Of a stretch of 64,000 nt of DNA, positions 1 to 64,000 are shown piece after piece. Numbering within the stretch: position 1 is the stretch's first letter; the number at the start of each line of letters is the position of its first letter. The notes under the pieces are model-generated. The model did no database searches, had not been told where the DNA came from, and saw only the letters and a program-made list of their open reading frames with translations. Made by a program: the position numbers and the translations under genes. Source of the stretch: Luteimonas rhizosphaericola (GTDB lineage Bacteria; Pseudomonadota; Gammaproteobacteria; Xanthomonadales; Xanthomonadaceae); assembly GCF_029888045.1 (NCBI RefSeq), contig NZ_JARXRN010000028.1:225924-289923 (forward strand), written 5' to 3'.

Positions 1-1005
1 GCGCACCGGCACGGGCGTGGTCGGCAGCTGCAGGTCCAGCCGGATGCGTGCGCCCAGCGTCTGGCGCAGCATCGGACCGATGCCGGCGATCACCTCGGCG
101 GCGTCGAAGGTCTCGGCCAGGGCGGGATCCCGGCGCGAGAAGTGCATCAGCTTGCGGACGTGCGCGGTGGCGCGGGTGGCGGCCGCGCGCACGCCATCCA
201 GCGCCTCGTGCCGCTCTGCGTCCGAACCGGCATGCAGCGCGTTGTAGGCGTGGCCGTTGACCAGGGTGAGCAGGTGGCCGAAGTCGTGCGCCAGCCCGCT
301 GGCCATGCGTCCCACCGCCTCCATCTTCTGCGCATGCAGCAGCAGCGCCTGCGCGCGCTCGCGGGCGCCGATCTCATCGCGCAACTGGAGGTTGGCGCGT
401 TCGAGTTCCTCGCCATGCGCCAGCGCCTCTTTCAGGCTTTCGCGCAGCGCGGCGACGCTGCGGTCGATCACCAGCGCGATCAGCAGGAACATCACGCAGC
501 GGATCACCGCATCGCCGAAGGTATGGCGCGCTTCCTCGATTCCCTTGACCGTGTCGTGGGTCGCGCCCAGCAGCAGGGCGAGCGCGATCGCGCCATACAT
601 GGCCCACAGCGCCTTGCGCCCGATCATCATGCCGGCGATGAACAGCCACATCACCTGCACCGGCATCTCGAAGATGTGCGCGCCCAGGCCGCTGAGCGCG
701 TACGAGGCCACCAGGATCACCGCCACCAGCACCATCAGCTGGCGGATCGCCCACTGGAAGCGCCCGCGCCGGATCAGCACCACCGACCACAGCGCGATGG
801 CGCTGATCAGCAGGCTGGCTGAAAGACTCACGGTCTCGCCCGCGCGCCACGGGATCTGGGTGCCGAAGATCCGGTAGAGCCACAGTGCCGGAGGCAGGGT
901 GCCGAGCGCGAGCAGGACCAGCTGCAGCATCGGTGCGTTGCGGCGATCGACCGGATCGGCGATGCGCGGCACCTGCAGCCAGTGCGTGAACCTGCTCGAT
1001 GCCAT
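1..1005 (-). CDS. Membrane sensor histidine kinase, C-terminus cut by window edge
   Basis: 335 codons are present and the reading frame stays open to the left edge, so the ATP-binding domain lies outside. The start is the ATG at 1003-1005 (protein begins MASSRFTHWL). About five to six hydrophobic segments occupy residues 28-45, 61-78, 88-108, 117-147 and 164-183. A charged coiled stretch (185-228) and the dimerisation/phosphoacceptor box follow: KMEAVGRMASGLAHDF, with the presumed phosphorylated His at residue 240. In this kinase family the box usually reads HDFNN; here it reads HDFGH, a mild oddity. The role, an inner-membrane two-component sensor, is inferred from this layout. The signal is unknown and no response regulator gene is in the window. 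The gene is divergent from the large surface locus that follows. Confidence 0.85.
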   Translation of the reverse strand, partial: MASSRFTHWLQVPRIADPVDRRNAPMLQLVLLALGTLPPALWLYRIFGTQIPWRAGETVSLSASLLISAIALWSVVLIRRGRFQWAIRQLMVLVAVILVASYALSGLGAHIFEMPVQVMWLFIAGMMIGRKALWAMYGAIALALLLGATHDTVKGIEEARHTFGDAVIRCVMFLLIALVIDRSVAALRESLKEALAHGEELERANLQLRDEIGARERAQALLLHAQKMEAVGRMASGLAHDFGHLLTLVNGHAYNALHAGSDAERHEALDGVRAAATRATAHVRKLMHFSRRDPALAETFDAAEVIAGIGPMLRQTLGARIRLDLQLPTTPVPVR

Positions 1006-1098
1006 GGGATTCGGTTTCCTGTGGGGTCGCCCGGGATGATCCCCGAAAACGCGCGGCAAGTAACTCACGCCCGGTGAGTGTGCGTGAGCGAAACGCGA

Positions 1099-1127
1099 TT
1101 GATGCACTGCGGGCGCGTTCCTACAGT
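1099..1127 (+). promoter_or_regulatory. Candidate sigma70-like promoter for the surface locus
   Basis: TTGATG (1099-1104) and TACAGT (1122-1127) are separated by exactly 17 bases, each matching four of six consensus positions. The site lies in the 319-base gap between the divergent kinase and the surface gene starting at 1325. Just upstream, CTCAC (1064-1068) and GTGAG (1074-1078) form a small dyad, with another GTGAG at 1084-1088, which could be an operator. The rest of the gap shows no gene. The promoter is a visual match only. Confidence 0.35.
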
Positions 1128-1324
1128 GCGCGCACTCCGGTCGGGGCCGTCGTGAGTCGACTCGCCGACGCGCGCCCGGAGCACGGATCAGGGGATTCCA
1201 GCGCACTGCCGCACGGCGGCCTCCGGCAACGGAGTGCATCGCCCCTGGTTGTCACGCGCACGGTGGTGGGCGGCGGCCGCGCACACGTGCGCAGCGCGTC
1301 GCGGACGTTTCCAGGGGGTTGCAG

Positions 1325-4300
1325 GTGTCATCAATCGGATTGGGGCAGGCCCGGGCGACGGTCGCGGGCGTCGTGCTGGCGGTGTTCGCGGGGGCAGCGG
1401 GGCTGTGGGGCGCGCCGCTGCACGCGCAATCGGCCCAGGTGACCAACGTCGCCACGGTGGCCGCGCCGCCGGGCACCGAAGACGGCAACCCTGCCGACAA
1501 CACCGACAGCGCGACCGTCACGATTTCCAGCGCCGCCGAATACAGCTTCTGCGCCGCGCCAGGCGGCAGCGCGAGCTCCAACGCGATCTACAGCATCGTC
1601 AACGGCGTCGCGATCGCGCGCTACGAGCCCGGTGCGGGCAGCGACGCGGCCGTGCCCGAACTCGCGCTGCCGTCGGTGGGCGGCGACGTCAACGCGCTGA
1701 TGATCGACGCGGCGCGCGACCGCCTGCTGTTCCACACCGACACCGGCGCGGCGCTGTGGGCCTACGACGCCGACAACGGTGGCTGGTATGCGGCCGCCAC
1801 GGGGGTCACCGGCAACTTCCCGCGCGGCGGCATGGCGCCCGATGGCGTGGGCTATCTGATGACCGGCGGCGCCAGCCCGCAGGTGTGGCGGGTCACACCG
1901 AGCGGCGCGTTCGGCTATGCCGTCGCCAACCTCGGCAACCTCACCTACGATTTCGCGCCGCAGGGCACGAACACCTCGGGCGATCTGGCCTTCGACGCCA
2001 ATGGCGATGGCTGGCTGCTGGTCGGCCGTGACCTGTACCGGGTCGATTTCGACACGCTGGCGGCCACCCGCCAGACCCGCCCGCTGATCGGCGGCGTGGT
2101 CCCCAACTTCGACTTCGCGGGCGTCGCATTCGCCGACGACGGCACGCTCTACCTGGCCAACAACCAGGGCGGCGGCGGCAGTGCCTACCACGCCTACGAT
2201 CCGGTCACGGGGGAACTCGCCAGCGCGGTGCCGACGTCCGCCGGCGGCTCGCGCGACCTGGCGTCGTGCGCGTTCCCCGTGCCGGCCGAACCCGAGCTGG
2301 CGGTGGTCAAGACGCTGGCGGAGGTCAACGGCGCGCCGTACGTGGACGGCAGCGCGGTGGCGGCGGGCGACACGCTGACCTGGCACATCGAGATCAGCAA
2401 CGCCGGCGGCGCCGCGGCGACGCTGTACCCCGGCACGCCGGCCGACGTGGCCGAGACCGTGCCGGTGGGCACCACCCATGCCGGCGGCGACGCCTTCACC
2501 TGCGCCGGTACTGCCGCAGGCGCCGCGTGCGGGATCACCTCGGCCATCAACATCCCGGGCAATGGCGGCAGCGCGACGCTCGCGTTCCGCGCGACCGTCG
2601 ACACGCCGTTGCCCGCCGGCCTGACCGCCATCGCCAATGCGGTGACCTTTCCCAACGATGCGATCGACTGCGCGGCCGCCGGCAACGATTGCGAGGAACT
2701 CACGCCGCTCGGTCCGGCGACGTCGGTCGTGAAAGAGTCGAACCCGGCCTCCGGCACCGCCGTCGGCGCGGGAGACACGATCGGCTACACGCTGACGGTG
2801 ACCGTGGCCAATGCGGCCACCACCGAGGCGATCACCCTTACCGACACGCTGGGCGCCGGCCTGACGCTGTCGGGCACGCTGCCCGCCGGCTGCTCGGCCA
2901 GCGGCCAGGTGGTCTCCTGCGTGCTGGCCGCGAGCGCCGCCGTCGGCACGCACACGTTCGATTACGCGGCGACCGTGGACGCCGATGCGACCGGCGCGGT
3001 CGGCAACGTGGTGGTGGCGACCACGCCGCCAGGCGGTGATCCGGATCCGGACTGCGCCACGTGCGACACCGAGCACCCGCTGGTGCCGTCCACGACGGTC
3101 GCCAAGACCTCGGATCCGGCCCCGGGCACCTCCGTCGCGCCGGGCCAGGTGCTCGACTACACACTGACGGTGATCGTGGCCAACGCGGCCACCACCGAAG
3201 CGATCACGCTCACCGATACCCTCGGCACTGGCCTGACGCTGTCCGGCGCGTTGCCGGCCGGCTGCTCGGCCAACGGACAGGTGGTGACCTGCGTGCTGGC
3301 CGCGGGTGCCGCCGTGGGTTCGCACGACTTCGGGTACTCGGCCACGGTGGACGCCGATGCCGCAGGATCGGTCGGCAACGTCGTCGTTCCCTCGACGCCG
3401 CCGGGCGGCGATCCGGATCCCGACTGCACCACATGCGAGACCCGGCATCCGCTGACGCCGGCGACGGCGGTGGCCAAGACCTCGAATCCGGCCAGTGGCG
3501 CGGCGGTCGCCGCCGGACAGACGATCGCCTACACCCTGACGGTGACCGTGGCCAATGCGGCCACCACCGAGGCGATCACGCTGACCGATACGCTGGGCGC
3601 CGGCCTGACGCTCTCGGGCGCACTGCCGGCGGGTTGTTCGGCGAGTGGACAGGTGGTGACCTGCGTGCTCGCGGCGGGCGCCGCGGTCGGCACCCATACG
3701 TTCGACTACGCGGCGACGGTGGACGGCGATGCGACCGGAACGGTCGGCAACGTGGTGGTGCCCTCGACGCCGCCGGGCGGAGATCCGGATCCCGACTGCA
3801 CGACGTGCACGACCGAACATCCGCTGACCCCGGTGACGGCGTTGGCCAAGACCTCCATGCCTGCATCGGGGACGACGGTCGCCCCCGGCGACACCCTCGC
3901 GTACACGCTGAGCGTGACGGTGGTGAACGCCGACACGACCGAAGCGATCACGCTCACCGACACGCTGGGCGACGGGCTGACGCTGTCCGGCGCGCTGCCG
4001 GCCGGCTGCTCGGCCGTCGGCCAGGTGGTGACCTGCGTGCTGGCGTCCGGCGCCGCGGTGGGCACGCACATGTTCACTTACGAGGCGACGGTGGATGCCG
4101 GCGCGACCGGAACGATCGGCAACGTGGTCGTGCCCTCGACGCCGCCGGGTGGCGATCCCGATCCCGAATGCACGACCTGCTCCACCGAGCACCCCGTCGA
4201 GCCGACCACGATCACGGTCGTGAAGTCATCCGATCCGGCACCGGGCACCGAGGTGTCGCCGGGCGACACGCTGACCTACACGCTGACCGTGACCGTCGCC

Positions 4301-7300
4301 ACCTCGGCCACGACCGAAGTGCTGACGCTGGTCGATGCACTGGGCGAGGGCCTCGGCTTTGGCGAAGTGACGGACGCCGGCGCATTTGTCTGCACGGGCG
4401 CGCTGACCTGCACCCTGCCCGCGGGCACGGTGCCGGGCAGCTATGCGCTGAGCTACACCGCCACCGTGGATGCCGACGCCAGCGGCACGCTGCGCAACGT
4501 GGTCACCGCGAGCAATCCGCCCGGTGGCTCCGATCCCGATCCCGAATGCACCACGTGCACCACCGAGCACGTCGTCGAACCCACCTCGATCACGGTGGAG
4601 AAGTCGTCCGATCCAGCGTCGGGCAGCGAGGTCTCCCCCGGCGACACCCTGGCCTACACGCTGACGGTGACGATCGCGGACTCGGCCACGACCCAGGTGC
4701 TGACGCTGGTCGACACCCTCGGCGAGGGCCTGGGCTTCGGTGAAGTGACCGATGCGGGCGCGTTCGCGTGTACCGGGTCGCTGACCTGCGCGCTGCCGGC
4801 CGGAACCGTGCCGGGCACCTACGCGCTGACCTACACCGCGACGGTGGATGCCGATGCCACCGGCACGCTGGGCAACGTGGTGACGGCAAGCAACCCGCCG
4901 GGCGGTGACCCGGATCCGGAGTGCACCACGTGCACGACCGAACACGAAGTGATCGGGCCCGTGGTCACCGTCGCCAAGTCTTCCGATCCGGGCAGCGACA
5001 CGCCGGTGCGTGCGGGCGATCTCATCACCTACACCCTGGAAGCCACGATCGAACGCTCGGCAACGCTCGAGGTGCTGACCCTGGTCGACACGCTGGGCGA
5101 GGGCTTGAGCTTCGGTGAAGTGACCGACGCGGGCGCGTTCGCCTGTACCGGCACGCTGACCTGCATGCTGCCTGCGGGCACGCTCCCGGGCACGTACGCG
5201 CTGACCTACACGGCAACGGTGGATGCCGATGCCACGGTCATCGTGAGCAACGTGGTCGCCGCCAGCGGCGGTACCGGCACCGATGGCCAGCCGCCGACCT
5301 GCGGCAGTTGCGAGACCCGGCATCCCTTGGTCGAACCGCGGATCGTCATCGCCAAGCAGGCGACGCCCGGCGAGGACCAGGAAGTCGGCGTCGGCGACGT
5401 CATCGAGTACACCCTGACGGCGACGGTCGAGAACTCCGCCACGCGCGCGGACGTGCGACTGGTCGACACACCGGGGCCCGGACTCGCGCTGGGCGCGCTG
5501 CCCGCGGGCTGCGCCGCGCAGGGCGCCACCGTGGTCTGCACGCTGCCCACCGGCACCGTGCCGGGCGACTACGCCTTCACCTACCCGGCGACGGTCACGG
5601 CGGACGCCAGCGGCAGCGTCGGGAACGTGGTGGTCGGCGAATCCACCGACGTCGAGCCCGAATGCACCGTCTGCGAAACCAGCCACGAGCTGGCCGACGA
5701 CGCGCTGCTGCGCATCGTCAAGAGCGTGGCCGTGCGCAACGTCGCGATCGGCCACCTGGTCCGCTACACCCTGGCGGTCGAGAACATCGGTCCGGTGAAC
5801 GTCACCGGCGCCACCCTCGTCGACACCCCGCCCGACGGCTTCAGCTACGTCGAGGGTTCGATGGCGGTGACCGACCGCGACGGCGCCTTCACCTTGGATG
5901 GGCGGCATCCGCTGCGCATCGGCGGGCTCGACATCGACGCCGGCGGACAGGCGACGATCGTCTACCTGTTGCGCGTCGGCGCCGGCGTGCGTGCCGGCAC
6001 GCATGTCAACGAGGCCGTTGCGGTCGACGGGGCGGATACGCCGATCTCGAACGTCGCGACCGCGCAGGTCGCGCTCGACGCCGATCCGCTGCTCGACGAC
6101 AGCCTGGTGTTCGGCACGGTCTTCGACGACCGCGACGGCGACGGCTGGCAGGATCGCGCGGACCTGGGCGACGTGCGCGTGCAGGGTGGTTTCGCGCCCG
6201 CGGCCTACGTCGCCGGTTCGACCACGATCGACCGTGGCGATGGCCCGCAGCCGGTTGCCGACGCCAGCGCGCCGCTGCTACATGGCATCGACCTGGGCGC
6301 GATCGCGGCGCGCCAGTCCGAAGCCGATCCGGTGGAGGCGCGCCAGGTGGTGATCCGCCAGCGCCTGCGCTCGGCAGAGTTCACCGGCGATTTCGTGCTG
6401 ACCAGCGCCCAGGGCGTGACCCTGCGCATGGACGCCGCCGGCAGCACCATACTCGAACGCAGCGGCGAGGCGGCGAAGGGACTGACCGCGGCCGAGCCGA
6501 CGGTCGAGCGCGTGGTGTCCGCGGTGGAAGGCGGATTCGACGTGGCCTACGTCGTCTCCAATGCGGGCATCGACGAGCGCGGCATTCCCGGCGTGCGCAT
6601 CGCATCGGTGGAGGGCGTGCTGATCGAGACCGACCAGTACGGCCGCTACCACCTGGCCGACGTGCATGGCGGCGACTGGGGCCATGGCCGCAACTTCATC
6701 CTCAAGGTCGATCCGGCCACGCTGCCGCCGGGCACGCCGTTCACCACCGCCAATCCGCTGGTGCGGCGCGTGACGCCCGGCCTGCCGGTGCGCTTCGATT
6801 TCGGCGTGCAGCTGCCGGTGCAGGTGCTGCCGGGCGGCGAGCGTCGGGTGGAACTGGAACTGGGTGAGGTGATCTTCGCCCCCGGCAGCGCCGAGGTGCG
6901 CGCGGCCTACCTGCCGGCGATCGCGCGGATGGCGGAGCAGGTCGAGCGCCATCGCGGCGGCGAGGTGGTGATCACCGCCGACGGCGACAGCGAGGATCTG
7001 GCCTTCGCCCGCGCGGCCGCGGTGCGCGACGCGCTGCAGGCGCGGGTGGCCGCCGAGGCACAGGCCGGGCTGAGCGTGGTCCTGCGCACCCGCGTCGAGG
7101 ACCCGCACAGCCTGGTCGCGGGCGTGGACGCCGGTGGCGCGCTGCTGGGCACGGTGCTGTTCGACACCGACCAATCGCGGATCCGGCCCGAGTTCGAAGA
7201 GCTGCTCGACGCGGTCGCACGGCGGCTCGAGCAGCTTGGCGGCGGCGTGGTGGCGATCGTCGGACACACCGACGTCCGCGGCTCGCACGCCTACAACGCC

Positions 7301-7432
7301 GCGCTCGGACTGCGACGCGCCAGCGCGGTGCAGCAGGCGCTCGCGCAGCGGTTGAGTCCGGAGGTCCGCGCGCAGGTGCGGGTCGAGGCAAGCAGCGATC
7401 CGGCGGCCCCCGTCGGCACGGAACGCAGGTAA
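1325..7432 (+). CDS. Large exported DUF11-repeat surface protein with C-terminal OmpA-like domains
   Basis: 2035 residues. GTG at 1325 is preferred because AGGGGG (1313-1318) sits six bases upstream; a TTG at 1319 would touch that site. Layout: signal peptide (about 1-33, ending HAQ); a propeller-like or lectin-like region (about 35-315); a first DUF11-type domain (about 320-460); eight tandem domains of about 124 residues (464-1456); another DUF11-type domain (to about 1590); a linker with a carboxypeptidase-regulatory/SdrD-like module (about 1753-1780); a degenerate OmpA-like domain from about 1843; and a canonical one (about 1938-2007) with LFDTDQS, GHTDVRG and LRRASAV. OmpA domains usually bind peptidoglycan, so the protein is probably tethered in the periplasm with its repeats reaching outward. 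An adhesin or fimbria-like role is inferred. The next gene starts 15 bases downstream. Confidence 0.85.
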   Translation: MSSIGLGQARATVAGVVLAVFAGAAGLWGAPLHAQSAQVTNVATVAAPPGTEDGNPADNTDSATVTISSAAEYSFCAAPGGSASSNAIYSIVNGVAIARYEPGAGSDAAVPELALPSVGGDVNALMIDAARDRLLFHTDTGAALWAYDADNGGWYAAATGVTGNFPRGGMAPDGVGYLMTGGASPQVWRVTPSGAFGYAVANLGNLTYDFAPQGTNTSGDLAFDANGDGWLLVGRDLYRVDFDTLAATRQTRPLIGGVVPNFDFAGVAFADDGTLYLANNQGGGGSAYHAYDPVTGELASAVPTSAGGSRDLASCAFPVPAEPELAVVKTLAEVNGAPYVDGSAVAAGDTLTWHIEISNAGGAAATLYPGTPADVAETVPVGTTHAGGDAFTCAGTAAGAACGITSAINIPGNGGSATLAFRATVDTPLPAGLTAIANAVTFPNDAIDCAAAGNDCEELTPLGPATSVVKESNPASGTAVGAGDTIGYTLTVTVANAATTEAITLTDTLGAGLTLSGTLPAGCSASGQVVSCVLAASAAVGTHTFDYAATVDADATGAVGNVVVATTPPGGDPDPDCATCDTEHPLVPSTTVAKTSDPAPGTSVAPGQVLDYTLTVIVANAATTEAITLTDTLGTGLTLSGALPAGCSANGQVVTCVLAAGAAVGSHDFGYSATVDADAAGSVGNVVVPSTPPGGDPDPDCTTCETRHPLTPATAVAKTSNPASGAAVAAGQTIAYTLTVTVANAATTEAITLTDTLGAGLTLSGALPAGCSASGQVVTCVLAAGAAVGTHTFDYAATVDGDATGTVGNVVVPSTPPGGDPDPDCTTCTTEHPLTPVTALAKTSMPASGTTVAPGDTLAYTLSVTVVNADTTEAITLTDTLGDGLTLSGALPAGCSAVGQVVTCVLASGAAVGTHMFTYEATVDAGATGTIGNVVVPSTPPGGDPDPECTTCSTEHPVEPTTITVVKSSDPAPGTEVSPGDTLTYTLTVTVATSATTEVLTLVDALGEGLGFGEVTDAGAFVCTGALTCTLPAGTVPGSYALSYTATVDADASGTLRNVVTASNPPGGSDPDPECTTCTTEHVVEPTSITVEKSSDPASGSEVSPGDTLAYTLTVTIADSATTQVLTLVDTLGEGLGFGEVTDAGAFACTGSLTCALPAGTVPGTYALTYTATVDADATGTLGNVVTASNPPGGDPDPECTTCTTEHEVIGPVVTVAKSSDPGSDTPVRAGDLITYTLEATIERSATLEVLTLVDTLGEGLSFGEVTDAGAFACTGTLTCMLPAGTLPGTYALTYTATVDADATVIVSNVVAASGGTGTDGQPPTCGSCETRHPLVEPRIVIAKQATPGEDQEVGVGDVIEYTLTATVENSATRADVRLVDTPGPGLALGALPAGCAAQGATVVCTLPTGTVPGDYAFTYPATVTADASGSVGNVVVGESTDVEPECTVCETSHELADDALLRIVKSVAVRNVAIGHLVRYTLAVENIGPVNVTGATLVDTPPDGFSYVEGSMAVTDRDGAFTLDGRHPLRIGGLDIDAGGQATIVYLLRVGAGVRAGTHVNEAVAVDGADTPISNVATAQVALDADPLLDDSLVFGTVFDDRDGDGWQDRADLGDVRVQGGFAPAAYVAGSTTIDRGDGPQPVADASAPLLHGIDLGAIAARQSEADPVEARQVVIRQRLRSAEFTGDFVLTSAQGVTLRMDAAGSTILERSGEAAKGLTAAEPTVERVVSAVEGGFDVAYVVSNAGIDERGIPGVRIASVEGVLIETDQYGRYHLADVHGGDWGHGRNFILKVDPATLPPGTPFTTANPLVRRVTPGLPVRFDFGVQLPVQVLPGGERRVELELGEVIFAPGSAEVRAAYLPAIARMAEQVERHRGGEVVITADGDSEDLAFARAAAVRDALQARVAAEAQAGLSVVLRTRVEDPHSLVAGVDAGGALLGTVLFDTDQSRIRPEFEELLDAVARRLEQLGGGVVAIVGHTDVRGSHAYNAALGLRRASAVQQALAQRLSPEVRAQVRVEASSDPAAPVGTERR
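2715..5690 (+). repeat. Eight tandem DUF11-type coding repeats, period 372-378 bases
   Basis: A fixed codon inside the motif for TEAITLTDT (or the related variants) recurs at 2825, 3197, 3569 and 3941, exactly 372 bases apart. The next four units follow at 375-378 bases. The first four copies are nearly identical at protein level (GAGLTLSG, LPAGCSA.GQVV.C, TVDADATG.VGNVVV); the last four diverge progressively. Each unit ends with a CxxC linker such as DPDCTTC followed by a HPL-like tripeptide. The identity suggests recent internal duplication or homogenisation. Confidence 0.9.
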
Positions 7433-7446
7433 GGGGGATCCGGACC

Positions 7447-10400
7447 ATGAAGATGAAACTGCTCGACACGGCACTGCTCGGCATCCTCGCCGGCACGAGC
7501 GCCAGCGCCTCGGCGCAACAGGCCGAGCCGGCGAAGGCCGCGATCGAATGCAGCGATGAAGGCTGCAGCAGCGACGCCGGCGAGCTGGTGTTTCGCGTGC
7601 GCACGCGCAGCTACGACCAGCCGGTGACCACCGGTACCGGCGCACAGTCGTCCTCGGCCGCATTGCAGCCGGACCGCCGCGTGTCCGTCGCGCTCGACCA
7701 GCCGGGCCGCGCGGTGGCGCGCGGCACGTTCTCGGTGCAGTTGCCGGGCGGCGGCGCGATCTGGGCCACCGAGGATCCCGACCTGGGGGTGCCGGAGCTC
7801 AGCATCACCGCACCGTCGATGGTCGCCTTCGAAGCGGGGCGGATCGTCGAGCCGGTGCGCCTGTTCGTGCGCAGCAACTACACCGCCTTCGTCGACCGCT
7901 ACGAACTGCGGATCTACCGCGGTAACGATGGCGACCTCGTGTCGCCGGTGGCGAGCCTGGACCTCCCGGTCGAGGCTGCCGTGCAGAGCGAGTGGAACGG
8001 CGAACTCCCGGCGGACCTGCGCCTGCGCGCCGGCGACGAACTGGTCTACGTGCTTCGCGCCTACGATCGCGAAAGCAACTTCGACGAGACCTCGCCGCGC
8101 AAGCTGCAACTGGTGCGTCCGGACGAGGTCGAGCGCGCCCGCGGACAGGTGCGCGAGAGCGTGGAACGTTCGCTCGGCACCGCGCTGAGCGGCGACCAGG
8201 CGCTGACCCAGCAGCTGATCGAGGACGCATTCTCCGGCAACGGCCTGCGCCAGCAGAACATCCCGATCTACGGCTCGCGCGTGCGCGTGCAGGGTCGCAA
8301 CCTGCCGGAAGGCCGTTCGCTGCGCATCAATGGCGAGTCGTATCCGGTCGATCTTGAGCGCAAGTTCGTCGCCGAATACCTCGTGCCCGTCGGCCAGCAC
8401 CGGTTCGAGATCGGCCTCGATGGCCAGGACGGCGCCGCGCCGATCACGCATGCGCTCGACGTCGACGTCAGCGGCCGCTACTTCTTCGGCGTGGCCATGG
8501 CCGACGTCACCGTCTACCAGAACGACGCCAGCGGGCCCGGCCAGTCGCTGGCAATGGCCGGCCGCGAGGACGACATCCTCAGCGACGGCCGCCTGGCGTT
8601 CTACGGCAAGGCCAAGCTCGGCGGCAAATATCTCGTCACCGCCCAGGCCGACACCCAGAACCGTCCGCTGGAGGACCTGTTCGACGGCTTCACCTCGGCC
8701 GATCCGCAGGACGTGTTCCGGCGCCTGGATCCCGACCTGTACTACCCGACCTACGGCGACGATTCCCGCGTGTGGCGCGACGTCGACACCATGGGCCGCT
8801 TCTACCTGCGCGCGGACTGGGACAAGAACGAAGCACTGTGGGGCAACTTCGCCACCGGCTTCACCGGCACCGAGTACAGCCAGTACTCGCGTGCGCTGTA
8901 CGGCGCCGCGCTGAACTGGCGCTCGGGCATGGCCAACGCCTGGGGCGACCCGGTGACGCAGCTGCGCGCATTCGCCTCCGAGGCGCAGACCGCGCCCGGC
9001 CACAGCCAGTTCATCGGCACCGGCGGCAGCCTGTACTACCTGCGGCACACCGACGTGCTGCCCGGCTCCGATCGCGTGGTGCTGGAGGTGCGCGATCGCA
9101 CCACCGGCCGCGTCGAACAGCGCGTCGACCTGCTGCGCGGCGCCGACTACGAGATCGACGAGCTGCAGGGCCGCGTGCTGCTGACCCGCCCGCTGGCGCA
9201 GATCACCCAGCAGAACCTGCCGACGCTGACCCGCGACGCGCCGCTCGACGGCTTCGAGCAACGCCTGATCGTCGATTACGAGTGGGTGCCCAGCGACTTC
9301 GACGCCGACGACGTGGCCGCGGGCGTGCGCGGCAAGCACTGGTTCGGCGACCACATAGGCGTCGGCCTGACCCACGTCGACGAGAACCGCGCCGGCGAGG
9401 ACTACACCCTGACCTCGGCCGACGTCACCCTGCAGGCCGGCAAGGGCACCTACCTGAAGCTCGAGCACGCGCGCACCGAATCCACCAGCGCGCCGGTGTT
9501 CTTCTCCGACAACGGCGGCCTGAGCTTCACCCGCCTCAACCCGGCCGGTCCGCGCGAAGGCGAGGCCACCGCGGTCGAGGCGCGCGCCAACTTCCAGGAA
9601 CTGGGCTGGAGCCAGCAGCCGTGGAGCGCGGGCGCGTGGTGGCGCCAGGTCGATGCCGGCTACTCGATCTCGCGCTTCGATACCGGCGCCGAGGTCGAGG
9701 AATACGGCGCCGAGGTGCTGGGCGAGTTCACCCCGAACCTGGGCGTGTACGCACGCTACAGCCGCGCCGAACGTGCCGGTGACGTGCTGACCCAGGCGCA
9801 GGCCCGGGCCGAATGGCGGATCGGCGATGTGGACGCGCTCGCGTTCGAGTTGCGCCGGGTCGAGGAGGCGCGCGGCACGCTCGATGCCGCCGGCCTGCTC
9901 GGCGCCGCGCGCTACACCCGCCGCTTCGGCACCGCGCTGGATGTGTACGGCACCGCGCAGCTGACCCTGGACGACGACAGCGGCGCCTATGCCGACAACG
10001 ACGCCTTCACCCTCGGCGGCCGCTACAACTTCGCCAATCTCTCCACCCTCGGCGGCGAACTCACCACCGGTGACCGCGGCGACGCGGCGCAGGTCAACGG
10101 CGAGTGGCGGCGTTCGGCGCAGCAGAGCTTCTACGGCAGCTACACGTACTCGACCGACCGCAGCGACTACGACCCGCTGTTCAACCCCAACGCGCGCAAC
10201 GGCTGGACGCTGGGCCAGCGCTGGCGGCTGTCGAATCAGGTCAACGTGTTCAACGAGAGCCAGTTCCTGAAGAACCGCCGCGAGAGCGGGCTGGCGCACA
10301 CCTTCGGCCTGGATTTCTACCCGGCCCAGGGCTGGAACGTCGGTTTCACCCTGAGCGACGGGGAGCTGACCAATGCCAGCGGCGGCGAAGTCGACCGCCG

Positions 10401-11112
10401 CGCGATCAGCGTCGCCGGCGGCCGCACCTCCAACGACACCAGCTGGCAGAGCAAGCTGGAGTGGCGCGAGGACACCGGCGCCGAGCGCGTCACCCAGTGG
10501 GTCAGCACCCATCGCCTGACCCACACGCTCAACGAGAGCTGGCGCATTGCCGGCCGCTTCAACTACGCCGACACCCAGGACGACCTCGACCCGGCCGCCA
10601 GCGCGAAGTTCATCGAAGGCAACTTCGGCTTCGCCTTCCGTCCCTGGAACAGCACGCGCTGGGGCCTGTTCGGTCGCTATACCTACCTCTACGATCTGGC
10701 GACACTGGGCCAGATGGGCGGCGCGCAGTACGACCAGAGGACGCAGGTGCTGTCGCTGGAAGGCGTGTACCGCCACGACCAGCGCTGGGAATTCGCGGGC
10801 AAGCTCGCGCGCCGCGAGGGCGAGGCGCGCTTCGGCCGCGGCAGCGGCGCCTGGTTCGACTCGGCGACCACCTTCGCCGCCGGGCAGGTCCGCTACGAGC
10901 TGCTGTACCGCTGGCATGCGATGGCCGAGTACCGCTGGCTGGACGTGGACGACGGCGGCACCCGACAGGGCTGGATGGCCGGCATCGACCGCGACATCGG
11001 CCGCAACTTCCGCATCGGCGCGGGCTACAACTTCACCGATTTCAGCGACGACCTGACCGAGTTCGATTACGACCACAAGGGCTGGTTCGTCAATTTCGTG
11101 GGCAGCTACTGA
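7447..11112 (+). CDS. Large predicted outer-membrane beta-barrel protein of the surface locus
   Basis: 1221 residues, ATG at 7447 with AGGGGG about nine bases upstream. It has a signal peptide (MKMKLLDTALLGILAG to about residue 24), then a periplasmic-looking part of roughly 350 residues. The long remainder (about 390-1221) alternates short polar/aromatic strands, as in a large beta-barrel, and ends in aromatic residues (FVNFVGSY), the usual outer-membrane insertion signal. Notable motifs are LYYPTYGDDSR and GKAKLGGKYLVTAQ near the barrel start. Some annotation pipelines would probably call it TonB-dependent-receptor-like, but no TonB box or plug domain is visible. It lies between the DUF11/OmpA gene and a CshA-like gene and overlaps the latter by one base (TGATG). 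A role as exporter or anchor of its neighbours is inferred, not shown. Confidence 0.75.
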   Translation: MKMKLLDTALLGILAGTSASASAQQAEPAKAAIECSDEGCSSDAGELVFRVRTRSYDQPVTTGTGAQSSSAALQPDRRVSVALDQPGRAVARGTFSVQLPGGGAIWATEDPDLGVPELSITAPSMVAFEAGRIVEPVRLFVRSNYTAFVDRYELRIYRGNDGDLVSPVASLDLPVEAAVQSEWNGELPADLRLRAGDELVYVLRAYDRESNFDETSPRKLQLVRPDEVERARGQVRESVERSLGTALSGDQALTQQLIEDAFSGNGLRQQNIPIYGSRVRVQGRNLPEGRSLRINGESYPVDLERKFVAEYLVPVGQHRFEIGLDGQDGAAPITHALDVDVSGRYFFGVAMADVTVYQNDASGPGQSLAMAGREDDILSDGRLAFYGKAKLGGKYLVTAQADTQNRPLEDLFDGFTSADPQDVFRRLDPDLYYPTYGDDSRVWRDVDTMGRFYLRADWDKNEALWGNFATGFTGTEYSQYSRALYGAALNWRSGMANAWGDPVTQLRAFASEAQTAPGHSQFIGTGGSLYYLRHTDVLPGSDRVVLEVRDRTTGRVEQRVDLLRGADYEIDELQGRVLLTRPLAQITQQNLPTLTRDAPLDGFEQRLIVDYEWVPSDFDADDVAAGVRGKHWFGDHIGVGLTHVDENRAGEDYTLTSADVTLQAGKGTYLKLEHARTESTSAPVFFSDNGGLSFTRLNPAGPREGEATAVEARANFQELGWSQQPWSAGAWWRQVDAGYSISRFDTGAEVEEYGAEVLGEFTPNLGVYARYSRAERAGDVLTQAQARAEWRIGDVDALAFELRRVEEARGTLDAAGLLGAARYTRRFGTALDVYGTAQLTLDDDSGAYADNDAFTLGGRYNFANLSTLGGELTTGDRGDAAQVNGEWRRSAQQSFYGSYTYSTDRSDYDPLFNPNARNGWTLGQRWRLSNQVNVFNESQFLKNRRESGLAHTFGLDFYPAQGWNVGFTLSDGELTNASGGEVDRRAISVAGGRTSNDTSWQSKLEWREDTGAERVTQWVSTHRLTHTLNESWRIAGRFNYADTQDDLDPAASAKFIEGNFGFAFRPWNSTRWGLFGRYTYLYDLATLGQMGGAQYDQRTQVLSLEGVYRHDQRWEFAGKLARREGEARFGRGSGAWFDSATTFAAGQVRYELLYRWHAMAEYRWLDVDDGGTRQGWMAGIDRDIGRNFRIGAGYNFTDFSDDLTEFDYDHKGWFVNFVGSY

Positions 11113-12767
11113 TGAAGATCCCGACCTTCCGCATCGCCTTGGGCGCGCTGCTGGCCTCCGGCCTGATCGCCGCGCCCGTGCCGCAGGCGCACGCCGCCGC
11201 CTACGCCACCGGCGGCAGCGGCCAGTACCGCAACGAGATCCTGTGGCTGACCTGGGGCGGCGGCACCAGCGGCACCAGCGGCGTCCCGCTCGCGAACGGC
11301 GCCAGCACGTCGGCCACCATTCCGGTCACCGGCACCCAGGACCTGGTGCTCGAATGCAGCCTGTCATCGGTCAGCGGGACGATCGAAAGCTATCGCCCCG
11401 GCGACTGGACCGGCGACGCGCTGGACGACATGTACAACATCGGCGGCACCGGCGGCGCCAACCAGCTCATCGCCGGCATCATGGGCCGCAGCGGGACGCA
11501 CGGCTTCACCGTCGAGTGCCAGGCCACGCTGGGCGGGCAGCCCTATCGCATTCCCGGCCTGGTGATGGCCGACGCCGAATCGATGAATACCACCACCGAG
11601 TATCTGGAAGGAACCGCGGCGGGTACCTGGAACGTGGTCGAGGTGAACGCCGGCAACGGCAACCGCTACGACGCGCGCAAGGACGACGTGGGCGGCGGGC
11701 TGCAGTCGATCCGGTTCGGCAACCCCGGTGGCGAACAGAGCGGCACCACCAGCCCGGCCGGCGTCACCTTCCTCACCTTCGACGAGGCCGCGTACGGGCC
11801 GGGCGAATCGATCTCGATGGCGTTCGAGATCCTCGGCGGCGGCAACACCGCCATCGCCATCGGCCTGCTGGCGCCTGCCGCCGACTTCGGCGATGCGCCC
11901 GCGGGATACGGCGACGCTGCGCACCTGCTGCGCGGCCTGGTCGCGGAGCCCGACGGACTGGTCGCCGGCGCCGGCGCCAGCAACATCAACACGCCCGGTT
12001 TCCAGCTCGGCCAGCTTGCGCCGCCCGACAGTGGTTTTCTCGGCAGCACCGGGCCGGATGGAGAGCCCGGCGCGTCGACGGGCGTGGAGGCCGACGGCGA
12101 CGACGCCAGCGGCAGCGCCGGTCCGGCGGAAGAGGACGCCTGGCCGTCGGGCGACGTCCTCGCCATCACCCAGGCGGCGCAGTCGATCGATCGCGGCATC
12201 GCCTGCGTGGGCACCGGCACGGTTGCCGGCTGGATCGACTTCGACCGCGACGGCCTCTTCGACACGGACGAGCGCGCCCAGGCGCCGTGCAGTGGCGGGA
12301 CGGCGGCGCTGTCGTGGACGGTTCCCGCGGACGTGTCGCCCGGGCGCAGCTACGTTCGGCTGCGCTACGCCAGCGATCCGGCCGAACTGCAGTCGCCCAC
12401 CGGCGAGGCAGCCGACGGCGAGGTCGAGGACCACGTGCTGGACCTGACGCTGGCGGTGGACGTGTCGCTGCAGAAGGTCGTCGCGCCGACGACCGCCGTG
12501 GCCGGGCAGGCGGTCGAGTACACCGTCACCGTCTCGAACGCGGGCCCATTCCCCGCCGATGGTGCGATCGTCACCGACCCGGTGGTGGCGGGGCTGGAGT
12601 GTCCGGCCGCGGGTGCGGTGGCCTGCACCGCCAGCGGTGGCGCGCAGTGCCCCGCGTCCGCGACGGTGGGCGATCTCCAGGGCGCGGGCGTGAGCATTCC
12701 CGGACTGCCGCAGGATGGACAGCTCGTCTTCCAGTACGCGTGCACGGTGGCGGAACCGAATCCCTGA
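11112..12767 (+). CDS. CshA-like secreted protein with GEVED and DUF11 domains
   Basis: 551 residues. The ATG at 11112 overlaps the upstream stop by one base, implying coupled translation. It has a signal peptide (about 1-29, ending AHA) and an N-terminal region (30-250) like those annotated CshA/CshB fibrillar-adhesin-related, with ITQDLVLEC-type strands and a TFDEAAYGPGESISM segment. A GEVED domain (about 365-445: GWIDFDRDGLFD, ending DGEVEDHVLDL) and a single DUF11-type domain (about 450-551) follow. CshA-type proteins mediate fibrillar adhesion in streptococci; whether that applies here is unproven. No sortase or other sorting signal is seen. It shares the DUF11 fold with the first gene of the locus, which suggests co-assembly. 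Confidence 0.75.
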   Translation: MKIPTFRIALGALLASGLIAAPVPQAHAAAYATGGSGQYRNEILWLTWGGGTSGTSGVPLANGASTSATIPVTGTQDLVLECSLSSVSGTIESYRPGDWTGDALDDMYNIGGTGGANQLIAGIMGRSGTHGFTVECQATLGGQPYRIPGLVMADAESMNTTTEYLEGTAAGTWNVVEVNAGNGNRYDARKDDVGGGLQSIRFGNPGGEQSGTTSPAGVTFLTFDEAAYGPGESISMAFEILGGGNTAIAIGLLAPAADFGDAPAGYGDAAHLLRGLVAEPDGLVAGAGASNINTPGFQLGQLAPPDSGFLGSTGPDGEPGASTGVEADGDDASGSAGPAEEDAWPSGDVLAITQAAQSIDRGIACVGTGTVAGWIDFDRDGLFDTDERAQAPCSGGTAALSWTVPADVSPGRSYVRLRYASDPAELQSPTGEAADGEVEDHVLDLTLAVDVSLQKVVAPTTAVAGQAVEYTVTVSNAGPFPADGAIVTDPVVAGLECPAAGAVACTASGGAQCPASATVGDLQGAGVSIPGLPQDGQLVFQYACTVAEPNP

Positions 12768-12890
12768 CCGGGATGCCGGGCCGTTGGCGCGTCGGATGGC
12801 GGCGTCTCGAACCGCTGCCGCCGCGCGGGGTGCACCGGCACGAAGCCCCGTCGCGCGCGTCGCAGGGCTGCACCGGATTGCCTCCCGCGC

Positions 12891-14258
12891 CTAGCGTTCC
12901 CGCAGGTACGACGCCAGCGCCTGGAACGCCGGCAGGCTGGTCGGGTCGATCAGCGTGTTCTGCGGTTTGGGGAACGAGGCGAAGCGCACGATCACCATCT
13001 GCGCGGTGAAGTCGACGTAGATCGTCTGCCCGTGCACGCCGCGCGCGGCGATCACCTCGTGTTCGCCCGGATACACCCACCACAGGCTGGTGTAGCTGCC
13101 GCCCACCAGCGCCGGATAGGCGGTGCCGAACCGGGCCGGGTCGCCGCCGGCGCGGATGCGGCGCACCACCCCGGCGGGGAACAGGCGCCTGCCGTCGATC
13201 ACCCCCTCGTCGAGCATCAGCAGCCCGAGCCGGCCCATGTCGCGCAGGCCGGCGCTCAGCCCGCCGCCGGCGAACGGCGTGCCGATGCCGTCGACGGTCA
13301 TGGAGGCATCCTGCTCGGCGCCCATCGGCCGCCACAGCCGCTCCGACGCCAGTTCGTTCACCGGGCGGCCCGACGCGCGCGCGACGAGCCATCCGGCCAT
13401 GTCGGCGTCGACCGTCTTGTAGTGGAAGGCCTCGCCGTGGCGGCCCTCGGGCTGCACCTGGGCGAGATACTCGAAATAGCCTTCGGGACCTTCGTAGCCC
13501 GCGGGCTTGGGCAGCGGGCTGGCGGCGGCGGAATATTTCCAGATGTCGGCGTCCGGGTCGGCGTAGTCCTCGGAGTAGCGGACGCCCGTGGTCATGTCGA
13601 GCACCTGGCGGACGGTGGCGGTGGCGTAGGCGCCCCCGGCGGCCTCGGGCACGATGTCGACCACCCTCGCGTGCTCGTCCAGCGCGCCTTCGGTCACCAG
13701 GATCTGCGCCAGCAGGCCGGTGAGCGACTTGGTCATCGACATGGCGGCATGCACGCCGTCCTCGGCCAGGCAGCCGGAGTAGCGCTCGTAGACCACGCGG
13801 TCGCGATGCAGCACCAGGATGCCGTCGGTGTAGTTCGCCGCCAGCGACTGCGCCCAGGTCATCGGCGGGCGCCCGTCCAGCGGCTCGAAGGTCAGTGCGT
13901 CGATCCCCTGCTGCAGCCGTTCCCGTTCCGCGTCGTCCGCGTACGCCAGCGGCACCGGGGCGCCGAGGCCGCGACTGATCCCGATGGTCGGGAGCAGCTG
14001 GCGGAGATGGCAGACCGACCAGCGCAGCTTCGGGAAGCTGAAGTAGACGCTGTCGGGCTGGGTGATGCGTTTGTCCGGCGGGGGCGGGACGCCGCGCATC
14101 CACCCTATCCGCCGCGGGTCGGATTGTTCTGCCGTCAGCGGGGCGTTCTCCGCAACGGCGGCGGGTGGCGTGGCATCGGACGCGGCGGCTGCCGGCAGGG
14201 CGGTGGCCCAGAGCAGGGCGACGCACAGGGCATGCGTGCAGGTCGGGGCGGGGAGCAT
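12891..14258 (-). CDS. Secreted NylB-like serine hydrolase (beta-lactamase fold)
   Basis: 455 residues. The start is the ATG at 14256-14258, chosen because a GGAGG element (complement of 14265-14269) lies six bases upstream and a signal peptide follows (ending AAAASDA). Longer in-frame starts lack both. The active-site set of the class C beta-lactamase/DD-peptidase fold is visible: SMTK (Ser nucleophile and Lys), a YKT triad (FHYKTVDADMAGW) and HGQ in place of KTG (GVHGQTIYVD). This combination is typical of 6-aminohexanoate-dimer-hydrolase-like esterases/amidases (NylB family). The substrate is unknown. It is convergent with the surface locus and divergent from the GAF-EAL gene; no partner gene is evident. 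Confidence 0.85.
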   Translation of the reverse strand: MLPAPTCTHALCVALLWATALPAAAASDATPPAAVAENAPLTAEQSDPRRIGWMRGVPPPPDKRITQPDSVYFSFPKLRWSVCHLRQLLPTIGISRGLGAPVPLAYADDAERERLQQGIDALTFEPLDGRPPMTWAQSLAANYTDGILVLHRDRVVYERYSGCLAEDGVHAAMSMTKSLTGLLAQILVTEGALDEHARVVDIVPEAAGGAYATATVRQVLDMTTGVRYSEDYADPDADIWKYSAAASPLPKPAGYEGPEGYFEYLAQVQPEGRHGEAFHYKTVDADMAGWLVARASGRPVNELASERLWRPMGAEQDASMTVDGIGTPFAGGGLSAGLRDMGRLGLLMLDEGVIDGRRLFPAGVVRRIRAGGDPARFGTAYPALVGGSYTSLWWVYPGEHEVIAARGVHGQTIYVDFTAQMVIVRFASFPKPQNTLIDPTSLPAFQALASYLRER

Positions 14259-14534
14259 CGGGCACCTCCATCCGGTTGCCGGGTCCGGCTTGCGCGCGCC
14301 CGGAGCGTCCGCGTCCATGCACGTGTGCCATGGGGCAACCTGCGCGTCAGGCCAGCGGACGGGGCGGGCGGCACGGCGTGGATCCGCCGCGAGAAGACCG
14401 CTCGGATCGAGCATACGCCCGGCCCGTCGCACCTGTGTGTACGCGCCGCGCCGCGCCTTGACTTGACGCTCCATGGGTGGGAATTTCCCGGGTCCGGGGC
14501 TGGCTGTTCGCGGTCGGCTGGAGGAGGGGGAGAG

Positions 14535-15872
14535 ATGCCGCACAGGAGTGCTGCGAGGCGTTCATTGCTCGATGCCCGGCATCGCCGGGAATTGCCGGTG
14601 GCCGGACGCGACGAGCTGTCCACCGAGCAGACGCTGGCGCTGCTCACGCGGGTAGTCGAGGCGCAGGCGGAGATCGCCGCCTCCGGACCCGACCCGGTCG
14701 ACGTGCTGGCCGCGGTCACCGCGCGCGCGCAGGACCTGACCGGCGCCGATGGCGCCGTGCTCGAGATCCGCGACGGCGACGCCATGGTGTACTGGTCCGC
14801 GTCGGGCATGGCACGCGAGCAGGTGGGGCTGCGGATCCCGGTGGCCGGCAGCCTGTCGGGGCTGTGCATGGAGCGTGGAGCCACCCTGCACTGCGTGGAC
14901 AGCGAGCAGGACGAGCGCGTGAACATCGCCGCCTGCCGCCGCGTGGGCCTGCGCGCGATGGTGGTGGTGCCGCTGCGCTACCGCGACCAGGACGTGGGCG
15001 TGCTTAAGATCGTTTCGAAAACGCCCGCGGCGTTCGGCGCGGCCGAGGCGACCACCATCGAGCATCTGGCCACGTTGGCCGGGGCGAGCCTGCATCGCGC
15101 GACCGAAGACGCGATGCAGGCGTGCCGGCAGGGCGACCGGGCGGAGGACGCGGCGCCGGCCGGACCAGATTCGCCGGACGCGCTGTCATCGCGGCTCGAC
15201 GAGGTACTCGCCACCCGCGCACTGCGGATCGCAAGGCAGCCGGTGATGCGCCTGGCCGACCGCACCATCGTCGGCTGGGAGGCGCTGGCGCGTTTTCCCG
15301 AGCGGCACGGGGGGTCCACCGACGCCTGGTTCGCGCAGGCGGCGCGCGCCGGCCGCAGCGAGGAACTCGAACTGGCCGCGGTGCATGCCGCGCTGGCGGG
15401 ACTCGAGACGCTGCCCGGCGATGTCTATCTCGCGGTCAACGTCTCGCCCGGCACCGCGTGCGGCGATGCGCTGGCGCAGGCGCTCGAAGCGGTGGACCCG
15501 CGTCGCCTCGTGCTGGAGATCACCGAACACACGCCGGTCGAGGATTACGCCGGCCTGGCGCAGCGTCTGCTGGCCTACCAGGAGCGCGGCGTGCGCATCG
15601 CCATCGACGATGCCGGCGCCGGCTTCTGCAGCCTGCGCCACGTGCTCACGCTGGCGCCGGACATCATCAAGCTCGACCTGAGCCTGGTGCGCGGCGTCGA
15701 CCGCCGGCCGCGGGTGCAGGCGCTGGTGGCGGCCCTGTGCACGTTCGCCGGCGGCACCGATGCGGCCCTGGTGGCCGAAGGCATCGAGACGGCCGAGGAA
15801 CTGGCGACGCTGCAGCAGCTGGGCGTGCCGTACGGGCAGGGCTACTACCTCGGGCGGCCGATCCTCGAGTAG
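14535..15872 (+). CDS. GAF-EAL cyclic-di-GMP phosphodiesterase
   Basis: 445 residues. ATG at 14535 follows a strong purine tract (GGAGGGGGAGAG). A GAF domain (about 35-195) precedes an EAL domain (about 215-445). The EAL catalytic set looks complete: WEAL, NVSP, EITEH, IDDAGAGF, IKLDL, VAEGIET and GQGYYLG. The usual DDFGTG loop reads DDAGAG, but the metal-binding acidic pair is kept, so it is probably an active enzyme hydrolysing c-di-GMP to pGpG in the cytoplasm. No transmembrane segment is present, so the GAF domain presumably senses a soluble ligand. The intergenic region to the divergent NylB-like gene (14259-14534) holds no other recognisable feature. Confidence 0.88.
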   Translation: MPHRSAARRSLLDARHRRELPVAGRDELSTEQTLALLTRVVEAQAEIAASGPDPVDVLAAVTARAQDLTGADGAVLEIRDGDAMVYWSASGMAREQVGLRIPVAGSLSGLCMERGATLHCVDSEQDERVNIAACRRVGLRAMVVVPLRYRDQDVGVLKIVSKTPAAFGAAEATTIEHLATLAGASLHRATEDAMQACRQGDRAEDAAPAGPDSPDALSSRLDEVLATRALRIARQPVMRLADRTIVGWEALARFPERHGGSTDAWFAQAARAGRSEELELAAVHAALAGLETLPGDVYLAVNVSPGTACGDALAQALEAVDPRRLVLEITEHTPVEDYAGLAQRLLAYQERGVRIAIDDAGAGFCSLRHVLTLAPDIIKLDLSLVRGVDRRPRVQALVAALCTFAGGTDAALVAEGIETAEELATLQQLGVPYGQGYYLGRPILE

Positions 15873-16141
15873 GGGAGGTTCCGGCCGCCGACCGCCGGAG
15901 CGCGCATGTGGGCGGGGCGGCGATCCGTCCACAGCTGCAGAGGCGCACGGGCACATGCGAAGCCCGGCGCGCGGCTGCGCGCTTCGTTGCCGATCCATGG
16001 CGCAGGGTCCGCGCCCCGTCCCGCCTGAGACCCGCGGAAGGACCACCGGGTGCAGACGACGATCTGCCGATGGGGCGCGTGAGCGCGTTCGTCGTTTCCC
16101 TGACGGGTCCGCCATGGCGCTCCTGTCGAGAACTCGTTAAA

Positions 16142-16166
16142 CTGAATACGAACAATTCGCATTCAG
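16142..16166. promoter_or_regulatory. Fur box upstream of the siderophore receptor
   Basis: A 25-base inverted repeat with arms CTGAAT/ATTCAG and inner CGAA/TTCG pairs; ten of twelve positions pair around a central A. Read on the minus strand it closely follows the Fur consensus pattern AATGNGAATNNTTCNNATT. It ends 13 bases before the start codon at 16180, with the ribosome site AGAGGAAGGG directly after it, so bound Fur would block transcription. The remaining part of the 307-base gap from 15873 shows nothing else. Confidence 0.8.
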
Positions 16167-16179
16167 AGGAAGGGTTGGC

Positions 16180-18333
16180 ATGTGCGTGACGTGGTTTCGA
16201 GCTTCGGCGCTGGCCGCCGGGCTGGCGATGGCACTCCCCGCTGTCCGGGCGCAAGAAGTTGCCCCCGACCCGGCGGCGGCCTCGGCCGTGACCGACCTGG
16301 ACTCGATCCGGGTGGTGGGCCGGGCGCAGACCCTCTACCAGGCCGATGACGCCGCCGTCGCCACCCGCACCGACACGCCGCTGGCGCTGGTGCCGCAGTC
16401 GGTGCAGGTGCTCACGCGGGACCTGATCGACGACCAGGCCGCGCGCCAGGTGACCGACCTGTACCGCAGCATCAGCGGCATCAGCTATTTCAGCTACGCC
16501 GGCGTCACCCTGCGCGGCTTCCGCCAGGAGAACGTGCTCTACGACGGCCTGCGCGGCGATCCCTACGCCGGCTTTTCGGTGCCGCAGCTGTTCAACATCG
16601 AGCGGGTCGAGGTGCTCAAGGGCCCGGCAGGCGCGCTGTACGGCGGGGGCGATGCCGGCGGGGTGATCAACTACGTCACCCGCAAGCCGCAGGCGCTGGC
16701 GCAGCGGCGGGCGGAAGTCCAGCTGGGCAACTTCGACTTCGCGGCCGGCTCGGTCGAGGCCACCGGCCCGGCGAACGCCTCGGGCAGCGTGCGCTATCGG
16801 GTGGGCGTGTACGGCGACGGCGAGGAAGGCGTGCGCTGGAACGCCGACAGCCAGAGCCTGATCGGCGATGCCTCGATCGCGATCGACATCGGCCGCAGCG
16901 GCGAGCTGGTGCTGCAGGCCACCGACATCACCCAGACCCTCGGCGGCAACCGCCTGCGCGGCGTGCCCGCGAACGACGACGGCGTGCTGCTCACCGACCG
17001 CCGCTGGAACCACAACGAGGCCACCGACTTCCTCGACATGGACGCGCGCGTGCTGCTGGCGCAGTACCGCGTCTCGCCATCGGAGGCGTGGGACCTGGAC
17101 TTCGCCGCGCGCTGGTTCGAGAACACCGAGCACCAGATCTACCACGAGCCGATGGGGCTGGTGGACCGCGACGGCGACGGCGTGCGCGAATGGATGACGC
17201 GCCAGCTTCGCAACCAGATCCGCGACAACGAGGCGGTGGCGGTGAACGGCAACGCGGTCTGGCGCTTCGCGACCGGCGCCCTCGCGCACAAGCTGCTGTT
17301 CGGCGCCGACTACTACCGTGGCGACTCGGATTTCACCGCGCAGACCGCCAACAGCATCGACCTGGCGTCCAATCCCGGCCTGGTGCCCGGCATCGGCCTG
17401 TTCGATCCGGTGTACGGGCTGACCTCGCACTACGACTACGGCCTCGACGCGCTGCCTTGGCGCGGCACCCGCACCCGCGGGATCCGCTACGGCGGCTACG
17501 TGCAGGACGAGGTGACGCTCACGCCGCGCTGGCATCTGCTGGCCGGCCTGCGCTGGGACGGTTTCGAGGACGAGGATCGCGTATCCGGCAGCCGCGTCGA
17601 CGGCCACGACCTCAGTTGGCGCCTGGGCAGCACGTTCGTGCTGCGCGAGGGGCTCAATGCCTATGCGAGCGTAGCCAGCGGGTTCGTGCCGCAGGCCACC
17701 GGCAGCCAGGATCCCGCCGCCGGCGGCCCGTTCGACCCCGAGCAGAGCCGGCAGTGGGAAGTGGGCCTGAAGACCCTGCTCGGTGGCGGCGTGACGCTCA
17801 ACACCGCGCTCTACCGGATCGAACGCAGCAACATCGTGCAGGCCACCGGCGAGGTGGTCGACGGCGTGAACCAGCTCGGCGCGCTCGGGCTGGTGCGCAG
17901 CGAGGGGCTGGAGATCGACGTGCTGGCCGACCTAACCGACCGCTGGGTGCTCAACGTGGCCTATGCCTACAACGATGCGCGCGTGATCGATGCCGGCAGC
18001 AACGGCATCACCAATTCCTCCGGCGACCGCTTCGCCAACGCGCCGCGCAACAAGCTCGGGCTGTGGACGCGCTACGACCTGCCGCAGCTGTCGTCCGCGG
18101 TCGGCTTCGGGCTCGACTACACCGACGACCGCATCAGCCTCGACGGCCAACGGGTCAAGCCGTACACCATTTTCGACCTGAGCTGGCAGACGGCCTGGCG
18201 CGACTGGAAGTTCCAGGCCAACGTCAAGAACCTGTTCGACAAGGTGTACGCGGCCAGCGGCTTCATCGAGCGCAGCGGCCACTTCCCGGGTGAGCCGCGG
18301 CGGCTCTACCTGCAGGCGTCGCGCAGCTTCTGA
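16180..18333 (+). CDS. TonB-dependent siderophore receptor
   Basis: 717 residues, ATG at 16180 after AGGAAGGG. It has a signal peptide (about 1-24, ending VRA) and a TonB-box-like stretch (DSIRVVGRA, about residues 41-49). The plug domain (about 65-175) has LVPQSVQVLTRDLI and IERVEVLKGPAGALYGGGDAGGVINYVTRKP, the classic siderophore-receptor plug signature. The 22-strand barrel fills the rest, ending LQASRSF with terminal Phe. It takes up ferric siderophores across the outer membrane using TonB energy. The substrate cannot be told from sequence. The upstream Fur box and the downstream PepSY gene (eight bases away) make it an iron-starvation operon. Confidence 0.93.
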   Translation: MCVTWFRASALAAGLAMALPAVRAQEVAPDPAAASAVTDLDSIRVVGRAQTLYQADDAAVATRTDTPLALVPQSVQVLTRDLIDDQAARQVTDLYRSISGISYFSYAGVTLRGFRQENVLYDGLRGDPYAGFSVPQLFNIERVEVLKGPAGALYGGGDAGGVINYVTRKPQALAQRRAEVQLGNFDFAAGSVEATGPANASGSVRYRVGVYGDGEEGVRWNADSQSLIGDASIAIDIGRSGELVLQATDITQTLGGNRLRGVPANDDGVLLTDRRWNHNEATDFLDMDARVLLAQYRVSPSEAWDLDFAARWFENTEHQIYHEPMGLVDRDGDGVREWMTRQLRNQIRDNEAVAVNGNAVWRFATGALAHKLLFGADYYRGDSDFTAQTANSIDLASNPGLVPGIGLFDPVYGLTSHYDYGLDALPWRGTRTRGIRYGGYVQDEVTLTPRWHLLAGLRWDGFEDEDRVSGSRVDGHDLSWRLGSTFVLREGLNAYASVASGFVPQATGSQDPAAGGPFDPEQSRQWEVGLKTLLGGGVTLNTALYRIERSNIVQATGEVVDGVNQLGALGLVRSEGLEIDVLADLTDRWVLNVAYAYNDARVIDAGSNGITNSSGDRFANAPRNKLGLWTRYDLPQLSSAVGFGLDYTDDRISLDGQRVKPYTIFDLSWQTAWRDWKFQANVKNLFDKVYAASGFIERSGHFPGEPRRLYLQASRSF

Positions 18334-18341
18334 GCGCCGCC

Positions 18342-19466
18342 GTGCACGCGCCCACACAGGCCACCGCCGCCCCGGTTGCACGCAGCCCCGGGCGGCGGCT
18401 GTGGTTCGACCTGCACAGCTGGGTCGGCCTGAAGCTGTGCCTGTTCATGGGCTTCGTGTGCCTGACCGGCACGCTGGCGGTGTTCGCGCACGAGATCGAC
18501 TGGCTGCTGCACGAAGAGGTGCGGGTGACGCCGGGCCCCGAGCGGGCGAGCTGGGGCACGATGGTCGCCGCCGCGCAGTCGGCGCATCCGGACTGGACGC
18601 TCGAAGGCCTGAGCGCGCCGCACGCCTCGCGCTTCGCCGCGATGGCGCAGATGCGCCTGCCCGACGGCAGCCGCCGCTTCGTGTGGGTCGATCCCTATCG
18701 CGGCGTGGTGACCGGCGACACCCACTGGTTCACCGCCCACCGCTTCCTGCGCAACACGCACCGGCACCTGATGATCCCGGTGAAGTACGGCGTGCCGCTG
18801 GTGGCGGCGCTGTCGCTGCCGCTGCTGGTGACGCTGGTGAGCAGCCTGTACATCTACAAGCGCTGGTGGCGCGGTTTCTTCAGCTGGCCGCGGGCGGATC
18901 GGCCGCGCCGGCTGTGGGGCGATTTGCACCGGCTGCTGGGCGTGTGGAGCCTGTGGTTCATCGCCCTGATCGCCCTGACCGGCGGCTGGTACCTGGTGGA
19001 ATCGCTCGGCGGCAAGGCGCCGGTGCCGGCGCGGATCGCGCTACCGGAGGGCGATGGGCCGGCCGCGGCCGATCCTCAGGCGATCGACCGCGCAGTCGAT
19101 GCGCTGCGCGCGCGCTGGCCGGCGCTCGAAGTGCGCGGCGCACAGCCCACCGAAGGCGGGCAGGGCCTGCTGCTCGACGGCCAGGCCGAGGCCTGGCTGG
19201 TGCGCGACCGCGCCAACGCCGCCGGCTTCGACCTGCGCACCGGCACCCTCATCGACCAGCGCGATGGACGCGAGATGGGCGTGCACCAGCGCATCGCGGA
19301 GATGGCCGATCCGCTGCATTTCGGAAGCTTCGGCGGTTGGCCGGTGCGCCTGCTGTGGTTCCTGTTTGGCGCCGCGATGACCGCGCTCAGCTTCACCGGC
19401 GTCTACCTCTACGGCCTGCGCGTCAGCGACGCGGCGCGCTCGGCCCTGCGCAGGCGGCGACGGTGA
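18342..19466 (+). CDS. PepSY-associated transmembrane protein, iron-regulated type
   Basis: 374 residues from GTG at 18342, eight bases after the receptor stop. It has the usual PepSY_TM layout: an N-terminal membrane segment (about 25-48, with WFDLHSWVGLKLCLFMGF), a long periplasmic part, another segment near 140-165 followed by YIYKRWWRGFF, HRLLGVWSLWFIALIALTGGWY (about 190-215), and a last segment near 335-360. Conserved His residues in the membrane segments (LHSWVG, DLHRLLG) suggest haem or electron-transfer function, as proposed for siderophore-reducing relatives such as FoxB/PiuB. Its position after a siderophore receptor supports a role in iron release, which is inferred. Confidence 0.87.
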   Translation: MHAPTQATAAPVARSPGRRLWFDLHSWVGLKLCLFMGFVCLTGTLAVFAHEIDWLLHEEVRVTPGPERASWGTMVAAAQSAHPDWTLEGLSAPHASRFAAMAQMRLPDGSRRFVWVDPYRGVVTGDTHWFTAHRFLRNTHRHLMIPVKYGVPLVAALSLPLLVTLVSSLYIYKRWWRGFFSWPRADRPRRLWGDLHRLLGVWSLWFIALIALTGGWYLVESLGGKAPVPARIALPEGDGPAAADPQAIDRAVDALRARWPALEVRGAQPTEGGQGLLLDGQAEAWLVRDRANAAGFDLRTGTLIDQRDGREMGVHQRIAEMADPLHFGSFGGWPVRLLWFLFGAAMTALSFTGVYLYGLRVSDAARSALRRRRR

Positions 19467-19603
19467 GCCGGCGCGGCGACGATCGGGACGACGGCCCCGG
19501 CCCCTGGCGGCGCGCCTGGCAGGGCATGGGCGCCTGGCGCTGGCTGTGGGTCGCGCTGGCGCTGGTGTGGCTGGCGCTGATTCCGCTGGAGGTCATGCGC
19601 TAG
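19463..19603 (+). CDS. 46-residue membrane peptide coupled to the PepSY gene
   Basis: The GTG at 19463 overlaps the PepSY stop in the sequence GTGA. The product has a basic, Trp-rich N-terminal half (WRRAWQGMGAWRW) and one membrane segment (LWVALALVWLALIPL). It ends EVMR. The four-base overlap, shared GC-rich codon use and placement within the Fur-controlled unit support it as real. It is below the length most gene finders accept. It may be a small accessory subunit of the PepSY reductase; no homologous family is recognised. Confidence 0.6.
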   Translation: MSRRGDDRDDGPGPWRRAWQGMGAWRWLWVALALVWLALIPLEVMR

Positions 19604-19645
19604 CAGGTGCATACCGCGTGCGTAACGACCGAGGCGCCCCGAGAC

Positions 19646-20659
19646 TCAGCTGGCGCCGTCGGCGGCGCGCAGCAGCACCAGCGCGAAGTCGCGCGCATCG
19701 TCGGTCCAGGTCTCGTCGACCGCCAGGCCCGCCTGCGCGGCGATCGTGCGGATGCTGGCCCCGGTGTACTTGCGGCTGATCTCCACTTCGATGCGCTCGC
19801 CGGCCGCGAAGTCGATGGCCTCGCCGGCCACCTGCACCGTCTGCGCCTCCCGGCTCACGATCGCGGTCTCGATGCGCTCGCGTTCGACCGAATAGGCCGC
19901 GTGGTGCGCGAACCGGTTGAGGTCGAAGCGGCCCTCGGCCTCGCGGTTCAGGCGCGCGAGCAGGTTGAGCGTGAACTCGGCGGTGACCCCGGCGGCGTCG
20001 TTGTACGCCGCCTCCAGGCGCTCGACCGGCTTGACCAGGTCGAAGCCGAGCAGGGCCAGGCCATCCGGCCCCATCGTCTCGCGGATCGAGCGCAGCAGTT
20101 CGAGCGCGTCGTCGTCGTCGAAGTTGCCGAGCGTGGAGCCGGGGAAGAACACCAGCGTGCGCCGCGCCGCGCGCTGCGCCGGCGGCAGGGGCACCGGGCG
20201 GGTGAAGTCGGCGCACACCGGCAGCAGCTGCAGGTGCGGGAACTGGTCGGCGACCGCGCGCGTGCTGTCGAGCAGCGCCGCCATCGAAATCTCCACCGAC
20301 GTGTAGGCCACTGGATCGTCGAGCGCGTCCAGCAGCTGGCGGGTCTTGATGCCGCTGCCGGTGCCCAGTTCCACCACGTGCACGTTCGGCCCCACGCGCT
20401 GCGCGATCCGCGGCGCCACCGCCTCCAGCAGCGCGGTCTCCACGCGCGTGAGGTAGTACTCCGGCTGCCGGGTGATGGCTTCGAACAGGCGCGAGCCGCG
20501 CGCGTCGTAGAAGTATTTCGACGACAGCCGCTTCGGATTCGCGCGCAGGCCGGCACGCGCGTCGGCGCGCAGGTCCGCCGCGGGCGGGGCGAGGTCGAGC
20601 ACGGTCCAGCCGTCTGCGGGCGGATGCTGGGCGGAACAGGAGCCGGAAGCCGGAGTCAT
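19646..20659 (-). CDS. egtD: L-histidine N-alpha-methyltransferase EgtD
   Basis: 337 residues, close to the roughly 320 of known EgtD. It adds three methyl groups from S-adenosylmethionine to the alpha-amino group of histidine, giving hercynine, the first step of ergothioneine synthesis. Visible signatures are KYFYDARGSRLFEAIT near residue 50, the SAM loop VVELGTGSGIKTRQLLDAL, FFPGSTLGNFDDDDA, FDLVKPVERLEAAYND and the C-terminal EISRKYT. The ATG at 20659 overlaps the egtB stop by four bases (ATGA), so the pair is cotranscribed with egtB first. No egtA, egtC or egtE was found in the window. Confidence 0.93.
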   Translation of the reverse strand: MTPASGSCSAQHPPADGWTVLDLAPPAADLRADARAGLRANPKRLSSKYFYDARGSRLFEAITRQPEYYLTRVETALLEAVAPRIAQRVGPNVHVVELGTGSGIKTRQLLDALDDPVAYTSVEISMAALLDSTRAVADQFPHLQLLPVCADFTRPVPLPPAQRAARRTLVFFPGSTLGNFDDDDALELLRSIRETMGPDGLALLGFDLVKPVERLEAAYNDAAGVTAEFTLNLLARLNREAEGRFDLNRFAHHAAYSVERERIETAIVSREAQTVQVAGEAIDFAAGERIEVEISRKYTGASIRTIAAQAGLAVDETWTDDARDFALVLLRAADGAS

Positions 20660-21954
20660 GCGGGGTCCTTGGCCAGGCGCAGGCCGGCGAACTGCCACTG
20701 CGCGGAGGGCGGAAAGAAGTTGCGGTAGGTGGCACGCACATGGCTGGCCGGTGTGGCGCAGCTGCCGCCACGCAGCACCTGCTGGCTGCACATGAACTTG
20801 CCGTTGTATTCGCCCAGCGCGCCGGGCATGGGGCGGAAGCCGGGATAGGCGCCGTAGGCGCTGGACGTCCACTCCCAGACATCGCCGAACAGCTGGCGCA
20901 GGCCGGTGCCGTCGCTGCCGCGCGGATGCAGGTGGCCGGCATCGGCGAAGTTGCCGCGCACCGGCTGGCCGGCGGCGGCGCGCTCCCACTCGAACTCGGT
21001 CGGCAGGCGCGCGCCGGCCCAGCGCGCGTAGGCATCGGCCTCGTAGTAGCTCAGGTGCACCACGGGCGCGTCGGGATCGATCGGCTGCGCGCCGGCGAGG
21101 GTGAAGTGGTGCGCGTCGTCGATCCAGTGGAGCGGCCGCGCCCGCTGCCCGGCCTGGACCCAGGCCCAGCCTTCCGACAGCCAGTGCGCGTGCGTGCGGT
21201 AGCCGCCGTCGGCGATGAACTGGCGGTACTCGCCGGCGGTCACCGGCCGCGAGGCGAGCGCGAACGCCCCCGTCAGCACCCGGTGGCGCGGGCTTTCCAG
21301 GTCGAACGCGAACGCGTCGTGCGCCGGCCACACGGGTGCGCCGATTTCGACCACCGCCTCGTCGAACCCGATCCACTCCAGCGGCCCGGCCAGCGACCGC
21401 GGCGGCGCGTGCACATGGTAGGCCGGCAGCAGCGGGTTGAGCGAGAACGCATGCTTGAGATCGGTGAGGATCAGTTCCTGGTGCTGCTGTTCGTGCTGCA
21501 GGCCCAGCTCGACGATGCGCAGGCCGTCGCGATCGAACGTGCCGCGCGCGAGCGCGTCGCCCAGGCGCGCGTCGATCGCGGCGCGGTAGCCGAGTACCTC
21601 GTCCAGCGACGGGCGCGTGAGCAGGCCGCGCTGCGGACGCGGATGCCGGGGGCCGACGCTCTCGTAGTAGCTGTTGAACAGCGCGTCCCACTCCGGATGC
21701 GGCGAGCGCGCGCCGGCCAGTGGCTGCAGCACGAAGCGGTCGAAGAACCAGGTGGTATGCGCCAGGTGCCATTTCACTGGACTGGCGTCGGGCATGCTCT
21801 GGACCGCGGCATCCTCGGCCGACAGCGGCGCGGCCAGCGCCAGCGTCTGCCGGCGCACGGCGTGGAAGCGCTCGACCAGGCCGTGCGGCTCCGCGCCCGC
21901 CGCGGCATCGTGGGGGTCGCTGAAGCCGCGGCGTGCGACCGCATCGTGGTCCAT
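20656..21954 (-). CDS. egtB: Ergothioneine synthase EgtB (iron-dependent sulfoxide synthase)
   Basis: 432 residues. It joins hercynine to a thiol donor (cysteine or gamma-glutamylcysteine) with O2 at a mononuclear iron. A DinB-type N-terminal domain carries the expected iron ligands: WHLAHTTWFFD (first His) and LQHEQQHQELILTD (HxxxH pair). A C-terminal formylglycine-synthase-like domain follows from about residue 190, with LASRPVTAGEYRQFI, RLPTEFEWERAA, GDVWEWTSSAYG, VLRGGSCATP and a terminal AGLRLAKD. A GAGGAG ribosome site lies about seven bases before the ATG. Thiol-donor choice and the missing C-S lyase step cannot be settled here. It overlaps egtD. Confidence 0.93.
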   Translation of the reverse strand: MDHDAVARRGFSDPHDAAAGAEPHGLVERFHAVRRQTLALAAPLSAEDAAVQSMPDASPVKWHLAHTTWFFDRFVLQPLAGARSPHPEWDALFNSYYESVGPRHPRPQRGLLTRPSLDEVLGYRAAIDARLGDALARGTFDRDGLRIVELGLQHEQQHQELILTDLKHAFSLNPLLPAYHVHAPPRSLAGPLEWIGFDEAVVEIGAPVWPAHDAFAFDLESPRHRVLTGAFALASRPVTAGEYRQFIADGGYRTHAHWLSEGWAWVQAGQRARPLHWIDDAHHFTLAGAQPIDPDAPVVHLSYYEADAYARWAGARLPTEFEWERAAAGQPVRGNFADAGHLHPRGSDGTGLRQLFGDVWEWTSSAYGAYPGFRPMPGALGEYNGKFMCSQQVLRGGSCATPASHVRATYRNFFPPSAQWQFAGLRLAKDPA

Positions 21955-22297
21955 GGGGTCTACTCCTCGGCAGGGCCCGGGCGTGGAAACGCGGGCGGGT
22001 CGCCGGATCGCACGCCCTGTGCTGCCCGCGAACCCTCCTGGATCGCGCCACCCGCCTGCGACGGCAGTGGAACATACGGGGTGTTACGTGCGATGAAGGC
22101 CGGGTGCGGACATGCCAGGCGCGCGGGCCCGTGCACGCGAGCGCCGGGAGGCCGCTTCACGCCGGGCGCGACGGCGGACAGCGCCCGCGCATGCGCGCGG
22201 GTCGGTGCTGCAACGCGTCGTCGATGCCTGGAGCGTTCGCGGACGCTTCACTTCCGCGATGCCAGCGTGCGGCGCATCTCCACCCGGAAGACCGTAC
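21955..22297. other. Divergent intergenic region between egtB and the lipoprotein gene
   Basis: 343 bases carrying the egtB ribosome site at its left edge and a GGAAG element at 22286-22290 before the lipoprotein start. No small gene, terminator or convincing promoter match was seen in between. Confidence 0.6.
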
Positions 22298-23017
22298 ATG
22301 CCCCACCTGCCCGCGAACCGCCTCGTCCCCCTGACTGCCGCCCGCGGCGGCGCTGCCGTTGACCGCGGCGCGCCGGACCTGCCGGCACGCCGTGCGCGAC
22401 CCCGTGCGCTGCCCGCGGTCGGCCTGCTGCTCGCAGGTGCGCTGCTGGCCGGATGTTCGCCCACGCCGGACGCCGCGCAACCGGCGGCCGCACCGGAAGC
22501 CGCCGCCGACACAGCCGCGCCGCCGCAGGATGCGCAGGCGGGCCCGGCGCCGGCGCCCGAGGGTGACGCGCCCACCGGGCAGGCGACCGCCCCCGGCAGC
22601 CCACCGGCGACTGGCGCGCACGGAACCATCGGCGGCGACGGGTCCGACATCCGGCTCGACCCGCTGGGCGCGGCGGACATCGAGCAGGCCGCGCTCGGTG
22701 GCGAACTGGCCTGCAGTTTCGTTGCGGACGGCGGACAGGCGCCCCTGCTGCTCGCCATGGGCGTGGTCGCCTCGGACGAGCCGGCGCAGGGCGTGGTCAA
22801 GGTCGCCGGCTACGTGGAGCCGGTGCGCGCGCCGGGCGGCTTCGACGGCATGCTCGAGGACCCGACCTTCAGCGGCCAGGGCAAGACCGTGCGCATCGCG
22901 CTGACCGGTGAGGCCAGCGGCGGCGGCGAATCCCCGCCGCGGCGGGCCACGCTCACCTACCTGCGCGCCGATGGCGCCAGCCGGACCTTCGAGGGCCAGT
23001 GGCAGTGCGGGCCCTGA
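22298..23017 (+). CDS. Uncharacterised lipoprotein
   Basis: 239 residues from ATG at 22298, preceded by GGAAG. An unusually long basic N-terminus (about 45 residues) leads into VGLLLAGALLAGC, a clear lipobox. The mature part starts with an Ala/Pro-rich, probably unstructured linker of about 65 residues. A compact domain (about 130-239) with Cys residues in ELACSF and WQCGP could form a disulfide. No enzyme motif is seen and no family is recognised. It stands alone between egtB and the N-acetyltransferase. A start closer to the hydrophobic segment would give a more normal signal peptide, but no good codon with a ribosome site is visible. Confidence 0.7.
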   Translation: MPHLPANRLVPLTAARGGAAVDRGAPDLPARRARPRALPAVGLLLAGALLAGCSPTPDAAQPAAAPEAAADTAAPPQDAQAGPAPAPEGDAPTGQATAPGSPPATGAHGTIGGDGSDIRLDPLGAADIEQAALGGELACSFVADGGQAPLLLAMGVVASDEPAQGVVKVAGYVEPVRAPGGFDGMLEDPTFSGQGKTVRIALTGEASGGGESPPRRATLTYLRADGASRTFEGQWQCGP

Positions 23018-23065
23018 GGGGCTGAGCCCGGGCGCCGCCCCGCGGAACGAGGTCCTTGCGCAGGC

Positions 23066-23096
23066 TTGACCTCGACCAAGGTCGAGGAAGGAGCAT
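23066..23096 (+). promoter_or_regulatory. MerR/SoxR-type operator-promoter before the acetyltransferase
   Basis: TTGACC (23066-23071) overlaps a perfect eight-plus-eight dyad, CCTCGACC-AA-GGTCGAGG (23070-23087). A 19-base spacer leads to a weak -10 match GAGCAT (23091-23096). The layout equals that of MerR-family promoters: over-long spacer, dyad inside it, TTGACCTC start. The outer bases match the SoxR box CCTCAAG...CTTGAGG. The start codon of the acetyltransferase is 30 bases further on. No MerR-family gene lies in the window. Confidence 0.6.
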
Positions 23097-23125
23097 GGCG
23101 TTCCCTCCCGACGTCTTCGCCCGCC

Positions 23126-23983
23126 ATGCCCGACTCGCTGCAGGATCCCGCCCGCTACCTCGCCCGCCTCGGATTCGACGCACCGCCGCCGCCCACGCTG
23201 CAGACGCTGCGCGCGCTGCAGCTGGCGCACACGTCCAGCTTCGCGTTCGAGACCATCGACACCCTGCTGCGCCGGCCGGTGCCGGTGGACCTGCCGGCAC
23301 TGGAGCGCAAGCTGCTGCACGACGGCCGCGGCGGCTACTGCTTCGAGCTCAACCGGCTGTTCCTGGCGCTGCTCCAGCACCTGGGGTTCGATGCCCATGC
23401 GCTGGCCGCGCGGGTGATCGAGGGCGAGGCGCCGCTGGCGCGGACCCACCTGCTGCTGCACGTGGCGATCGACGGCGCGTCCTGGATCGCCGACGTCGGC
23501 TTCGGCGGCATGGTCCCGACCGCGCCGCTGCGGCTCGACATTTCGGCCGCGCAGGCGACCCCGCACGAGCCGTACCGGGTGCGCGAACGCGACGCCGGCT
23601 ACCTGCTGCAGGCACAGGTGCGCGACGCCTGGCGCGACCTCTACACCTTCGACCTGCAGCGCCAGCTCGACATCGACCTGGAGATGGGCAGCTGGTACGT
23701 CTCCACCCATCCGGGCTCGCCCTTCCTCGGTGAACTGCGCGTCGCCCGCACGGCGCCGGGGCAGCGCAAGGCCCTGCGCAACGGCAGTTTCGCCATCCAC
23801 CGCCTGGGCCAGCCCAGCGAACGCCGCGGGCTGGACGACGCGGACGCCGTGCTGCAGGTGCTGCGCGACGAATTCGGCCTGCGCCCGCCCGCAGGTCATG
23901 CGCTGCGCGAGGCACTGCAGGCACGGCTCGAGCGGGATGCGGCGATCCAGGCAGGCTTGGGTCCCGCGCCTGGTCGAGCGTGA
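23126..23983 (+). CDS. nat: Arylamine N-acetyltransferase
   Basis: 285 residues, typical for the family. It transfers acetyl from acetyl-CoA to arylamines, hydrazines or related amines in the cytoplasm. The Cys-His-Asp triad is visible: GGYCFELN (Cys about 70), THLLLHV (His about 109) and DVGFGG (Asp about 124). The ATG at 23126 is chosen because the protein then starts MPDSLQDPARYLARLGF as in relatives; no clear ribosome site precedes it, and longer in-frame starts run into the operator. The MerR/SoxR-type site directly upstream suggests induction by redox-active or toxic small molecules. Confidence 0.9.
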   Translation: MPDSLQDPARYLARLGFDAPPPPTLQTLRALQLAHTSSFAFETIDTLLRRPVPVDLPALERKLLHDGRGGYCFELNRLFLALLQHLGFDAHALAARVIEGEAPLARTHLLLHVAIDGASWIADVGFGGMVPTAPLRLDISAAQATPHEPYRVRERDAGYLLQAQVRDAWRDLYTFDLQRQLDIDLEMGSWYVSTHPGSPFLGELRVARTAPGQRKALRNGSFAIHRLGQPSERRGLDDADAVLQVLRDEFGLRPPAGHALREALQARLERDAAIQAGLGPAPGRA

Positions 23984-24112
23984 GATCTTCGTAGTGTTCC
24001 CGCGCGGCGCCGCAGTCACGCACCCACGCGCACGCACGGCGACGCGATGGGATTTCCGCGACGGAGCGCGACGCCGCCGCGCACGGCCGCGGCGCAGCCC
24101 GTGCCGCGCGGA

Positions 24113-24898
24113 TCAGCGGGAGTCGATCGTCGAACCCGCTCGCGTCGGCATGGACGGTCGCCGTGCGGTGCGCAGCAGGAACACCGTCTGCACCGCCAGC
24201 GCCACGGCGATCGCGACCGCCAACCACGCGGCGGTGTCGGCACCCGGAAGATCGTGGCCCGACTGCTTCACGTACACCGCCGCCAGGGCCCACAGCGCGG
24301 CCGCCACGTAGGCGAGGTTGCCGCGCATCCGGTGATTGAGCGCCAGCAGCACGATCGCGGCGACCGCGAACAGGGCCAGGCTCCAGGGCAACTGGTCGTC
24401 GGCCGGCAGCCAGCCGTAGGCCACGATCACCTGCGCCAGGTTGAGGAAGGCCGCCAGCGTCAGCCAGCCGGCGTGCAGCGACAGCGGCAGCCAGGCCCAC
24501 AGGCGCTGACCCGTGGCCGGGGCGGCATCGCGCGACAGCAGCAACGCGCAGCGCACCAGGCAGGCCATGGCGCCGAAGATCACCAGCAGGCACGCCACGA
24601 ACCATTCGTTGGAGAACAGCGGCATCCAGACCGTGGTCAGGACGAAGCCTGCCGCCGCCCATGGCGCCACGCGTGCAAGGGTCGGATCACGCCGGCGCGC
24701 GCCGGTGGCCTGCCAGCCGGCGTAGGCGAGGTCGAGCAGGAAGATCAGGCCCCAGATCGAGAACGCATACCCGGCAGCCACCAGCAGCGTCGGGTAGCGG
24801 TCGGAGACGGTCCCGTTGTCCGGCCCGAAGGCCCCGGTGTTCGACAGCCAGGCCACGAGCGGCATGGCCAGGGCGGTCAGCACGACGAGCAGGCGCAT
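24113..24898 (-). CDS. TspO/MBR-related multi-pass membrane protein
   Basis: 261 residues with about seven hydrophobic segments. The N-terminal signature (VSDRYPTLLVAAGYAFSIWG, then LIFLLDLAYAGWQ) is that of bacterial proteins usually labelled tryptophan-rich sensory protein or TspO-related. They are longer than true five-helix TspO, and porphyrin binding has not been established for this branch. Trp residues cluster at membrane borders. It probably acts in the inner membrane; function unknown. It is followed by a 71-residue gene upstream in the same direction (37-base gap). Confidence 0.7.
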   Translation of the reverse strand: MRLLVVLTALAMPLVAWLSNTGAFGPDNGTVSDRYPTLLVAAGYAFSIWGLIFLLDLAYAGWQATGARRRDPTLARVAPWAAAGFVLTTVWMPLFSNEWFVACLLVIFGAMACLVRCALLLSRDAAPATGQRLWAWLPLSLHAGWLTLAAFLNLAQVIVAYGWLPADDQLPWSLALFAVAAIVLLALNHRMRGNLAYVAAALWALAAVYVKQSGHDLPGADTAAWLAVAIAVALAVQTVFLLRTARRPSMPTRAGSTIDSR

Positions 24899-24934
24899 GG
24901 CGGCTCCGGGAATTGCTGGGTGTCCAGGGGAAGA

Positions 24935-25150
24935 TCAGGGCTCGCCGAAGCTGCGGCTCGAATGCGAGGCCGTGCGCGTGGCCGGCGAGACGTCGAGCGA
25001 TTCGCCCACCAGCACCGGATCGCCATGCGGCGCGGTGCGCTGCCGGTCGTCGGCGATCGACGCGTGTCCGCGGTCGAGCTGGTGGCGCTGCCACGCCCGA
25101 TAGGCGACGTAGCCGAGCGCGCCGGCGGCGAAGAGTTTCAGGAACGACAT
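24935..25150 (-). CDS. Small hypothetical protein, 71 residues
   Basis: Starts at ATG 25148-25150 (MSFLKLFAAGALGYVAYRAW). The first 20 residues form one hydrophobic segment followed by a positive patch (RAWQRH), so it may be a single-pass membrane protein with a polar, probably disordered tail. It lies just upstream of the TspO-related gene and may be cotranscribed. No family is recognised. Codon use matches the neighbours. Confidence 0.55.
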   Translation of the reverse strand: MSFLKLFAAGALGYVAYRAWQRHQLDRGHASIADDRQRTAPHGDPVLVGESLDVSPATRTASHSSRSFGEP

Positions 25151-25411
25151 GGCGGGTCTCCGACGGTGACGGGGGGAGCGGCAGCGTGGATCAGGCGGAG
25201 TGATCCGGGCGTGACCGCAGGCGCGCCGGCGCGGCCGGTGTCCCGTTCACGGCCCTTTCCGCGTCGTTCGAAGTAGGATCGGCGCGGGAGACGTTCGCGG
25301 GCCGGTGGTCGCCGGCGTCGGGGCCTGGCATCCGTCGGACCGTCCGCAGGACGGTGCACGGATGCCGCCGACGCCCTCCACCCTTCGCCGCGGACGGCGG
25401 GAGGCGTGCCA

Positions 25412-25813
25412 ATGCAGGACGACGTCCACATCGCGCTGCGACGGGAATCCGGGTCCCGCCTGCATGCACGGGTCACCGGCCGCACCACGCTGGCCAACAC
25501 GCTCGCCTACTGGCGCGCCATCGCTGATGCGGTGCAGGCGCAGCCCGCGCGCGAACTGCTGCTGGTCGACGAACTGGTGGGGCCGCCGCTCAGCGCGGGC
25601 GAGTGGCGCGCGCTGGTGGACGAGGTCGGCCCCCGGCTCGGCCAGCTGCGGATCGCGCACGTCAAGCCGCGCGGCCTGGACACCGTCGAGTACTGCGTGC
25701 TGTCTGCGCTCGACGCGGGCCTGCAGGCGCAGGTGTTCTCCGAGGCGCAGCGCGCCAGCCTGTGGCTCAGCTACGGCGAGCGCGCCGATTCCCCGGGAAC
25801 GGCCGGCGGGTAG
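25412..25813 (+). CDS. Hypothetical cytoplasmic protein, 133 residues
   Basis: ATG at 25412 is preferred because GGGAGG lies seven bases upstream; the GTG at 25406 would crowd it. The predicted alternating helices and strands (LARTTLANTLAYWRAI region, LLLVDELVG, RIAHVKP) give a small alpha/beta protein somewhat like STAS or receiver-like folds, but no motif is decisive. No signal peptide or membrane segment. The 261 bases before it (25151-25411) carry nothing recognisable. Confidence 0.6.
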   Translation: MQDDVHIALRRESGSRLHARVTGRTTLANTLAYWRAIADAVQAQPARELLLVDELVGPPLSAGEWRALVDEVGPRLGQLRIAHVKPRGLDTVEYCVLSALDAGLQAQVFSEAQRASLWLSYGERADSPGTAGG

Positions 25814-25853
25814 ACGCGCGGCACGTCGGACGCGCCGCGCGCGGGCCGCCCGC

Positions 25854-28109
25854 TCAGCCGCCAGGCAGCAGCGGACCCGAGCCGTTGCTGCGCCGCCGTG
25901 AGCCGCCACCGCCTTGGGTCTGCTTCCAGTGCCGCAGCAGCTGGCGCAGCGCTTCGGGCTTGGCCTGCGACGCCGCGGTGCCGGCCTGGTTGCGCACGTT
26001 CTCGCCGTGGCAGCCGGTGCAGGTGCGGATCTCGCCCGGCTGCATCGTCACCCAGACGCGCTCGCGCACGATCGGCTCGCCGGCGGCGTCGGTGGTCTGC
26101 CAGGTCAGCGCCCGGCTGGCCGGCACGAAGGCGGCCGAGGAGCCGTCGCTGGCGATCGCCACGCTGCCGGCCGGGCCGGCCGTGTAGGCCGGATTGCCGG
26201 TGGCCGACATCGGCTGCGCGATCACCCGCCGGCCCGCCTTGAAGTCGGTATAGGCGCGCACCTGGTTGCCCTGCAGGATCTGGAAGTGGGCGATGTCGTA
26301 CACCCGGCCGCTGCTGCCGGTGGTGCGCACGCCGCCGGGCACGCGCAGGTTGAACGGCTGCTGGCGGTCGGCGCGGTCGCGGCTGGTCTGGTTGCGCACC
26401 ACGATCAGCGCCAGGTCGCGCGCCTTCATCCATTCGCGCAGGCTGGCTTCGCTCACCGCCTCCTCGGTCAGCACGCTGCGCTCGGGCGCGGTGATGGCCA
26501 GGGTCGGCGCGGGCGGGGCGTTGCGCGCCACCACCTCCACCGCCTCGAGTTCCCACAGCAGCCCGCTGTAGGACTGCTGCGTGCCCGGCGTCCACCACGA
26601 GACCGACTTGCTGATGCCGCTGCCGGTCAGCAGGTCGCCGGCGACGAGGCGGCCGCTGGCGTCGGTGCCCAGCTGGCGCAGGCGCAGGTCGATGCCGCGC
26701 TGGAACGTCGAGCTGGGGGTGTAGCTGGCCACCATCTGGCCGGAGGCCAGCGGCAGCGGGTTGCGGTAGCGCCCGCCGCTGGCCGAGGCCACCGTGATCA
26801 GCATCTGGTCGGCGGTGAGGTTCGGCGCGCCGGTCACCTTCACGATCCGCCCCGAAGTGCCCTCGGCGAACTCGTTGGCGTGGATGGCGTAGAACGTGCC
26901 CGGGCTGCGGGGGTCCTCGCGCAGGTGGAACAGGCCCGAGTCGATGTCGATCTCGGTGCGGTTGGCGAACAGCGACGTGTTGATGGTGTCGGCCAGCGAC
27001 GCGTCGCCGCGGAACGAGCGCGGCACGTAGTTGAACGACAGCTCGTGGCGGCCGATGTGGTTGAGGCTGAGCTCGTCGGTGCCGTCCTGGTTCATCTGCC
27101 AGGGCGTGAACAGGTTGTAGGTGAAGCCGTTGACCTCGCCGTACGGGCTGGACATGCCGGTGCGCGATTCGGGGAAGGTCTCGGTGGTGCCGGACACCCG
27201 CGCCGCGTTGGACGCCTCGCTGGCGTAGTTCACCGGTCCGAAGTTCGACAGGTTCTGCTGATCGCGCTGCAGGTGGTCCCAGCGGGTGAAGACCACCCGG
27301 CCGTAGCTGTCGATCGTGGGCGAGAACGCGCCGCTGGGGGCGTGGTTGAGGATCCGCAGCGCGCCGGTGGCCGGATCCAGGCTGAAGATGCCGGTGATCG
27401 TCGGCGTGCTCTCGTACTCGTCCAGCTGCGGGTACAGGTGCGCCTGGCCGTTGCGCGGGCGGTCGGAGGTGAACAGGATGCGGTCGTCGCTGGCGTACAG
27501 CGGCGAGACGTTGTTGTACCCGGTGGGCTGGTTGGCGACCTTGGTGATGCGCGCGGTCTGGCCGCGGGCCAGGCCGGTCACCTCGTACAGCTGCCACTTC
27601 ACGTTGATGCTGGCGTGCTGGCGGGGCGGGGCGCCGACCACCATGCTGAAGACCGCCCGGGTGCCGCTCCAGTGCACGGTCGGCTCGCGCACGGCGATCG
27701 CGCGGTCGCCCTGCAGGCCGTCCATGCCGTAGCCGGCTTCGCGGGTCAGGTTGCGCAGGGTGCCGTCCGGGTAGCGGATCATCAGGTCGCCGCCGCGCGG
27801 CACGTCGCCGATGTCGGGGAAGTGGTTGGCGAACGAGGACACGCGGCTGCCGAAGGGATCGCCTTCGGTCGGGATCTGGGTCACGAAGAGGATCGGGTTC
27901 TGCACGGTCACCGCCTTGGTCGCCGCGGCGGCGGTGGTGCGCGGGGCGGCGGCGGATGGCGTGGCGGTGGCGGCCGCGTCGGCGGCCTGCTCGAGGTCGG
28001 CCCCGGACAGCGGCAGCTGGGCGCCACAGGCGGAGAGGATCAGCGCGGCAACCAGGGTTGCCAGGGGTCGGAATCCGTTCCGGAGGAAGGGGGGGGACGA
28101 CGCGGTCAT
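25854..28109 (-). CDS. HzsA-related mono-haem lipoprotein
   Basis: 751 residues. Start at ATG 28107-28109 gives a lipoprotein signal (LATLVAALILSACG). Longer in-frame starts put about 50 extra residues before it. The body (about 80-650) has WD40/TolB-like propeller strands (ILFTSDRPRNGQAHLYP, GAFSPTIDSYGRVVFTRWDH) as in the middle domain of hydrazine synthase subunit alpha. Near the end a single c-type haem motif CTGCH (residues 697-701, within PGEIRTCTGCHGEN) follows. Relatives outside anammox bacteria are named HzsA-related and have no known reaction. Subunits beta and gamma are absent, so hydrazine synthesis is very unlikely. It probably acts in periplasmic redox chemistry, anchored to a membrane. 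Confidence 0.8.
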   Translation of the reverse strand: MTASSPPFLRNGFRPLATLVAALILSACGAQLPLSGADLEQAADAAATATPSAAAPRTTAAAATKAVTVQNPILFVTQIPTEGDPFGSRVSSFANHFPDIGDVPRGGDLMIRYPDGTLRNLTREAGYGMDGLQGDRAIAVREPTVHWSGTRAVFSMVVGAPPRQHASINVKWQLYEVTGLARGQTARITKVANQPTGYNNVSPLYASDDRILFTSDRPRNGQAHLYPQLDEYESTPTITGIFSLDPATGALRILNHAPSGAFSPTIDSYGRVVFTRWDHLQRDQQNLSNFGPVNYASEASNAARVSGTTETFPESRTGMSSPYGEVNGFTYNLFTPWQMNQDGTDELSLNHIGRHELSFNYVPRSFRGDASLADTINTSLFANRTEIDIDSGLFHLREDPRSPGTFYAIHANEFAEGTSGRIVKVTGAPNLTADQMLITVASASGGRYRNPLPLASGQMVASYTPSSTFQRGIDLRLRQLGTDASGRLVAGDLLTGSGISKSVSWWTPGTQQSYSGLLWELEAVEVVARNAPPAPTLAITAPERSVLTEEAVSEASLREWMKARDLALIVVRNQTSRDRADRQQPFNLRVPGGVRTTGSSGRVYDIAHFQILQGNQVRAYTDFKAGRRVIAQPMSATGNPAYTAGPAGSVAIASDGSSAAFVPASRALTWQTTDAAGEPIVRERVWVTMQPGEIRTCTGCHGENVRNQAGTAASQAKPEALRQLLRHWKQTQGGGGSRRRSNGSGPLLPGG

Positions 28110-28432
28110 GGAGGTCTGCCGGAACGGGAAGGCGGGACGGCACCGGGCTGGCCAGACGCCGGAGACAGCCTGTCTCCGCCCGCCCGTGGCCGGCTTTCGC
28201 ACCGAGTTGCGTTTGGATCCCCTTGGCGGAAATTTTTGGGCGCGTGCGCCTAACTGCAAGCTGAATTGCCTGAATCACAGCAGTTTTACGCGGCAGTTCG
28301 GTGACCAAACGCACAGAACTGCGCTTGCATCGCGCGAAGTTCAGGTTCCGCCGGGTCTCGGCGGCGGGTCTGCGGGCAGGCCTGGCGCCGGGCGCCCGCG
28401 AACGTCCGGCACATGGTCGCGCCGCGGGCCGT
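28110..28432. other. AT-richer gap upstream of the HzsA-related gene
   Basis: 323 bases between the HzsA-related start and the end of the DUF998 gene. The part around 28220-28330 is clearly richer in A and T than its surroundings and repeats GCAGTT/GAACTGC-like words several times, as a promoter region with operator half-sites might. No gene or firm promoter pair could be assigned. Confidence 0.4.
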
Positions 28433-29065
28433 CTATCGGCGTTCGCCCCGCCCCCGCAGCAGCAGGGCGACAGTGCCCAGCGAGCCGACGATCATCGCGA
28501 TCACCGTCTTCTGCGCCAGCCCGCGCGGCAGGTCCCGCCCGAGCGCCAGTACCCAGATCGCGGCGAAGCAGGCCAGCGCCCACGGCAGCAGCCAGCGGGC
28601 GTCGCGCCGCCAGGCCGGGTCGTGACGCAACCGCAGCGCCTGCAGCACCAGGGCGGTGGTGGCGAACAGGAACGCGGCCTGCGCGCTGATGCCGTGCACC
28701 AGCCCCTCCAGGCTGGCATCCACGCCGGGCAGGTCCATCCAGGCATAGGCGGTGGTCGAGAGCGAGGCCGCAGCCAGCGCGAACAGCACCAGGGGGGCGG
28801 CGCTGCGCGCGGGTGCGGCCAGGCTGCGATACAGCCCCCAGCCCAGCCCGACCATCGCCAGCCCCAGGGCGACGTACGCCGCCTGCAGCGCGGCGCCCCA
28901 GTCGCCGATCAGGTACAGGCTCATCGGATGGGCGACCGGATCCAGGTCGCCGCGCCGCAGGTGCAGCGCGCAGGCCGCGAGCACGAACGCGGACAGCCCC
29001 GCCAGGGCGAGGCGGGCCCAGTGCCGGTCGGCGCGCTGGTGCGTGGTAGTGGACCCTGTGGACAT
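28433..29065 (-). CDS. DUF998-family membrane protein
   Basis: 210 residues starting at ATG 29063-29065. About six hydrophobic segments. The DUF998 signature is seen after the first helix: DPVAHPMSLYLIGDWGAALQ, then AAYVALGLAM. Function of the family is unknown. Inner-membrane location is predicted. A longer start exists upstream but adds a low-quality Met/Arg-rich stretch. The gap to the GAF gene (29066-29287) holds nothing recognisable. Confidence 0.8.
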   Translation of the reverse strand: MSTGSTTTHQRADRHWARLALAGLSAFVLAACALHLRRGDLDPVAHPMSLYLIGDWGAALQAAYVALGLAMVGLGWGLYRSLAAPARSAAPLVLFALAAASLSTTAYAWMDLPGVDASLEGLVHGISAQAAFLFATTALVLQALRLRHDPAWRRDARWLLPWALACFAAIWVLALGRDLPRGLAQKTVIAMIVGSLGTVALLLRGRGERR

Positions 29066-29287
29066 GCGACCCCGCGGGCTGGCGTGGCCCTGGAGCATGC
29101 CGCGATGGCGAGGGGCATGCATCCGCCAGGCGCCGGCGGCGGTCGCACTGCACTGCGCGGTCATCGCGTGCGGCGTGGTCGCCTCCCGTCGGGCACGGAC
29201 GCGGCGGTCGCGCGATCCGGCTGGTTGCGTCCACGGGCTCCCCGATGGAGTCGTGGGCAGCGAAGAGGGCGGCGTCCGCCGGCCGGC

Positions 29288-30220
29288 TCAGTGCAGCCCA
29301 GGCGCGGGCGCCCGGCGTGCCAGCAGGTCGGCGTCGGCGCGCATGAACACGGCCGACGGCGGCTCGGAGGCTTCGCCTTCCGCGGTGCCGACCAGGAACG
29401 CCAGACCGTGTGCGGCCGCCTGGGCATGGAGCACCGCGCGCACTCGCGCCAGCACGGCGTCCGCGCCCGGCTCCTGCAGGACCAGGACGTACTCGGCGCT
29501 GCCGCTGCTGCGATTGGCGCTGTCGCCGCCGTGGCCGGCCAGCGCCTGTTCGAGTTCGCGGTCGATCTGCTCGAGCAGCTTCTCGGTGCGACGCTCGCCG
29601 TGGCGCGCCACCGTGCCGGCGTGGTCCTGCAGCTCCAGCAGGGCCAGCCGGTAGTGCGGCGAGGCGGCGGGTTCGGGAGACGGTGCAACAGTCGCCACGA
29701 ACGCCTCGTGCGCCAGCGCGCGTTCGCGCACGCGCGCCTCGAGCAGGGTCATGGTCAGGCGTGCGAGCGACTGCAGCGCCGCGCGCTGCTCGCCGTCGAG
29801 CGCGCGCGGCCGGTCGTCGAGCACGCACACGGTGCCGATCGCCGCGCCCTCGGGCGTGACCAGCGGCATGCCGGCGTAGAAGCGGGCGTCGCCGGTGGCG
29901 CCGTTGACCTGCGGGTTCGACGCGAAGCGCGGATCGGCGCGCAGGTCGGGAATCTCCATCAGCCGATCGGGGGTGCGGATGGCGTGATCGCACACGGCGA
30001 CGCTGCGGCTGGTCTCGGGTTCGGAATAGCCGGTGCGGGCCTTGAACCACTGCCGGTCGTGGTCGATCAGGCTCACCAGCGCGACCGGCGTGTCGCACAG
30101 GGTGGACGCCAGGCGGACGATGTCCTCGTAGGCCTGCTCCGGCAGGCTGTCGAGGATGCGGTAGCGCTCGAGCGCGCGCTGGCGCGCGGCTTCATCGGGG
30201 ACGGACGTGGCGTGCGACAT
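29288..30220 (-). CDS. GAF-domain sensor with degenerate GGDEF domain
   Basis: 310 residues from ATG 30218-30220. The GAF domain (about 20-165) has the pattern common in bacterial GAF-GGDEF sensors: RILDSLPEQAYEDIVRLAS, ALVSLIDHDRQWFKA, ETSRSVAVCDHAI and YAGMPLVTPEGAAIGTVCV. The C-terminal part (about 190-310) keeps the outline of a GGDEF domain (YRLALLELQDH... then LLEQIDRELEQAL). The catalytic loop, however, reads SGSAEYVLVLQ instead of GGDEF, so cyclase activity is not expected. It may bind GTP or act as a regulatory partner. It stands alone, about 70 bases after the serine hydrolase operon end. Confidence 0.75.
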   Translation of the reverse strand: MSHATSVPDEAARQRALERYRILDSLPEQAYEDIVRLASTLCDTPVALVSLIDHDRQWFKARTGYSEPETSRSVAVCDHAIRTPDRLMEIPDLRADPRFASNPQVNGATGDARFYAGMPLVTPEGAAIGTVCVLDDRPRALDGEQRAALQSLARLTMTLLEARVRERALAHEAFVATVAPSPEPAASPHYRLALLELQDHAGTVARHGERRTEKLLEQIDRELEQALAGHGGDSANRSSGSAEYVLVLQEPGADAVLARVRAVLHAQAAAHGLAFLVGTAEGEASEPPSAVFMRADADLLARRAPAPGLH

Positions 30221-30288
30221 GCAGGGCTCCGTGACGCGGACCGGGCCGATTGTTCCGGCCGCGACGTCAACGCGAGGTCGGCGCCGCG

Positions 30289-31512
30289 TCAGCGGGATGT
30301 TCGGTCGCCTCCCGCAGCCAGCCGCTCCTCGACCGCGGTGAACGCCGAGCGCGCGCCGCGATCGGCCGCGTCCACGCCGGTCGCGAAGTACGTCACCCCG
30401 GTGCCGGAGGCGGGATCGATCCACAGGCCGGATTTGAGCCCGTAGGCGTCGCCGCCGTGGCCCACGCGCGCGACGCCGTCGCCGAACGGATCGTCCCCGC
30501 ACCTCGGTTGCGGGGTGGCGAGGGTCTGGGTCGCCAGGCCGTAGCGGCAGAAGAAGGCGAGTGCCTGCCCGTCGCCGGCGTCCTCCTCGTGGCCGAGGCC
30601 GTTGCCGGGCGCGCGGGTCCACGCCGGCGCCAGCAGCAGGCGCACGGACGCGGGCGAGAGCAGGCGCACACCGTCGACGCTGCCTTCGTTCAGCAGCAGC
30701 CGGCCGATCTTCGCCAGGTCGTGGGCGGAGATGCGCAACCCGCCCTGCGGCGAGAACAGCGCGCCGTTCTCGCCGGCGCGCCAGCGGTCGAGGTCGCACG
30801 GCGCACCGTCCGCGACGACCACCGGGCACGGCGCGGGACCGCCGCGATGGTCGTCGCGTACCGGCGTGCGCGCCGCGTCGTACAGCACCACGGCGCGCGC
30901 AGCCGTCGCCGCGTCGCAGCTGGCCCAGTTGTAGCAGCCATCGATGCCGAGCGGCGCCAGCACCAGGCGCGCCATCAGGCGGTCGAAGCGCTCGCCGGTG
31001 GCGCGCTCCATCACCTGCGCCACCAGCGGGAAGTTCAGGTTGGCGTAGCGGAAGAAGGTGCCGGGCGCATGCGCGGCGTCCCAGGCGCGCGGATCGTCCA
31101 ACAGCGGCGCCAGGGGTTCGCCGAGCGGCACCTGCCAGTAGCCGGCGCCGTCGGTGAGCGACGAGCGGTGCGAGAGCAGCAGGCGCAGGGTGATGGGCAC
31201 CTCCGGCCAGTCCCGGTGGCGCAGGGTCCAGCCGAGCTGTTCGGAGATGTCGGCATCGAGGTCCAGAGTGCCGGCCTCGACCAGCCGCAGCACCGCGATC
31301 GCCACCACCAGCTTGGAGATCGAAGCCACGCGTACCGGATCGTCCGCGGTCACGGCGCGCCCGGTGGCGGTGTCGGCCGGGCCGTCGGCCTGCGTGGACG
31401 TGACGCCTTCGCGGTCGAACGCCACCCGCACCGTCGCCACCGGCCCGTCTGCGGACGCTGCGCCCGCGGCCGCCAGCAGGAGCGTGGCGACGCATGCGGC
31501 GCGCCCGATCAT
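30289..31512 (-). CDS. Secreted serine hydrolase (class C beta-lactamase/DD-peptidase fold)
   Basis: 407 residues. Signal peptide [21 protein letters not shown]. Active-site motifs are SISK (within VASISKLVV, about 63-66), RYANLNF (Tyr-x-Asn) and GHGGDAYG in the KTG position. Such proteins act as D-aminopeptidases, DD-carboxypeptidases or esterases; the exact substrate is open. Several Cys residues in the mature part ([22 protein letters not shown]) suggest disulfides, fitting a periplasmic place. The ATG at 31512 overlaps the stop of the upstream flavin oxidase gene by four bases (ATGA), so both are translated from one message. Confidence 0.87.
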
Positions 31513-32720
31513 GCGAACACCTCCGCCAGCCGCTCCACCGCAGCCACCGACAGCGCGCGGTCGGGCGTGGTGTCGGCATTGTCGTAGTCGGAGGCCTGCT
31601 GCGCCTGCACCAGGATGCCGTCCGTGCGCGGCACCACGAACAGGTTGCGCCCGCCGTAGCCCAGCCCGTAGTCCACGCCCGGCTGCGGCACCAGGCGCGC
31701 GGTCTGCCCGCGCACCGGCACCACCGAGGCATCGCCCAGCAGGGCGCCGGCGCCATGGCCGGTGGCGTTGACCACGGTGGTCTCGCGCAGCGTCGTGAAC
31801 TCGCGTGGCGCGTGGAAGGTGCGGGTCTCGATCGCGCCGCCGAGTTGGAGGAAGTCGGCCAGCAGCAGGCGGGAATAGGCGTGCAGGTTGAACACCGGCT
31901 GCGCCGCGCGGCGCACCGACACGGCGCGGAACGGATGCGCGCCGGGCGCCAGGCGTTCGGCGGCCGGGGTGATGTCGCCCAGCAGCCGCCCTTCGAGCAT
32001 GGCGTAGCGCGGCTCGCGCTCGTCGCCGGCGTTCGCGCGGCGCGCGCCCGGCCCGTCGGACAGCCAGTAGAAATCGTGCCAGCCGACCGGTTCGCCCGGC
32101 AGTCCCAGCAGGGTCTGGAACGTGCGGAACGACGCGCGCGCCATGCGTTCCCACTGGGTCTCGAACGCGGGCGCGGCGTGGTCGGCCGAAGCGATGCGCG
32201 AGGCCGGCGACCACACCCCGGTGGCGAACGCCGAGGGCACCTGCGGCAGCCGTTCGCGCGCGTAGATGCGCACCTGCAGCCCGCTGCGCTGCGCCAGCAG
32301 GGCCGTGGTCAGGCCGATGGCGCCGCAGCCGACCACCGCCAGCTCGCGCGCGCCGGTCTCGCGCACCAGCCGCAGCGCCTCTTCCGCGGAACCCCAGGAC
32401 AGCGACCAGCCGGCGCCGCCGTGGCCGTAGCAGTGGACGATGGTGTGGCCATCCATGCGCTCGGCCTCGATCCGCGGGCCCTGCGCGCGGAACGGTCGGG
32501 TGCAGACGTCGACGGCGATGATCCGGTCGGCGCTGGCGCGGATCGGGACCAGGGGCGCCGGCGGCGCGAAGCGTGGCGCCGGCGCCGGCGCGGCGGCCGC
32601 GCGCGGGCCGGACGCGCAGGCACCCAGCAGCGGCGGCATCGCCAGCGCCAGCGTGGACGCGCCGACGGCGTGCAGGAAGCGGCGACGGCCGGGTGCGGGC
32701 TCAACAGGGACGGGACGCAT
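31509..32720 (-). CDS. Tat-exported lipoprotein FAD oxidase, circularly permuted D-amino-acid-oxidase fold
   Basis: 403 residues. A twin-arginine signal ([12 protein letters not shown], 11-22) runs into a lipobox (LLGAC, Cys35). The mature protein has the parts of D-amino-acid oxidase in changed order. [13 protein letters not shown] (66-78) and [15 protein letters not shown] (98-112) match the C-terminal strands of DAAO. They come before the FAD Rossmann motif VVGCGAIGL (129-137), which in DAAO is the N-terminus. ATGVWSPAS (167-175), VVNATGHGA (316-324) and RGQTARLVP (337-345) then follow in normal order. The Arg in TRPFR aligns with the DAAO substrate-carboxylate Arg. A D-amino-acid or related amine oxidase in the cell envelope is inferred. 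It is cotranscribed with the serine hydrolase. Confidence 0.8.
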
Positions 32721-32834
32721 GGCGCGATGGTAGTACCTGCGCGGCGCGCCGCATTCATGCCGCTGGTGCGCCCGGCGAGGCGCGCGCTAGGATGCGGACG
32801 GGGAAGCCGCGGGGGCGGCAGGGGAAAAAGACGC

Positions 32835-34823
32835 ATGAACGCAGGATGCAGGGCGCCGGCAGGGCGAGTGGCCCTGGCGCTGGCAGTGATGCTCGCGGCG
32901 CCATGGCTGCCGGCACGTGCGCAGATCGATCTGGGGCCGTACGTCCGCGACGCCAGTTACGACGAGATCAAGATCTCGCCCGACGGCCGGCATTTCGCGG
33001 CCACGGTGCCGATGGAGGACCGCACCGTGCTTGTGGTGCTGGACCGGGAGGCCGGCAACAAGGTGGTCGCCGGCGGCATGGGCGTGCGCGACTCGGCCGT
33101 CCGGGATTTCTGGTGGGCCGACGATTCGCGCGTGGTGCTGTCGATGGCGCAGACGCTGGGATCGGAAGACGTCCTGCGTTTCACCGGCGAACTGCACGTG
33201 CTCGAGCTCGGCAGCAAGCGGATCAGGCGCCTGTTCGGCGTGGAGGACGACCATGGCCTGGTGCAGCGCGCGGGCAGCTCGACCATCGTCGAAGAAGCCG
33301 ACGTGATCGACCCGATGATCGAGAACCCGGACGAGGTGATGATCTCCACGTGGATGCCCGGGTCCACGCCGCACGGCACCCTGCCCAAGACCCATGCGGA
33401 GATGATCAACCTGCGCAGCGGACGACGCCGCGGCATCACCGTGGCGCCCGTGCGCGAGGCCACGTTCACGATCGATCCGTCCGGCGAGGTGCGTTTCGCC
33501 TCCGGCAGGGACGTGCGCAACTACAACCTGGTGTATTACCGCACCGACGCTGAGTCGCCCTGGCGCGTGGTGAACGAGGAGCAGAGGAGCGGGTTCAGCG
33601 CCTGGCCGCTTGGAATGGCCGCCGATGGCACGACCGCTTACGTTAGGATCACCCGCGACCAGGGGCCGGACGAGATCGAGGCGTGGGACATGCGCGACCT
33701 GTCGCGACGACCGCTGCTGCGCGATCCGGTGGTCGACCCGATCGCGATCGTGTTCGATGTCGACGGGCGCACGCCGGTCGGCGCGCGCTACATGGACGAT
33801 GGCGTGAAGCTCCGCTTCTTCGACGAGGCGTCGGCGATCGCCCGGCGTTACCGGATGCTGGAGAAGGCGTTCCCGGGGCTGGGGCTGAAGATCACGTCCA
33901 CCACCCGCGACGGCCGTCTCGCGCTCGTCCATGTCTGGAATGATCGCGAGGCAGGGCAGTACATGCTCTTCGACACGGTCGCGAAGGCCGCGAACAGCGT
34001 CTCGGCGAAGATGCTCTGGTTCGACCCTGCCGCGATGGCGCCGACCAAGCGGGTGTCCCTGCGCGCGCGCGACGGGCTCGCGCTGCATGGGTATCTCACG
34101 CGTCCGCGCACGGCTGGCGATGCCCCATTACCGCTGGTCGTGCTCGTCCACGGCGGGCCGTTCGGAGTGTTCGACACCTGGGCGTTCGACGAGGAGAGCC
34201 AACTGCTCGCGGCGGCCGGCTATGCGGTGCTGCGGGTCAATTTCCGGGGTTCAGACAACTATGGTCGCGCGTTCCGCAGCCTCGGCGCGCGCCAGTGGGG
34301 CGGGACGATGCAGGACGACCTGACCGACGCCACGCGCTGGGCGATCGAGCAGCGGATCGCCGATCCCGCCCGGATCTGCATTGCCGGCGCCAGCTACGGC
34401 GGCTATGCCGCGCTGATGGGCGTGGCGAAGGAGCCCGACCTGTACCGATGCGCCGTCGGCTACGTCGGCGTCTACGACCTGCCAGCGTTGCACGCCGACC
34501 GCGCGCGGACGCTGACATCGATGCGCTACTGGGTGGACGACTGGATGGGCGAACGCGCGACGCTGGCCGAGCGCTCGCCGGCCAACCTCGCCGATCGCAT
34601 CAAGGCGCCGGTGCTGCTCGCGGCAGGCGGCGCGGACGACATCGCCCCCGCGTCCCAGACGCGCCAGATGCAGCGCGCGCTGGAAAAGGCCGGCGTGCCG
34701 GTGCGCACGTTGTACATCGACAGCGAGGGCCACGGCTTCCGCAAGCCGGAGCACCGCCGCCGCTACTACACCGAACTGCTCGCGTTCCTGTCCGACCACC
34801 TCGGCGGCGCCCGCGGCCAATAG
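32835..34823 (+). CDS. Secreted S9-family (prolyl-oligopeptidase-type) peptidase
   Basis: 662 residues from ATG 32835, preceded by AGGGGAAAA. Signal peptide about 1-30, ending ARA. A seven-bladed propeller-like region (about 35-390) precedes the alpha/beta hydrolase catalytic domain. The triad is visible: GASYGGYAA (Ser nucleophile, about 519), GGADDIAP (Asp) and EGHGF (His). HGGPFGVFD and NFRGSDNYGRAF are the usual oxyanion-region motifs. Such enzymes cleave short peptides in the periplasm; many are encoded in Xanthomonad genomes. It is divergent from the flavin oxidase operon; the 114-base gap probably holds both promoters. Confidence 0.9.
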   Translation: MNAGCRAPAGRVALALAVMLAAPWLPARAQIDLGPYVRDASYDEIKISPDGRHFAATVPMEDRTVLVVLDREAGNKVVAGGMGVRDSAVRDFWWADDSRVVLSMAQTLGSEDVLRFTGELHVLELGSKRIRRLFGVEDDHGLVQRAGSSTIVEEADVIDPMIENPDEVMISTWMPGSTPHGTLPKTHAEMINLRSGRRRGITVAPVREATFTIDPSGEVRFASGRDVRNYNLVYYRTDAESPWRVVNEEQRSGFSAWPLGMAADGTTAYVRITRDQGPDEIEAWDMRDLSRRPLLRDPVVDPIAIVFDVDGRTPVGARYMDDGVKLRFFDEASAIARRYRMLEKAFPGLGLKITSTTRDGRLALVHVWNDREAGQYMLFDTVAKAANSVSAKMLWFDPAAMAPTKRVSLRARDGLALHGYLTRPRTAGDAPLPLVVLVHGGPFGVFDTWAFDEESQLLAAAGYAVLRVNFRGSDNYGRAFRSLGARQWGGTMQDDLTDATRWAIEQRIADPARICIAGASYGGYAALMGVAKEPDLYRCAVGYVGVYDLPALHADRARTLTSMRYWVDDWMGERATLAERSPANLADRIKAPVLLAAGGADDIAPASQTRQMQRALEKAGVPVRTLYIDSEGHGFRKPEHRRRYYTELLAFLSDHLGGARGQ

Positions 34824-34896
34824 GCGCCGCTTCCGTGACCGCGTTGGCGGTCGGGGCGGAACACGACGCTACACTGGCCATCGCGGGAGGCGGCTG

Positions 34897-36007
34897 ATGC
34901 GCGATGGCGACCGAAGAGCGACGGACCCGGGCGCGCACGCGCCGGGCGCGTTGCCGATCGCCAGCGACGTGCGGCTGTCGGAAGTGCTGGCGCAGGTCTC
35001 GCGCGAGGCGCTGCAGGCGGACGGCCTGGACGAGGTGCTGCAGCGGCGACTGCGTCGTGCGCCGGCTTCCCGTGCCGATCGCCAGCATCATCCTGCTCGA
35101 CGACGGCGGCACCCGCTTCGTCAAGGAGGTGTGGGCGGGCGATATCCCGCTGGCCGAGATCGACATGGCGATCTGGGACGTGTCGATGGGCATCGCCGGG
35201 CGCTGCGCGCGCACCGGCAAGCCGCAGCTGATCGCCGACGTGGCCGCCGATCCCGACTACGTGATGGGCAACCCCACCGTGCGCTCGGAGTACGTGGTGC
35301 CGATCCGCCACCGCGGGCGCCTGCACGGCGTGCTCAACATCGAGAGCACCGGTGACGAGTTCTTCACCGCGCAGACCTGCGCGGTGTTCGACGCGATCGC
35401 CCACCAGGTCGCCGGCGCGATCCACCTCGCGCGCGTGGTGGCCGAACTCGAAGCCGCCAACCGCAAGCTGCGCGAGCTCTCGCTCGTCGACGGCCTCACC
35501 GGGCTGGCCAACCGTCGCTGCCTCGACGAGCGCCTGGCCGACGCCTGCGCCGACGGCCAGGGGCCTCTGGCGTTTCTGCTGATCGATGCCGACTGCTTCA
35601 AGCAGCTCAACGACGCGCTCGGCCACCTGCACGGCGATGAATGCCTGCGCCGGCTGGCGCGCCTGTGCGCAGGCACCGCGACCGGGGACGATGGCCTGGC
35701 GGCACGTTACGGCGGCGACGAGCTGGCGCTGCTGCTGCCCGGGCGCGATGTCGCCGCGGCACTGGCGATCGCCGAACGGCTGCGGCGGCGCGTGGAGGAA
35801 GCGGCGATGGCGCACCCGGTCTCGGTGGTGGCGCCCTGGGTCACGGTGAGCATCGGCGTGCATGTGCTGCCGCCGGGTCCCGCGCGCACGCCGTCGCGGC
35901 TGCTCGCGGGCGCGGACCGGGCGCTGTACGCGGCCAAGCTGGCCGGACGCAACCGCGTGGCCGAAGCGCCGCCTTCGCGGACGCTGGCGGTCGATGCGCG
36001 CGCCTGA
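34897..36007 (+). pseudogene. GAF-GGDEF diguanylate cyclase with an apparent frameshift
   Basis: Two frames are needed. From ATG 34897 the protein reads MRDGDRRATD... LSEVLAQVSREALQAD, then LDEVLQ, a normal start for this family. From about 35048 the frame shifts by one and continues DCVVRRLPVPIASIILLDD into a full GAF domain and a GGDEF domain with RYGGDELALLLPG. The break lies in 35041-35050, as one extra or two (or five) missing bases. In the second frame the upstream codons give only Arg-rich shadow sequence. The catalytic loop is GGDEL, probably active if translated; no RxxD inhibitory site precedes it. It could be a real pseudogene, a sequencing error, or a gene starting downstream at an internal GTG. 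Confidence 0.7.
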
Positions 36008-36022
36008 GGCGCGCGGCGGCGA

Positions 36023-36412
36023 TCAGGCCGCGGCCGGACGCGCGCCCACGCGTTGCCGCACCGCGTCGACGTTGCGCACCTCGCGCACCTCGATGCAGCC
36101 GGTATCGGCCCAGGGCAGCTGCTGGGCCAGGCGCAGCGCGTCTTCCATGCTGTCGGCCTCGACCAGGTTGAAGCCGGCCAGCATCTCCTTGGTTTCGGCG
36201 AACGGACCGTCGACCACACTCACCTTGCCGCCGCGGCGGCGCACCGATTTCGCGCCCTTCGCCGGCTCCAGCTGCTGGAAGCCGAGCAGGGTGCCGCTGG
36301 CCTTCAGCTCGTCCGCATGTTCCAGGCAGTGGCGCATGCGGCGGTCGTAGTCGCCCTCGGGCAGGGCCTCGATCAGCGATTCGTCGGTGTACACCAGCAG
36401 CAGGTATTGCAT
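36023..36412 (-). CDS. YCII/DGPF-domain protein
   Basis: 129 residues from ATG 36410-36412. It begins MQYLLLVYTDES and carries VVDGPFAETKEMLAGFNLVEA, the DGPF/YCII signature; a central DGPF region with conserved His/Asp is normal in this dimeric ferredoxin-like fold. Cellular role of most members is unknown; some are linked to ECF sigma factors, but the sigma gene in this window is far away. It ends 29 bases after the MsrB gene in the same direction and may share its transcript. Confidence 0.85.
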   Translation of the reverse strand: MQYLLLVYTDESLIEALPEGDYDRRMRHCLEHADELKASGTLLGFQQLEPAKGAKSVRRRGGKVSVVDGPFAETKEMLAGFNLVEADSMEDALRLAQQLPWADTGCIEVREVRNVDAVRQRVGARPAAA

Positions 36413-36441
36413 CGGCGCGGATCCTCGGAAGTGGGGCGAGA

Positions 36442-36909
36442 TCAGTCGGCCACGCCGGCTTCGGCGCCGCCGCGTGCGAGCGGGTCGGGCAGGGATTCGC
36501 CGCGCGCGGTGAACGCCAGCGAGACCGAGTTCAGGCAATGGCGTTCGCCGGTGGGCGCCGGGCCGTCCGGGAACACGTGGCCGAGGTGGCTGCCGCAGCG
36601 CGCGCACACCTCTTCGGTGCGGACCATGCCGTGGCTGGTGTCGCGCACGTAGCGGATGTGCTCGGGCGCGAAGGGCGCGAAGAAGCTGGGCCAGCCGGTG
36701 CCGGAATCGAACTTGGCCGACGAGCGGAACAGCGGCAGGCCACAGAGGCGGCAGGTGTAGACGCCCTCGCGCTTGTTGTCCAGGAACACGCCGCAGAACG
36801 GCGCCTCGGTGCCGTGCGCGAGCAGCACGCGGCGTTCGGCATCGTCGAGCGTGGCTTCCAGGCGGGCGCGCTGGTCTTCGCTGGGTGGCGTGAGGTCGAA
36901 ACCGGACAT
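36442..36909 (-). CDS. msrB: Peptide-methionine (R)-S-oxide reductase MsrB
   Basis: 155 residues. It reduces methionine-R-sulfoxide in proteins. The SelR domain shows both zinc pairs (YTCRLCG and VCARCGSH), the substrate-site SGTGWPSFFAP, and the catalytic Cys in RHCLNSVSLAF near residue 135. No signal peptide, so it acts in the cytoplasm. It lies between the DUF3297 gene (24-base gap upstream) and the YCII gene (29-base gap downstream), probably an operon. Confidence 0.95.
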   Translation of the reverse strand: MSGFDLTPPSEDQRARLEATLDDAERRVLLAHGTEAPFCGVFLDNKREGVYTCRLCGLPLFRSSAKFDSGTGWPSFFAPFAPEHIRYVRDTSHGMVRTEEVCARCGSHLGHVFPDGPAPTGERHCLNSVSLAFTARGESLPDPLARGGAEAGVAD

Positions 36910-36933
36910 GGCGGGTCCTCTGGCGGGGAGGCG

Positions 36934-37182
36934 TCAGTCGGCGCCGGGCAGCCTGAACCAGGCGTCCACGTCGCCCTTGAGCTTGATCGTCAGCGGCTGG
37001 CCGCGGCGGTCGAGCGCCTTGCCGGCGGCGACGCGTATCCAGCCTTCGCTGATGCAGTATTCCTCCACGTCGCGCCGTTCCACGCCCTTGAAGCGGATGC
37101 CGATCCCGCGTTCGAGCGCCTGCGCATCGTAGTGCGGGCTGCGTGGATCGTTGGACAGGCGGTCGGGCGGCGATTCGGTCAT
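36934..37182 (-). CDS. DUF3297-family protein
   Basis: 82 residues, full family length. The conserved core is visible: LSNDPRSPHYDAQALERGIG, then IRFKGVERRDVEEYC, ISEGWIRVAAGK and the end DAWFRL. Databases sometimes label the family glutathione peroxidase-like, without a recognisable active site here. Function is unknown. It probably leads the transcript with msrB. Confidence 0.85.
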   Translation of the reverse strand: MTESPPDRLSNDPRSPHYDAQALERGIGIRFKGVERRDVEEYCISEGWIRVAAGKALDRRGQPLTIKLKGDVDAWFRLPGAD

Positions 37183-37225
37183 GGCGGCGCGGGGGCGGGA
37201 AACCGGCGCTAGTGTAGCCGACGCC

Positions 37226-37624
37226 TCAGTCGCGCCCGGGCACGCGGACCATGCGCCGGAGCAGGTGCTGCATGGTCGCGTCGAGGTCGGCGCACTTGCC
37301 GCCGTGCACCGGCGAGGTCTGCAGGATCGCGCTGCGCTGCGCGGTCAGCCAGTGGAAGCGCGCCCGCGGCGGCAGCAGCCCGATCGGCCCGGCGTCCGCG
37401 CCGCCGCGGCACACCGCTTCGACCGCGCCCAGCAGGCGCCGCACCAGCACCAGGTCGAGCGTGGGATCGAGCGCGAGCGCCCGGGCCTCGTCGAGTTCGA
37501 TGCGCACGTCCAGGTGCTTGCGCGCCGCGCACGAGAGCAGGATGCCCACGTTGATGAACTCGCCGCGCTCGACCCGCGGCACCAGCCGCAGCACGGCGTA
37601 GTCGTAGAACTCAGGCGCGTGCAT
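37226..37624 (-). CDS. DUF3037-family protein paired with HipA-like kinase
   Basis: 132 residues from ATG 37622-37624. The family signature is YDYAVLRLVPRVERGEFINV (8-27), with GILL directly after it. The start lies 14 bases inside the end of the HipA-like kinase gene, so translation is coupled. DUF3037 genes commonly sit beside HipA_2-type kinases, which suggests a partner, target or neutralising protein. No DNA-binding helix-turn-helix of HipB type is seen in it. Function unknown. Confidence 0.85.
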   Translation of the reverse strand: MHAPEFYDYAVLRLVPRVERGEFINVGILLSCAARKHLDVRIELDEARALALDPTLDLVLVRRLLGAVEAVCRGGADAGPIGLLPPRARFHWLTAQRSAILQTSPVHGGKCADLDATMQHLLRRMVRVPGRD

Positions 37625-38381
37625 CGGCGATCCCCGCGAGCCAGGCCTCGCGCTGCCGCAGGCGGCGCACCAGGTACGCGACGTAGGCACGGCGCTGGCC
37701 GTCGGCATCTGCGAACGCGTCCGGTCCCTGCAGCCAGGCGTCGGGCACGGCAGTGACGATGGCGGCGATCGCCTCCGGTGTGAGCCGCGGCGCGAGTTCC
37801 GAGTCCGCCTGTCCGATGCGGTCGGCCGCGGCCAGCAGCACGTGGTCGCGGATCAGCGGGAACGGCGCGTCGGCGCGCGCCGGATCGCCGTCCCATCCGT
37901 GGTGGAAGTACAGCGCCGCGCCGTGGTCGATCAGGGTCAGGCGTCCGTGCCACAGCATCAGGTTGGGATTGCGCGCAGTGCGGTCGACATTGCTGCACAG
38001 CGTGTCGAACCAGACGATGCGCGAGGCCAGCGCCGGATCGGGTTCCCACGCCAGCGGGTCGAAGTTGGCCGCCCCGGGCAGGTAGTCGAGCGCGAGGTTG
38101 AGGCCGTCGCTGGCGCGGATCAGTGCCTGGATCTCCGGATCGCCCTCGGTGCGGGCCAGCAGCGGGTCGAGCTCGGCGAACACGATCTCCGGCACCTCGA
38201 GCCCGAGCGCGCGGCCGAGTTCGCCGACGATCCATTCGGCCACCAGCGCGCGCGGCCCCTGGCCGGCGCCGCGGAACTTGAGCACGTACATCCCGTCGTC
38301 GTCGGCTTCGACCACGGCCGGCATCGAGCCGCCTTCGCGCAGCGGGGTGACGTAGCGGGTGACCTGGACGGTGCGCGGCAT
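37611..38381 (-). CDS. HipA-like kinase (HipA_2 family)
   Basis: 256 residues, about half the length of classical HipA (440). Kinase elements are seen: VVEADDDGMYVLKFRGAGQG (nucleotide-binding strand with Lys), ALVAEWIVGELGRALGL, then the catalytic and metal segment VWFDTLCSNVDRTARNPN followed by LTLIDHGAALYFHH (IDHG in the DFG position). It resembles the stand-alone HipA-family kinases encoded beside DUF3037. Substrate unknown; classical HipA phosphorylates glutamyl-tRNA synthetase, but that must not be assumed here. It overlaps DUF3037 by 14 bases. Confidence 0.82.
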   Translation of the reverse strand: MPRTVQVTRYVTPLREGGSMPAVVEADDDGMYVLKFRGAGQGPRALVAEWIVGELGRALGLEVPEIVFAELDPLLARTEGDPEIQALIRASDGLNLALDYLPGAANFDPLAWEPDPALASRIVWFDTLCSNVDRTARNPNLMLWHGRLTLIDHGAALYFHHGWDGDPARADAPFPLIRDHVLLAAADRIGQADSELAPRLTPEAIAAIVTAVPDAWLQGPDAFADADGQRRAYVAYLVRRLRQREAWLAGIADARA

Positions 38382-38421
38382 GGCCGCAAGGATATCCGTC
38401 CCGCAAGCGGTGCGCGCCGGG

Positions 38422-38706
38422 TCAGGGCGCTTCGCGTCGCCCCTGCGCCTTGGCCCGCGCGATCACCGCGCGCACCAGGGCGCGGTCGCGGTGGCGCGAG
38501 ATCGCCACCGCGCCGAGCGCGATCGCGTACTCGCGCAGCTCCGCGTTGACGTCGTAGTGCGCGCCGCTGGTCTTGTCCTGGAACGCGTGCCGCGGCAGTC
38601 CCAGGCGCGCGGCGAAGGCGTGCAGCTCGTCGAGCGAATCGGCCATCAGGTGCGCCCAGCGCCGGCCGCGCCAGAGGGTGACCGCATCGTCGACATACAC
38701 CGTCAT
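38422..38706 (-). CDS. DUF4031-family protein
   Basis: 94 residues from ATG 38704-38706, starting MTVYVDDAVTLWRGRRWAHL, then MADSLDELHAFAARLGL and FQDKTSGAHYDV, the conserved DUF4031 pattern (often YVD...W...HL). A small cytoplasmic protein of unknown function, 40 bases upstream of the HipA-like gene in the same direction, so possibly cotranscribed with that module. Confidence 0.8.
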   Translation of the reverse strand: MTVYVDDAVTLWRGRRWAHLMADSLDELHAFAARLGLPRHAFQDKTSGAHYDVNAELREYAIALGAVAISRHRDRALVRAVIARAKAQGRREAP

Positions 38707-38846
38707 GGCGGGAGCATACCAACGGCGCCGTGCATGGCCGGCGCGCTGCGCCCCGTGTCGCCGCGCGACGATGTATTCGGTCTGCCCGGGGGAACTGCCC
38801 TCCGGGGCGCCCGGGTCCGCCGACTCCCGCGCCACGGCCAGGAACG

Positions 38847-38873
38847 CGAAAGCCCCGCTGGCCGGGGCTTTCG
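38847..38873 (-). terminator. Hairpin terminator after the DUF3016 gene
   Basis: Perfect 11-base-pair stem, CGAAAGCCCCG and CGGGGCTTTCG, around a five-base loop. It lies 37 bases beyond the DUF3016 stop. The stem's own TTT run replaces a separate U tract, as is common in Xanthomonads. It also separates the DUF4031 gene from that transcript. Confidence 0.75.
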
Positions 38874-38909
38874 GAAGAGATTGCAGTTGTCCGCCGGCGG
38901 CCTGGCGGA

Positions 38910-39476
38910 TCAGTTGCTGGCCACCGACGTGCGCCGCAACTCGTCGCGCACCCACTCGTCGATCATGCGCTTTTCGTAGTAGAGATTCTCGCGGCCGCCG
39001 ACATTGCTGCCGCCCATCAGATAGCCGGTGTCGCGCAGCTCCCGGCTGCCTTCGGCCAGCACGCTGCCGTCGGCGCCGTAGTGGTGGAACTCCAGCTTCA
39101 TCGACGGCGGGTAGTGGTCGCGCAGGATGCGCACGTCCTGCATCTGAATGCCGTGCCAGGGCTCGTAGCGGCCGGCTCGGCCGATGTCGGTGATGGTCAC
39201 CTCCATCCGCTCGCCCTCGGGCAGTCGCCTGGTGGCGGTGTCGCGCAGGTGTTCGGCCAGCTGGCGGACCCAGTCGCCCTGGGCGGCGCGCCAGCGGTTG
39301 CCGCTGAACTTCAGGTCGGTGAATTCCGCCGGGTCGCTCCACTGCACCGCGACCGGACCTTCGTCCGGCAGGCTGCGGGGGGCGTCGGGGTCGGTGACGT
39401 TGCGGGTCTTGGCGCCGGCGGTGGCGGTCGCGAGCAGGACCAGCAGGACCAGCAGGAGGCGTGCGGTGCGGATCAT
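38910..39476 (-). CDS. DUF3016-family exported protein
   Basis: 188 residues with a signal peptide (MIRTARLLLVLLVLLATATAG). The DUF3016 pattern is visible: VQWSDPAEFTDLKFSG, WVRQLAEHLRDTATRRLP, then VTITDIGRAGRYEPW. The conserved core carries a predicted alpha/beta fold in the periplasm. No enzyme motif; function unknown. Its message is closed by the hairpin at 38847-38873. Divergent from the transpeptidase gene. Confidence 0.82.
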   Translation of the reverse strand: MIRTARLLLVLLVLLATATAGAKTRNVTDPDAPRSLPDEGPVAVQWSDPAEFTDLKFSGNRWRAAQGDWVRQLAEHLRDTATRRLPEGERMEVTITDIGRAGRYEPWHGIQMQDVRILRDHYPPSMKLEFHHYGADGSVLAEGSRELRDTGYLMGGSNVGGRENLYYEKRMIDEWVRDELRRTSVASN

Positions 39477-39630
39477 GGCAGGGCTCCGTGAGTGCAGCGC
39501 CAGTCTGCGCCCGCGGGGCTTAACGGTCCAGAACGATCGCCCGCCGCGACCGGGGGGCGACGCCGGCGTTCACGCGCCGCAGGCGAGGGGCGCGGCGATC
39601 ATGCGGCCCGACGCCCCGCGAGGACCTGCT

Positions 39631-40584
39631 GTGATCCGACTGACCCATCTGTATGCCCTGTGCCTGGCGCTCGCCCCGCTGTCCGCGGCAGCGGCCGACG
39701 GTGCCCCGCTCACGCCCGAGAAGGTCAATGCCGCCACTGGCGATGCGCCTGGCGCGCTGCTGCGGGCGCAGGTGCTGCTGGAACGGGCGCGCTTCTCGCC
39801 CGGCGAGATCGACGGCGGCGCCGGCAGCAACACCACGCGCGCGATCGCCGGGTTCCAGCGCGCGCACGACCTCGAGCCCAGCGGCGAACTCGACGAGGCC
39901 ACCTGGAAGGCGCTCGGCGAGGACGACGCCCCCGCGCTGGTCACCTATGCCCTCACCGCCGAGGATGTCGCCGGCCCGTTCCGGGAGATTCCCGACGACA
40001 CGATGGCCAAGGCGGAACTGGAGTCGCTCGGCTTCGAGTCGGTCGAAGAGGCGGTCGCCGAGAAGTTCCAGGCCTCGCCGGCGCTGATCGCGCGGCTGAA
40101 TCCGGGCAAGGCGCTGAAGGCCGGGACCGAACTGGTGGTGCCCAACGTCGCCGGCCTGCCCGAACTGGCGCCCGCGGCCACCGTGGTCGTGGACAGGAGC
40201 GATTCGGTGCTGCGCCTTCAGGACGGCGAAGGCAAGGTCTATGCACAGTTCCCGGCCTCCACCGGCAGCGAGCACGACCCGCTGCCGATCGGCGAATGGA
40301 AGATCAACACCGTCGCAACCGATCCGACCTACCACTACAACCCGGAGCTGTTCTGGGATGCCGACAAGTCGCAGTCCAAGGCCACCCTGCCGCCGGGGCC
40401 GAACAGCCCGGTCGGCACGGTCTGGATCGACCTGTCCAAGGAGCACTACGGCATCCACGGCACGCCCGATCCGGAGAAGGTCGGCAAGGCCGAGTCCTAC
40501 GGCTGCATCCGTCTGACCAACTGGAGCGCGCGCGCGGTGGCCGCCGCGGTCCAGGCCGGCACGCCCGCCCAGCTGCAGGAGTGA
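39631..40584 (+). CDS. L,D-transpeptidase with peptidoglycan-binding domain
   Basis: 317 residues from GTG 39631 (MIRLTHLYALCLALAPLS), with GCGAGG about seven bases upstream; an ATG at 39601 would add ten residues before the signal peptide. After the signal peptide (ending AAAA) comes a PG_binding_1 domain (about 30-95, LLERARFSPGEIDGG, TRAIAGFQRAHDL), a LysM-like linker, and a YkuD catalytic domain (about 200-310) with HGTPDPEKVGKAESYGCIRL, the His and nucleophilic Cys of L,D-transpeptidases. It forms 3-3 crosslinks or attaches proteins to peptidoglycan in the periplasm. The M23 gene starts five bases later. Confidence 0.92.
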   Translation: MIRLTHLYALCLALAPLSAAAADGAPLTPEKVNAATGDAPGALLRAQVLLERARFSPGEIDGGAGSNTTRAIAGFQRAHDLEPSGELDEATWKALGEDDAPALVTYALTAEDVAGPFREIPDDTMAKAELESLGFESVEEAVAEKFQASPALIARLNPGKALKAGTELVVPNVAGLPELAPAATVVVDRSDSVLRLQDGEGKVYAQFPASTGSEHDPLPIGEWKINTVATDPTYHYNPELFWDADKSQSKATLPPGPNSPVGTVWIDLSKEHYGIHGTPDPEKVGKAESYGCIRLTNWSARAVAAAVQAGTPAQLQE

Positions 40585-40589
40585 CCGCG

Positions 40590-41327
40590 ATGCGCTGGCT
40601 GCTGGCGCTGGTGCTCGCCCTGCTGGCGGCGAACCTCGCGTGGTGGGCGTGGCGTGGGCAGGCAGGGCCGTTGTGGAGCGAGCGGCCGACGGCTGCGGTG
40701 ACCGCGCCCGAAGCGCCCGTGCCCGCCCCGGGCTCGGACACGGTGCAGCCCGTGCCTGCGACCGCAGCCGTGCCCGAGGGTGCGGAGACGCCGGGCATGA
40801 CGGGGGCGGCGCAAACGCGTACGGCAGCGCCGACCGCCTCCGTCGCTCCGCCCCCCGGCCGTCCGTCCGGGACCCGGGCGCCGGCGCCGACCGGCCTGCT
40901 CGTGCCGGTGCAGGGGATCGCGCCGGCGCAACTGTCCGACACCTTCGGCGATGCGCGCGGCGACGAGCGCATGCACGAGGCGCTGGACATTATGGCGCCT
41001 GCCGGTACGCCCGTGCTCGCCGTGGCCGACGGCCGCATCGAGAAGCTGTTCGACAGCGACCGCGGCGGCCTGACCATCTACCAGTTCGAGCCGAGCGGAG
41101 CCTGGTGCTACTACTACGCGCACCTGCAGTCCTACGCGCCGGGGCTTGCCGAGGGCCAGGCGGTCCGGCGCGGCGAGGTGATCGGCTACGTCGGCAGCAC
41201 CGGCAATGCGGATCCGACCGCCCCGCACCTGCACTTCGCGATATTCGCGCTGACCCCCGAACGGCAGTGGTGGACCGGAACGCCGGTCAATCCGTATCCG
41301 CTGCTCATGGGCGCCGGATCGCGCTGA
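40590..41327 (+). CDS. M23-family (LytM-type) membrane-anchored peptidase
   Basis: 245 residues from ATG 40590. An N-terminal membrane anchor (MRWLLALVLALLAANLAWWA) leads to a Pro/Ala-rich linker (about 25-100) and the peptidase domain (about 110-240). Zinc ligands are present: HEALDIMAPAGTPV (HxxxD) and PHLHFAIF (HxH). The DTFGDARGDERMHEALD start is typical of LytM domains, so an active endopeptidase cutting peptidoglycan cross-bridges is likely. Together with the preceding transpeptidase it forms a wall-remodelling operon. Confidence 0.92.
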   Translation: MRWLLALVLALLAANLAWWAWRGQAGPLWSERPTAAVTAPEAPVPAPGSDTVQPVPATAAVPEGAETPGMTGAAQTRTAAPTASVAPPPGRPSGTRAPAPTGLLVPVQGIAPAQLSDTFGDARGDERMHEALDIMAPAGTPVLAVADGRIEKLFDSDRGGLTIYQFEPSGAWCYYYAHLQSYAPGLAEGQAVRRGEVIGYVGSTGNADPTAPHLHFAIFALTPERQWWTGTPVNPYPLLMGAGSR

Positions 41328-41482
41328 GTCCGGTGCCGACCCGCGCGGCCGGACGCGCGTGAGGCGGCTGCGCCCGCCGGCGCACGGATGAGCCGCGAGC
41401 GGCGTGGGCGCTGGGCCGACGGGACACGGCCGCCGGCGATTGGGCTACGCTAGGGCGGTCGTCACCCGACACAGGGCACACC

Positions 41483-42415
41483 ATGGATGGAGTGAGGGAC
41501 ACCGGCGCCCGGGCAAGGCGCGCAGCGCTTGCGAAGGGGACGGCCAGCCTCTGGCGCACCTTCTGGCTGCTGGGCCTCTGCACGCTCTGGCTGACGGCCT
41601 GCGACGCGGTGCTGTCGTCGGCCGAACCGCGCTCGCGACACCAGGCCGCCCTCGAGCGCGCCTTCCCCGATCCGCGCGCGCAGGCGCTGGCGATCGCCGC
41701 CGAACAGGGCGACGCGGCCGAAGTGCGGCGGCTGATGCAGGACGAAGGCATCGATCCGGACACGGTCTTCGGCGGCCACGACGGCGGCATGCCGCTGCTG
41801 GCCTGGCCGATCTACGCGAAGAGCCCGGCCGGGCTGCGCGCCATGCTCGAGGCCGGCGCGGATCCGAATGCCAAGAAGCGCTCGCCCAGCACGCGCGGCG
41901 AGCGCTACCACGCCAACACCATGGTCTGGGCCGCGGAGAACGAGGACCCGGAGTACCTGCGCCTGCTGCTCGAGCACGGCGGCGATCCCGACACCCGCAA
42001 CGGCAACGACGAAGCCCTGCTGTTCCACGCCTTCATCAAGCAGAACCAGTGGCGCAACGTGCAGCTGCTGGTGGAGCGGGGGGCGGATGTCAATATCGAA
42101 GCGTCGCCAGCTTCGACGATCCTTGCGACCTATGCGTCGATGGGCGGTTTTATGATGTCGCACTGGCTGCTGGAGCACGGCGCAGATCCGACCTTGGACT
42201 ACGCTTACAGCAAGCCGGTGAAACGTCCCGACTCGCATGCCATCGAGGCGATCTTCTGGCATCCAGGAAACCCCGTCGATCCAAGTTGGCAGCGCAAATG
42301 CCAGCAATGGCTTTCGTCGCAAGGACATGAACGTCCTCCAATGCCCGAGCAATATCGCTTGATGCGGGAGCGGCTGGGTTTTCCCCATGAAGAAGCGCGG
42401 ATCCCGATGCTCTGA
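41483..42415 (+). CDS. Ankyrin-repeat lipoprotein, probable immunity protein
   Basis: 310 residues from ATG 41483. Signal with lipobox (WLLGLCTLWLTAC, Cys about 40) places it in the periplasm. Ankyrin-like repeats run from about 72 to 240 (ALAIAAEQGDAAEVRRLMQ, LRAMLEAGADPNAK, LRLLLEHGGDPDTRNGN, VQLLVERGADVNIE, HWLLEHGADPTLDY). It overlaps the lipase gene by one base (TGATG), immunity first. Such periplasmic ankyrin proteins commonly protect against lipase effectors, so this role is inferred from location and order. The last third (from about 42070) has lower GC than the first two thirds. Confidence 0.8.
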   Translation: MDGVRDTGARARRAALAKGTASLWRTFWLLGLCTLWLTACDAVLSSAEPRSRHQAALERAFPDPRAQALAIAAEQGDAAEVRRLMQDEGIDPDTVFGGHDGGMPLLAWPIYAKSPAGLRAMLEAGADPNAKKRSPSTRGERYHANTMVWAAENEDPEYLRLLLEHGGDPDTRNGNDEALLFHAFIKQNQWRNVQLLVERGADVNIEASPASTILATYASMGGFMMSHWLLEHGADPTLDYAYSKPVKRPDSHAIEAIFWHPGNPVDPSWQRKCQQWLSSQGHERPPMPEQYRLMRERLGFPHEEARIPML

Positions 42416-42960
42416 TGGCTTACGACAAGGATGTCGATATGAAACCTAACGAACGGACCGCGTTGCTTGATGAGCTCAAAGTCTCAGGCGACGCCATTGC
42501 ATCTTCGTCCGCGGAGGCGCTCTCGGAGCTGTATCACGCCCGCCAGATGGCGTTGATCGCGCAGGACAGTTACGAAGCGGCCCGAAACAGCGGGGAGGCC
42601 CCTGCGGGCTGGATCCGCGCCAGCGGCGACCTTGCGGCCCTCAGGAAGCTCATACCTGATGTCGGGGTGTCGGATGAGCAACTTCGCTCGATGCTGAAAC
42701 CCGACGAGTCAGGTTTTCGCGCAGAGATCTACATTCCGGATCCAACGATCCTCGGGCCCGGTTTCAAGCCGACCCTGGTGTTCAAGGGCTCCGCCGGGGA
42801 AGTCATCGGACCGGACGGAGCTTCGCGGGAGACGGCGGCCGAAGACTTTCTGGCCAACAACTTCCCTCAGTCCGTTGGGCTCAAGACGGACTACTACGAC
42901 CGCGCGATGAATCTGGGAGTCTTCTTGCGGAGAAGCGGCCTCGACTTCGACATCACCGGT
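42070..42960. other. Lower-GC segment across the immunity/effector junction
   Basis: Hand counts of single 60-base lines give about 45-65 percent GC here (45 percent at 42421-42480, about 60 percent at 42121-42180) against 73-77 percent at 41761-41820 and 43021-43080. Codons such as TTT, GAT, AAA and TCA appear that are rare on both sides. The segment covers the end of the ankyrin gene and the first 180 codons of the lipase gene, up to the GHSLGG motif, suggesting replacement by recombination. Confidence 0.6.
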
Positions 42961-44718
42961 CACAGTCTCGGCGGCGGCATGGCGTCCGCGGCATCGGCCG
43001 TCACCGGCATGCGTGCGACGACCCACAACGCCGCCGGACTGCATCCGGAGACCGCGCGCCGCTTCGCCGCCGAGCAGGGCGGCCTGCCGCTGTACGACAC
43101 CGCGCAGACGGTCACCGCGTGGCAGGTACGGGGCGAGGTGCTCAACGACGGCGTCCAGCGCGATCTCGCCGGCCTGGGGGAACGCGATCGCCGGCGGCTG
43201 GCGGGGCTGCTGGCGGATACGGCCTCGCTGCTGCGTGAACTGCCGCAGGCGCGCGAGACGCTCGAGCAGGCGATGGCCGCGCACCTGCCCGAGAACGCGC
43301 ATCCCACGGTGCACGCATTCCTGGACCGGCTCGCGCGGCCCGATGCCGCCGCCCTGATCCGCGACCTGCCGCCGGCGGCCGGCGATCGCAGGCCGCCGCT
43401 GGTGGCAATGACCGAGCACGACCGCGCCCTGGTGCGGCGCGAGGAAGCGGCCTCGATGGCCGAGCTCCATCGCCTGGCCGGGCCGCTGCTGCAGGTGGCC
43501 GCGTCCACCGCCCGTGGCGCCGAACTGGGCCGTTCCGCGGGCGAACTCGTGGCGAGCGGCGGGCGGATTGCCGATGGCGGGCTGGACTGGACCGGAGCGC
43601 GCGCATCGGAGGCGTGGGCGCAGGCGGGCGACATCAGCGAACGAGGCTACCGCCTCGCCGGGATCACCGCGCAGTGGGGCGCGCAGTCGCTGGGCGACGT
43701 CGCGGGCCACTGGCGCCGGGCGCAGGCCGGGGCGGAAGCGCTGGCAGTCCAGGCCGAAGCCTGGATGGACGCGCGGCGCGAGCAGGCGGCGGCCTCGCTC
43801 ACGCGGGTGGTGGGCTGGGCCGCCGGCGCCCATTCGGGCGCGACCGCCGACCGCCTCGAAGCCCAGGCCGACGGCATGGCCGCGATGCTTGAGGCGCGGG
43901 CCGCGCAGTCGCGCGCGCACGGCAAAGCCGCCGCGGCAGACGCGGTGGAGCGCGGGCGGCAATCGGCCGCCACGTTCGAAATGATCGGCGACGCGCTCGG
44001 CCAGGCCGCGCACGCGGACATCGCGCGTCGCGGCGAGGCCGCGCGTGGAGCGCTGCACGCGGTGGGCGCCCGGATGCAGGTCGCCTTCGATGCGGCCGGG
44101 GAGCCGATCGCCGCCGGCACGGGGCGCGCGCCGGCGGCAGGCGCGGCCATCGGCGCCACCACCGGCGCGATCACGGGGGCCGCGACCACCTACCGACCCG
44201 ATTCCCCGTTCACCGCCTTCGACGTGACCGCCACCGTGCGGCTGTGGCGCGAGGCGCCGGCGGCGCTGCACGAATCGGTGCAGCGCCACGGCATGGCCAG
44301 CGCGATGATCCCGAGCCTGGACGCCGAGATCGCGCGCCAGGAGCAGGCCGCGCGCGCACTGCTGCGCGATCGCCGGCCCGCAGAGTCTGCGCAGGCGCCC
44401 GCACGCGAAGGCGCCGGCGAGGCCGACGCGGGTGCCCGCAGCGGTCGCGCGCCGGAGCCGGCGGGCGCGGTCCGCAACCCGCTGTGGCAGGGCGAATCGG
44501 GCCGGGCGCTGGGGCGGCTGCTGGACGCGCTGCGCGACGGCGATGCCGACCGCATCGGTGCGGCATCCGCGGACCTCCTCGATACCCGCGCCGCGCGCGA
44601 CTGGCTGCAGGCGGGGGTGGCGAAGCTGGAGGCGACGCCGGCGCGGCGTTCGGCCGAACACGAAGCGCTTGCCTGCCCCGCGCCCGCGCACGCACCCGAG
44701 GCGATGCAGGCGCGTTGA
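42415..44718 (+). CDS. Class-3-type lipase, probable antibacterial phospholipase effector
   Basis: 767 residues from ATG 42415; ATG 42439 (MKPNERTALL) with AAGGA upstream is an equally good start. The lipase domain (about 40-260) begins YHARQMALIAQDSYEAARN and GWIRASGDLAAL, as in bacterial lipase effectors, and contains the nucleophile elbow GHSLGGGMAS (Ser184). The rest is long, Ala/Arg-rich and helical (270-560), with a glycine-zipper segment AAGAAIGATTGAITGAATT near 580 that could insert in membranes. A C-terminal tail (about 650-767) does not show the XVIPCD motifs of Xanthomonad type IV effectors, so the delivery route is open. No signal peptide. Pairing with an upstream lipoprotein suggests a toxin acting on a rival's envelope phospholipids. 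Confidence 0.75.
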   Translation: MAYDKDVDMKPNERTALLDELKVSGDAIASSSAEALSELYHARQMALIAQDSYEAARNSGEAPAGWIRASGDLAALRKLIPDVGVSDEQLRSMLKPDESGFRAEIYIPDPTILGPGFKPTLVFKGSAGEVIGPDGASRETAAEDFLANNFPQSVGLKTDYYDRAMNLGVFLRRSGLDFDITGHSLGGGMASAASAVTGMRATTHNAAGLHPETARRFAAEQGGLPLYDTAQTVTAWQVRGEVLNDGVQRDLAGLGERDRRRLAGLLADTASLLRELPQARETLEQAMAAHLPENAHPTVHAFLDRLARPDAAALIRDLPPAAGDRRPPLVAMTEHDRALVRREEAASMAELHRLAGPLLQVAASTARGAELGRSAGELVASGGRIADGGLDWTGARASEAWAQAGDISERGYRLAGITAQWGAQSLGDVAGHWRRAQAGAEALAVQAEAWMDARREQAAASLTRVVGWAAGAHSGATADRLEAQADGMAAMLEARAAQSRAHGKAAAADAVERGRQSAATFEMIGDALGQAAHADIARRGEAARGALHAVGARMQVAFDAAGEPIAAGTGRAPAAGAAIGATTGAITGAATTYRPDSPFTAFDVTATVRLWREAPAALHESVQRHGMASAMIPSLDAEIARQEQAARALLRDRRPAESAQAPAREGAGEADAGARSGRAPEPAGAVRNPLWQGESGRALGRLLDALRDGDADRIGAASADLLDTRAARDWLQAGVAKLEATPARRSAEHEALACPAPAHAPEAMQAR

Positions 44719-44775
44719 TCCGTTCGGCGGCGCGTCGCGTCGCGGCCCGACCCGACCGCCGCCTCGGCTCAGACT

Positions 44776-45444
44776 TCAGTCCAGCAGCGGCTCCAGCGCC
44801 GGCCACACGTGGTCGAGCAGCTTCGGCTGCGCGGCGACGGTCGGATGCAGGTTGTCGTCCTGGAAGGCGCCCCGGTCGAGCGCGATGGGCTCGAGCAGGA
44901 ACGGCAACAGCGCGGTGTCGAACAGCTTCGCCAGATCGCGGTAGTTGCGTTCGAAGCCGGCGGTGTAGTCCGGGCCGAGGTTGGGCGGCATGCGCATGCC
45001 GACCAGCAGCACCTTCGCGCCCACATGCTGCGAGGCGCCGATCATCCGCGCCAGGTTGCGGCGCGCCTCGGCCAGCGGCAGGCCACGCAGGCCGTCGTTG
45101 GCGCCCAGCGCGATCACCACCACGCCCGGGCGATGGCGCAGCACCTCGTCGACGATCCGCGACGAGCCGCCGGCCGTGGTCTCGCCGCTGATGCTCGCGT
45201 TGACCACGCGCCAGCCGGGCTTCTCGCGCACCAGCCGCTCGCCGAGCAGCGACACCCAGCCTTCCGGCGCGGCCATGCCGTAGCCCGCCGACAGCGAATC
45301 GCCCATCACCAGCACCGTGCGCTGCGCAGGAGCGGCCGTGGCGGCCGCGGGGGTCTTGGCGAACGCCGGCAGCAGCGCCAGCAGCGCGACCAAACCGATG
45401 GCCCATTGCATCCCGCGCCGGCAGGCCGCATAACCAGCTTTCAT
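44776..45444 (-). CDS. tesA: GDSL-type esterase/thioesterase TesA
   Basis: 222 residues from ATG 45442-45444, chosen because GAGGAG lies about six bases upstream; a shorter start at 45411 lacks this. Signal peptide ends near AFA. SGNH-hydrolase blocks are present: VMGDSLSAGYG (Ser), GALGAND-type block (VVIALGANDGLRG) and the C-terminal DDNLHP (Asp-His). It hydrolyses acyl-CoA thioesters and arylesters in the periplasm. It is divergent from ybbA, the same arrangement as in E. coli tesA-ybbAP. Confidence 0.9.
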   Translation of the reverse strand: MKAGYAACRRGMQWAIGLVALLALLPAFAKTPAAATAAPAQRTVLVMGDSLSAGYGMAAPEGWVSLLGERLVREKPGWRVVNASISGETTAGGSSRIVDEVLRHRPGVVVIALGANDGLRGLPLAEARRNLARMIGASQHVGAKVLLVGMRMPPNLGPDYTAGFERNYRDLAKLFDTALLPFLLEPIALDRGAFQDDNLHPTVAAQPKLLDHVWPALEPLLD

Positions 45445-45505
45445 CTGTACTCCTCGTCCGTCTCGCGCACCGGTGGCGCCTGCGGTCCACGATAACCAAT
45501 CCGGA

Positions 45506-46252
45506 ATGAACATGGCCGACGCCCCCGCGCCGCTTGCCGCTGCCCCCCGTCCCGCCCCCTCCACTCCATCCACCGCCGCTGCGCTGCAGGTCCAGGGCCT
45601 GGGCAAGCGGGTGATGCTGCCCTCGGGCGAACTGGTGATCCTCGACGGCGTGGGCTTCGACATCGCCGCCGGCGAAGTGGTCGCGGTCGTCGGCGCGTCG
45701 GGCTCGGGCAAGAGCACGCTGCTGTCGCTGCTGGCCGGACTGGATACGCCCAGCGCCGGTACGGTGACGCTCGGCGGCGATCGGATCTCCACCCTCGACG
45801 AGGACGGCCGCGCCCGCGTGCGCGGCGACCGGGTCGGCTTCGTGTTCCAGAACTTCCAGTTGCTGCCCTCGCTGACCGCGCTGGAGAACGTCATGCTGCC
45901 GCTGGAGCTGCGCGGCGATGCCGACGCCGAGGCGCCGGCGCGCGAGATGCTGCGCAAGGTCGGGCTGGGCGAGCGCCTGGGCCACTATCCGAAGCAGCTT
46001 TCGGGCGGCGAGCAGCAGCGCGTGGCGCTGGCGCGCGCGTTCGTGACCCGGCCGTCGCTGCTGTTCGCCGACGAGCCGACCGGCAACCTCGACACCAGCA
46101 CCGGGCAGGCGATCATCGAACTGCTGTTCGCCATGAACGCCGAGGCCGGCACCACCCTGGTCCTGGTGACCCACGACGACCACCTCGCCGCGCGCTGCCA
46201 CCGCACCCTGCGGCTGGACAGCGGGCGCCTGGTCGCGGACGAGCGCCGGTGA
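45506..46252 (+). CDS. ybbA: ABC transporter ATP-binding protein YbbA-like
   Basis: 248 residues from ATG 45506 (a second ATG at 45512 is also possible). It is of the LolD/MacB class: Walker A GASGSGKSTL, Q-loop in FVFQNFQLLPSLTALENV, signature LSGGEQQRVALARA, Walker B LLFADEPTGNLD and the H-loop VTHDDHLA. A disordered Ala/Pro-rich N-tail of about 30 residues precedes it. It pairs with the large permease seven bases downstream, with tesA divergent, as in E. coli. The substrate is not known; such systems are mechanotransmission-type pumps rather than simple transporters. Confidence 0.9.
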   Translation: MNMADAPAPLAAAPRPAPSTPSTAAALQVQGLGKRVMLPSGELVILDGVGFDIAAGEVVAVVGASGSGKSTLLSLLAGLDTPSAGTVTLGGDRISTLDEDGRARVRGDRVGFVFQNFQLLPSLTALENVMLPLELRGDADAEAPAREMLRKVGLGERLGHYPKQLSGGEQQRVALARAFVTRPSLLFADEPTGNLDTSTGQAIIELLFAMNAEAGTTLVLVTHDDHLAARCHRTLRLDSGRLVADERR

Positions 46253-46259
46253 GCCGCGC

Positions 46260-48785
46260 ATGAGGACGCTCGCCCTCGCCTGGCGCCAGCTGCGCCGCGA
46301 CCTCAAGGCCGGCGACATCCGCATCCTCGCCGGCGCCCTGGTGCTGGCGGTGGTGGCGGTGTCCTCGGTCGGCTTCGTCACCGACCGCGCCGAGCGCGCG
46401 CTGGCGATGGAGGCCAACCGCCTGCTCGGCGGCGACGCGCTGGTGCGCGGCGACGCGCCGATCGAAGGCGCGGTGCTGGAGGCGGCATCGGCGCCCGGAC
46501 TGCAGCGCACGCAGACGGTCGAACTCGACAGCATGATCCGGGTCGGCGAGGGCGGCGACGCGCGCCTGCAGCTGGGCGACCTGCGCGCGCTGGGCGACGG
46601 CTTCCCGCTGCGCGGCAGTTTCCGCATCGCCGGCGCCGACGGCGTCGAACGCGACGCGGGCGCGATCCCGGAGCCCGGCACGCTGTGGCTCAGCCGCGCC
46701 GGCGCCGACACGCTGGGCGCGCGCATCGGCGACGAGGTCGGCATCGGCACCCGCAGCTTCCGCCTCGCCGCGCTGGTGGTGCAGGAGCCGGACGCGTCGA
46801 TCGACTACTTCAACGTCGCTCCCAAGGCCTTCCTCAACCTCGCCGACCTGCCGGCGACCGGGCTGGTGCAGGAAGGCAGCCGCATCCGCTACCGGCTGGT
46901 GGTGGCGGGCGACGCGGCCGCGGTCGAACGCTTCGCCGCCGCCGCGCGCGACAACCTCGGCCGCGGGCAGCGGATCGAGACCATCACCGACGCGCGTCCC
47001 GAAGTACGGTCGGCGCTGGACCGCGCCGGCCGGTTCCTCGGACTGGCCGCGCTGGTCTCGGTGGTGCTGGCCGCGGTCGCGGTGGCGATGGCCGCGCGCC
47101 GGCACAGCGAGCGGCACCTTTCGGGCGTGGCGGTGATGCGCTGCCTCGGCGCGCAGCAGCGCACCCTGGTGGGCATCCATGTCGGCGAACTGCTGCTGCT
47201 GGGGCTGATCGCCTGCACGGTGGGCGTCGCAATCGCGTTCGCGCTGCAGTGGTCGGTGGCCGGCTGGCTGGCGCAGGCGCTGAAGGTCGACATTCCGCCG
47301 GCGAGCCTGTGGCCGGCGCTGCGCGGCTATGGCGTCGGGCTGGTGGTGCTGCTGGCCTTCGGCGCACCGCCGGTGCTGGCGCTGCGCCGCGTGCCGGCGC
47401 TGCGGGTGCTGCGCCGCGACCTCGATGGCGCCGAGCCGTCGGCGTGGCTGGTCGCGCTCGCCGGCCTCGGCGGCCTGGCCGCGCTGCTGTGGTGGCAGGC
47501 CGGATCGGCCACCCTGGCGCTGTCGATGCTGGTCGGCATCGCCGCGACTCTCGCGGTGCTGGCGCTGATCGCCTGGGCGCTGATCGTGGCCGTGCGCCGG
47601 CTGCGCACGCGCCTGCGCGGCGCGCTGCGCTACGGGCTGGCGAACGTCAGCCGTCGCGCCGGCACCTCGATCGCCCAGGTCAGCGCGCTGGGTCTGGGGC
47701 TGATGGCGCTGCTGCTGCTGACCTTCGTGCGCACCGACCTGCTCGACCGCTGGCAGATGTCGCTGGCCGAGAACGCGCCCAACCGCTTCATCATCAACGT
47801 GCAGTCCGACCAGATCGGCCCGGTGCGCGAGTTCATCGCCGCGCAGGGCGTGGCCGAACCGGTGCTGTTCCCGATGGTCCGCGCGCGCCTGGTCGAGCGC
47901 AACGGCGCGCCGGTCAGCGGCGCCGACTACGAAGGCCGCAGCGGCGACGCCGACCAGGACCGGCAGGCGCAGCGGCGCGCGGAGCGCGAGTTCAACCTGT
48001 CGATGGCCGATGCCCTGCGCGACGACAACCAGGTCACCGCCGGGACGTTCTGGACCGGCACGCCGGCCTCGCCGGAGCTGTCGGTGGAAGAAGGCTTCGC
48101 CGCGGACCTGGGCTGGAAGCTCGGCGACCGGATCGCGTTCGACATCGCCGGCCAGCGCTTCGAGGCCCCGATCACCAGCCTGCGCAGCGTGGAGTGGGAA
48201 AGCTTCCAGCCCAACTTCTTCGTCGTGGCCTCGCCCGGCGCGCTCGACGGCTATCCGGCCAGCCACATCACCGCGGTGCAGGTGCCGCCGGAGCGCAACC
48301 GCTTCACCGCCGAGCTGGTGCAGGCGTTCCCGAACCTGTCGGTGATCGACGTCGACGCGGTGCTGGCGCAGGTGCGCTCGACCGCTGACCAGGTCTCGAC
48401 CGTGGTCCAGGTGGTGTTCTGGTTCTCGCTGCTGGCGGGCGTGCTGGTGCTGCTGGCGGCGGTGAGCGCCAGCCAGGACGAGCGCCTGCTGGAAGGCGGG
48501 GTGATGCGCGCGCTCGGCGGCAGCCGCCGTCAGCTGCGCATGGCGCAGGTGTCGGAGTTCGCGGCGATCGGGCTGCTCGCCGGGCTGGTGGCGGCGATCG
48601 CGGCCTCGGTGCTGGCTGGCGTGATCGCGACCCAGGTGTTCGACCTGCCGTGGCGGCAGAACTGGACCCTGGCGGTCGTGGGCAGCGCCGTCGGCGTCGC
48701 CATGACCCTGCTGGCGGGGCTGTTCGCGACCCGCAAGGTGCTCGACGCGCCGCCGTCGGCGACGCTGCGCGAACTGCAGGGGTGA
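46260..48785 (+). CDS. ybbP: FtsX-type ABC permease YbbP-like
   Basis: 841 residues from ATG 46260. An N-terminal membrane helix (about 20-42) is followed by a MacB-type periplasmic domain. FtsX membrane blocks lie near 260-360 (LAALVSVVLAAVAVAMAARRHSERH, abridged as AVAMAARRHSERH; GVAVMRCLGAQQ) and again near 720-830 (LLAAVSASQDERLLEGGVMR, GLVAAIAASVLAG), with extra helices between. This ten-helix, two-periplasmic-domain form is typical of YbbP. It works with YbbA, probably in envelope lipid or lipoprotein handling; that is inferred. Confidence 0.9.
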   Translation: MRTLALAWRQLRRDLKAGDIRILAGALVLAVVAVSSVGFVTDRAERALAMEANRLLGGDALVRGDAPIEGAVLEAASAPGLQRTQTVELDSMIRVGEGGDARLQLGDLRALGDGFPLRGSFRIAGADGVERDAGAIPEPGTLWLSRAGADTLGARIGDEVGIGTRSFRLAALVVQEPDASIDYFNVAPKAFLNLADLPATGLVQEGSRIRYRLVVAGDAAAVERFAAAARDNLGRGQRIETITDARPEVRSALDRAGRFLGLAALVSVVLAAVAVAMAARRHSERHLSGVAVMRCLGAQQRTLVGIHVGELLLLGLIACTVGVAIAFALQWSVAGWLAQALKVDIPPASLWPALRGYGVGLVVLLAFGAPPVLALRRVPALRVLRRDLDGAEPSAWLVALAGLGGLAALLWWQAGSATLALSMLVGIAATLAVLALIAWALIVAVRRLRTRLRGALRYGLANVSRRAGTSIAQVSALGLGLMALLLLTFVRTDLLDRWQMSLAENAPNRFIINVQSDQIGPVREFIAAQGVAEPVLFPMVRARLVERNGAPVSGADYEGRSGDADQDRQAQRRAEREFNLSMADALRDDNQVTAGTFWTGTPASPELSVEEGFAADLGWKLGDRIAFDIAGQRFEAPITSLRSVEWESFQPNFFVVASPGALDGYPASHITAVQVPPERNRFTAELVQAFPNLSVIDVDAVLAQVRSTADQVSTVVQVVFWFSLLAGVLVLLAAVSASQDERLLEGGVMRALGGSRRQLRMAQVSEFAAIGLLAGLVAAIAASVLAGVIATQVFDLPWRQNWTLAVVGSAVGVAMTLLAGLFATRKVLDAPPSATLRELQG

Positions 48786-48790
48786 GTGCG

Positions 48791-49012
48791 GTGCAGCCGA
48801 TCGCATTCACGCTGGAGGGCGACTTCGTCGAGCTGCACCAGCTGCTCAAGCTGTGCGGACTGGTCGACAGCGGCGGCGCCGGCAAGGCGCTGGTCTCGAG
48901 CGGGGCGGTGCAGGTCGATGGCGAGGTCGAAATGCGCCGCACCTGCAAGATCCGCGCGGGGCAGACGGTGGACGCGGGCGGCGTGCGGATCGTGGTGGTG
49001 GCGCAGCCCTGA
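48791..49012 (+). CDS. S4-domain RNA-binding protein, YbcJ-like
   Basis: 73 residues from GTG 48791, with AGGGG about eight bases upstream; a GTG at 48782 overlapping the ybbP stop would add three residues. It aligns along its length with E. coli YbcJ (VELHQLLKLCGLVDSGGAGK, VQVDGEVEMRR, TCKIRAGQTV), a single S4 fold that binds RNA. It is probably cotranscribed with ybbAP. Exact RNA target unknown. Confidence 0.85.
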   Translation: MQPIAFTLEGDFVELHQLLKLCGLVDSGGAGKALVSSGAVQVDGEVEMRRTCKIRAGQTVDAGGVRIVVVAQP

Positions 49013-49137
49013 TCGCGATGATCCGCGTGGCCCACCCCGTCGCCTGCGCATTTCGCGTCACACCGTCCAGGTAAGCGCAGCCCGACTGGGCCTGCGTGAC
49101 CGTTGCGGCCCGACGCGTGAGTGACGAGGCTGCGATC

Positions 49138-49213
49138 CCCGGATGCGGCCGTTGGCCTTATCCGGGCTACGCGAGCAGGCATGCGTAGCCCGGGTAAGCG
49201 AAGCGCACCCGGG
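49138..49213. repeat. Paired GTAG-type REP elements (BIME), copy 1
   Basis: A minus-strand REP (49138-49170, ending CTAC) and a plus-strand REP (49185-49213, starting GTAG) face away from each other across 14 bases. Each is the tetranucleotide GTAG followed by an imperfect hairpin: CCCGGGT-AA-GCG-AA-GCG-C-ACCCGGG in the plus copy, and CCCGGAT/ATCCGGG arms with inner GGCC pairs in the minus copy. This is the structure of REPs spread by RAYT transposase-like proteins. No RAYT gene is in the window. Confidence 0.75.
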
Positions 49214-49290
49214 GGGGCAGGCGGCATGAGCCGCCCGCCAGAGCGAAACGCACTCGGAACGAGGCGAATGCGACCTGTGCGACCGCGATC

Positions 49291-49377
49291 CCCGGATGCG
49301 GCCTTCGGCCTTATCCGGGCTATGCGATGGCGAACGAGGTGGGACTGCGTAGCCCGGGTAAGCGAAGCGCACCCGGG
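49291..49377. repeat. Paired GTAG-type REP elements (BIME), copy 2
   Basis: The same two elements recur: minus-type at 49291-49323 (ending CTAT, one change) and plus-type at 49349-49377, starting GTAG and identical over the hairpin to copy 1. The spacer between them is different and longer than in copy 1, so the REP units and not the spacer are conserved. The 570-base gap 49013-49581 consists mainly of these elements. Confidence 0.75.
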
Positions 49378-49480
49378 GGCAATCACCATGCATCTCGCGG
49401 TTCAGCGCAGCGCACCCGGCATGTGGCCTGTGGCTTGGGGCTCGCGGCTCAAGGCCCGCGTCGCCGGCATGCCGGCAATT

Positions 49481-49513
49481 CCCGGATGTGGCTTGTGGCC
49501 ATATCCGGGCGAC
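49481..49513. repeat. Degenerate REP remnant
   Basis: A minus-type hairpin with CCCGGAT and ATCCGGG arms and TGGC/GGCC-like interior, ending CGAC instead of CTAC. A further scrap, AGCGCAGCGCACCCGG, lies at about 49405-49420. Both look like decayed copies of the REP units to their left; no gene or promoter is visible in this stretch. Confidence 0.55.
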
Positions 49514-49581
49514 GGACAAACGACTCAGCCCGCCTGCACGCACGCGGCATCACGGATCCCGCCGAACCCGCCGCGCGCGCC

Positions 49582-50814
49582 TCAGCCCTCCCAGCGCCGC
49601 AGCACCAGGCTGGCGTTGGTGCCGCCGAAGCCGAAGCTGTTCGACAGCACGGTGCGCAGGTCGGCCTCGCGGCTCTCGCGGGCGAGCGGCAGGCCCTCCG
49701 CTTCGGGATCGACGGTGTCCACGTTCGCCGAGCCGGCGATGAAGCCGCGCTGCAGCATCAGCAGGCAGAAGATCGCCTCGTGCACGCTGGTCGCGCCGAG
49801 TGAGTGGCCGGTGAGCGACTTGGTCGAGGAGAACGGTGGCATCGCCTCGCCGAACACCGCGCGCATCGCGCGCAGTTCGCTGACGTCGCCGACCGGGGTC
49901 GAGGTGCCGTGGGTGTTGATGTAGTCGATGCCGCCGTCGAGGCCTTCGATCGCCATGCGCATGCACGCGATCGCGCCGTCGCCGGACGGCGCCACCATGT
50001 CCACGCCGTCGGAGCTGGCGCCGAAGCCGACCAGTTCGCCGAGGATGGTCGCGCCGCGCGCCTGCGCGTGCTCCAGGCTCTCGAGCACCAGGGCGCCGCC
50101 GCCGCCGGCGATCACGAATCCGTCGCGGTCGGCGTCGTAGGCGCGCGAGGCGCGTTCCGGGGTGTCATTGTACTTGCTCGACAGCGCGCCCATGCCGTCG
50201 AACAGCATGGCCATGCCCCAGCTGACTTCCTCGCCGCCGCCGGCGAACACCACGTCCTGCAGCCCGGCCTGGATCTGCTGCGCGGCCACGCCGATGCAGT
50301 GTGCCGAGGTCGCGCAGGCCGAGGCGATCGAATAGTTGAGGCCCTTCACGCCGAACGCGGTGGCCAGGCACGCCGAAACCGTCGAGCTCATCGTGCGCGT
50401 GACCTGGTACGGCCCCACGCGCCGGATGCCGCGCGTGCGCAGGGTGTCGGCCGATTCGATCTGGTTGGTCGGCGAGCCGCCGCCCGAGCCCATGATCAGG
50501 CCGGTGCGCGGGTTGGACACCTGCGCCTCGTCCAGGCCCGACTGCGCGATCGCGTCGCGCAGCGCAACAAAGGCATAGGCCGCCGCGTCGCCCATGAAGC
50601 GGCGCAGCTTGCGGTCGATCAGGGCTTCGAGGTCGAGCTGCGGCACGCCCGAGACCTGGCTGCGTAGCCCCATCTCCGCGTAGACCGGATCGGCGCGGAT
50701 GCCGGGCCGGCTGTCGCGCAGGGCGCCGGTCACGGTCTCCAGGTCGTTGCCGATGCACGAGACGATGCCCATGCCGGTGACCACCACGCGACGCCCGCCG
50801 GAATTCAGGCTCAT
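49582..50814 (-). CDS. fabB: Beta-ketoacyl-ACP synthase I FabB
   Basis: 410 residues, near the 404 of E. coli FabB. It elongates acyl-ACP by condensation with malonyl-ACP and, with FabA, is needed for unsaturated fatty acids. The catalytic Cys is in [12 protein letters not shown] (about 164), with the two His in [11 protein letters not shown] and [11 protein letters not shown] and the closing [14 protein letters not shown]. The ATG at 50814 overlaps the fabA stop in ATGA. The fabA-fabB operon is the classical gammaproteobacterial route. Confidence 0.95.
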
Positions 50815-51335
50815 GCCGCACCGCCCTCCTGCGCTTCGCTGCGCTGGAACAGGCCCACGCGCAGATCGCTGGCGGTGTAGATCTCGGTGCCGTCGCAGTA
50901 CATGCGCGCATCGGCGATGGCCATGATCAGCCGGCGCTTGATCAGGCGCTTGATGTCGATCTCGTAGCGCACCAGCTTCGCGTCGGGGCCGACCTCGCCG
51001 GTGAACTTCACCTCGCCGGCGCCAAGCGCGCGGCCGCGGCCGGGCAGGCGCTGCCAGGTGAGGTGGAATCCGACCAGCTGCCACATCGCGTCCAGGCCCA
51101 GGCAGCCGGGCATCACCGGGTCGCCCTGGAAGTGGCACTGGAAGAACCAGAGGTCCGGGCGGATGTCGAGCTCGGCCTCGACCCGGCCCAACCCGTGGGC
51201 GCCGCCGTCGTCGTCGATGTGGGTGATGCGGTCGAACATCAGCATCGGCGGCAGCGGCAGCCGGCCGCTGCCGGGATCGAACAGGGTGCCTTCGCCGGAG
51301 GCGATCAGTTGTTCGTAGCTGAATGCATCCTTCAT
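50811..51335 (-). CDS. fabA: 3-hydroxydecanoyl-ACP dehydratase/isomerase FabA
   Basis: 174 residues, standard length. It dehydrates 3-hydroxydecanoyl-ACP and isomerises trans-2 to cis-3-decenoyl-ACP, the branch point to unsaturated fatty acids. The hot-dog core shows [26 protein letters not shown] (active-site His and the conserved Cys/Asp region) and [10 protein letters not shown]. It is first in the pair with fabB. Regulation (FabR/FadR-like) is not visible from sequence. Confidence 0.95.
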
Positions 51336-51489
51336 CGGGCCGGGCGACTCGCGTGCGGGTGGCCGCGAAGTATCGCGGAATTGCCGTGCAGGTGCCGTAC
51401 GCGGGGGTAGGTTGGCGGCTGGAGCCGCCCGATTCCGACCAAAGTCGCAGCCCGGCCCCCGCGCGGGCGGAGGCCGGACCGGGCGCCGG

Positions 51490-51816
51490 CTACTTCGCGC
51501 GGCGGGCGATGTAGTAGGCGGCGAGGTTGCCCAGGCCCGTGGCCGCCAGCAGGATCGCGAACAGGCCGGGCGAAGCCTCGGTCCAGTCGAATGCTTCGAC
51601 CAGGCCGAAGCCGAGCGCCAGCGCGACCAGGATCACGCCCCAGCGCAGCGATGCCTGGCGGCGCCGGGTCTCCTCGCCTTCGATCAAGGTGCGCAGCATG
51701 TCCTCGGAGCCGTTGGACTGCAGCATCTGCTTGCGGGCACGGGCATCGACCACGGCCTTGATCGCCAGGTAGACGCAGATGAACAGGGTGATGGGGATGA
51801 AGACTTCGAGATTCAT
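51490..51816 (-). CDS. DUF6249-type small membrane protein
   Basis: 108 residues from ATG 51814-51816. Three hydrophobic segments: 1-20 ([20 protein letters not shown]), about 58-75 ([17 protein letters not shown]) and about 82-102. A charged cytoplasmic loop ([20 protein letters not shown]) joins the first two. This matches Xanthomonad inner-membrane proteins encoded divergently beside an ECF sigma factor. No catalytic motif; function unknown. Confidence 0.72.
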
Positions 51817-52123
51817 GGCGGCAGTCCGGTGATGTGGTCGGGAACAGCGGGTTCGGGACAGGAGATACCGGGCATGCGCCGGCGGTTGCAGTGCGCCCGC
51901 CCGCCCGGACGTACGCGGCGCCGGCCGGTGCCGCGCGCGCCGTCGCCGGTCGCCGCCTCGCCCGGCAGGCCCCGTGCCGCTGCGCCGTGTGGCGGCATGC
52001 GCGCAGGCGATCCCCCGGCCGGAAACGTGGCCGGTTCGCCGGATCGACCGGCACGCCCGGCCGCCGCTGTCCCCACCATCCGCCCTTGCAACCGCCCGCG
52101 CCCCGGGCGTATCCCTGTCCGCA
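51817..52123. other. Divergent region between DUF6249 gene and ECF sigma gene
   Basis: 307 bases, GC-rich, without a small gene. Both promoters must lie here. No firm -35/-10 pair was found. ECF sigma genes often control their own and the divergent gene, so a sigma-specific AAC-type -35 element would be expected, but none stood out by eye. Confidence 0.4.
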
Positions 52124-52723
52124 ATGACCGCCGCCGCCACCGCCCCGGACCCCCTGCAGGCCGACCGTGCCCTGGTCGCGGCCGTGCTCGACGGCGCGCC
52201 GGGCGCGTTCGAGCGGCTGGTGCGCGAGTACCAGGGCCTGTGCTGGCATGTGATCGACCGCATGGTGCGCCATCCCGACGACACCCGCGAGCTGTGCCAG
52301 GAGGCGTTCCTGCGGGTGCACCAGGCGCTGCACCAGTACCGCGGCGAGAGCGCGCTGAAGTCGTGGATCGCGCAGGTGGCCTATTCGGTGGCCAAGCGGC
52401 ACCTGGAGAAGAAGCGGATTCCGATCGCCGAGGTGGCCGGGGAGGGGGACGGGCTGTCGCTGCTCGACCGGGTCGACGACGGTTTCGACCTGGAATCGGC
52501 GACGTCCGACGAGGAGGCGGTGGCGCTGCTGCACGCGGCCATCGAGCGGCTGCCGCCGCTGCAGCGCACGCTGCTCACGCTGTATCACCTGGAGGAACTG
52601 CCGATCGGCGAGATCTCACGGATCACCGGACTCGCCGAAGGTACGATCAAGAGCCACCTGTTCCGCAGCCGCAAGCAGCTGCGCGGCCTGCTGGAACCGA
52701 GCCTGGGAGTCTTCGCCGCATGA
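52124..52723 (+). CDS. ECF-type RNA polymerase sigma factor
   Basis: 199 residues from ATG 52124. Region 2 (about 20-90) has FERLVREYQGLCWHVIDRMV and DDTRELCQEAFLRVHQAL; region 4 (about 130-185) has LPPLQRTLLTLYHLEELPIG and TGLAEGTIKSHLFRSRKQLR. Domain 3 and 1.1 are absent, so it belongs to the ECF group, nearest RpoE-like by eye. It ends in an ATGA overlap with the next gene, the usual layout for a sigma and its regulator. It probably controls envelope-related genes. Confidence 0.92.
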   Translation: MTAAATAPDPLQADRALVAAVLDGAPGAFERLVREYQGLCWHVIDRMVRHPDDTRELCQEAFLRVHQALHQYRGESALKSWIAQVAYSVAKRHLEKKRIPIAEVAGEGDGLSLLDRVDDGFDLESATSDEEAVALLHAAIERLPPLQRTLLTLYHLEELPIGEISRITGLAEGTIKSHLFRSRKQLRGLLEPSLGVFAA

Positions 52724-53154
52724 ACACCTCACCTCCCGATCCCCGCGCGCCGTCGGAGCGCGACTGGCTGGCGCAGGAGCGCATGCTCGCGGGCGCCGGC
52801 GACCGGCGCGATGCCCTGCTCGCGCGCGCGCTGCGCACGCCCATCGGCTCCGGGCCGCCGCCCGGGTTCGCGGCCGCCGTCGCGCGCGCGGCGGCCGCGG
52901 CGCCGGCGTCGCAGTCGCTGCCCGACGCCGGCCTCGAGCGCGGCCTGCTGCAGACCCTGCTGGGACTGATGGGCGCCGTCGGCATCGGCGCCCTGGCGCT
53001 GTACGGCCCGCAGTGGTGGATGCTGGTGCGCGAGGCCTTCGGGCCGGCCGGCGCGCAGTGGGGCCTGGTCGCCGGCGGCTGCCTGCTGCTGTCCTGGCTA
53101 CCCACGGCCGCGCGCTGGCTGGCGCGGGACGCGAGGCCGACGGCTGTGGCGTGA
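52720..53154 (+). CDS. Putative membrane-bound regulator of the ECF sigma factor
   Basis: 144 residues from ATG 52720, overlapping the sigma gene by four bases. A cytoplasmic N-terminal part of about 75 residues (PSERDWLAQERMLAGAGDRRD) precedes two membrane segments (about 82-105 and 120-138). The layout fits an anti-sigma factor, but the zinc-binding HxxxCxxC motif of ZAS-type anti-sigmas is missing (no Cys pair at all), so the call rests on gene order. No family is recognised with certainty. Confidence 0.65.
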   Translation: MNTSPPDPRAPSERDWLAQERMLAGAGDRRDALLARALRTPIGSGPPPGFAAAVARAAAAAPASQSLPDAGLERGLLQTLLGLMGAVGIGALALYGPQWWMLVREAFGPAGAQWGLVAGGCLLLSWLPTAARWLARDARPTAVA

Positions 53155-53475
53155 AGGGCACGCGCCGGCGACGCGTCAGCGCTCGCCGCTGGCGCCCGGG
53201 GGCGAATCGGTCGTTGATCGCATTGGCGTGACGGGCGGCGCGATCAGGACCGCGTCTCCATCGGGAGAATCCGACGACGCGTTGGACCGTGGACGATGGG
53301 AGGTGCGACGACGCACGCAGGATTGCGCTGGGCCCGGGCTGCCTGCTCGATCCACCGCCGTCCCGCGCGGCGCACCGGCGACGATGTCGCCTCGGCGTCA
53401 TCGCCGTCGACATCACTGGAGCTACGGAAGGTGGCCGCGCCACGCCCCGGGCGTAGCGCGGCCCGGAGGGGCGCG
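53155..53475. other. Intergenic region, no gene seen
   Basis: 321 bases between the sigma operon end and the end of the convergent 85-residue gene. Short open frames here are GC-driven and lack ribosome sites. No hairpin with a T-run, REP element or tRNA was found. Confidence 0.5.
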
Positions 53476-53733
53476 TCAGTCCACGCGCTGGAGTTCGGTA
53501 TCGAAGCGACGCGGGTAGCCGCGTTCATCGCTGATGCGCAGCACTTCGTCGGGGTCGGAATCGGGCGCGCCGTAGATCGCGCACGCCACGCCGCCGTTGC
53601 CGCGGCCGACGGCATGCAGCCGGTAGCGCGACTGGCCGCTGCCGGTCTCGGGTGGATAGTGGCGCGGCGGTTCCTTGCCGTCGAGGTCGAGTTCGCTGTT
53701 GTCGATGAGTCCGCCGACGAACAGTGCGCGCAT
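53476..53733 (-). CDS. Conserved small hypothetical protein, 85 residues
   Basis: From ATG 53731-53733 (MRALFVGGLIDNSELDLDG), followed by PPRHYPPETG, SRYRLHAVGRGNGGVACAIYG and LRISDERGYPRRFDTEL. It has no membrane segment or signal, and it reads like a compact beta-rich cytoplasmic protein. Not assigned to a named family. It is divergent from rsmC with about 150 bases between. Confidence 0.65.
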   Translation of the reverse strand: MRALFVGGLIDNSELDLDGKEPPRHYPPETGSGQSRYRLHAVGRGNGGVACAIYGAPDSDPDEVLRISDERGYPRRFDTELQRVD

Positions 53734-53882
53734 GGAATGCTCCTCTGGTTGGGGTGCTCCCTCATCGACAGCGTGCCGGGCGGGATGTTCCCGCAGGGTC
53801 AAGGCGGCGTGCGCAGCGCGTTGCGGGCGGAAGCGGCGTCGCGCCCCCGGTAGAATCTGCGGCCCGTCGTCCGCCCGCCGCC

Positions 53883-54908
53883 ATGTCCGATCCCGCCCTC
53901 GATGCGCTGATGCTGCCGTTCGCCGACCGGCGCCTGGCCTGGCCGGACGCGGGCGCGCTGTTCCTGCGCGCGCGCGAGGGCGCGGCGCTGCATGCGCATG
54001 CGCCGCGCGCCGGACTGGTGTGCGAACAGTCGTTCCGGCCCGAGCACGACTCGCTCCAGCGCGCCGGTTTCACGGTTCAGGCGCAGGGCGAGGACACGGC
54101 GCCCCTGGTGCTGGTGCTGCCGCCGCGCCAGCGCGACGAGGCGCGGGCGCTGCTGGCCGAGGCCGTGGCGCGGACCGCGCCGGGCGGCACGGTGGTGGCG
54201 TCGATGCCCAACGACGCCGGCGCGCGCTCCGGCCAGGCCGACTTCGAGGCCCTGCTGGGACCGGCGAGCGTGCTCAGCAAGCACAAGTGCCGCGTGTTCT
54301 GGGCCGAGGCGACGCATGCGGATGCGGCGCTCGCGCAGCGGTGGCGGGCGCTGGACGCGCCTCGGCCGATCCTGGACGGGCGCTGGACCAGCCGCCCGGG
54401 CGTGTTCGCGTGGGACCGGATCGACCCGGCCTCCGCCCTGCTGGCCGCGCACCTGTTGCCGACGCTGTCCGGCCACGGCGCCGACCTCGGCGCGGGCTGG
54501 GGCTTCCTGTCCAGCGAGGTGCTCGCGCGCTGCCCGGCGGTCACCGCGCTGGACGTGGTGGAAGCCGAGCAGCGCGCGCTCGACTGCGCCCGCGCCAACC
54601 TGCAGGCGCATGCCGCGCGGGTGGCGCTGGAATTCCGGTGGCTCGACGTCACGGCGGGGTTGCCCGCGCGCTACGACTTCATCGTCACCAACCCCCCGTT
54701 CCACGCCCTGCGCGGCGAGCCGCGGCCCGACCTCGGGCGCGCGTTCATCGCCGCGGCCGCCAACGCGCTGCGGCCCGGCGGCGCGCTGTGGCTGGTGGCC
54801 AACCGCCAGCTGCCGTACGAGGAGATGTTCGACGCGCGGTTCGCCAGCGCACGCCTGGTCGCCCAGCAGGGCGGGTTCAAGGTGGTCGAGGCGGTGCGCG
54901 GCCGATGA
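53883..54908 (+). CDS. rsmC: 16S rRNA m2G1207 methyltransferase RsmC-like
   Basis: 341 residues, the two-domain length of RsmC. A degenerate N-terminal MTase-like domain (about 1-150, with LGPASVLSKHKCRVFWAE) is followed by the catalytic domain (about 170-341) with DLGAGWGFLSSEVL (SAM), the EAEQRALDCARAN acidic loop and NPPFHAL, the N6/N2-methyltransferase motif. It methylates 16S rRNA in the small subunit. The rsuA gene overlaps its end in ATGA; the unit therefore groups two 16S-rRNA-modification enzymes. Confidence 0.88.
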   Translation: MSDPALDALMLPFADRRLAWPDAGALFLRAREGAALHAHAPRAGLVCEQSFRPEHDSLQRAGFTVQAQGEDTAPLVLVLPPRQRDEARALLAEAVARTAPGGTVVASMPNDAGARSGQADFEALLGPASVLSKHKCRVFWAEATHADAALAQRWRALDAPRPILDGRWTSRPGVFAWDRIDPASALLAAHLLPTLSGHGADLGAGWGFLSSEVLARCPAVTALDVVEAEQRALDCARANLQAHAARVALEFRWLDVTAGLPARYDFIVTNPPFHALRGEPRPDLGRAFIAAAANALRPGGALWLVANRQLPYEEMFDARFASARLVAQQGGFKVVEAVRGR

Positions 54909-55642
54909 GCGATCCGTCCGCCGCGCCGGTGGCCAAGCTGGTGCGCCACATCGCCAACCTCGGCTACGGCAGCCGCCGGCAGGTGCAGGCGCTGTTCCGC
55001 GAGGGCCGCATCACCGATCCCGACGGCGACGTGCTGTACGCCGATGATCGCGTCGCGCATGCGGTGGTGCGCATCGACGGTGAGCCGCTCGACCCGCCGC
55101 CCGGCCTGGTGCTGATGCTGCACAAGCCGGTCGGCACCACCTGTTCGACCCGGGATCCCGGCCGGCTGGTCTACGACCTGCTGCCGCCGCGCTTCCGCCA
55201 ACGCGACCCGCAGCTGTCCACCGTCGGCCGCCTGGACCGCGACACCAGCGGACTGCTGCTGCTGACCGACGACGGCCAGCTGCTGCACCGGATCATCGCG
55301 CCGAAATCCAACCTGCCCAAGGTGTACGAAGCGACGCTGGCGCAGCTGCTGCGCGGAGACGAGGCGGCGCTGTTCGCCAGCGGCACGCTGCTGCTGGACT
55401 CGGAGCGCACGCCGCTGAAGCCGGCGACGCTGGTGCCGCTGGAGGCCACCCGCGCGCGGCTGGTGCTGACCGAAGGCCGCTACCACCAGGCGCGGCGCAT
55501 GTTCGCGGCGGTGGGCAACCACGTGGTCGCGCTGCACCGTGCGCAGGTGGGAGGCCTCACGCTGGGCGACCTGCCCGAAGGCCGCTGGCGCGCGCTCGAC
55601 GCCGGCGACCTGTCGCGGCTGTTCGAAGGTGCCGCGCCATGA
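54905..55642 (+). CDS. rsuA: 16S rRNA pseudouridine(516) synthase RsuA-like
   Basis: 245 residues from ATG 54905. An S4-like N-terminal domain (about 10-60, LGYGSRRQVQALFREGRI) precedes the catalytic core with MLHKPVGTTCSTRD, GRLDRDTSGLLLLTDDG (catalytic Asp in RLDRDT), YEATL and EGRYHQARRMFAAVGNHVV. The latter motifs align with RsuA, which modifies U516. It overlaps both neighbours by four bases. Confidence 0.88.
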   Translation: MSDPSAAPVAKLVRHIANLGYGSRRQVQALFREGRITDPDGDVLYADDRVAHAVVRIDGEPLDPPPGLVLMLHKPVGTTCSTRDPGRLVYDLLPPRFRQRDPQLSTVGRLDRDTSGLLLLTDDGQLLHRIIAPKSNLPKVYEATLAQLLRGDEAALFASGTLLLDSERTPLKPATLVPLEATRARLVLTEGRYHQARRMFAAVGNHVVALHRAQVGGLTLGDLPEGRWRALDAGDLSRLFEGAAP

Positions 55643-56334
55643 GCGCGGTCGCGCCGCTGCCGTGGCGGCCGGATGCGGTCGTGTTCGACATGGACGGGCT
55701 GATGCTCGACAGCGAGCGCGCGATCACCGACTGCATGACCCGCGCCGCGGCCGAGGCCGGCCACGACCTGCCCGCCGGCCTGTGGCTGGAGATGGTGGGC
55801 ACGGGCGATGCCGCCTGCCGCGCCATGCTCGCCGACCGCCTGGGCGAGGTCGCGGCCGACGCCCTGCTGGACCACGCCGGCGCGCTGTACACCGAGGTGG
55901 TGGACGCCGGCGTGCCGCATCGGCCGGGCCTGCTCGACCTGCTCGACTGGCTGCAGGCCGCCGGCATCCCGCGCGCGGTCGCCACCTCCACCCGGCGCCC
56001 GCTGGCGCTGCGCAAGCTGCGGCGCGCCGGCCTGCTGGAGCGCTTCCATGCGATCTGCACCAGCAGCGATGTCGCCCATCCCAAGCCCGCGCCCGACGTC
56101 TACCTGCTGGCGGCGGCGCGGCTCGGGGTCGCGCCGGCGCGCTGCCTGGTGCTGGAGGATTCGCCCACCGGCGTGCGCGCCGCGCTGGCCGCGGGCATGA
56201 CCCTGGTGCAGGTGCCCGACCTGGTGGCCCCGGACGAGGCGGTGCGCGCGCTGCGCCACCGCATCGTCGAGTCGCTGGGCGAGGCGCAGCGGCTGCTCGA
56301 GGCCTGCGTGGGTCCGGACACGCGCGATTCCTGA
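55639..56334 (+). CDS. HAD-superfamily phosphatase/phosphonatase-like
   Basis: 231 residues from ATG 55639, four-base overlap with rsuA. Subfamily I HAD blocks are present: FDMDGLMLDSE (nucleophile Asp), VATSTRRPLALRKL (motif II Thr/Ser), HPKPAPDVYLLAA (Lys) and LEDSPTGVRAALAAG (acidic pair). It is of the beta-phosphoglucomutase/DOG phosphatase-like branch; the substrate is undetermined. Last gene of the rsmC-rsuA unit. Confidence 0.9.
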   Translation: MSAVAPLPWRPDAVVFDMDGLMLDSERAITDCMTRAAAEAGHDLPAGLWLEMVGTGDAACRAMLADRLGEVAADALLDHAGALYTEVVDAGVPHRPGLLDLLDWLQAAGIPRAVATSTRRPLALRKLRRAGLLERFHAICTSSDVAHPKPAPDVYLLAAARLGVAPARCLVLEDSPTGVRAALAAGMTLVQVPDLVAPDEAVRALRHRIVESLGEAQRLLEACVGPDTRDS

Positions 56335-56433
56335 GCAAGGCGTCCGGATCGATCGCATCGCATGGCGCGGCGCGAACGGGAGCGGCGCGGCGTGCGTGGC
56401 TGCGCGCGCGGGGCGGCCACGCGCAGCGCGCGG

Positions 56434-57024
56434 CTAGGGCGCGTCCGCGCGCCCGGGCCGGCCGGCGTCGCCGTCGTCCAGCAGCGCCTGCCAGCCGTCG
56501 AAGCCGAGCGCGCGCACGGTGGCGATGTTGCGCTCGATGATCGCGTCGGGGTCGGGATAGGCGGCCACCGCGCGATCCACGCTGTCCTCGCGCAGCAGGT
56601 GCAGGATCGGATAGGGCGCGCGGTTGGTGAGGTTGGCCGGATCGTCGCCGGGCGTGTCGGCGAAGCGGTAGTCCGGGTGGAAGCTGGCCACCTGCAGCAC
56701 GCCGTCCAGCTCCATCGCCTCCACCAGTGCGTCGGCATCGCCCAGGAAGTCGTTGTAGTCGAGGAAGTCGCCCAGCACCTGCGGATGCACCAGCAGGGTG
56801 GTGTCCACCAGGTCGGCCGCGGTGTCGCGCAGCAGCGCGAGTTCCTCGCCCAGCTGTTCGAGCAGGGCGCGCTCGGTGCTGGCGTCGCTGACCACGATCC
56901 GCACCTGGCCCTTCGCCACGACCGCCTTGGCGAACGGGCACAGGTTCAGGCCGATCACCGCGCGGTCCAGCCAGCGCCGGACCCGCGCCTCGACCTGCGC
57001 GGGATCGAGGGGGGCGTCAGTCAC
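56434..57024 (-). CDS. DUF1415-family protein
   Basis: 196 residues from GTG 57024, inside the end of the YajQ gene (eight-base overlap), so translation is coupled. The signature is WLDRAVIGLNLCPFAKAV (NLCPFA), with VVSDASTERALLEQL, VHPQVLGDFLDYNDFL, LQVASFHPDYRFAD and the PYPILHLLRE block. Function unknown; a conserved Cys in NLCPF hints at redox or metal binding. Confidence 0.85.
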   Translation of the reverse strand: MTDAPLDPAQVEARVRRWLDRAVIGLNLCPFAKAVVAKGQVRIVVSDASTERALLEQLGEELALLRDTAADLVDTTLLVHPQVLGDFLDYNDFLGDADALVEAMELDGVLQVASFHPDYRFADTPGDDPANLTNRAPYPILHLLREDSVDRAVAAYPDPDAIIERNIATVRALGFDGWQALLDDGDAGRPGRADAP

Positions 57025-57499
57025 GGAAGTTGTCGAACTGCAGCGGCAGGCCGAAGTCCTCGCCGCGCAGCAGCGCGATCGCGGCCTGCAGGTCGTCGCG
57101 CTTCTTGCCGGTCACGCGCAGCTTGTCGCCGTTGATCTGGCTGTCGACCTTGATCTTCGCGTCCTTGAGCTTGCCCTGGATCTTCTTCGCCAGGTCGCGC
57201 TCGATGCCCTGGCGCACCGTGACCTTCTGACGTGCGCCGGCGACGTTGGTGTCGATGTCGCCGAACTCCAGGCAGCGCGCGTCGATCTTCCGCGCGATCA
57301 GGCGCGCGCGCAGGATGTCGGTCATCTGCTGCAGCTGGAACTCGCTCGGCGCCGACTGCGTGATCACCGCGTCCTCGCGCACGAAGCTCGCGTCCACGCC
57401 CTTGAAGTCGAAGCGCGTCGACAGCTCGCGGTTGGCCTGGTCCACGGCGTTGATCAGTTCGTGGGTATCCACTTCGGAAACGATGTCGAAGGAAGGCAT
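57017..57499 (-). CDS. YajQ-family cyclic-di-GMP/nucleotide-binding protein
   Basis: 160 residues, family length. MPSFDIVSEVDTHELINAVD, then NRELSTRFDFKGVDASFVRE, FQLQQMTDILRARLI and the C-terminal end LPLQFDNFRD are all conserved. YajQ proteins form two ferredoxin-like domains; the Xanthomonas homologue binds c-di-GMP and controls transcription of virulence genes, so a related effector role is plausible here. It is upstream of DUF1415 and overlaps it. Confidence 0.92.
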   Translation of the reverse strand: MPSFDIVSEVDTHELINAVDQANRELSTRFDFKGVDASFVREDAVITQSAPSEFQLQQMTDILRARLIARKIDARCLEFGDIDTNVAGARQKVTVRQGIERDLAKKIQGKLKDAKIKVDSQINGDKLRVTGKKRDDLQAAIALLRGEDFGLPLQFDNFRD

Positions 57500-57731
57500 G
57501 GCGGTCCGGTGTCGGTGGCGGGAGGGCCGGCGCGAGCGGTCTGCGCGGAGGCGCGGCCCGTCGCAGCGTCCGCCCACGCGGGTCGGTCGTGCGCGGCGCT
57601 GCTGGCGCGGACATCCCGGCGCGGGCGTCGCGCACAAGGGTACTCCATGGTTGCGCACGCAACGGATGCGCGGCCGGCAGCGAGCCCGTACCGTGTCGCG
57701 GCGCCGCTTCCGGCGCGCCTGTCGTCCGCGC

Positions 57732-58844
57732 GTGCATCCATCCCCCACCATCGGCATCGTCGGCAGCGCGGGCACCTACGGGCGCTGGCTGCAGGCCTTC
57801 TTCGCCCGTCGCATGGGCCTGCGCGTGCTCGGGCACGACCCCGGCGACGCGAACAGCGACGCGCCAGATGCGCTGCTCGACCAGGCCGACGTGCTGCTGT
57901 TCGCCACCCCCATCCGCGTTACCGCCGCGCTCATCGACGACTACGTGCGCCGGTCGGCGGGACGCGAGGCCGGGCGCCTGTGGCTGGACGTGACCTCGAT
58001 CAAGCAGGGCGCGGTGGAAGCGATGCTGCGCTCGCGCGCCGAGGTGGTCGGCCTGCATCCGATGACCGCCCCGCCCAAGGCGCCGACCATGAAGGGCCGC
58101 GTGGTGGTGGTGTGCGAGGCGCGGCTGGACCGCTGGCGGCCGTGGGTGCAGTCCCTGCTGGAGGCGCTGGAAGCCGAATGCGTGCACGCCAGCGCCGAGC
58201 GCCACGACCAGATGATGGCCCTGGTGCAGGCGATGGTGCACGCCTCGCACCTGGCCCAGGCTGGGGTGCTGGACGAGTACGCCGGCCGGCTCGGCGGGCT
58301 GGGCGCGATCATGCCCTTCCGCTCCGCCTCGTTCGAACTCGATGCGGCAATCGCCGCGCGCATCCTCTCGCTCAATCCGGCGATCTACGAGGAGATCCAG
58401 TTCGGCAACACGCATTCGGCCGAGGTGCTCGACCGCCTGCTGGCGCAATTGACCGAACTGCGCGACCTGGTGCGCGCCGGCGACGACGCGGCGCGCACGC
58501 GCTTCCGCGAGCGCTTCCTGCGCAGCCGCGAGGCCTTCGGGCCGCAGGCGCTGGCCGACGGCAACTACGCCTACGAACGCGTGGGCTACCTGCTGGCCGA
58601 CCTGGTGGGGCCGCGCTACACCAGCGTGCACCTGCCCGAGGACCGCGCCGGTTCGCTGTGCACCCTGCTGCACGTGTTCGAGCGCCATGGCGTGAGCCTG
58701 GAATCGATCCACTCCTCGCGCACCCCCGGCGGCGAGGTGCACTTCCGCATCGGTTTCGTACGCGGGACCGACGCCGCGGCGCTGGCGCGCGCCGTGACGG
58801 AGATCGACGCCAGCGGCGTCGGGCGCGTGCTGGAAAGCGGCTGA
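57732..58844 (+). CDS. tyrA: Prephenate dehydrogenase with C-terminal ACT-like domain
   Basis: 370 residues from GTG 57732 (reads VHPSPTIGIVGSAG). It oxidatively decarboxylates prephenate in tyrosine synthesis. The N-terminal nucleotide-binding domain (about 8-170) has GIVGSAGTYGRW, LLFATPIRVTA, LDVTSIKQGAV and VGLHPMTAPP; the helical domain has VQAMVHASHLAQAGVL and FRSASFELDAAIAARIL; the C-terminal end (about 300-370) EDRAGSLCTLLHVFERHGVS is an ACT regulatory domain, probably binding tyrosine. A longer start would add Arg-rich sequence. Confidence 0.85.
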   Translation: MHPSPTIGIVGSAGTYGRWLQAFFARRMGLRVLGHDPGDANSDAPDALLDQADVLLFATPIRVTAALIDDYVRRSAGREAGRLWLDVTSIKQGAVEAMLRSRAEVVGLHPMTAPPKAPTMKGRVVVVCEARLDRWRPWVQSLLEALEAECVHASAERHDQMMALVQAMVHASHLAQAGVLDEYAGRLGGLGAIMPFRSASFELDAAIAARILSLNPAIYEEIQFGNTHSAEVLDRLLAQLTELRDLVRAGDDAARTRFRERFLRSREAFGPQALADGNYAYERVGYLLADLVGPRYTSVHLPEDRAGSLCTLLHVFERHGVSLESIHSSRTPGGEVHFRIGFVRGTDAAALARAVTEIDASGVGRVLESG

Positions 58845-59160
58845 GGTCCGGGCGCGGGTGCCGCATCCGCGCCAGCCCGTCGGGGAATGACGCCGCAACT
58901 TGCGTACCCCGGTCCGCACCGTGGCGCCGGGCACGACGGCAGCGGTTGCCGGTGGCGGCGCATGGCATCGCGCAGGGCAGGGCGCGCCGGGCGCCGGCCA
59001 CGGATGCGGCATCATGCGCATCCCGTCGAGGGCCGATGCCTGCCATGTCCATCCCTGCCGCTCCCATGATCGTCAGCGCCCGTCCCCGCGCCGGTGTCGG
59101 TGCGTCGTCGGCGTCGGTCGTGATCGGGTCTGCGCGAGGTCCCGTCCGGGGTCGGGCCGT
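58845..59160. other. Intergenic region before the DMT transporter
   Basis: 316 bases. Several short open frames, none with a ribosome site or a product resembling a known protein. A GTCGG/CCGAC-type repetition near 59085-59110 is simple GC noise. No terminator hairpin with a T run was seen. Confidence 0.5.
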
Positions 59161-60090
59161 ATGCCCGCGTCCGCGCCCGTGAGCGCGGCGATCGAACCGC
59201 GCCCCGGCGCCGCGGCGGCCTGGATGCTGGCCGCTGGTCTTCTGTTCGCCGGCATGGACGCGGGCATGAAGTGGATCTCCACCGACTACCCGCCGTTCCA
59301 GGTCGCCACGCTGCGCAGCCTGTCGGCGCTGCCGCTGGTGCTGGCGTGGATCGCGTGGCGCGGGCGCGCCGGCACCCTGCTGCGCGTGCACTGGCGGCTG
59401 CACCTGCTGCGCGGGCTGCTGGGCGTCGGGATGATGGTCGGTTTCGTCTACGGCCTGGCGCGGATGCCACTGTCGACCGCCTACACGATCGTGTTCGTCG
59501 CGCCGCTGATGGTGACCGCGCTGGCGGTGCCGTTCCTGGGCGAAAAGGTGGGGCCGCGGCGCTGGGCGGCGATCGGGGTCGGCCTGCTCGGCGTGCTGGT
59601 GGTGCTGCGCCCGACCGGCGAGGGCGTGGCGACCGTGGCCGGGCTGGCGGTGGTGTTGGCGGCGCTGAGCTACGCGATCGCCGCGATCACCGTGCGCAAG
59701 CTGGCGCTGCGCGACAGCCCCGAGGCGATGGTGTTCTGGTTCCTGGTGCTGCTGGGCGCGTTCGCGGGCGCGGTGGCGGCGTTTGACTGGCATCCGGTGC
59801 AGCGCGTCCACTGGCCGGTGATCGCGGCCATCGGCGTCACCGGCGCGCTCGGGCAGGTCGCGCTGACCCACGCGTTCCGCCTCGGCGAGGCCAGCCAGAT
59901 CGCGCCGCTGGAATACGCCGCGCTGGTGTGGGTGGTGCTGCTCGACCTGGTGGTGTGGCAGGCGCTGCCCGATGGCGCCACCTGGCTGGGCGCGGCGATC
60001 ATCATCGCCAGCGGCCTGTACCTGATCCGCCGCGAGCGCATCGTCGGCGGTCAACGCCCGGACGACGCCGCGCAGACCCCGCCACCCTGA
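59161..60090 (+). CDS. DMT-superfamily (EamA-type) transporter
   Basis: 309 residues from ATG 59161; a GTG at 59179 is an alternative. Ten hydrophobic segments in two EamA repeats (about 15-140 and 155-295). Typical segments are MLAAGLLFAGMDAGMKWIS, LRGLLGVGMMVGFVYGLARM, LSTAYTIVFVAPLMVTALA, FLGEKVG, then LVVLRPTGEG between halves and APLEYAALVWVVLLDLVVW in the second. It exports metabolites in the inner membrane; the substrate is unknown. Seven bases separate it from the next gene. Confidence 0.87.
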   Translation: MPASAPVSAAIEPRPGAAAAWMLAAGLLFAGMDAGMKWISTDYPPFQVATLRSLSALPLVLAWIAWRGRAGTLLRVHWRLHLLRGLLGVGMMVGFVYGLARMPLSTAYTIVFVAPLMVTALAVPFLGEKVGPRRWAAIGVGLLGVLVVLRPTGEGVATVAGLAVVLAALSYAIAAITVRKLALRDSPEAMVFWFLVLLGAFAGAVAAFDWHPVQRVHWPVIAAIGVTGALGQVALTHAFRLGEASQIAPLEYAALVWVVLLDLVVWQALPDGATWLGAAIIIASGLYLIRRERIVGGQRPDDAAQTPPP

Positions 60091-60096
60091 CCTCCG

Positions 60097-60648
60097 ATGC
60101 CCCTGCTGCTGCTGCCGTTCGTGCTGTTGCTGCTGCTGGCCCTGCTGCTGGTGCTGTGGCCGGTCGGCCTGTGGATGCGTTGGCGCACCGGGCGGGCGCG
60201 GCGGCGTGCGCAGCCGCTGATGGTGTCGTTCAATGCCTGGGCGCTGCTGGGCTCGGCGCTGATGCTGCTCGCGGTCGGCGCGATGGCCACGGTCTGGATC
60301 GACGGCGCCGCGCTGCACGTGGCGAGCGGGCTGCTGGCCGGCGTGGCGCTGGGCGGGCTCGGGCTGCGGCTGGCGCGGCTGGAGGCCGGCGACGGGCGCC
60401 TGCACTACACCGCGCATGCGGGCCTGACCGGGGCGCTGCTCATGCTGGTCGCCGCGCGGGTCGCGCTGGCGGCGTGGCAGGCCTGGCATCGCGCGGTCGA
60501 GGGCGTGCCGGCGCCCGTGCCCTGGCCGTGGCTGGCGGATCCGGCCAGCCTGTGGGCGATGGGCGGACTGCTGCTGGGCTACCACCTCGGCTTCGCGTGG
60601 ACGCTGCGCGGCCGTCTGCGGCGGCTGGGCATGCTGCGGCGCCGCTGA
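60097..60648 (+). CDS. Hypothetical membrane protein, 183 residues
   Basis: From ATG 60097, six bases after the transporter stop. About five hydrophobic segments: 1-25 (very Leu-rich), 45-62, 67-85, 103-125 and 145-168. A basic stretch RWRTGRARRRAQP follows the first helix. No family recognised. It is probably cotranscribed with the DMT gene and ends at a strong hairpin. Confidence 0.65.
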   Translation: MPLLLLPFVLLLLLALLLVLWPVGLWMRWRTGRARRRAQPLMVSFNAWALLGSALMLLAVGAMATVWIDGAALHVASGLLAGVALGGLGLRLARLEAGDGRLHYTAHAGLTGALLMLVAARVALAAWQAWHRAVEGVPAPVPWPWLADPASLWAMGGLLLGYHLGFAWTLRGRLRRLGMLRRR

Positions 60649-60673
60649 TCGGCGCAACGTGAGCCGGATACGA

Positions 60674-60698
60674 CAACGGGCCCGAACAGGGCCCGTTG
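60674..60698. terminator. Bidirectional hairpin terminator
   Basis: Perfect ten-base-pair stem, CAACGGGCCC and GGGCCCGTTG, around a five-base loop GAACA. It lies between the convergent membrane-protein gene (ends 60648) and ompW (ends 60744) and can serve both. A short T-run is only partly present (GTTGCC on the plus side). Confidence 0.75.
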
Positions 60699-60743
60699 CC
60701 GCAGACATCCGCGCAGCCAGTCAGGCCTGCGCGGTCAGGCGCG

Positions 60744-61379
60744 TCAGAAGCGCGCGCCCAGGCCGATGCCGACCGTCCACGGGTTGTAGCGCACGTCCCG
60801 CTCGACGGTCTGACCGGCGAGCTTCGCATCGGCGTCGCCGTGCAGGTAGCGCGCGTCGGCGCGCGCGAACCAGGTCGGGTTGATGTTCATGTCCACGCCC
60901 ACCGTGCCGATCGCGCCCTTGGGCGAGGTCAGGCCCACGTGCGAGCCGTCGGCGGTGGCGATGTCCTCGTCGCTGATGTTGGTCTGGTGGTAACCCAGGC
61001 CCACGAACGGACGGAATGTCTGGTCCGCATCACCGAAGTGGTACTGGCCGCTCAGCGCGATCGGCTGCGAGTCGACGGTACCGATCTTGCCGCCATCGCC
61101 GCGCACGCGGTGGTTGAACTTGTCGGCCGCGCCCCAGAGTTCCACGCCGATGTTGTCGGTGACGTGGTAGGTGGCGCTCAGGGTCGGGGCGACGTCGCCG
61201 TCGGCGTCGATGCGCGCGCCGGGCAGCGGGTCGGAGTCGGGCTGCAGGATCGTGGCGCTGCCGACGACCGAAAAGCGCTTGCCGGACGCGGTGTCGCCGC
61301 CGTCCTGCGCGAACGCGGCCGGGGCGGCGATGAAGGAAGCGATGGCGGTGGTGAGGGCAATGGAACGCAAGGACTTCAT
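60744..61379 (-). CDS. ompW: OmpW-family outer-membrane protein
   Basis: 211 residues, signal peptide MKSLRSIALTTAIASFIAAP ending AFA. Eight-stranded barrel strands are seen (FSVVGSATILQP, ATYHVTDNIGVELWG, SGQYHFGD, FRPFVGLGYHQT, VGVDMNINPTWFARADARYL) and the C-terminus is WTVGIGLGARF with terminal Phe. In other bacteria OmpW forms a small hydrophobic channel induced by stress. GAGGAG precedes the start. Transcribed away from aceF. Confidence 0.92.
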   Translation of the reverse strand: MKSLRSIALTTAIASFIAAPAAFAQDGGDTASGKRFSVVGSATILQPDSDPLPGARIDADGDVAPTLSATYHVTDNIGVELWGAADKFNHRVRGDGGKIGTVDSQPIALSGQYHFGDADQTFRPFVGLGYHQTNISDEDIATADGSHVGLTSPKGAIGTVGVDMNINPTWFARADARYLHGDADAKLAGQTVERDVRYNPWTVGIGLGARF

Positions 61380-61838
61380 GGGGGACTCCTCATATGGTTG
61401 TGGTGCTGCTTTCGCCGTTGAGGTGGGCGATGCCCCTTGGGGGGCGGGCACAACCTAGCGATGCGCGAATGAACCGACCCGATGTCACGCGCTGAACTGG
61501 GGACACGCATGCGGCCGGTGTTCATCGCGGTGATGGCAGGCGCGGTCGACGTGACGAAGGCCTTCAGCCTCGGGGCCCGAACCGCGCGCGCTGCGGCGAT
61601 GGATCACTCCGCATTGACGGCGTCGGGCCCGAACGATGTGAAGACACGCATCCGGCGGCGGGCGGCACCGGATCGAGGTTTCATCCGCAACCATGCGCGG
61701 ACCCGCGCATGTGTGCGTCGGCGGAGCAAGGCCGTCCTGTTTCCGCGCATACCGTCCGTTGCCGCCGCCGCTGACGACGGCGTGTGGGCGCTTCCGACGT
61801 CCACCGGGCGCGTACGGACGCCCGCGCGTCCGCCACGG
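61380..61838. other. Long gap between ompW and aceF, left part
   Basis: Almost 460 bases upstream of the candidate aceF promoter. It must include the ompW promoter at its left end. No open frame has a ribosome site, and no repeat, tRNA or hairpin was recognised. Confidence 0.5.
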
Positions 61839-61867
61839 TTGGCGAGCGGGGGACATGCGGACACAAT
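61839..61867 (+). promoter_or_regulatory. Candidate promoter for aceF
   Basis: TTGGCG (61839-61844) and CACAAT (61862-61867) are exactly 17 bases apart, four of six matches each. The predicted transcript would start near 61874, giving a leader of about 24 bases with GAGAGGG before the ATG at 61898. This is a visual match only. Confidence 0.4.
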
Positions 61868-61897
61868 AGGAATCCCCTTGCCGCTGGAGAGGGCCGT

Positions 61898-63295
61898 ATG
61901 GCCGACCTGAAAGAGTCCCGCGTCCCCGATATCGGCGGATACGACGATGTCCCCGTGATCGAGGTGCTGGTGGCGGTCGGCGACAGGGTCGAGAAGGACC
62001 AGGGGCTGGTCACGCTCGAATCGGACAAGGCGACGATGGAAGTGCCGGCCGAATTCGGGGGCGTGGTCAAGGAACTGAAGGTCAAGGTCGGCGACACGCT
62101 GTCGGAAGGCGGCGTGGTCGCGGTGATCGAGGCCGCGTCGGAGTCTGCCCCGGCCGCGGATCCGAAGCCGGCGGCGGAGGCCAAACCTGCGCCGGCCGCG
62201 CCCGCTCCCGACAAGGCGAAGGAACCCGATCCGGCGGTGGAGCCGGTGGCGACCGGATCGAAGCCCGACCGCCTCGCCCAGGCCTCGATCGACGCCCAGG
62301 CGGGCAAGGCGCCGCCGCAGGGCGCGCCGCCGGTGCGGTTCGAGGCCGAGGCGCTCATTCCCGGCAAGGTGCCCTACGCGAGCCCGGCGGTGCGGCTGTT
62401 CGCGCGCGAACTGGGCGTGGACTTGGCGCAGGTGACCGGCACCGAGAAGGGCGGCCGGATCACGAAGGAAGACGTGCAGAAGTTCGTCAAGGGCGTGCTG
62501 TCGGGCGCGACCGCCGCGCCGGCCGCCGCCGGCGGTGGTGGCGGCAGCGGCCTCAACCTGCTGCCGTGGCCGAAGGTCGACTTCTCCAAGTTCGGCGAGG
62601 TCGAGGAGAAGCCGCTGTCGCGGATCAAGAAGATCTCCGGCGCGAACCTGGCGCGCAACTGGGCGATGATCCCGCACGTCACCCAGCACGACGACGCCGA
62701 CATCACGGATCTCGAAGCGCTGCGGGTGCAGCTCAACAAGGAAGAGGAGAAGAGCAAGTCCGGCGTCAAGCTGACCATGCTCGCCTTCCTGATCAAGGCA
62801 AGCGCCAATGCGCTGGCGAAGTATCCCGACTTCAACGCCTCGCTCGACGCCGCCGGCGAGACGCTCACGCTCAAGAAGTACTTCCACATCGGCTTCGCCG
62901 CCGACACGCCCAACGGCCTCGTGGTGCCGGTGGTGCGCGACGTCGACAGGAAGGGCGTGCTGCAGATCGCGCAGGAGATGGGCGAGCTGGCGAAGAAGGC
63001 CCGCGACGGCAAGCTGGGCCCGGCCGAGATGTCGGGCGGCTGCTTCTCGATCAGCTCGCTCGGCGGCATCGGCGGCACCAGCTTCACGCCGATCGTCAAC
63101 GCGCCGGAAGTCGCGATCCTGGGCGTGTCGAAGTCGTCGATGAAGCCGGTGTGGGACGGCAAGCAGTTCGTGCCGCGCCTGGTGCTGCCGCTGTCGCTGA
63201 GCTACGACCACCGCGTGATCGACGGCGCCGCCGCCGCACGCTTCACCGCCTACCTCGCGCAGTTGCTGGCGGACATGCGCCGGGTGCTGCTGTAG
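61898..63295 (+). CDS. aceF: Pyruvate dehydrogenase E2, dihydrolipoyl acetyltransferase
   Basis: 465 residues from ATG 61898. One lipoyl domain (about 4-80, lipoylated Lys in ESDKATMEVP) leads through an Ala/Pro linker to a peripheral-subunit-binding domain (about 160-198, YASPAVRLFARELGVDL, GTEKGGRITKEDV) and the catalytic core (about 230-465) with SYDHRVIDGA (catalytic His and Asp). The complex converts pyruvate to acetyl-CoA. Neither the E1 gene nor its stop is in the window upstream, so E1 must lie elsewhere. The following gene carries the same lipoyl domain twice. Confidence 0.95.
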   Translation: MADLKESRVPDIGGYDDVPVIEVLVAVGDRVEKDQGLVTLESDKATMEVPAEFGGVVKELKVKVGDTLSEGGVVAVIEAASESAPAADPKPAAEAKPAPAAPAPDKAKEPDPAVEPVATGSKPDRLAQASIDAQAGKAPPQGAPPVRFEAEALIPGKVPYASPAVRLFARELGVDLAQVTGTEKGGRITKEDVQKFVKGVLSGATAAPAAAGGGGGSGLNLLPWPKVDFSKFGEVEEKPLSRIKKISGANLARNWAMIPHVTQHDDADITDLEALRVQLNKEEEKSKSGVKLTMLAFLIKASANALAKYPDFNASLDAAGETLTLKKYFHIGFAADTPNGLVVPVVRDVDRKGVLQIAQEMGELAKKARDGKLGPAEMSGGCFSISSLGGIGGTSFTPIVNAPEVAILGVSKSSMKPVWDGKQFVPRLVLPLSLSYDHRVIDGAAAARFTAYLAQLLADMRRVLL

Positions 63296-63413
63296 GACGC
63301 ACCGCGGCGGGTCCCGCGCGCCGCGGGCGCGCAGGCGCCGCCGCCCGGGCCTTTCGCCCCGCCGCCCGAGTCACGCCAGCGATGGCGATCCACATCATCT
63401 AGCGAGGCCAAGC

Positions 63414-64000
63414 ATGGCGAACACCATTGAAGTGAAGGTCCCCGACATCGGCGGCTACGAGGACGTGCCGGTGATCGAGGTGCTGGTCGCGGTCGGCGAC
63501 ACGGTCGCCAAGGACCAGGGCCTGGTCACGCTGGAGTCGGACAAGGCGACGATGGAAGTACCCGCGTCCGCCGCGGGCGTGGTGAAGGAACTGAAGGTCA
63601 AGGTCGGCGACACGCTGTCCGAAGGCGCGGTGGTGGTGGTGCTCGAGGCCGAAGGCGGTGCAGCCTCGGCCGATGCCGGCAAGCCGGCGGCGCCGCCCGC
63701 GTCGTCCCCTGCGCCCCCGCGCGACGCGCCCGCCGCCGACAGGCCCGCGCCGTCCCCGCAGCCGGCCGCGGGCGCCGCGTCCGCGGGCTCGGGCGGCCGG
63801 GTCGAGGCGACGGTGCCCGACATCGGCGGCTACAGCGACGTGCCGGTGATCGAGGTGCTGGTCGCGGTCGGCGACACGGTGGCCAGGGACCAGGGCCTCG
63901 TCACGCTGGAATCGGACAAGGCGACGATGGAGGTGCCGTCCACGGCCGCCGGCGTGATCGCCGAACTGCGGGTCAAGGTGGGCGACACGCTCTCGGAAGG
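63414..64000 (+). CDS. lpdA: Lipoyl-domain protein, probably dihydrolipoyl dehydrogenase, cut by window edge
   Basis: 195 codons present from ATG 63414, preceded by GCGAGGCC. Two lipoyl domains (about 5-80 and 130-195) are joined by an Ala/Pro-rich hinge; both keep ESDKATMEVP. Downstream of aceF in Xanthomonads lies a dihydrolipoyl dehydrogenase with an N-terminal lipoyl domain, so this is the likely identity, but the FAD domain is outside the window. An additional E2-type protein cannot be excluded. Two lipoyl copies instead of one would be unusual for lpdA. Confidence 0.7.
   Translation, partial: MANTIEVKVPDIGGYEDVPVIEVLVAVGDTVAKDQGLVTLESDKATMEVPASAAGVVKELKVKVGDTLSEGAVVVVLEAEGGAASADAGKPAAPPASSPAPPRDAPAADRPAPSPQPAAGAASAGSGGRVEATVPDIGGYSDVPVIEVLVAVGDTVARDQGLVTLESDKATMEVPSTAAGVIAELRVKVGDTLSE
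63444..64000 (+). repeat. Tandem lipoyl-domain coding repeat, 375-base spacing
   Basis: The words GACATCGGCGGCTAC and GTGCCGGTGATCGAGGTGCT begin at 63444 and again 375 bases later, with long runs of identical DNA through the lipoyl Lys region and the GTCAAGGT-GGCGACACGCT block. The lipoyl domain of aceF (from about 61927) shares much of it, so three near-identical copies lie within about 2 kb. Confidence 0.8.

What the first reader, a model, noticed from the sequence alone, without database searches (positions are those of the whole stretch)
31509..32720. Circularly permuted D-amino-acid-oxidase fold in a Tat lipoprotein
Seen: the blocks [13 protein letters not shown] and [15 protein letters not shown], which in D-amino-acid oxidase form the end of the protein, stand before the FAD motif VVGCGAIGL; everything after the FAD motif keeps normal order and the protein ends where the DAAO helix before the permuted strands would end. 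The join is seamless (one frame, no repeat). Established: DAAO begins with the Rossmann motif and finishes with the GHGGYG strand and helix. Inference: a circular permutation of the DAO fold, with the new N-terminus free for a Tat/lipobox export signal. The carboxylate-binding Arg and GHGG are kept, so activity is likely.
Basis: partly seen in the sequence, partly recalled or inferred. Interest (0 to 1): 0.82.

Follow-up and report, generated by a model that had tools for sequence, protein, structure and literature searches.

The report
Circularly permuted exported amino-acid oxidase family
[quoted passage not shown] the same rearrangement appears in relatives from several bacterial phyla, and it may explain why bacterial versions of this enzyme have seemed rare.

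Summary

It is a family: 120 of 120 listed close hits, 119 of 120 listed distant hits, and 78 of the 80 best genome loci, from eight named phyla, show this order. Permuted rows lie on one side of a branch, support 100/100. The seam (usually 33 aa) is about the tail plus lead of one set of compact canonical DAAOs (32 aa in 40 of 52), though other canonical proteins vary more widely. Most carry a twin-arginine pattern.

Limits: the window's clade keeps the substrate Arg and GHGG but lost the substrate Tyr (Tyr in 13 of 121, against 119 of 120 in the sister group), so its substrate is open. The lipoprotein anchor is not general. The moved block was not superposed. Ten paper searches found no description.

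The parts
31509..32720 (-). whole gene: 403-aa FAD-dependent oxidoreductase, circularly permuted DAO/DAAO fold, predicted to be exported
   Evidence: open frame; PF01266 86.2 bits against cut-off 27.9
32613..32720 (-). aa 1-36: predicted Tat signal (RRRFL at aa 12-16) with lipobox-like LGAC36
   Evidence: sequence; twin-Arg pattern in 118 of 120 clade-A proteins tested; pLDDT under 50 for aa 1-40
32544..32612 (-). aa 37-59: Ala/Pro-rich linker between export signal and fold
   Evidence: sequence; pLDDT 60 for aa 41-50, 84 for aa 51-60
32358..32543 (-). aa 60-121: block equivalent to the C-terminal strands and helix of DAAO, here N-terminal
   Evidence: PF01266 positions 301-350; family profile aligns with DASPO 279-334; three strands and a helix in the model
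32487..32498 (-). aa 75-78 RPFR: Arg75 equivalent to the substrate-binding Arg of DAAO (283 pig / 285 yeast, numbering recalled)
   Evidence: Arg in 121 of 121 (A) and 118 of 120 (B, other 2 are gaps); 27 of 27 canonical rows
32415..32426 (-). aa 99-102 GHGG motif
   Evidence: 121 of 121 and 120 of 120, 27 of 27 canonical rows
32343..32366 (-). aa 119-126: seam where the old DAAO C-terminal helix runs into the old N-terminal strand
   Evidence: GHGG-to-GxGxxG spacing 33 aa in 96 of 121 A, 117 of 120 B and 66 of 78 loci; pLDDT 97 for aa 111-130
31512..32345 (-). aa 126-403: block equivalent to DAAO residues 1 to about 268 (FAD/Rossmann and substrate domains)
32313..32330 (-). aa 131-136 GCGAIG dinucleotide-binding motif, internal instead of N-terminal
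31638..31640 (-). Phe361 at the position of the substrate-binding Tyr of DAAO
   Evidence: column is Tyr in 13 of 121 clade-A and 119 of 120 clade-B proteins
30289..31512 (-). next gene, ATGA overlap (its start codon overlaps the oxidase stop): 407-aa serine hydrolase, Beta-lactamase family PF00144, signal peptide judged by eye; likely cotranscribed
   Evidence: the pair occurs in 3 of 21 neighbourhoods examined, the window and two genomes of its genus
32835..34823 (+). divergent neighbour: S9 prolyl-oligopeptidase family peptidase; not thought to be part of the system

Best explanation
The gene encodes a flavoenzyme with the D-amino-acid-oxidase (DAAO/DASPO) fold in circularly permuted order. 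An ancestral compact DAAO was joined head to tail with itself, and a new start and stop were fixed in the loop between the last substrate-domain helix and the final strands. The old C-terminal strands and helix therefore now precede, and run directly into, the old N-terminal Rossmann strand. The new N-terminus carries a twin-arginine signal, so the protein should fold with FAD in the cytosol and cross the membrane by Tat; in the window's species it is probably then anchored by a lipidated Cys36. There it most likely oxidises an amino-acid-type substrate held by Arg75, passing electrons to O2 or another acceptor. The sister group (clade B) keeps the DAAO-type substrate residues and is probably a true exported D-amino-acid oxidase. 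The window's clade (A) has changed the pocket (Tyr to Asn/Phe/Ser, GG to Q plus a variable residue, Cys73 for Gly) and probably uses another amine or amino acid. Shown here: the order, its spread among listed relatives, and one branch for all permuted rows. Inferred: head-to-tail fusion, export, substrate, acceptor. The confidence given is for the permutation and its common branch; for an amino-acid-type substrate I would say about 0.55.
Against: The place of the N-terminal block was not measured by superposition; alone it gave a weak model with no PDB match. A coupling analysis put 39 of the top 100 pairs between the N-block and the rest, against 32% of all pairs, confounded by clade structure, so inconclusive. 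The seam argument does not hold for all canonical proteins: the 50 Rickettsiella-type ones have tail plus lead of 28-61 aa, and 11 others 31-65 aa. No intermediate with duplicated ends was seen, and none was searched for as such. The window protein lacks the substrate Tyr. Neighbour genes are not broadly conserved, so the substrate is a guess. NCBIfam has no model above its cut-off among the families listed. The Tat pattern is lenient and no signal predictor was run.
Confidence: 0.85

Rival explanations
1. The fold is permuted, but the N-terminal block completes the FAD domain of a neighbouring subunit (segment swap in a dimer) instead of its own.
For: The coupling and sequence data do not separate intra- from inter-chain contacts; the model was made as a monomer only.
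Against: The seam is about as long as tail plus lead in one set of compact canonical DAAOs, so the block could close on its own chain; seam pLDDT 97.
Confidence: 0.07
2. The window's clade is no longer an amino-acid oxidase: it is a FAD-dependent dehydrogenase, or an oxidase for another amine, that reuses the exported permuted scaffold.
For: Tyr column lost in 108 of 121 clade-A proteins, Gln for Gly in 119 of 121, Cys for Gly in 121 of 121, while clade B keeps Tyr (119 of 120), Gly (120 of 120) and Gly (117 of 120, 3 gaps).
Against: The substrate Arg and GHGG are kept; an amino-acid permease homologue lies near 13 of 21 neighbourhoods, all 13 from the window's family.
Confidence: 0.45
3. The N-terminal GHGG-like block is a chance resemblance or an unrelated domain on a truncated DAO protein.
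For: The block alone scores only 20.8 bits against PF01266, and folded alone it has no structural match.
Against: It matches the profile positions that the other block leaves out, and solved DAAO/DASPO C-termini at i-E 5.6e-10 and 6.5e-14 with a family profile; its Arg and GHGG are conserved in 118-121 of 120-121 proteins per clade.
Confidence: 0.02
4. The permutation arose by fission into two genes and re-fusion in the other order, not by tandem duplication and trimming.
For: No tandem or duplicated intermediate was seen among the listed relatives, though none was searched for as such.
Against: The 33-aa seam against 32 aa of canonical ends in P0297-P0349 is what direct head-to-tail fusion gives; re-fusion could give the same.
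Confidence: 0.25

Closest known systems
D-amino-acid oxidase / D-aspartate oxidase (DAAO/DASPO: pig 1kif, human 6rkf, yeast 1c0k, fungal 7ct4)
   Different: The last ~65 residues of DAAO stand at the front; predicted to be exported; the window's clade lacks the substrate Tyr. The 17 solved DAAO/DASPO sequences listed start at profile position 106-112, so have the normal order.
Canonical DAAO-like proteins of about 311 aa (P0297-P0349, one named Candidatus Thermoplasmatota) and Rickettsiella-type proteins (P0244-P0296)
   Same: GHGG block, Arg, GxGxxG; in the first set tail plus lead is about as long as the permuted seam
   Different: Canonical order in 110 of the 120 listed by pattern, 10 unclear; 107 of 114 have at most 10 residues before the FAD motif, so no room for an export signal
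Glycine oxidase ThiO and other DAO-family (PF01266) enzymes
   Different: Normal order and lower similarity

Membership tests
DAO superfamily, PF01266 | score above Pfam gathering cut-off | tested here: met
   86.2 bits against 27.9
DAO superfamily, PF01266 | profile matched from start to end in one colinear stretch | tested here: not met
   positions 2-297 at aa 127-402, positions 301-350 at aa 65-115; two other genes of the genome match 1-353 colinearly
D-amino-acid oxidase (EC 1.4.3.3) | FAD motif GxGxxG at the N-terminus and GHGG signature near the C-terminus | tested here: not met
   GHGG at aa 99, GxGxxG at aa 131
D-amino-acid oxidase (EC 1.4.3.3) | DAAO fold | tested here: met
D-amino-acid oxidase (EC 1.4.3.3) | substrate-binding Arg (283/285) | tested here: met
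   Arg75; column Arg in 27 of 27 canonical rows and all permuted rows
D-amino-acid oxidase (EC 1.4.3.3) | substrate-binding Tyr (223 yeast / 228 pig, numbering recalled) | tested here: not met
   Phe361; 13 of 121 clade-A proteins have Tyr, 119 of 120 clade-B do
D-amino-acid oxidase (EC 1.4.3.3) | oxidation of D-amino acids with O2 | not testable with these tools
   needs purified protein
natural circular permutant | two segments colinear with the relative but in swapped order, together covering the fold once | tested here: met
   profile 106-368 to DASPO 9-268 and 52-104 to 279-334
natural circular permutant | old termini joined by a short linker | tested here: met
   33-aa spacing against 32 aa tail plus lead in 40 of 52 canonical proteins P0297-P0349; other canonical proteins 28-65 aa
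natural circular permutant | moved segment occupies the same place in the fold | tested here: inconclusive
Tat-exported lipoprotein | twin-arginine motif before a hydrophobic stretch | tested here: met
   RRRFL at aa 12-16; pattern in 118 of 120, 101 of 109 and 76 of 80 relatives tested; twin-Arg/Lys-Arg with a hydrophobic stretch in 114, 103 and 77
Tat-exported lipoprotein | lipobox Cys | tested here: inconclusive
   LGAC36 has Gly at -2, which is unusual (recalled); pattern in only 24 of 120 clade-A, 30 of 109 clade-B and 54 of 80 loci

The most novel reading that the evidence does not exclude
Permuted, Tat-exported DAAO-type oxidases are the main form of this enzyme in Gram-negative bacteria and have been overlooked because their order is rotated. 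The permutation was selected because it frees an N-terminus away from the FAD site for an export signal, which the canonical order, with its first strand buried at the FAD, does not. From this scaffold the Xanthomonadaceae-type clade has evolved a new exported flavoenzyme activity.
Probability: 0.35. Interest if true: 0.85.

Novelty: new variant of a known kind. Interest (0 to 1): 0.76.

Why it matters
I found no description of a natural circular permutation of a DAAO-type FAD oxidase in ten searches of an open-access library. A 2022 study says that just over 10 bacterial DAAO genes had been identified, that the genes are hard to find, and that three bacterial enzymes had been cloned and described (PMC9844085, passages). 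Here two searches with permuted queries gave 2099 and 7130 hits at E <= 0.001; the order was checked only in the best 120 of each, the sets may overlap, and lower hits may include canonical proteins. If active, the permuted proteins would be a large pool of exported D-amino-acid oxidases, relevant to D-amino acids from peptidoglycan and to H2O2 outside the cell. The A/B contrast makes a change of substrate pocket directly testable.

Full report
The gene. The finding lies on the minus strand: 32720 to 31509, 403 aa. Its N-terminus reads as a twin-arginine signal (RRRFL, aa 12-16) with a lipobox-like Cys36 and an Ala/Pro-rich linker. GHGG is at aa 99 and the FAD motif GCGAIG at aa 131. Most named close homologues are from Luteimonas, Xanthomonas and Stenotrophomonas; the window's genome is most likely a Luteimonas (inference from the 85% hit in L. 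kalidii).

The family. Order was checked by motif on listed hits only. A-type search: 120 of 120 listed of 2099 hits are permuted. B-type search, from a 37-41% identical group in the same genus: 119 of 120 listed of 7130 hits; the exception is a fragment. Genome collection: the 80 best of 426 confirmed loci all have the GHGG block in front, and 78 show both motifs by pattern. Their phyla are Pseudomonadota 36, Acidobacteriota 16, Gemmatimonadota 9, Bacteroidota 9, Verrucomicrobiota 3, Cyanobacteriota 3, Myxococcota 1, Planctomycetota 1, not assigned 2. A search with a canonical-order relative gave 110 of 120 listed canonical and 10 unclear by pattern, none permuted. Within the window's family the gene is patchy: 41 of 297 genomes matched, some weakly or in pieces.

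Origin. After rotating the permuted rows into canonical order, all permuted rows lie on one side of a branch: SH-aLRT 100 with 108 rows, and 100/100 in a careful tree of 55 rows and in all 200 bootstrap trees. The root was not inferred. Other DAO enzymes in the PDB list align in the normal order, so the normal order is taken as ancestral. The distance from GHGG to GxGxxG in permuted proteins is 33 aa in 96 of 121, 117 of 120 and 66 of 78. In the canonical proteins P0297-P0349 the C-tail plus N-lead is 32 aa in 40 of 52; in 50 Rickettsiella-type proteins it is 28-61 aa and in 11 others 31-65 aa. Joining the ends of the first kind directly would give the seam; it does not exclude other routes. 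No tandem intermediate was seen.

Export. The twin-Arg pattern occurs in 118 of 120 A, 101 of 109 B and 76 of 80 loci tested; 107 of 114 canonical relatives have at most 10 residues before the FAD motif. The pattern is lenient and no signal-peptide predictor was available. The lipobox pattern is found in 24 of 120, 30 of 109 and 54 of 80.

Function. The Arg of the RPFR motif and GHGG are kept in permuted and canonical rows. The column of the DAAO substrate Tyr is Tyr in 119 of 120 B but 13 of 121 A proteins; in the following strand B has Gly (120 of 120) where A has Gln (119 of 121), and A has Cys (121 of 121) where B has Gly (117 of 120, 3 gaps) two residues before the Arg. The assignment of these columns to pig/yeast residue numbers is recalled, helped by the alignments. 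Clade B is thus a good candidate for an exported D-amino-acid oxidase; clade A has a changed pocket. In the window the oxidase stop overlaps the start of a serine hydrolase (ATGA; PF00144; weak, sub-cut-off likeness to AmpH DD-carboxypeptidase and D-aminopeptidase among others). The pair recurs in the two other same-genus loci of 21 neighbourhoods. An amino-acid permease homologue lies near 13 of the 21, in two arrangements, and within 350 bp of three B-type loci. These fit release and oxidation of amino acids outside the cytoplasm, but the link is inference.

Novelty. Ten searches of an open-access library (5.39 million papers) found no paper describing this permutation. I saw search listings, and passages of three papers: PMC4432964, PMC9844085 and PMC4699246. 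'Permut' does not occur in the last two; the first counts 54 unnamed circular permutations among partial-domain cases. PMC9844085 says that just over 10 bacterial DAAO genes had been identified and that they are hard to find. Subscription papers and preprints were not searched. The 17 solved DAAO/DASPO sequences listed have the normal order.

Verdict. Observation confirmed, interpretation supported in its main point. It is a new variant of a known kind: a known fold in a rotated order, as a widespread family predicted to be exported, with one clade, the window's, whose substrate is open.

Noticed in passing
L094, L096, L097, L099, L103, L104, L115 (sphingomonads), gene around 7.8-9.0 kb: The permuted oxidase gene lies between HslV-like and HslU-like genes (identity of both judged by eye from recalled sequence), 18-1015 bp after the first and 34-65 bp before the second.
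   Followed up: no
window 32502-32504 (Cys73) and clade A: Cys73 two residues before the substrate Arg is present in 121 of 121 clade-A proteins, where clade B has Gly (117 of 120, 3 gaps); no role known.
   Followed up: partly
P0297-P0349: Compact canonical DAAO-like proteins, many of 311 aa, one named Candidatus Thermoplasmatota, although a 2022 paper reports the first archaeal DAAO gene only then.
   Followed up: no
P0255: A protein named from the firefly Abscondita terminalis is 60% identical to the Rickettsiella-type DAAO query: symbiont contamination or gene transfer.
   Followed up: no
L129:1622-2782 and L129:7947-9125: A Phycisphaerales contig holds two open frames with the permuted motif order, about 5 kb apart.
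   Followed up: no
G630, G622, G525: In three genomes of the window's family the match is in two or three pieces, so the copy looks broken or is cut by sequencing errors.
   Followed up: no
window 29288-30220 (-) and 34904-36007 (+): A GAF-domain protein and a GAF-GGDEF diguanylate cyclase flank the region.
   Followed up: no
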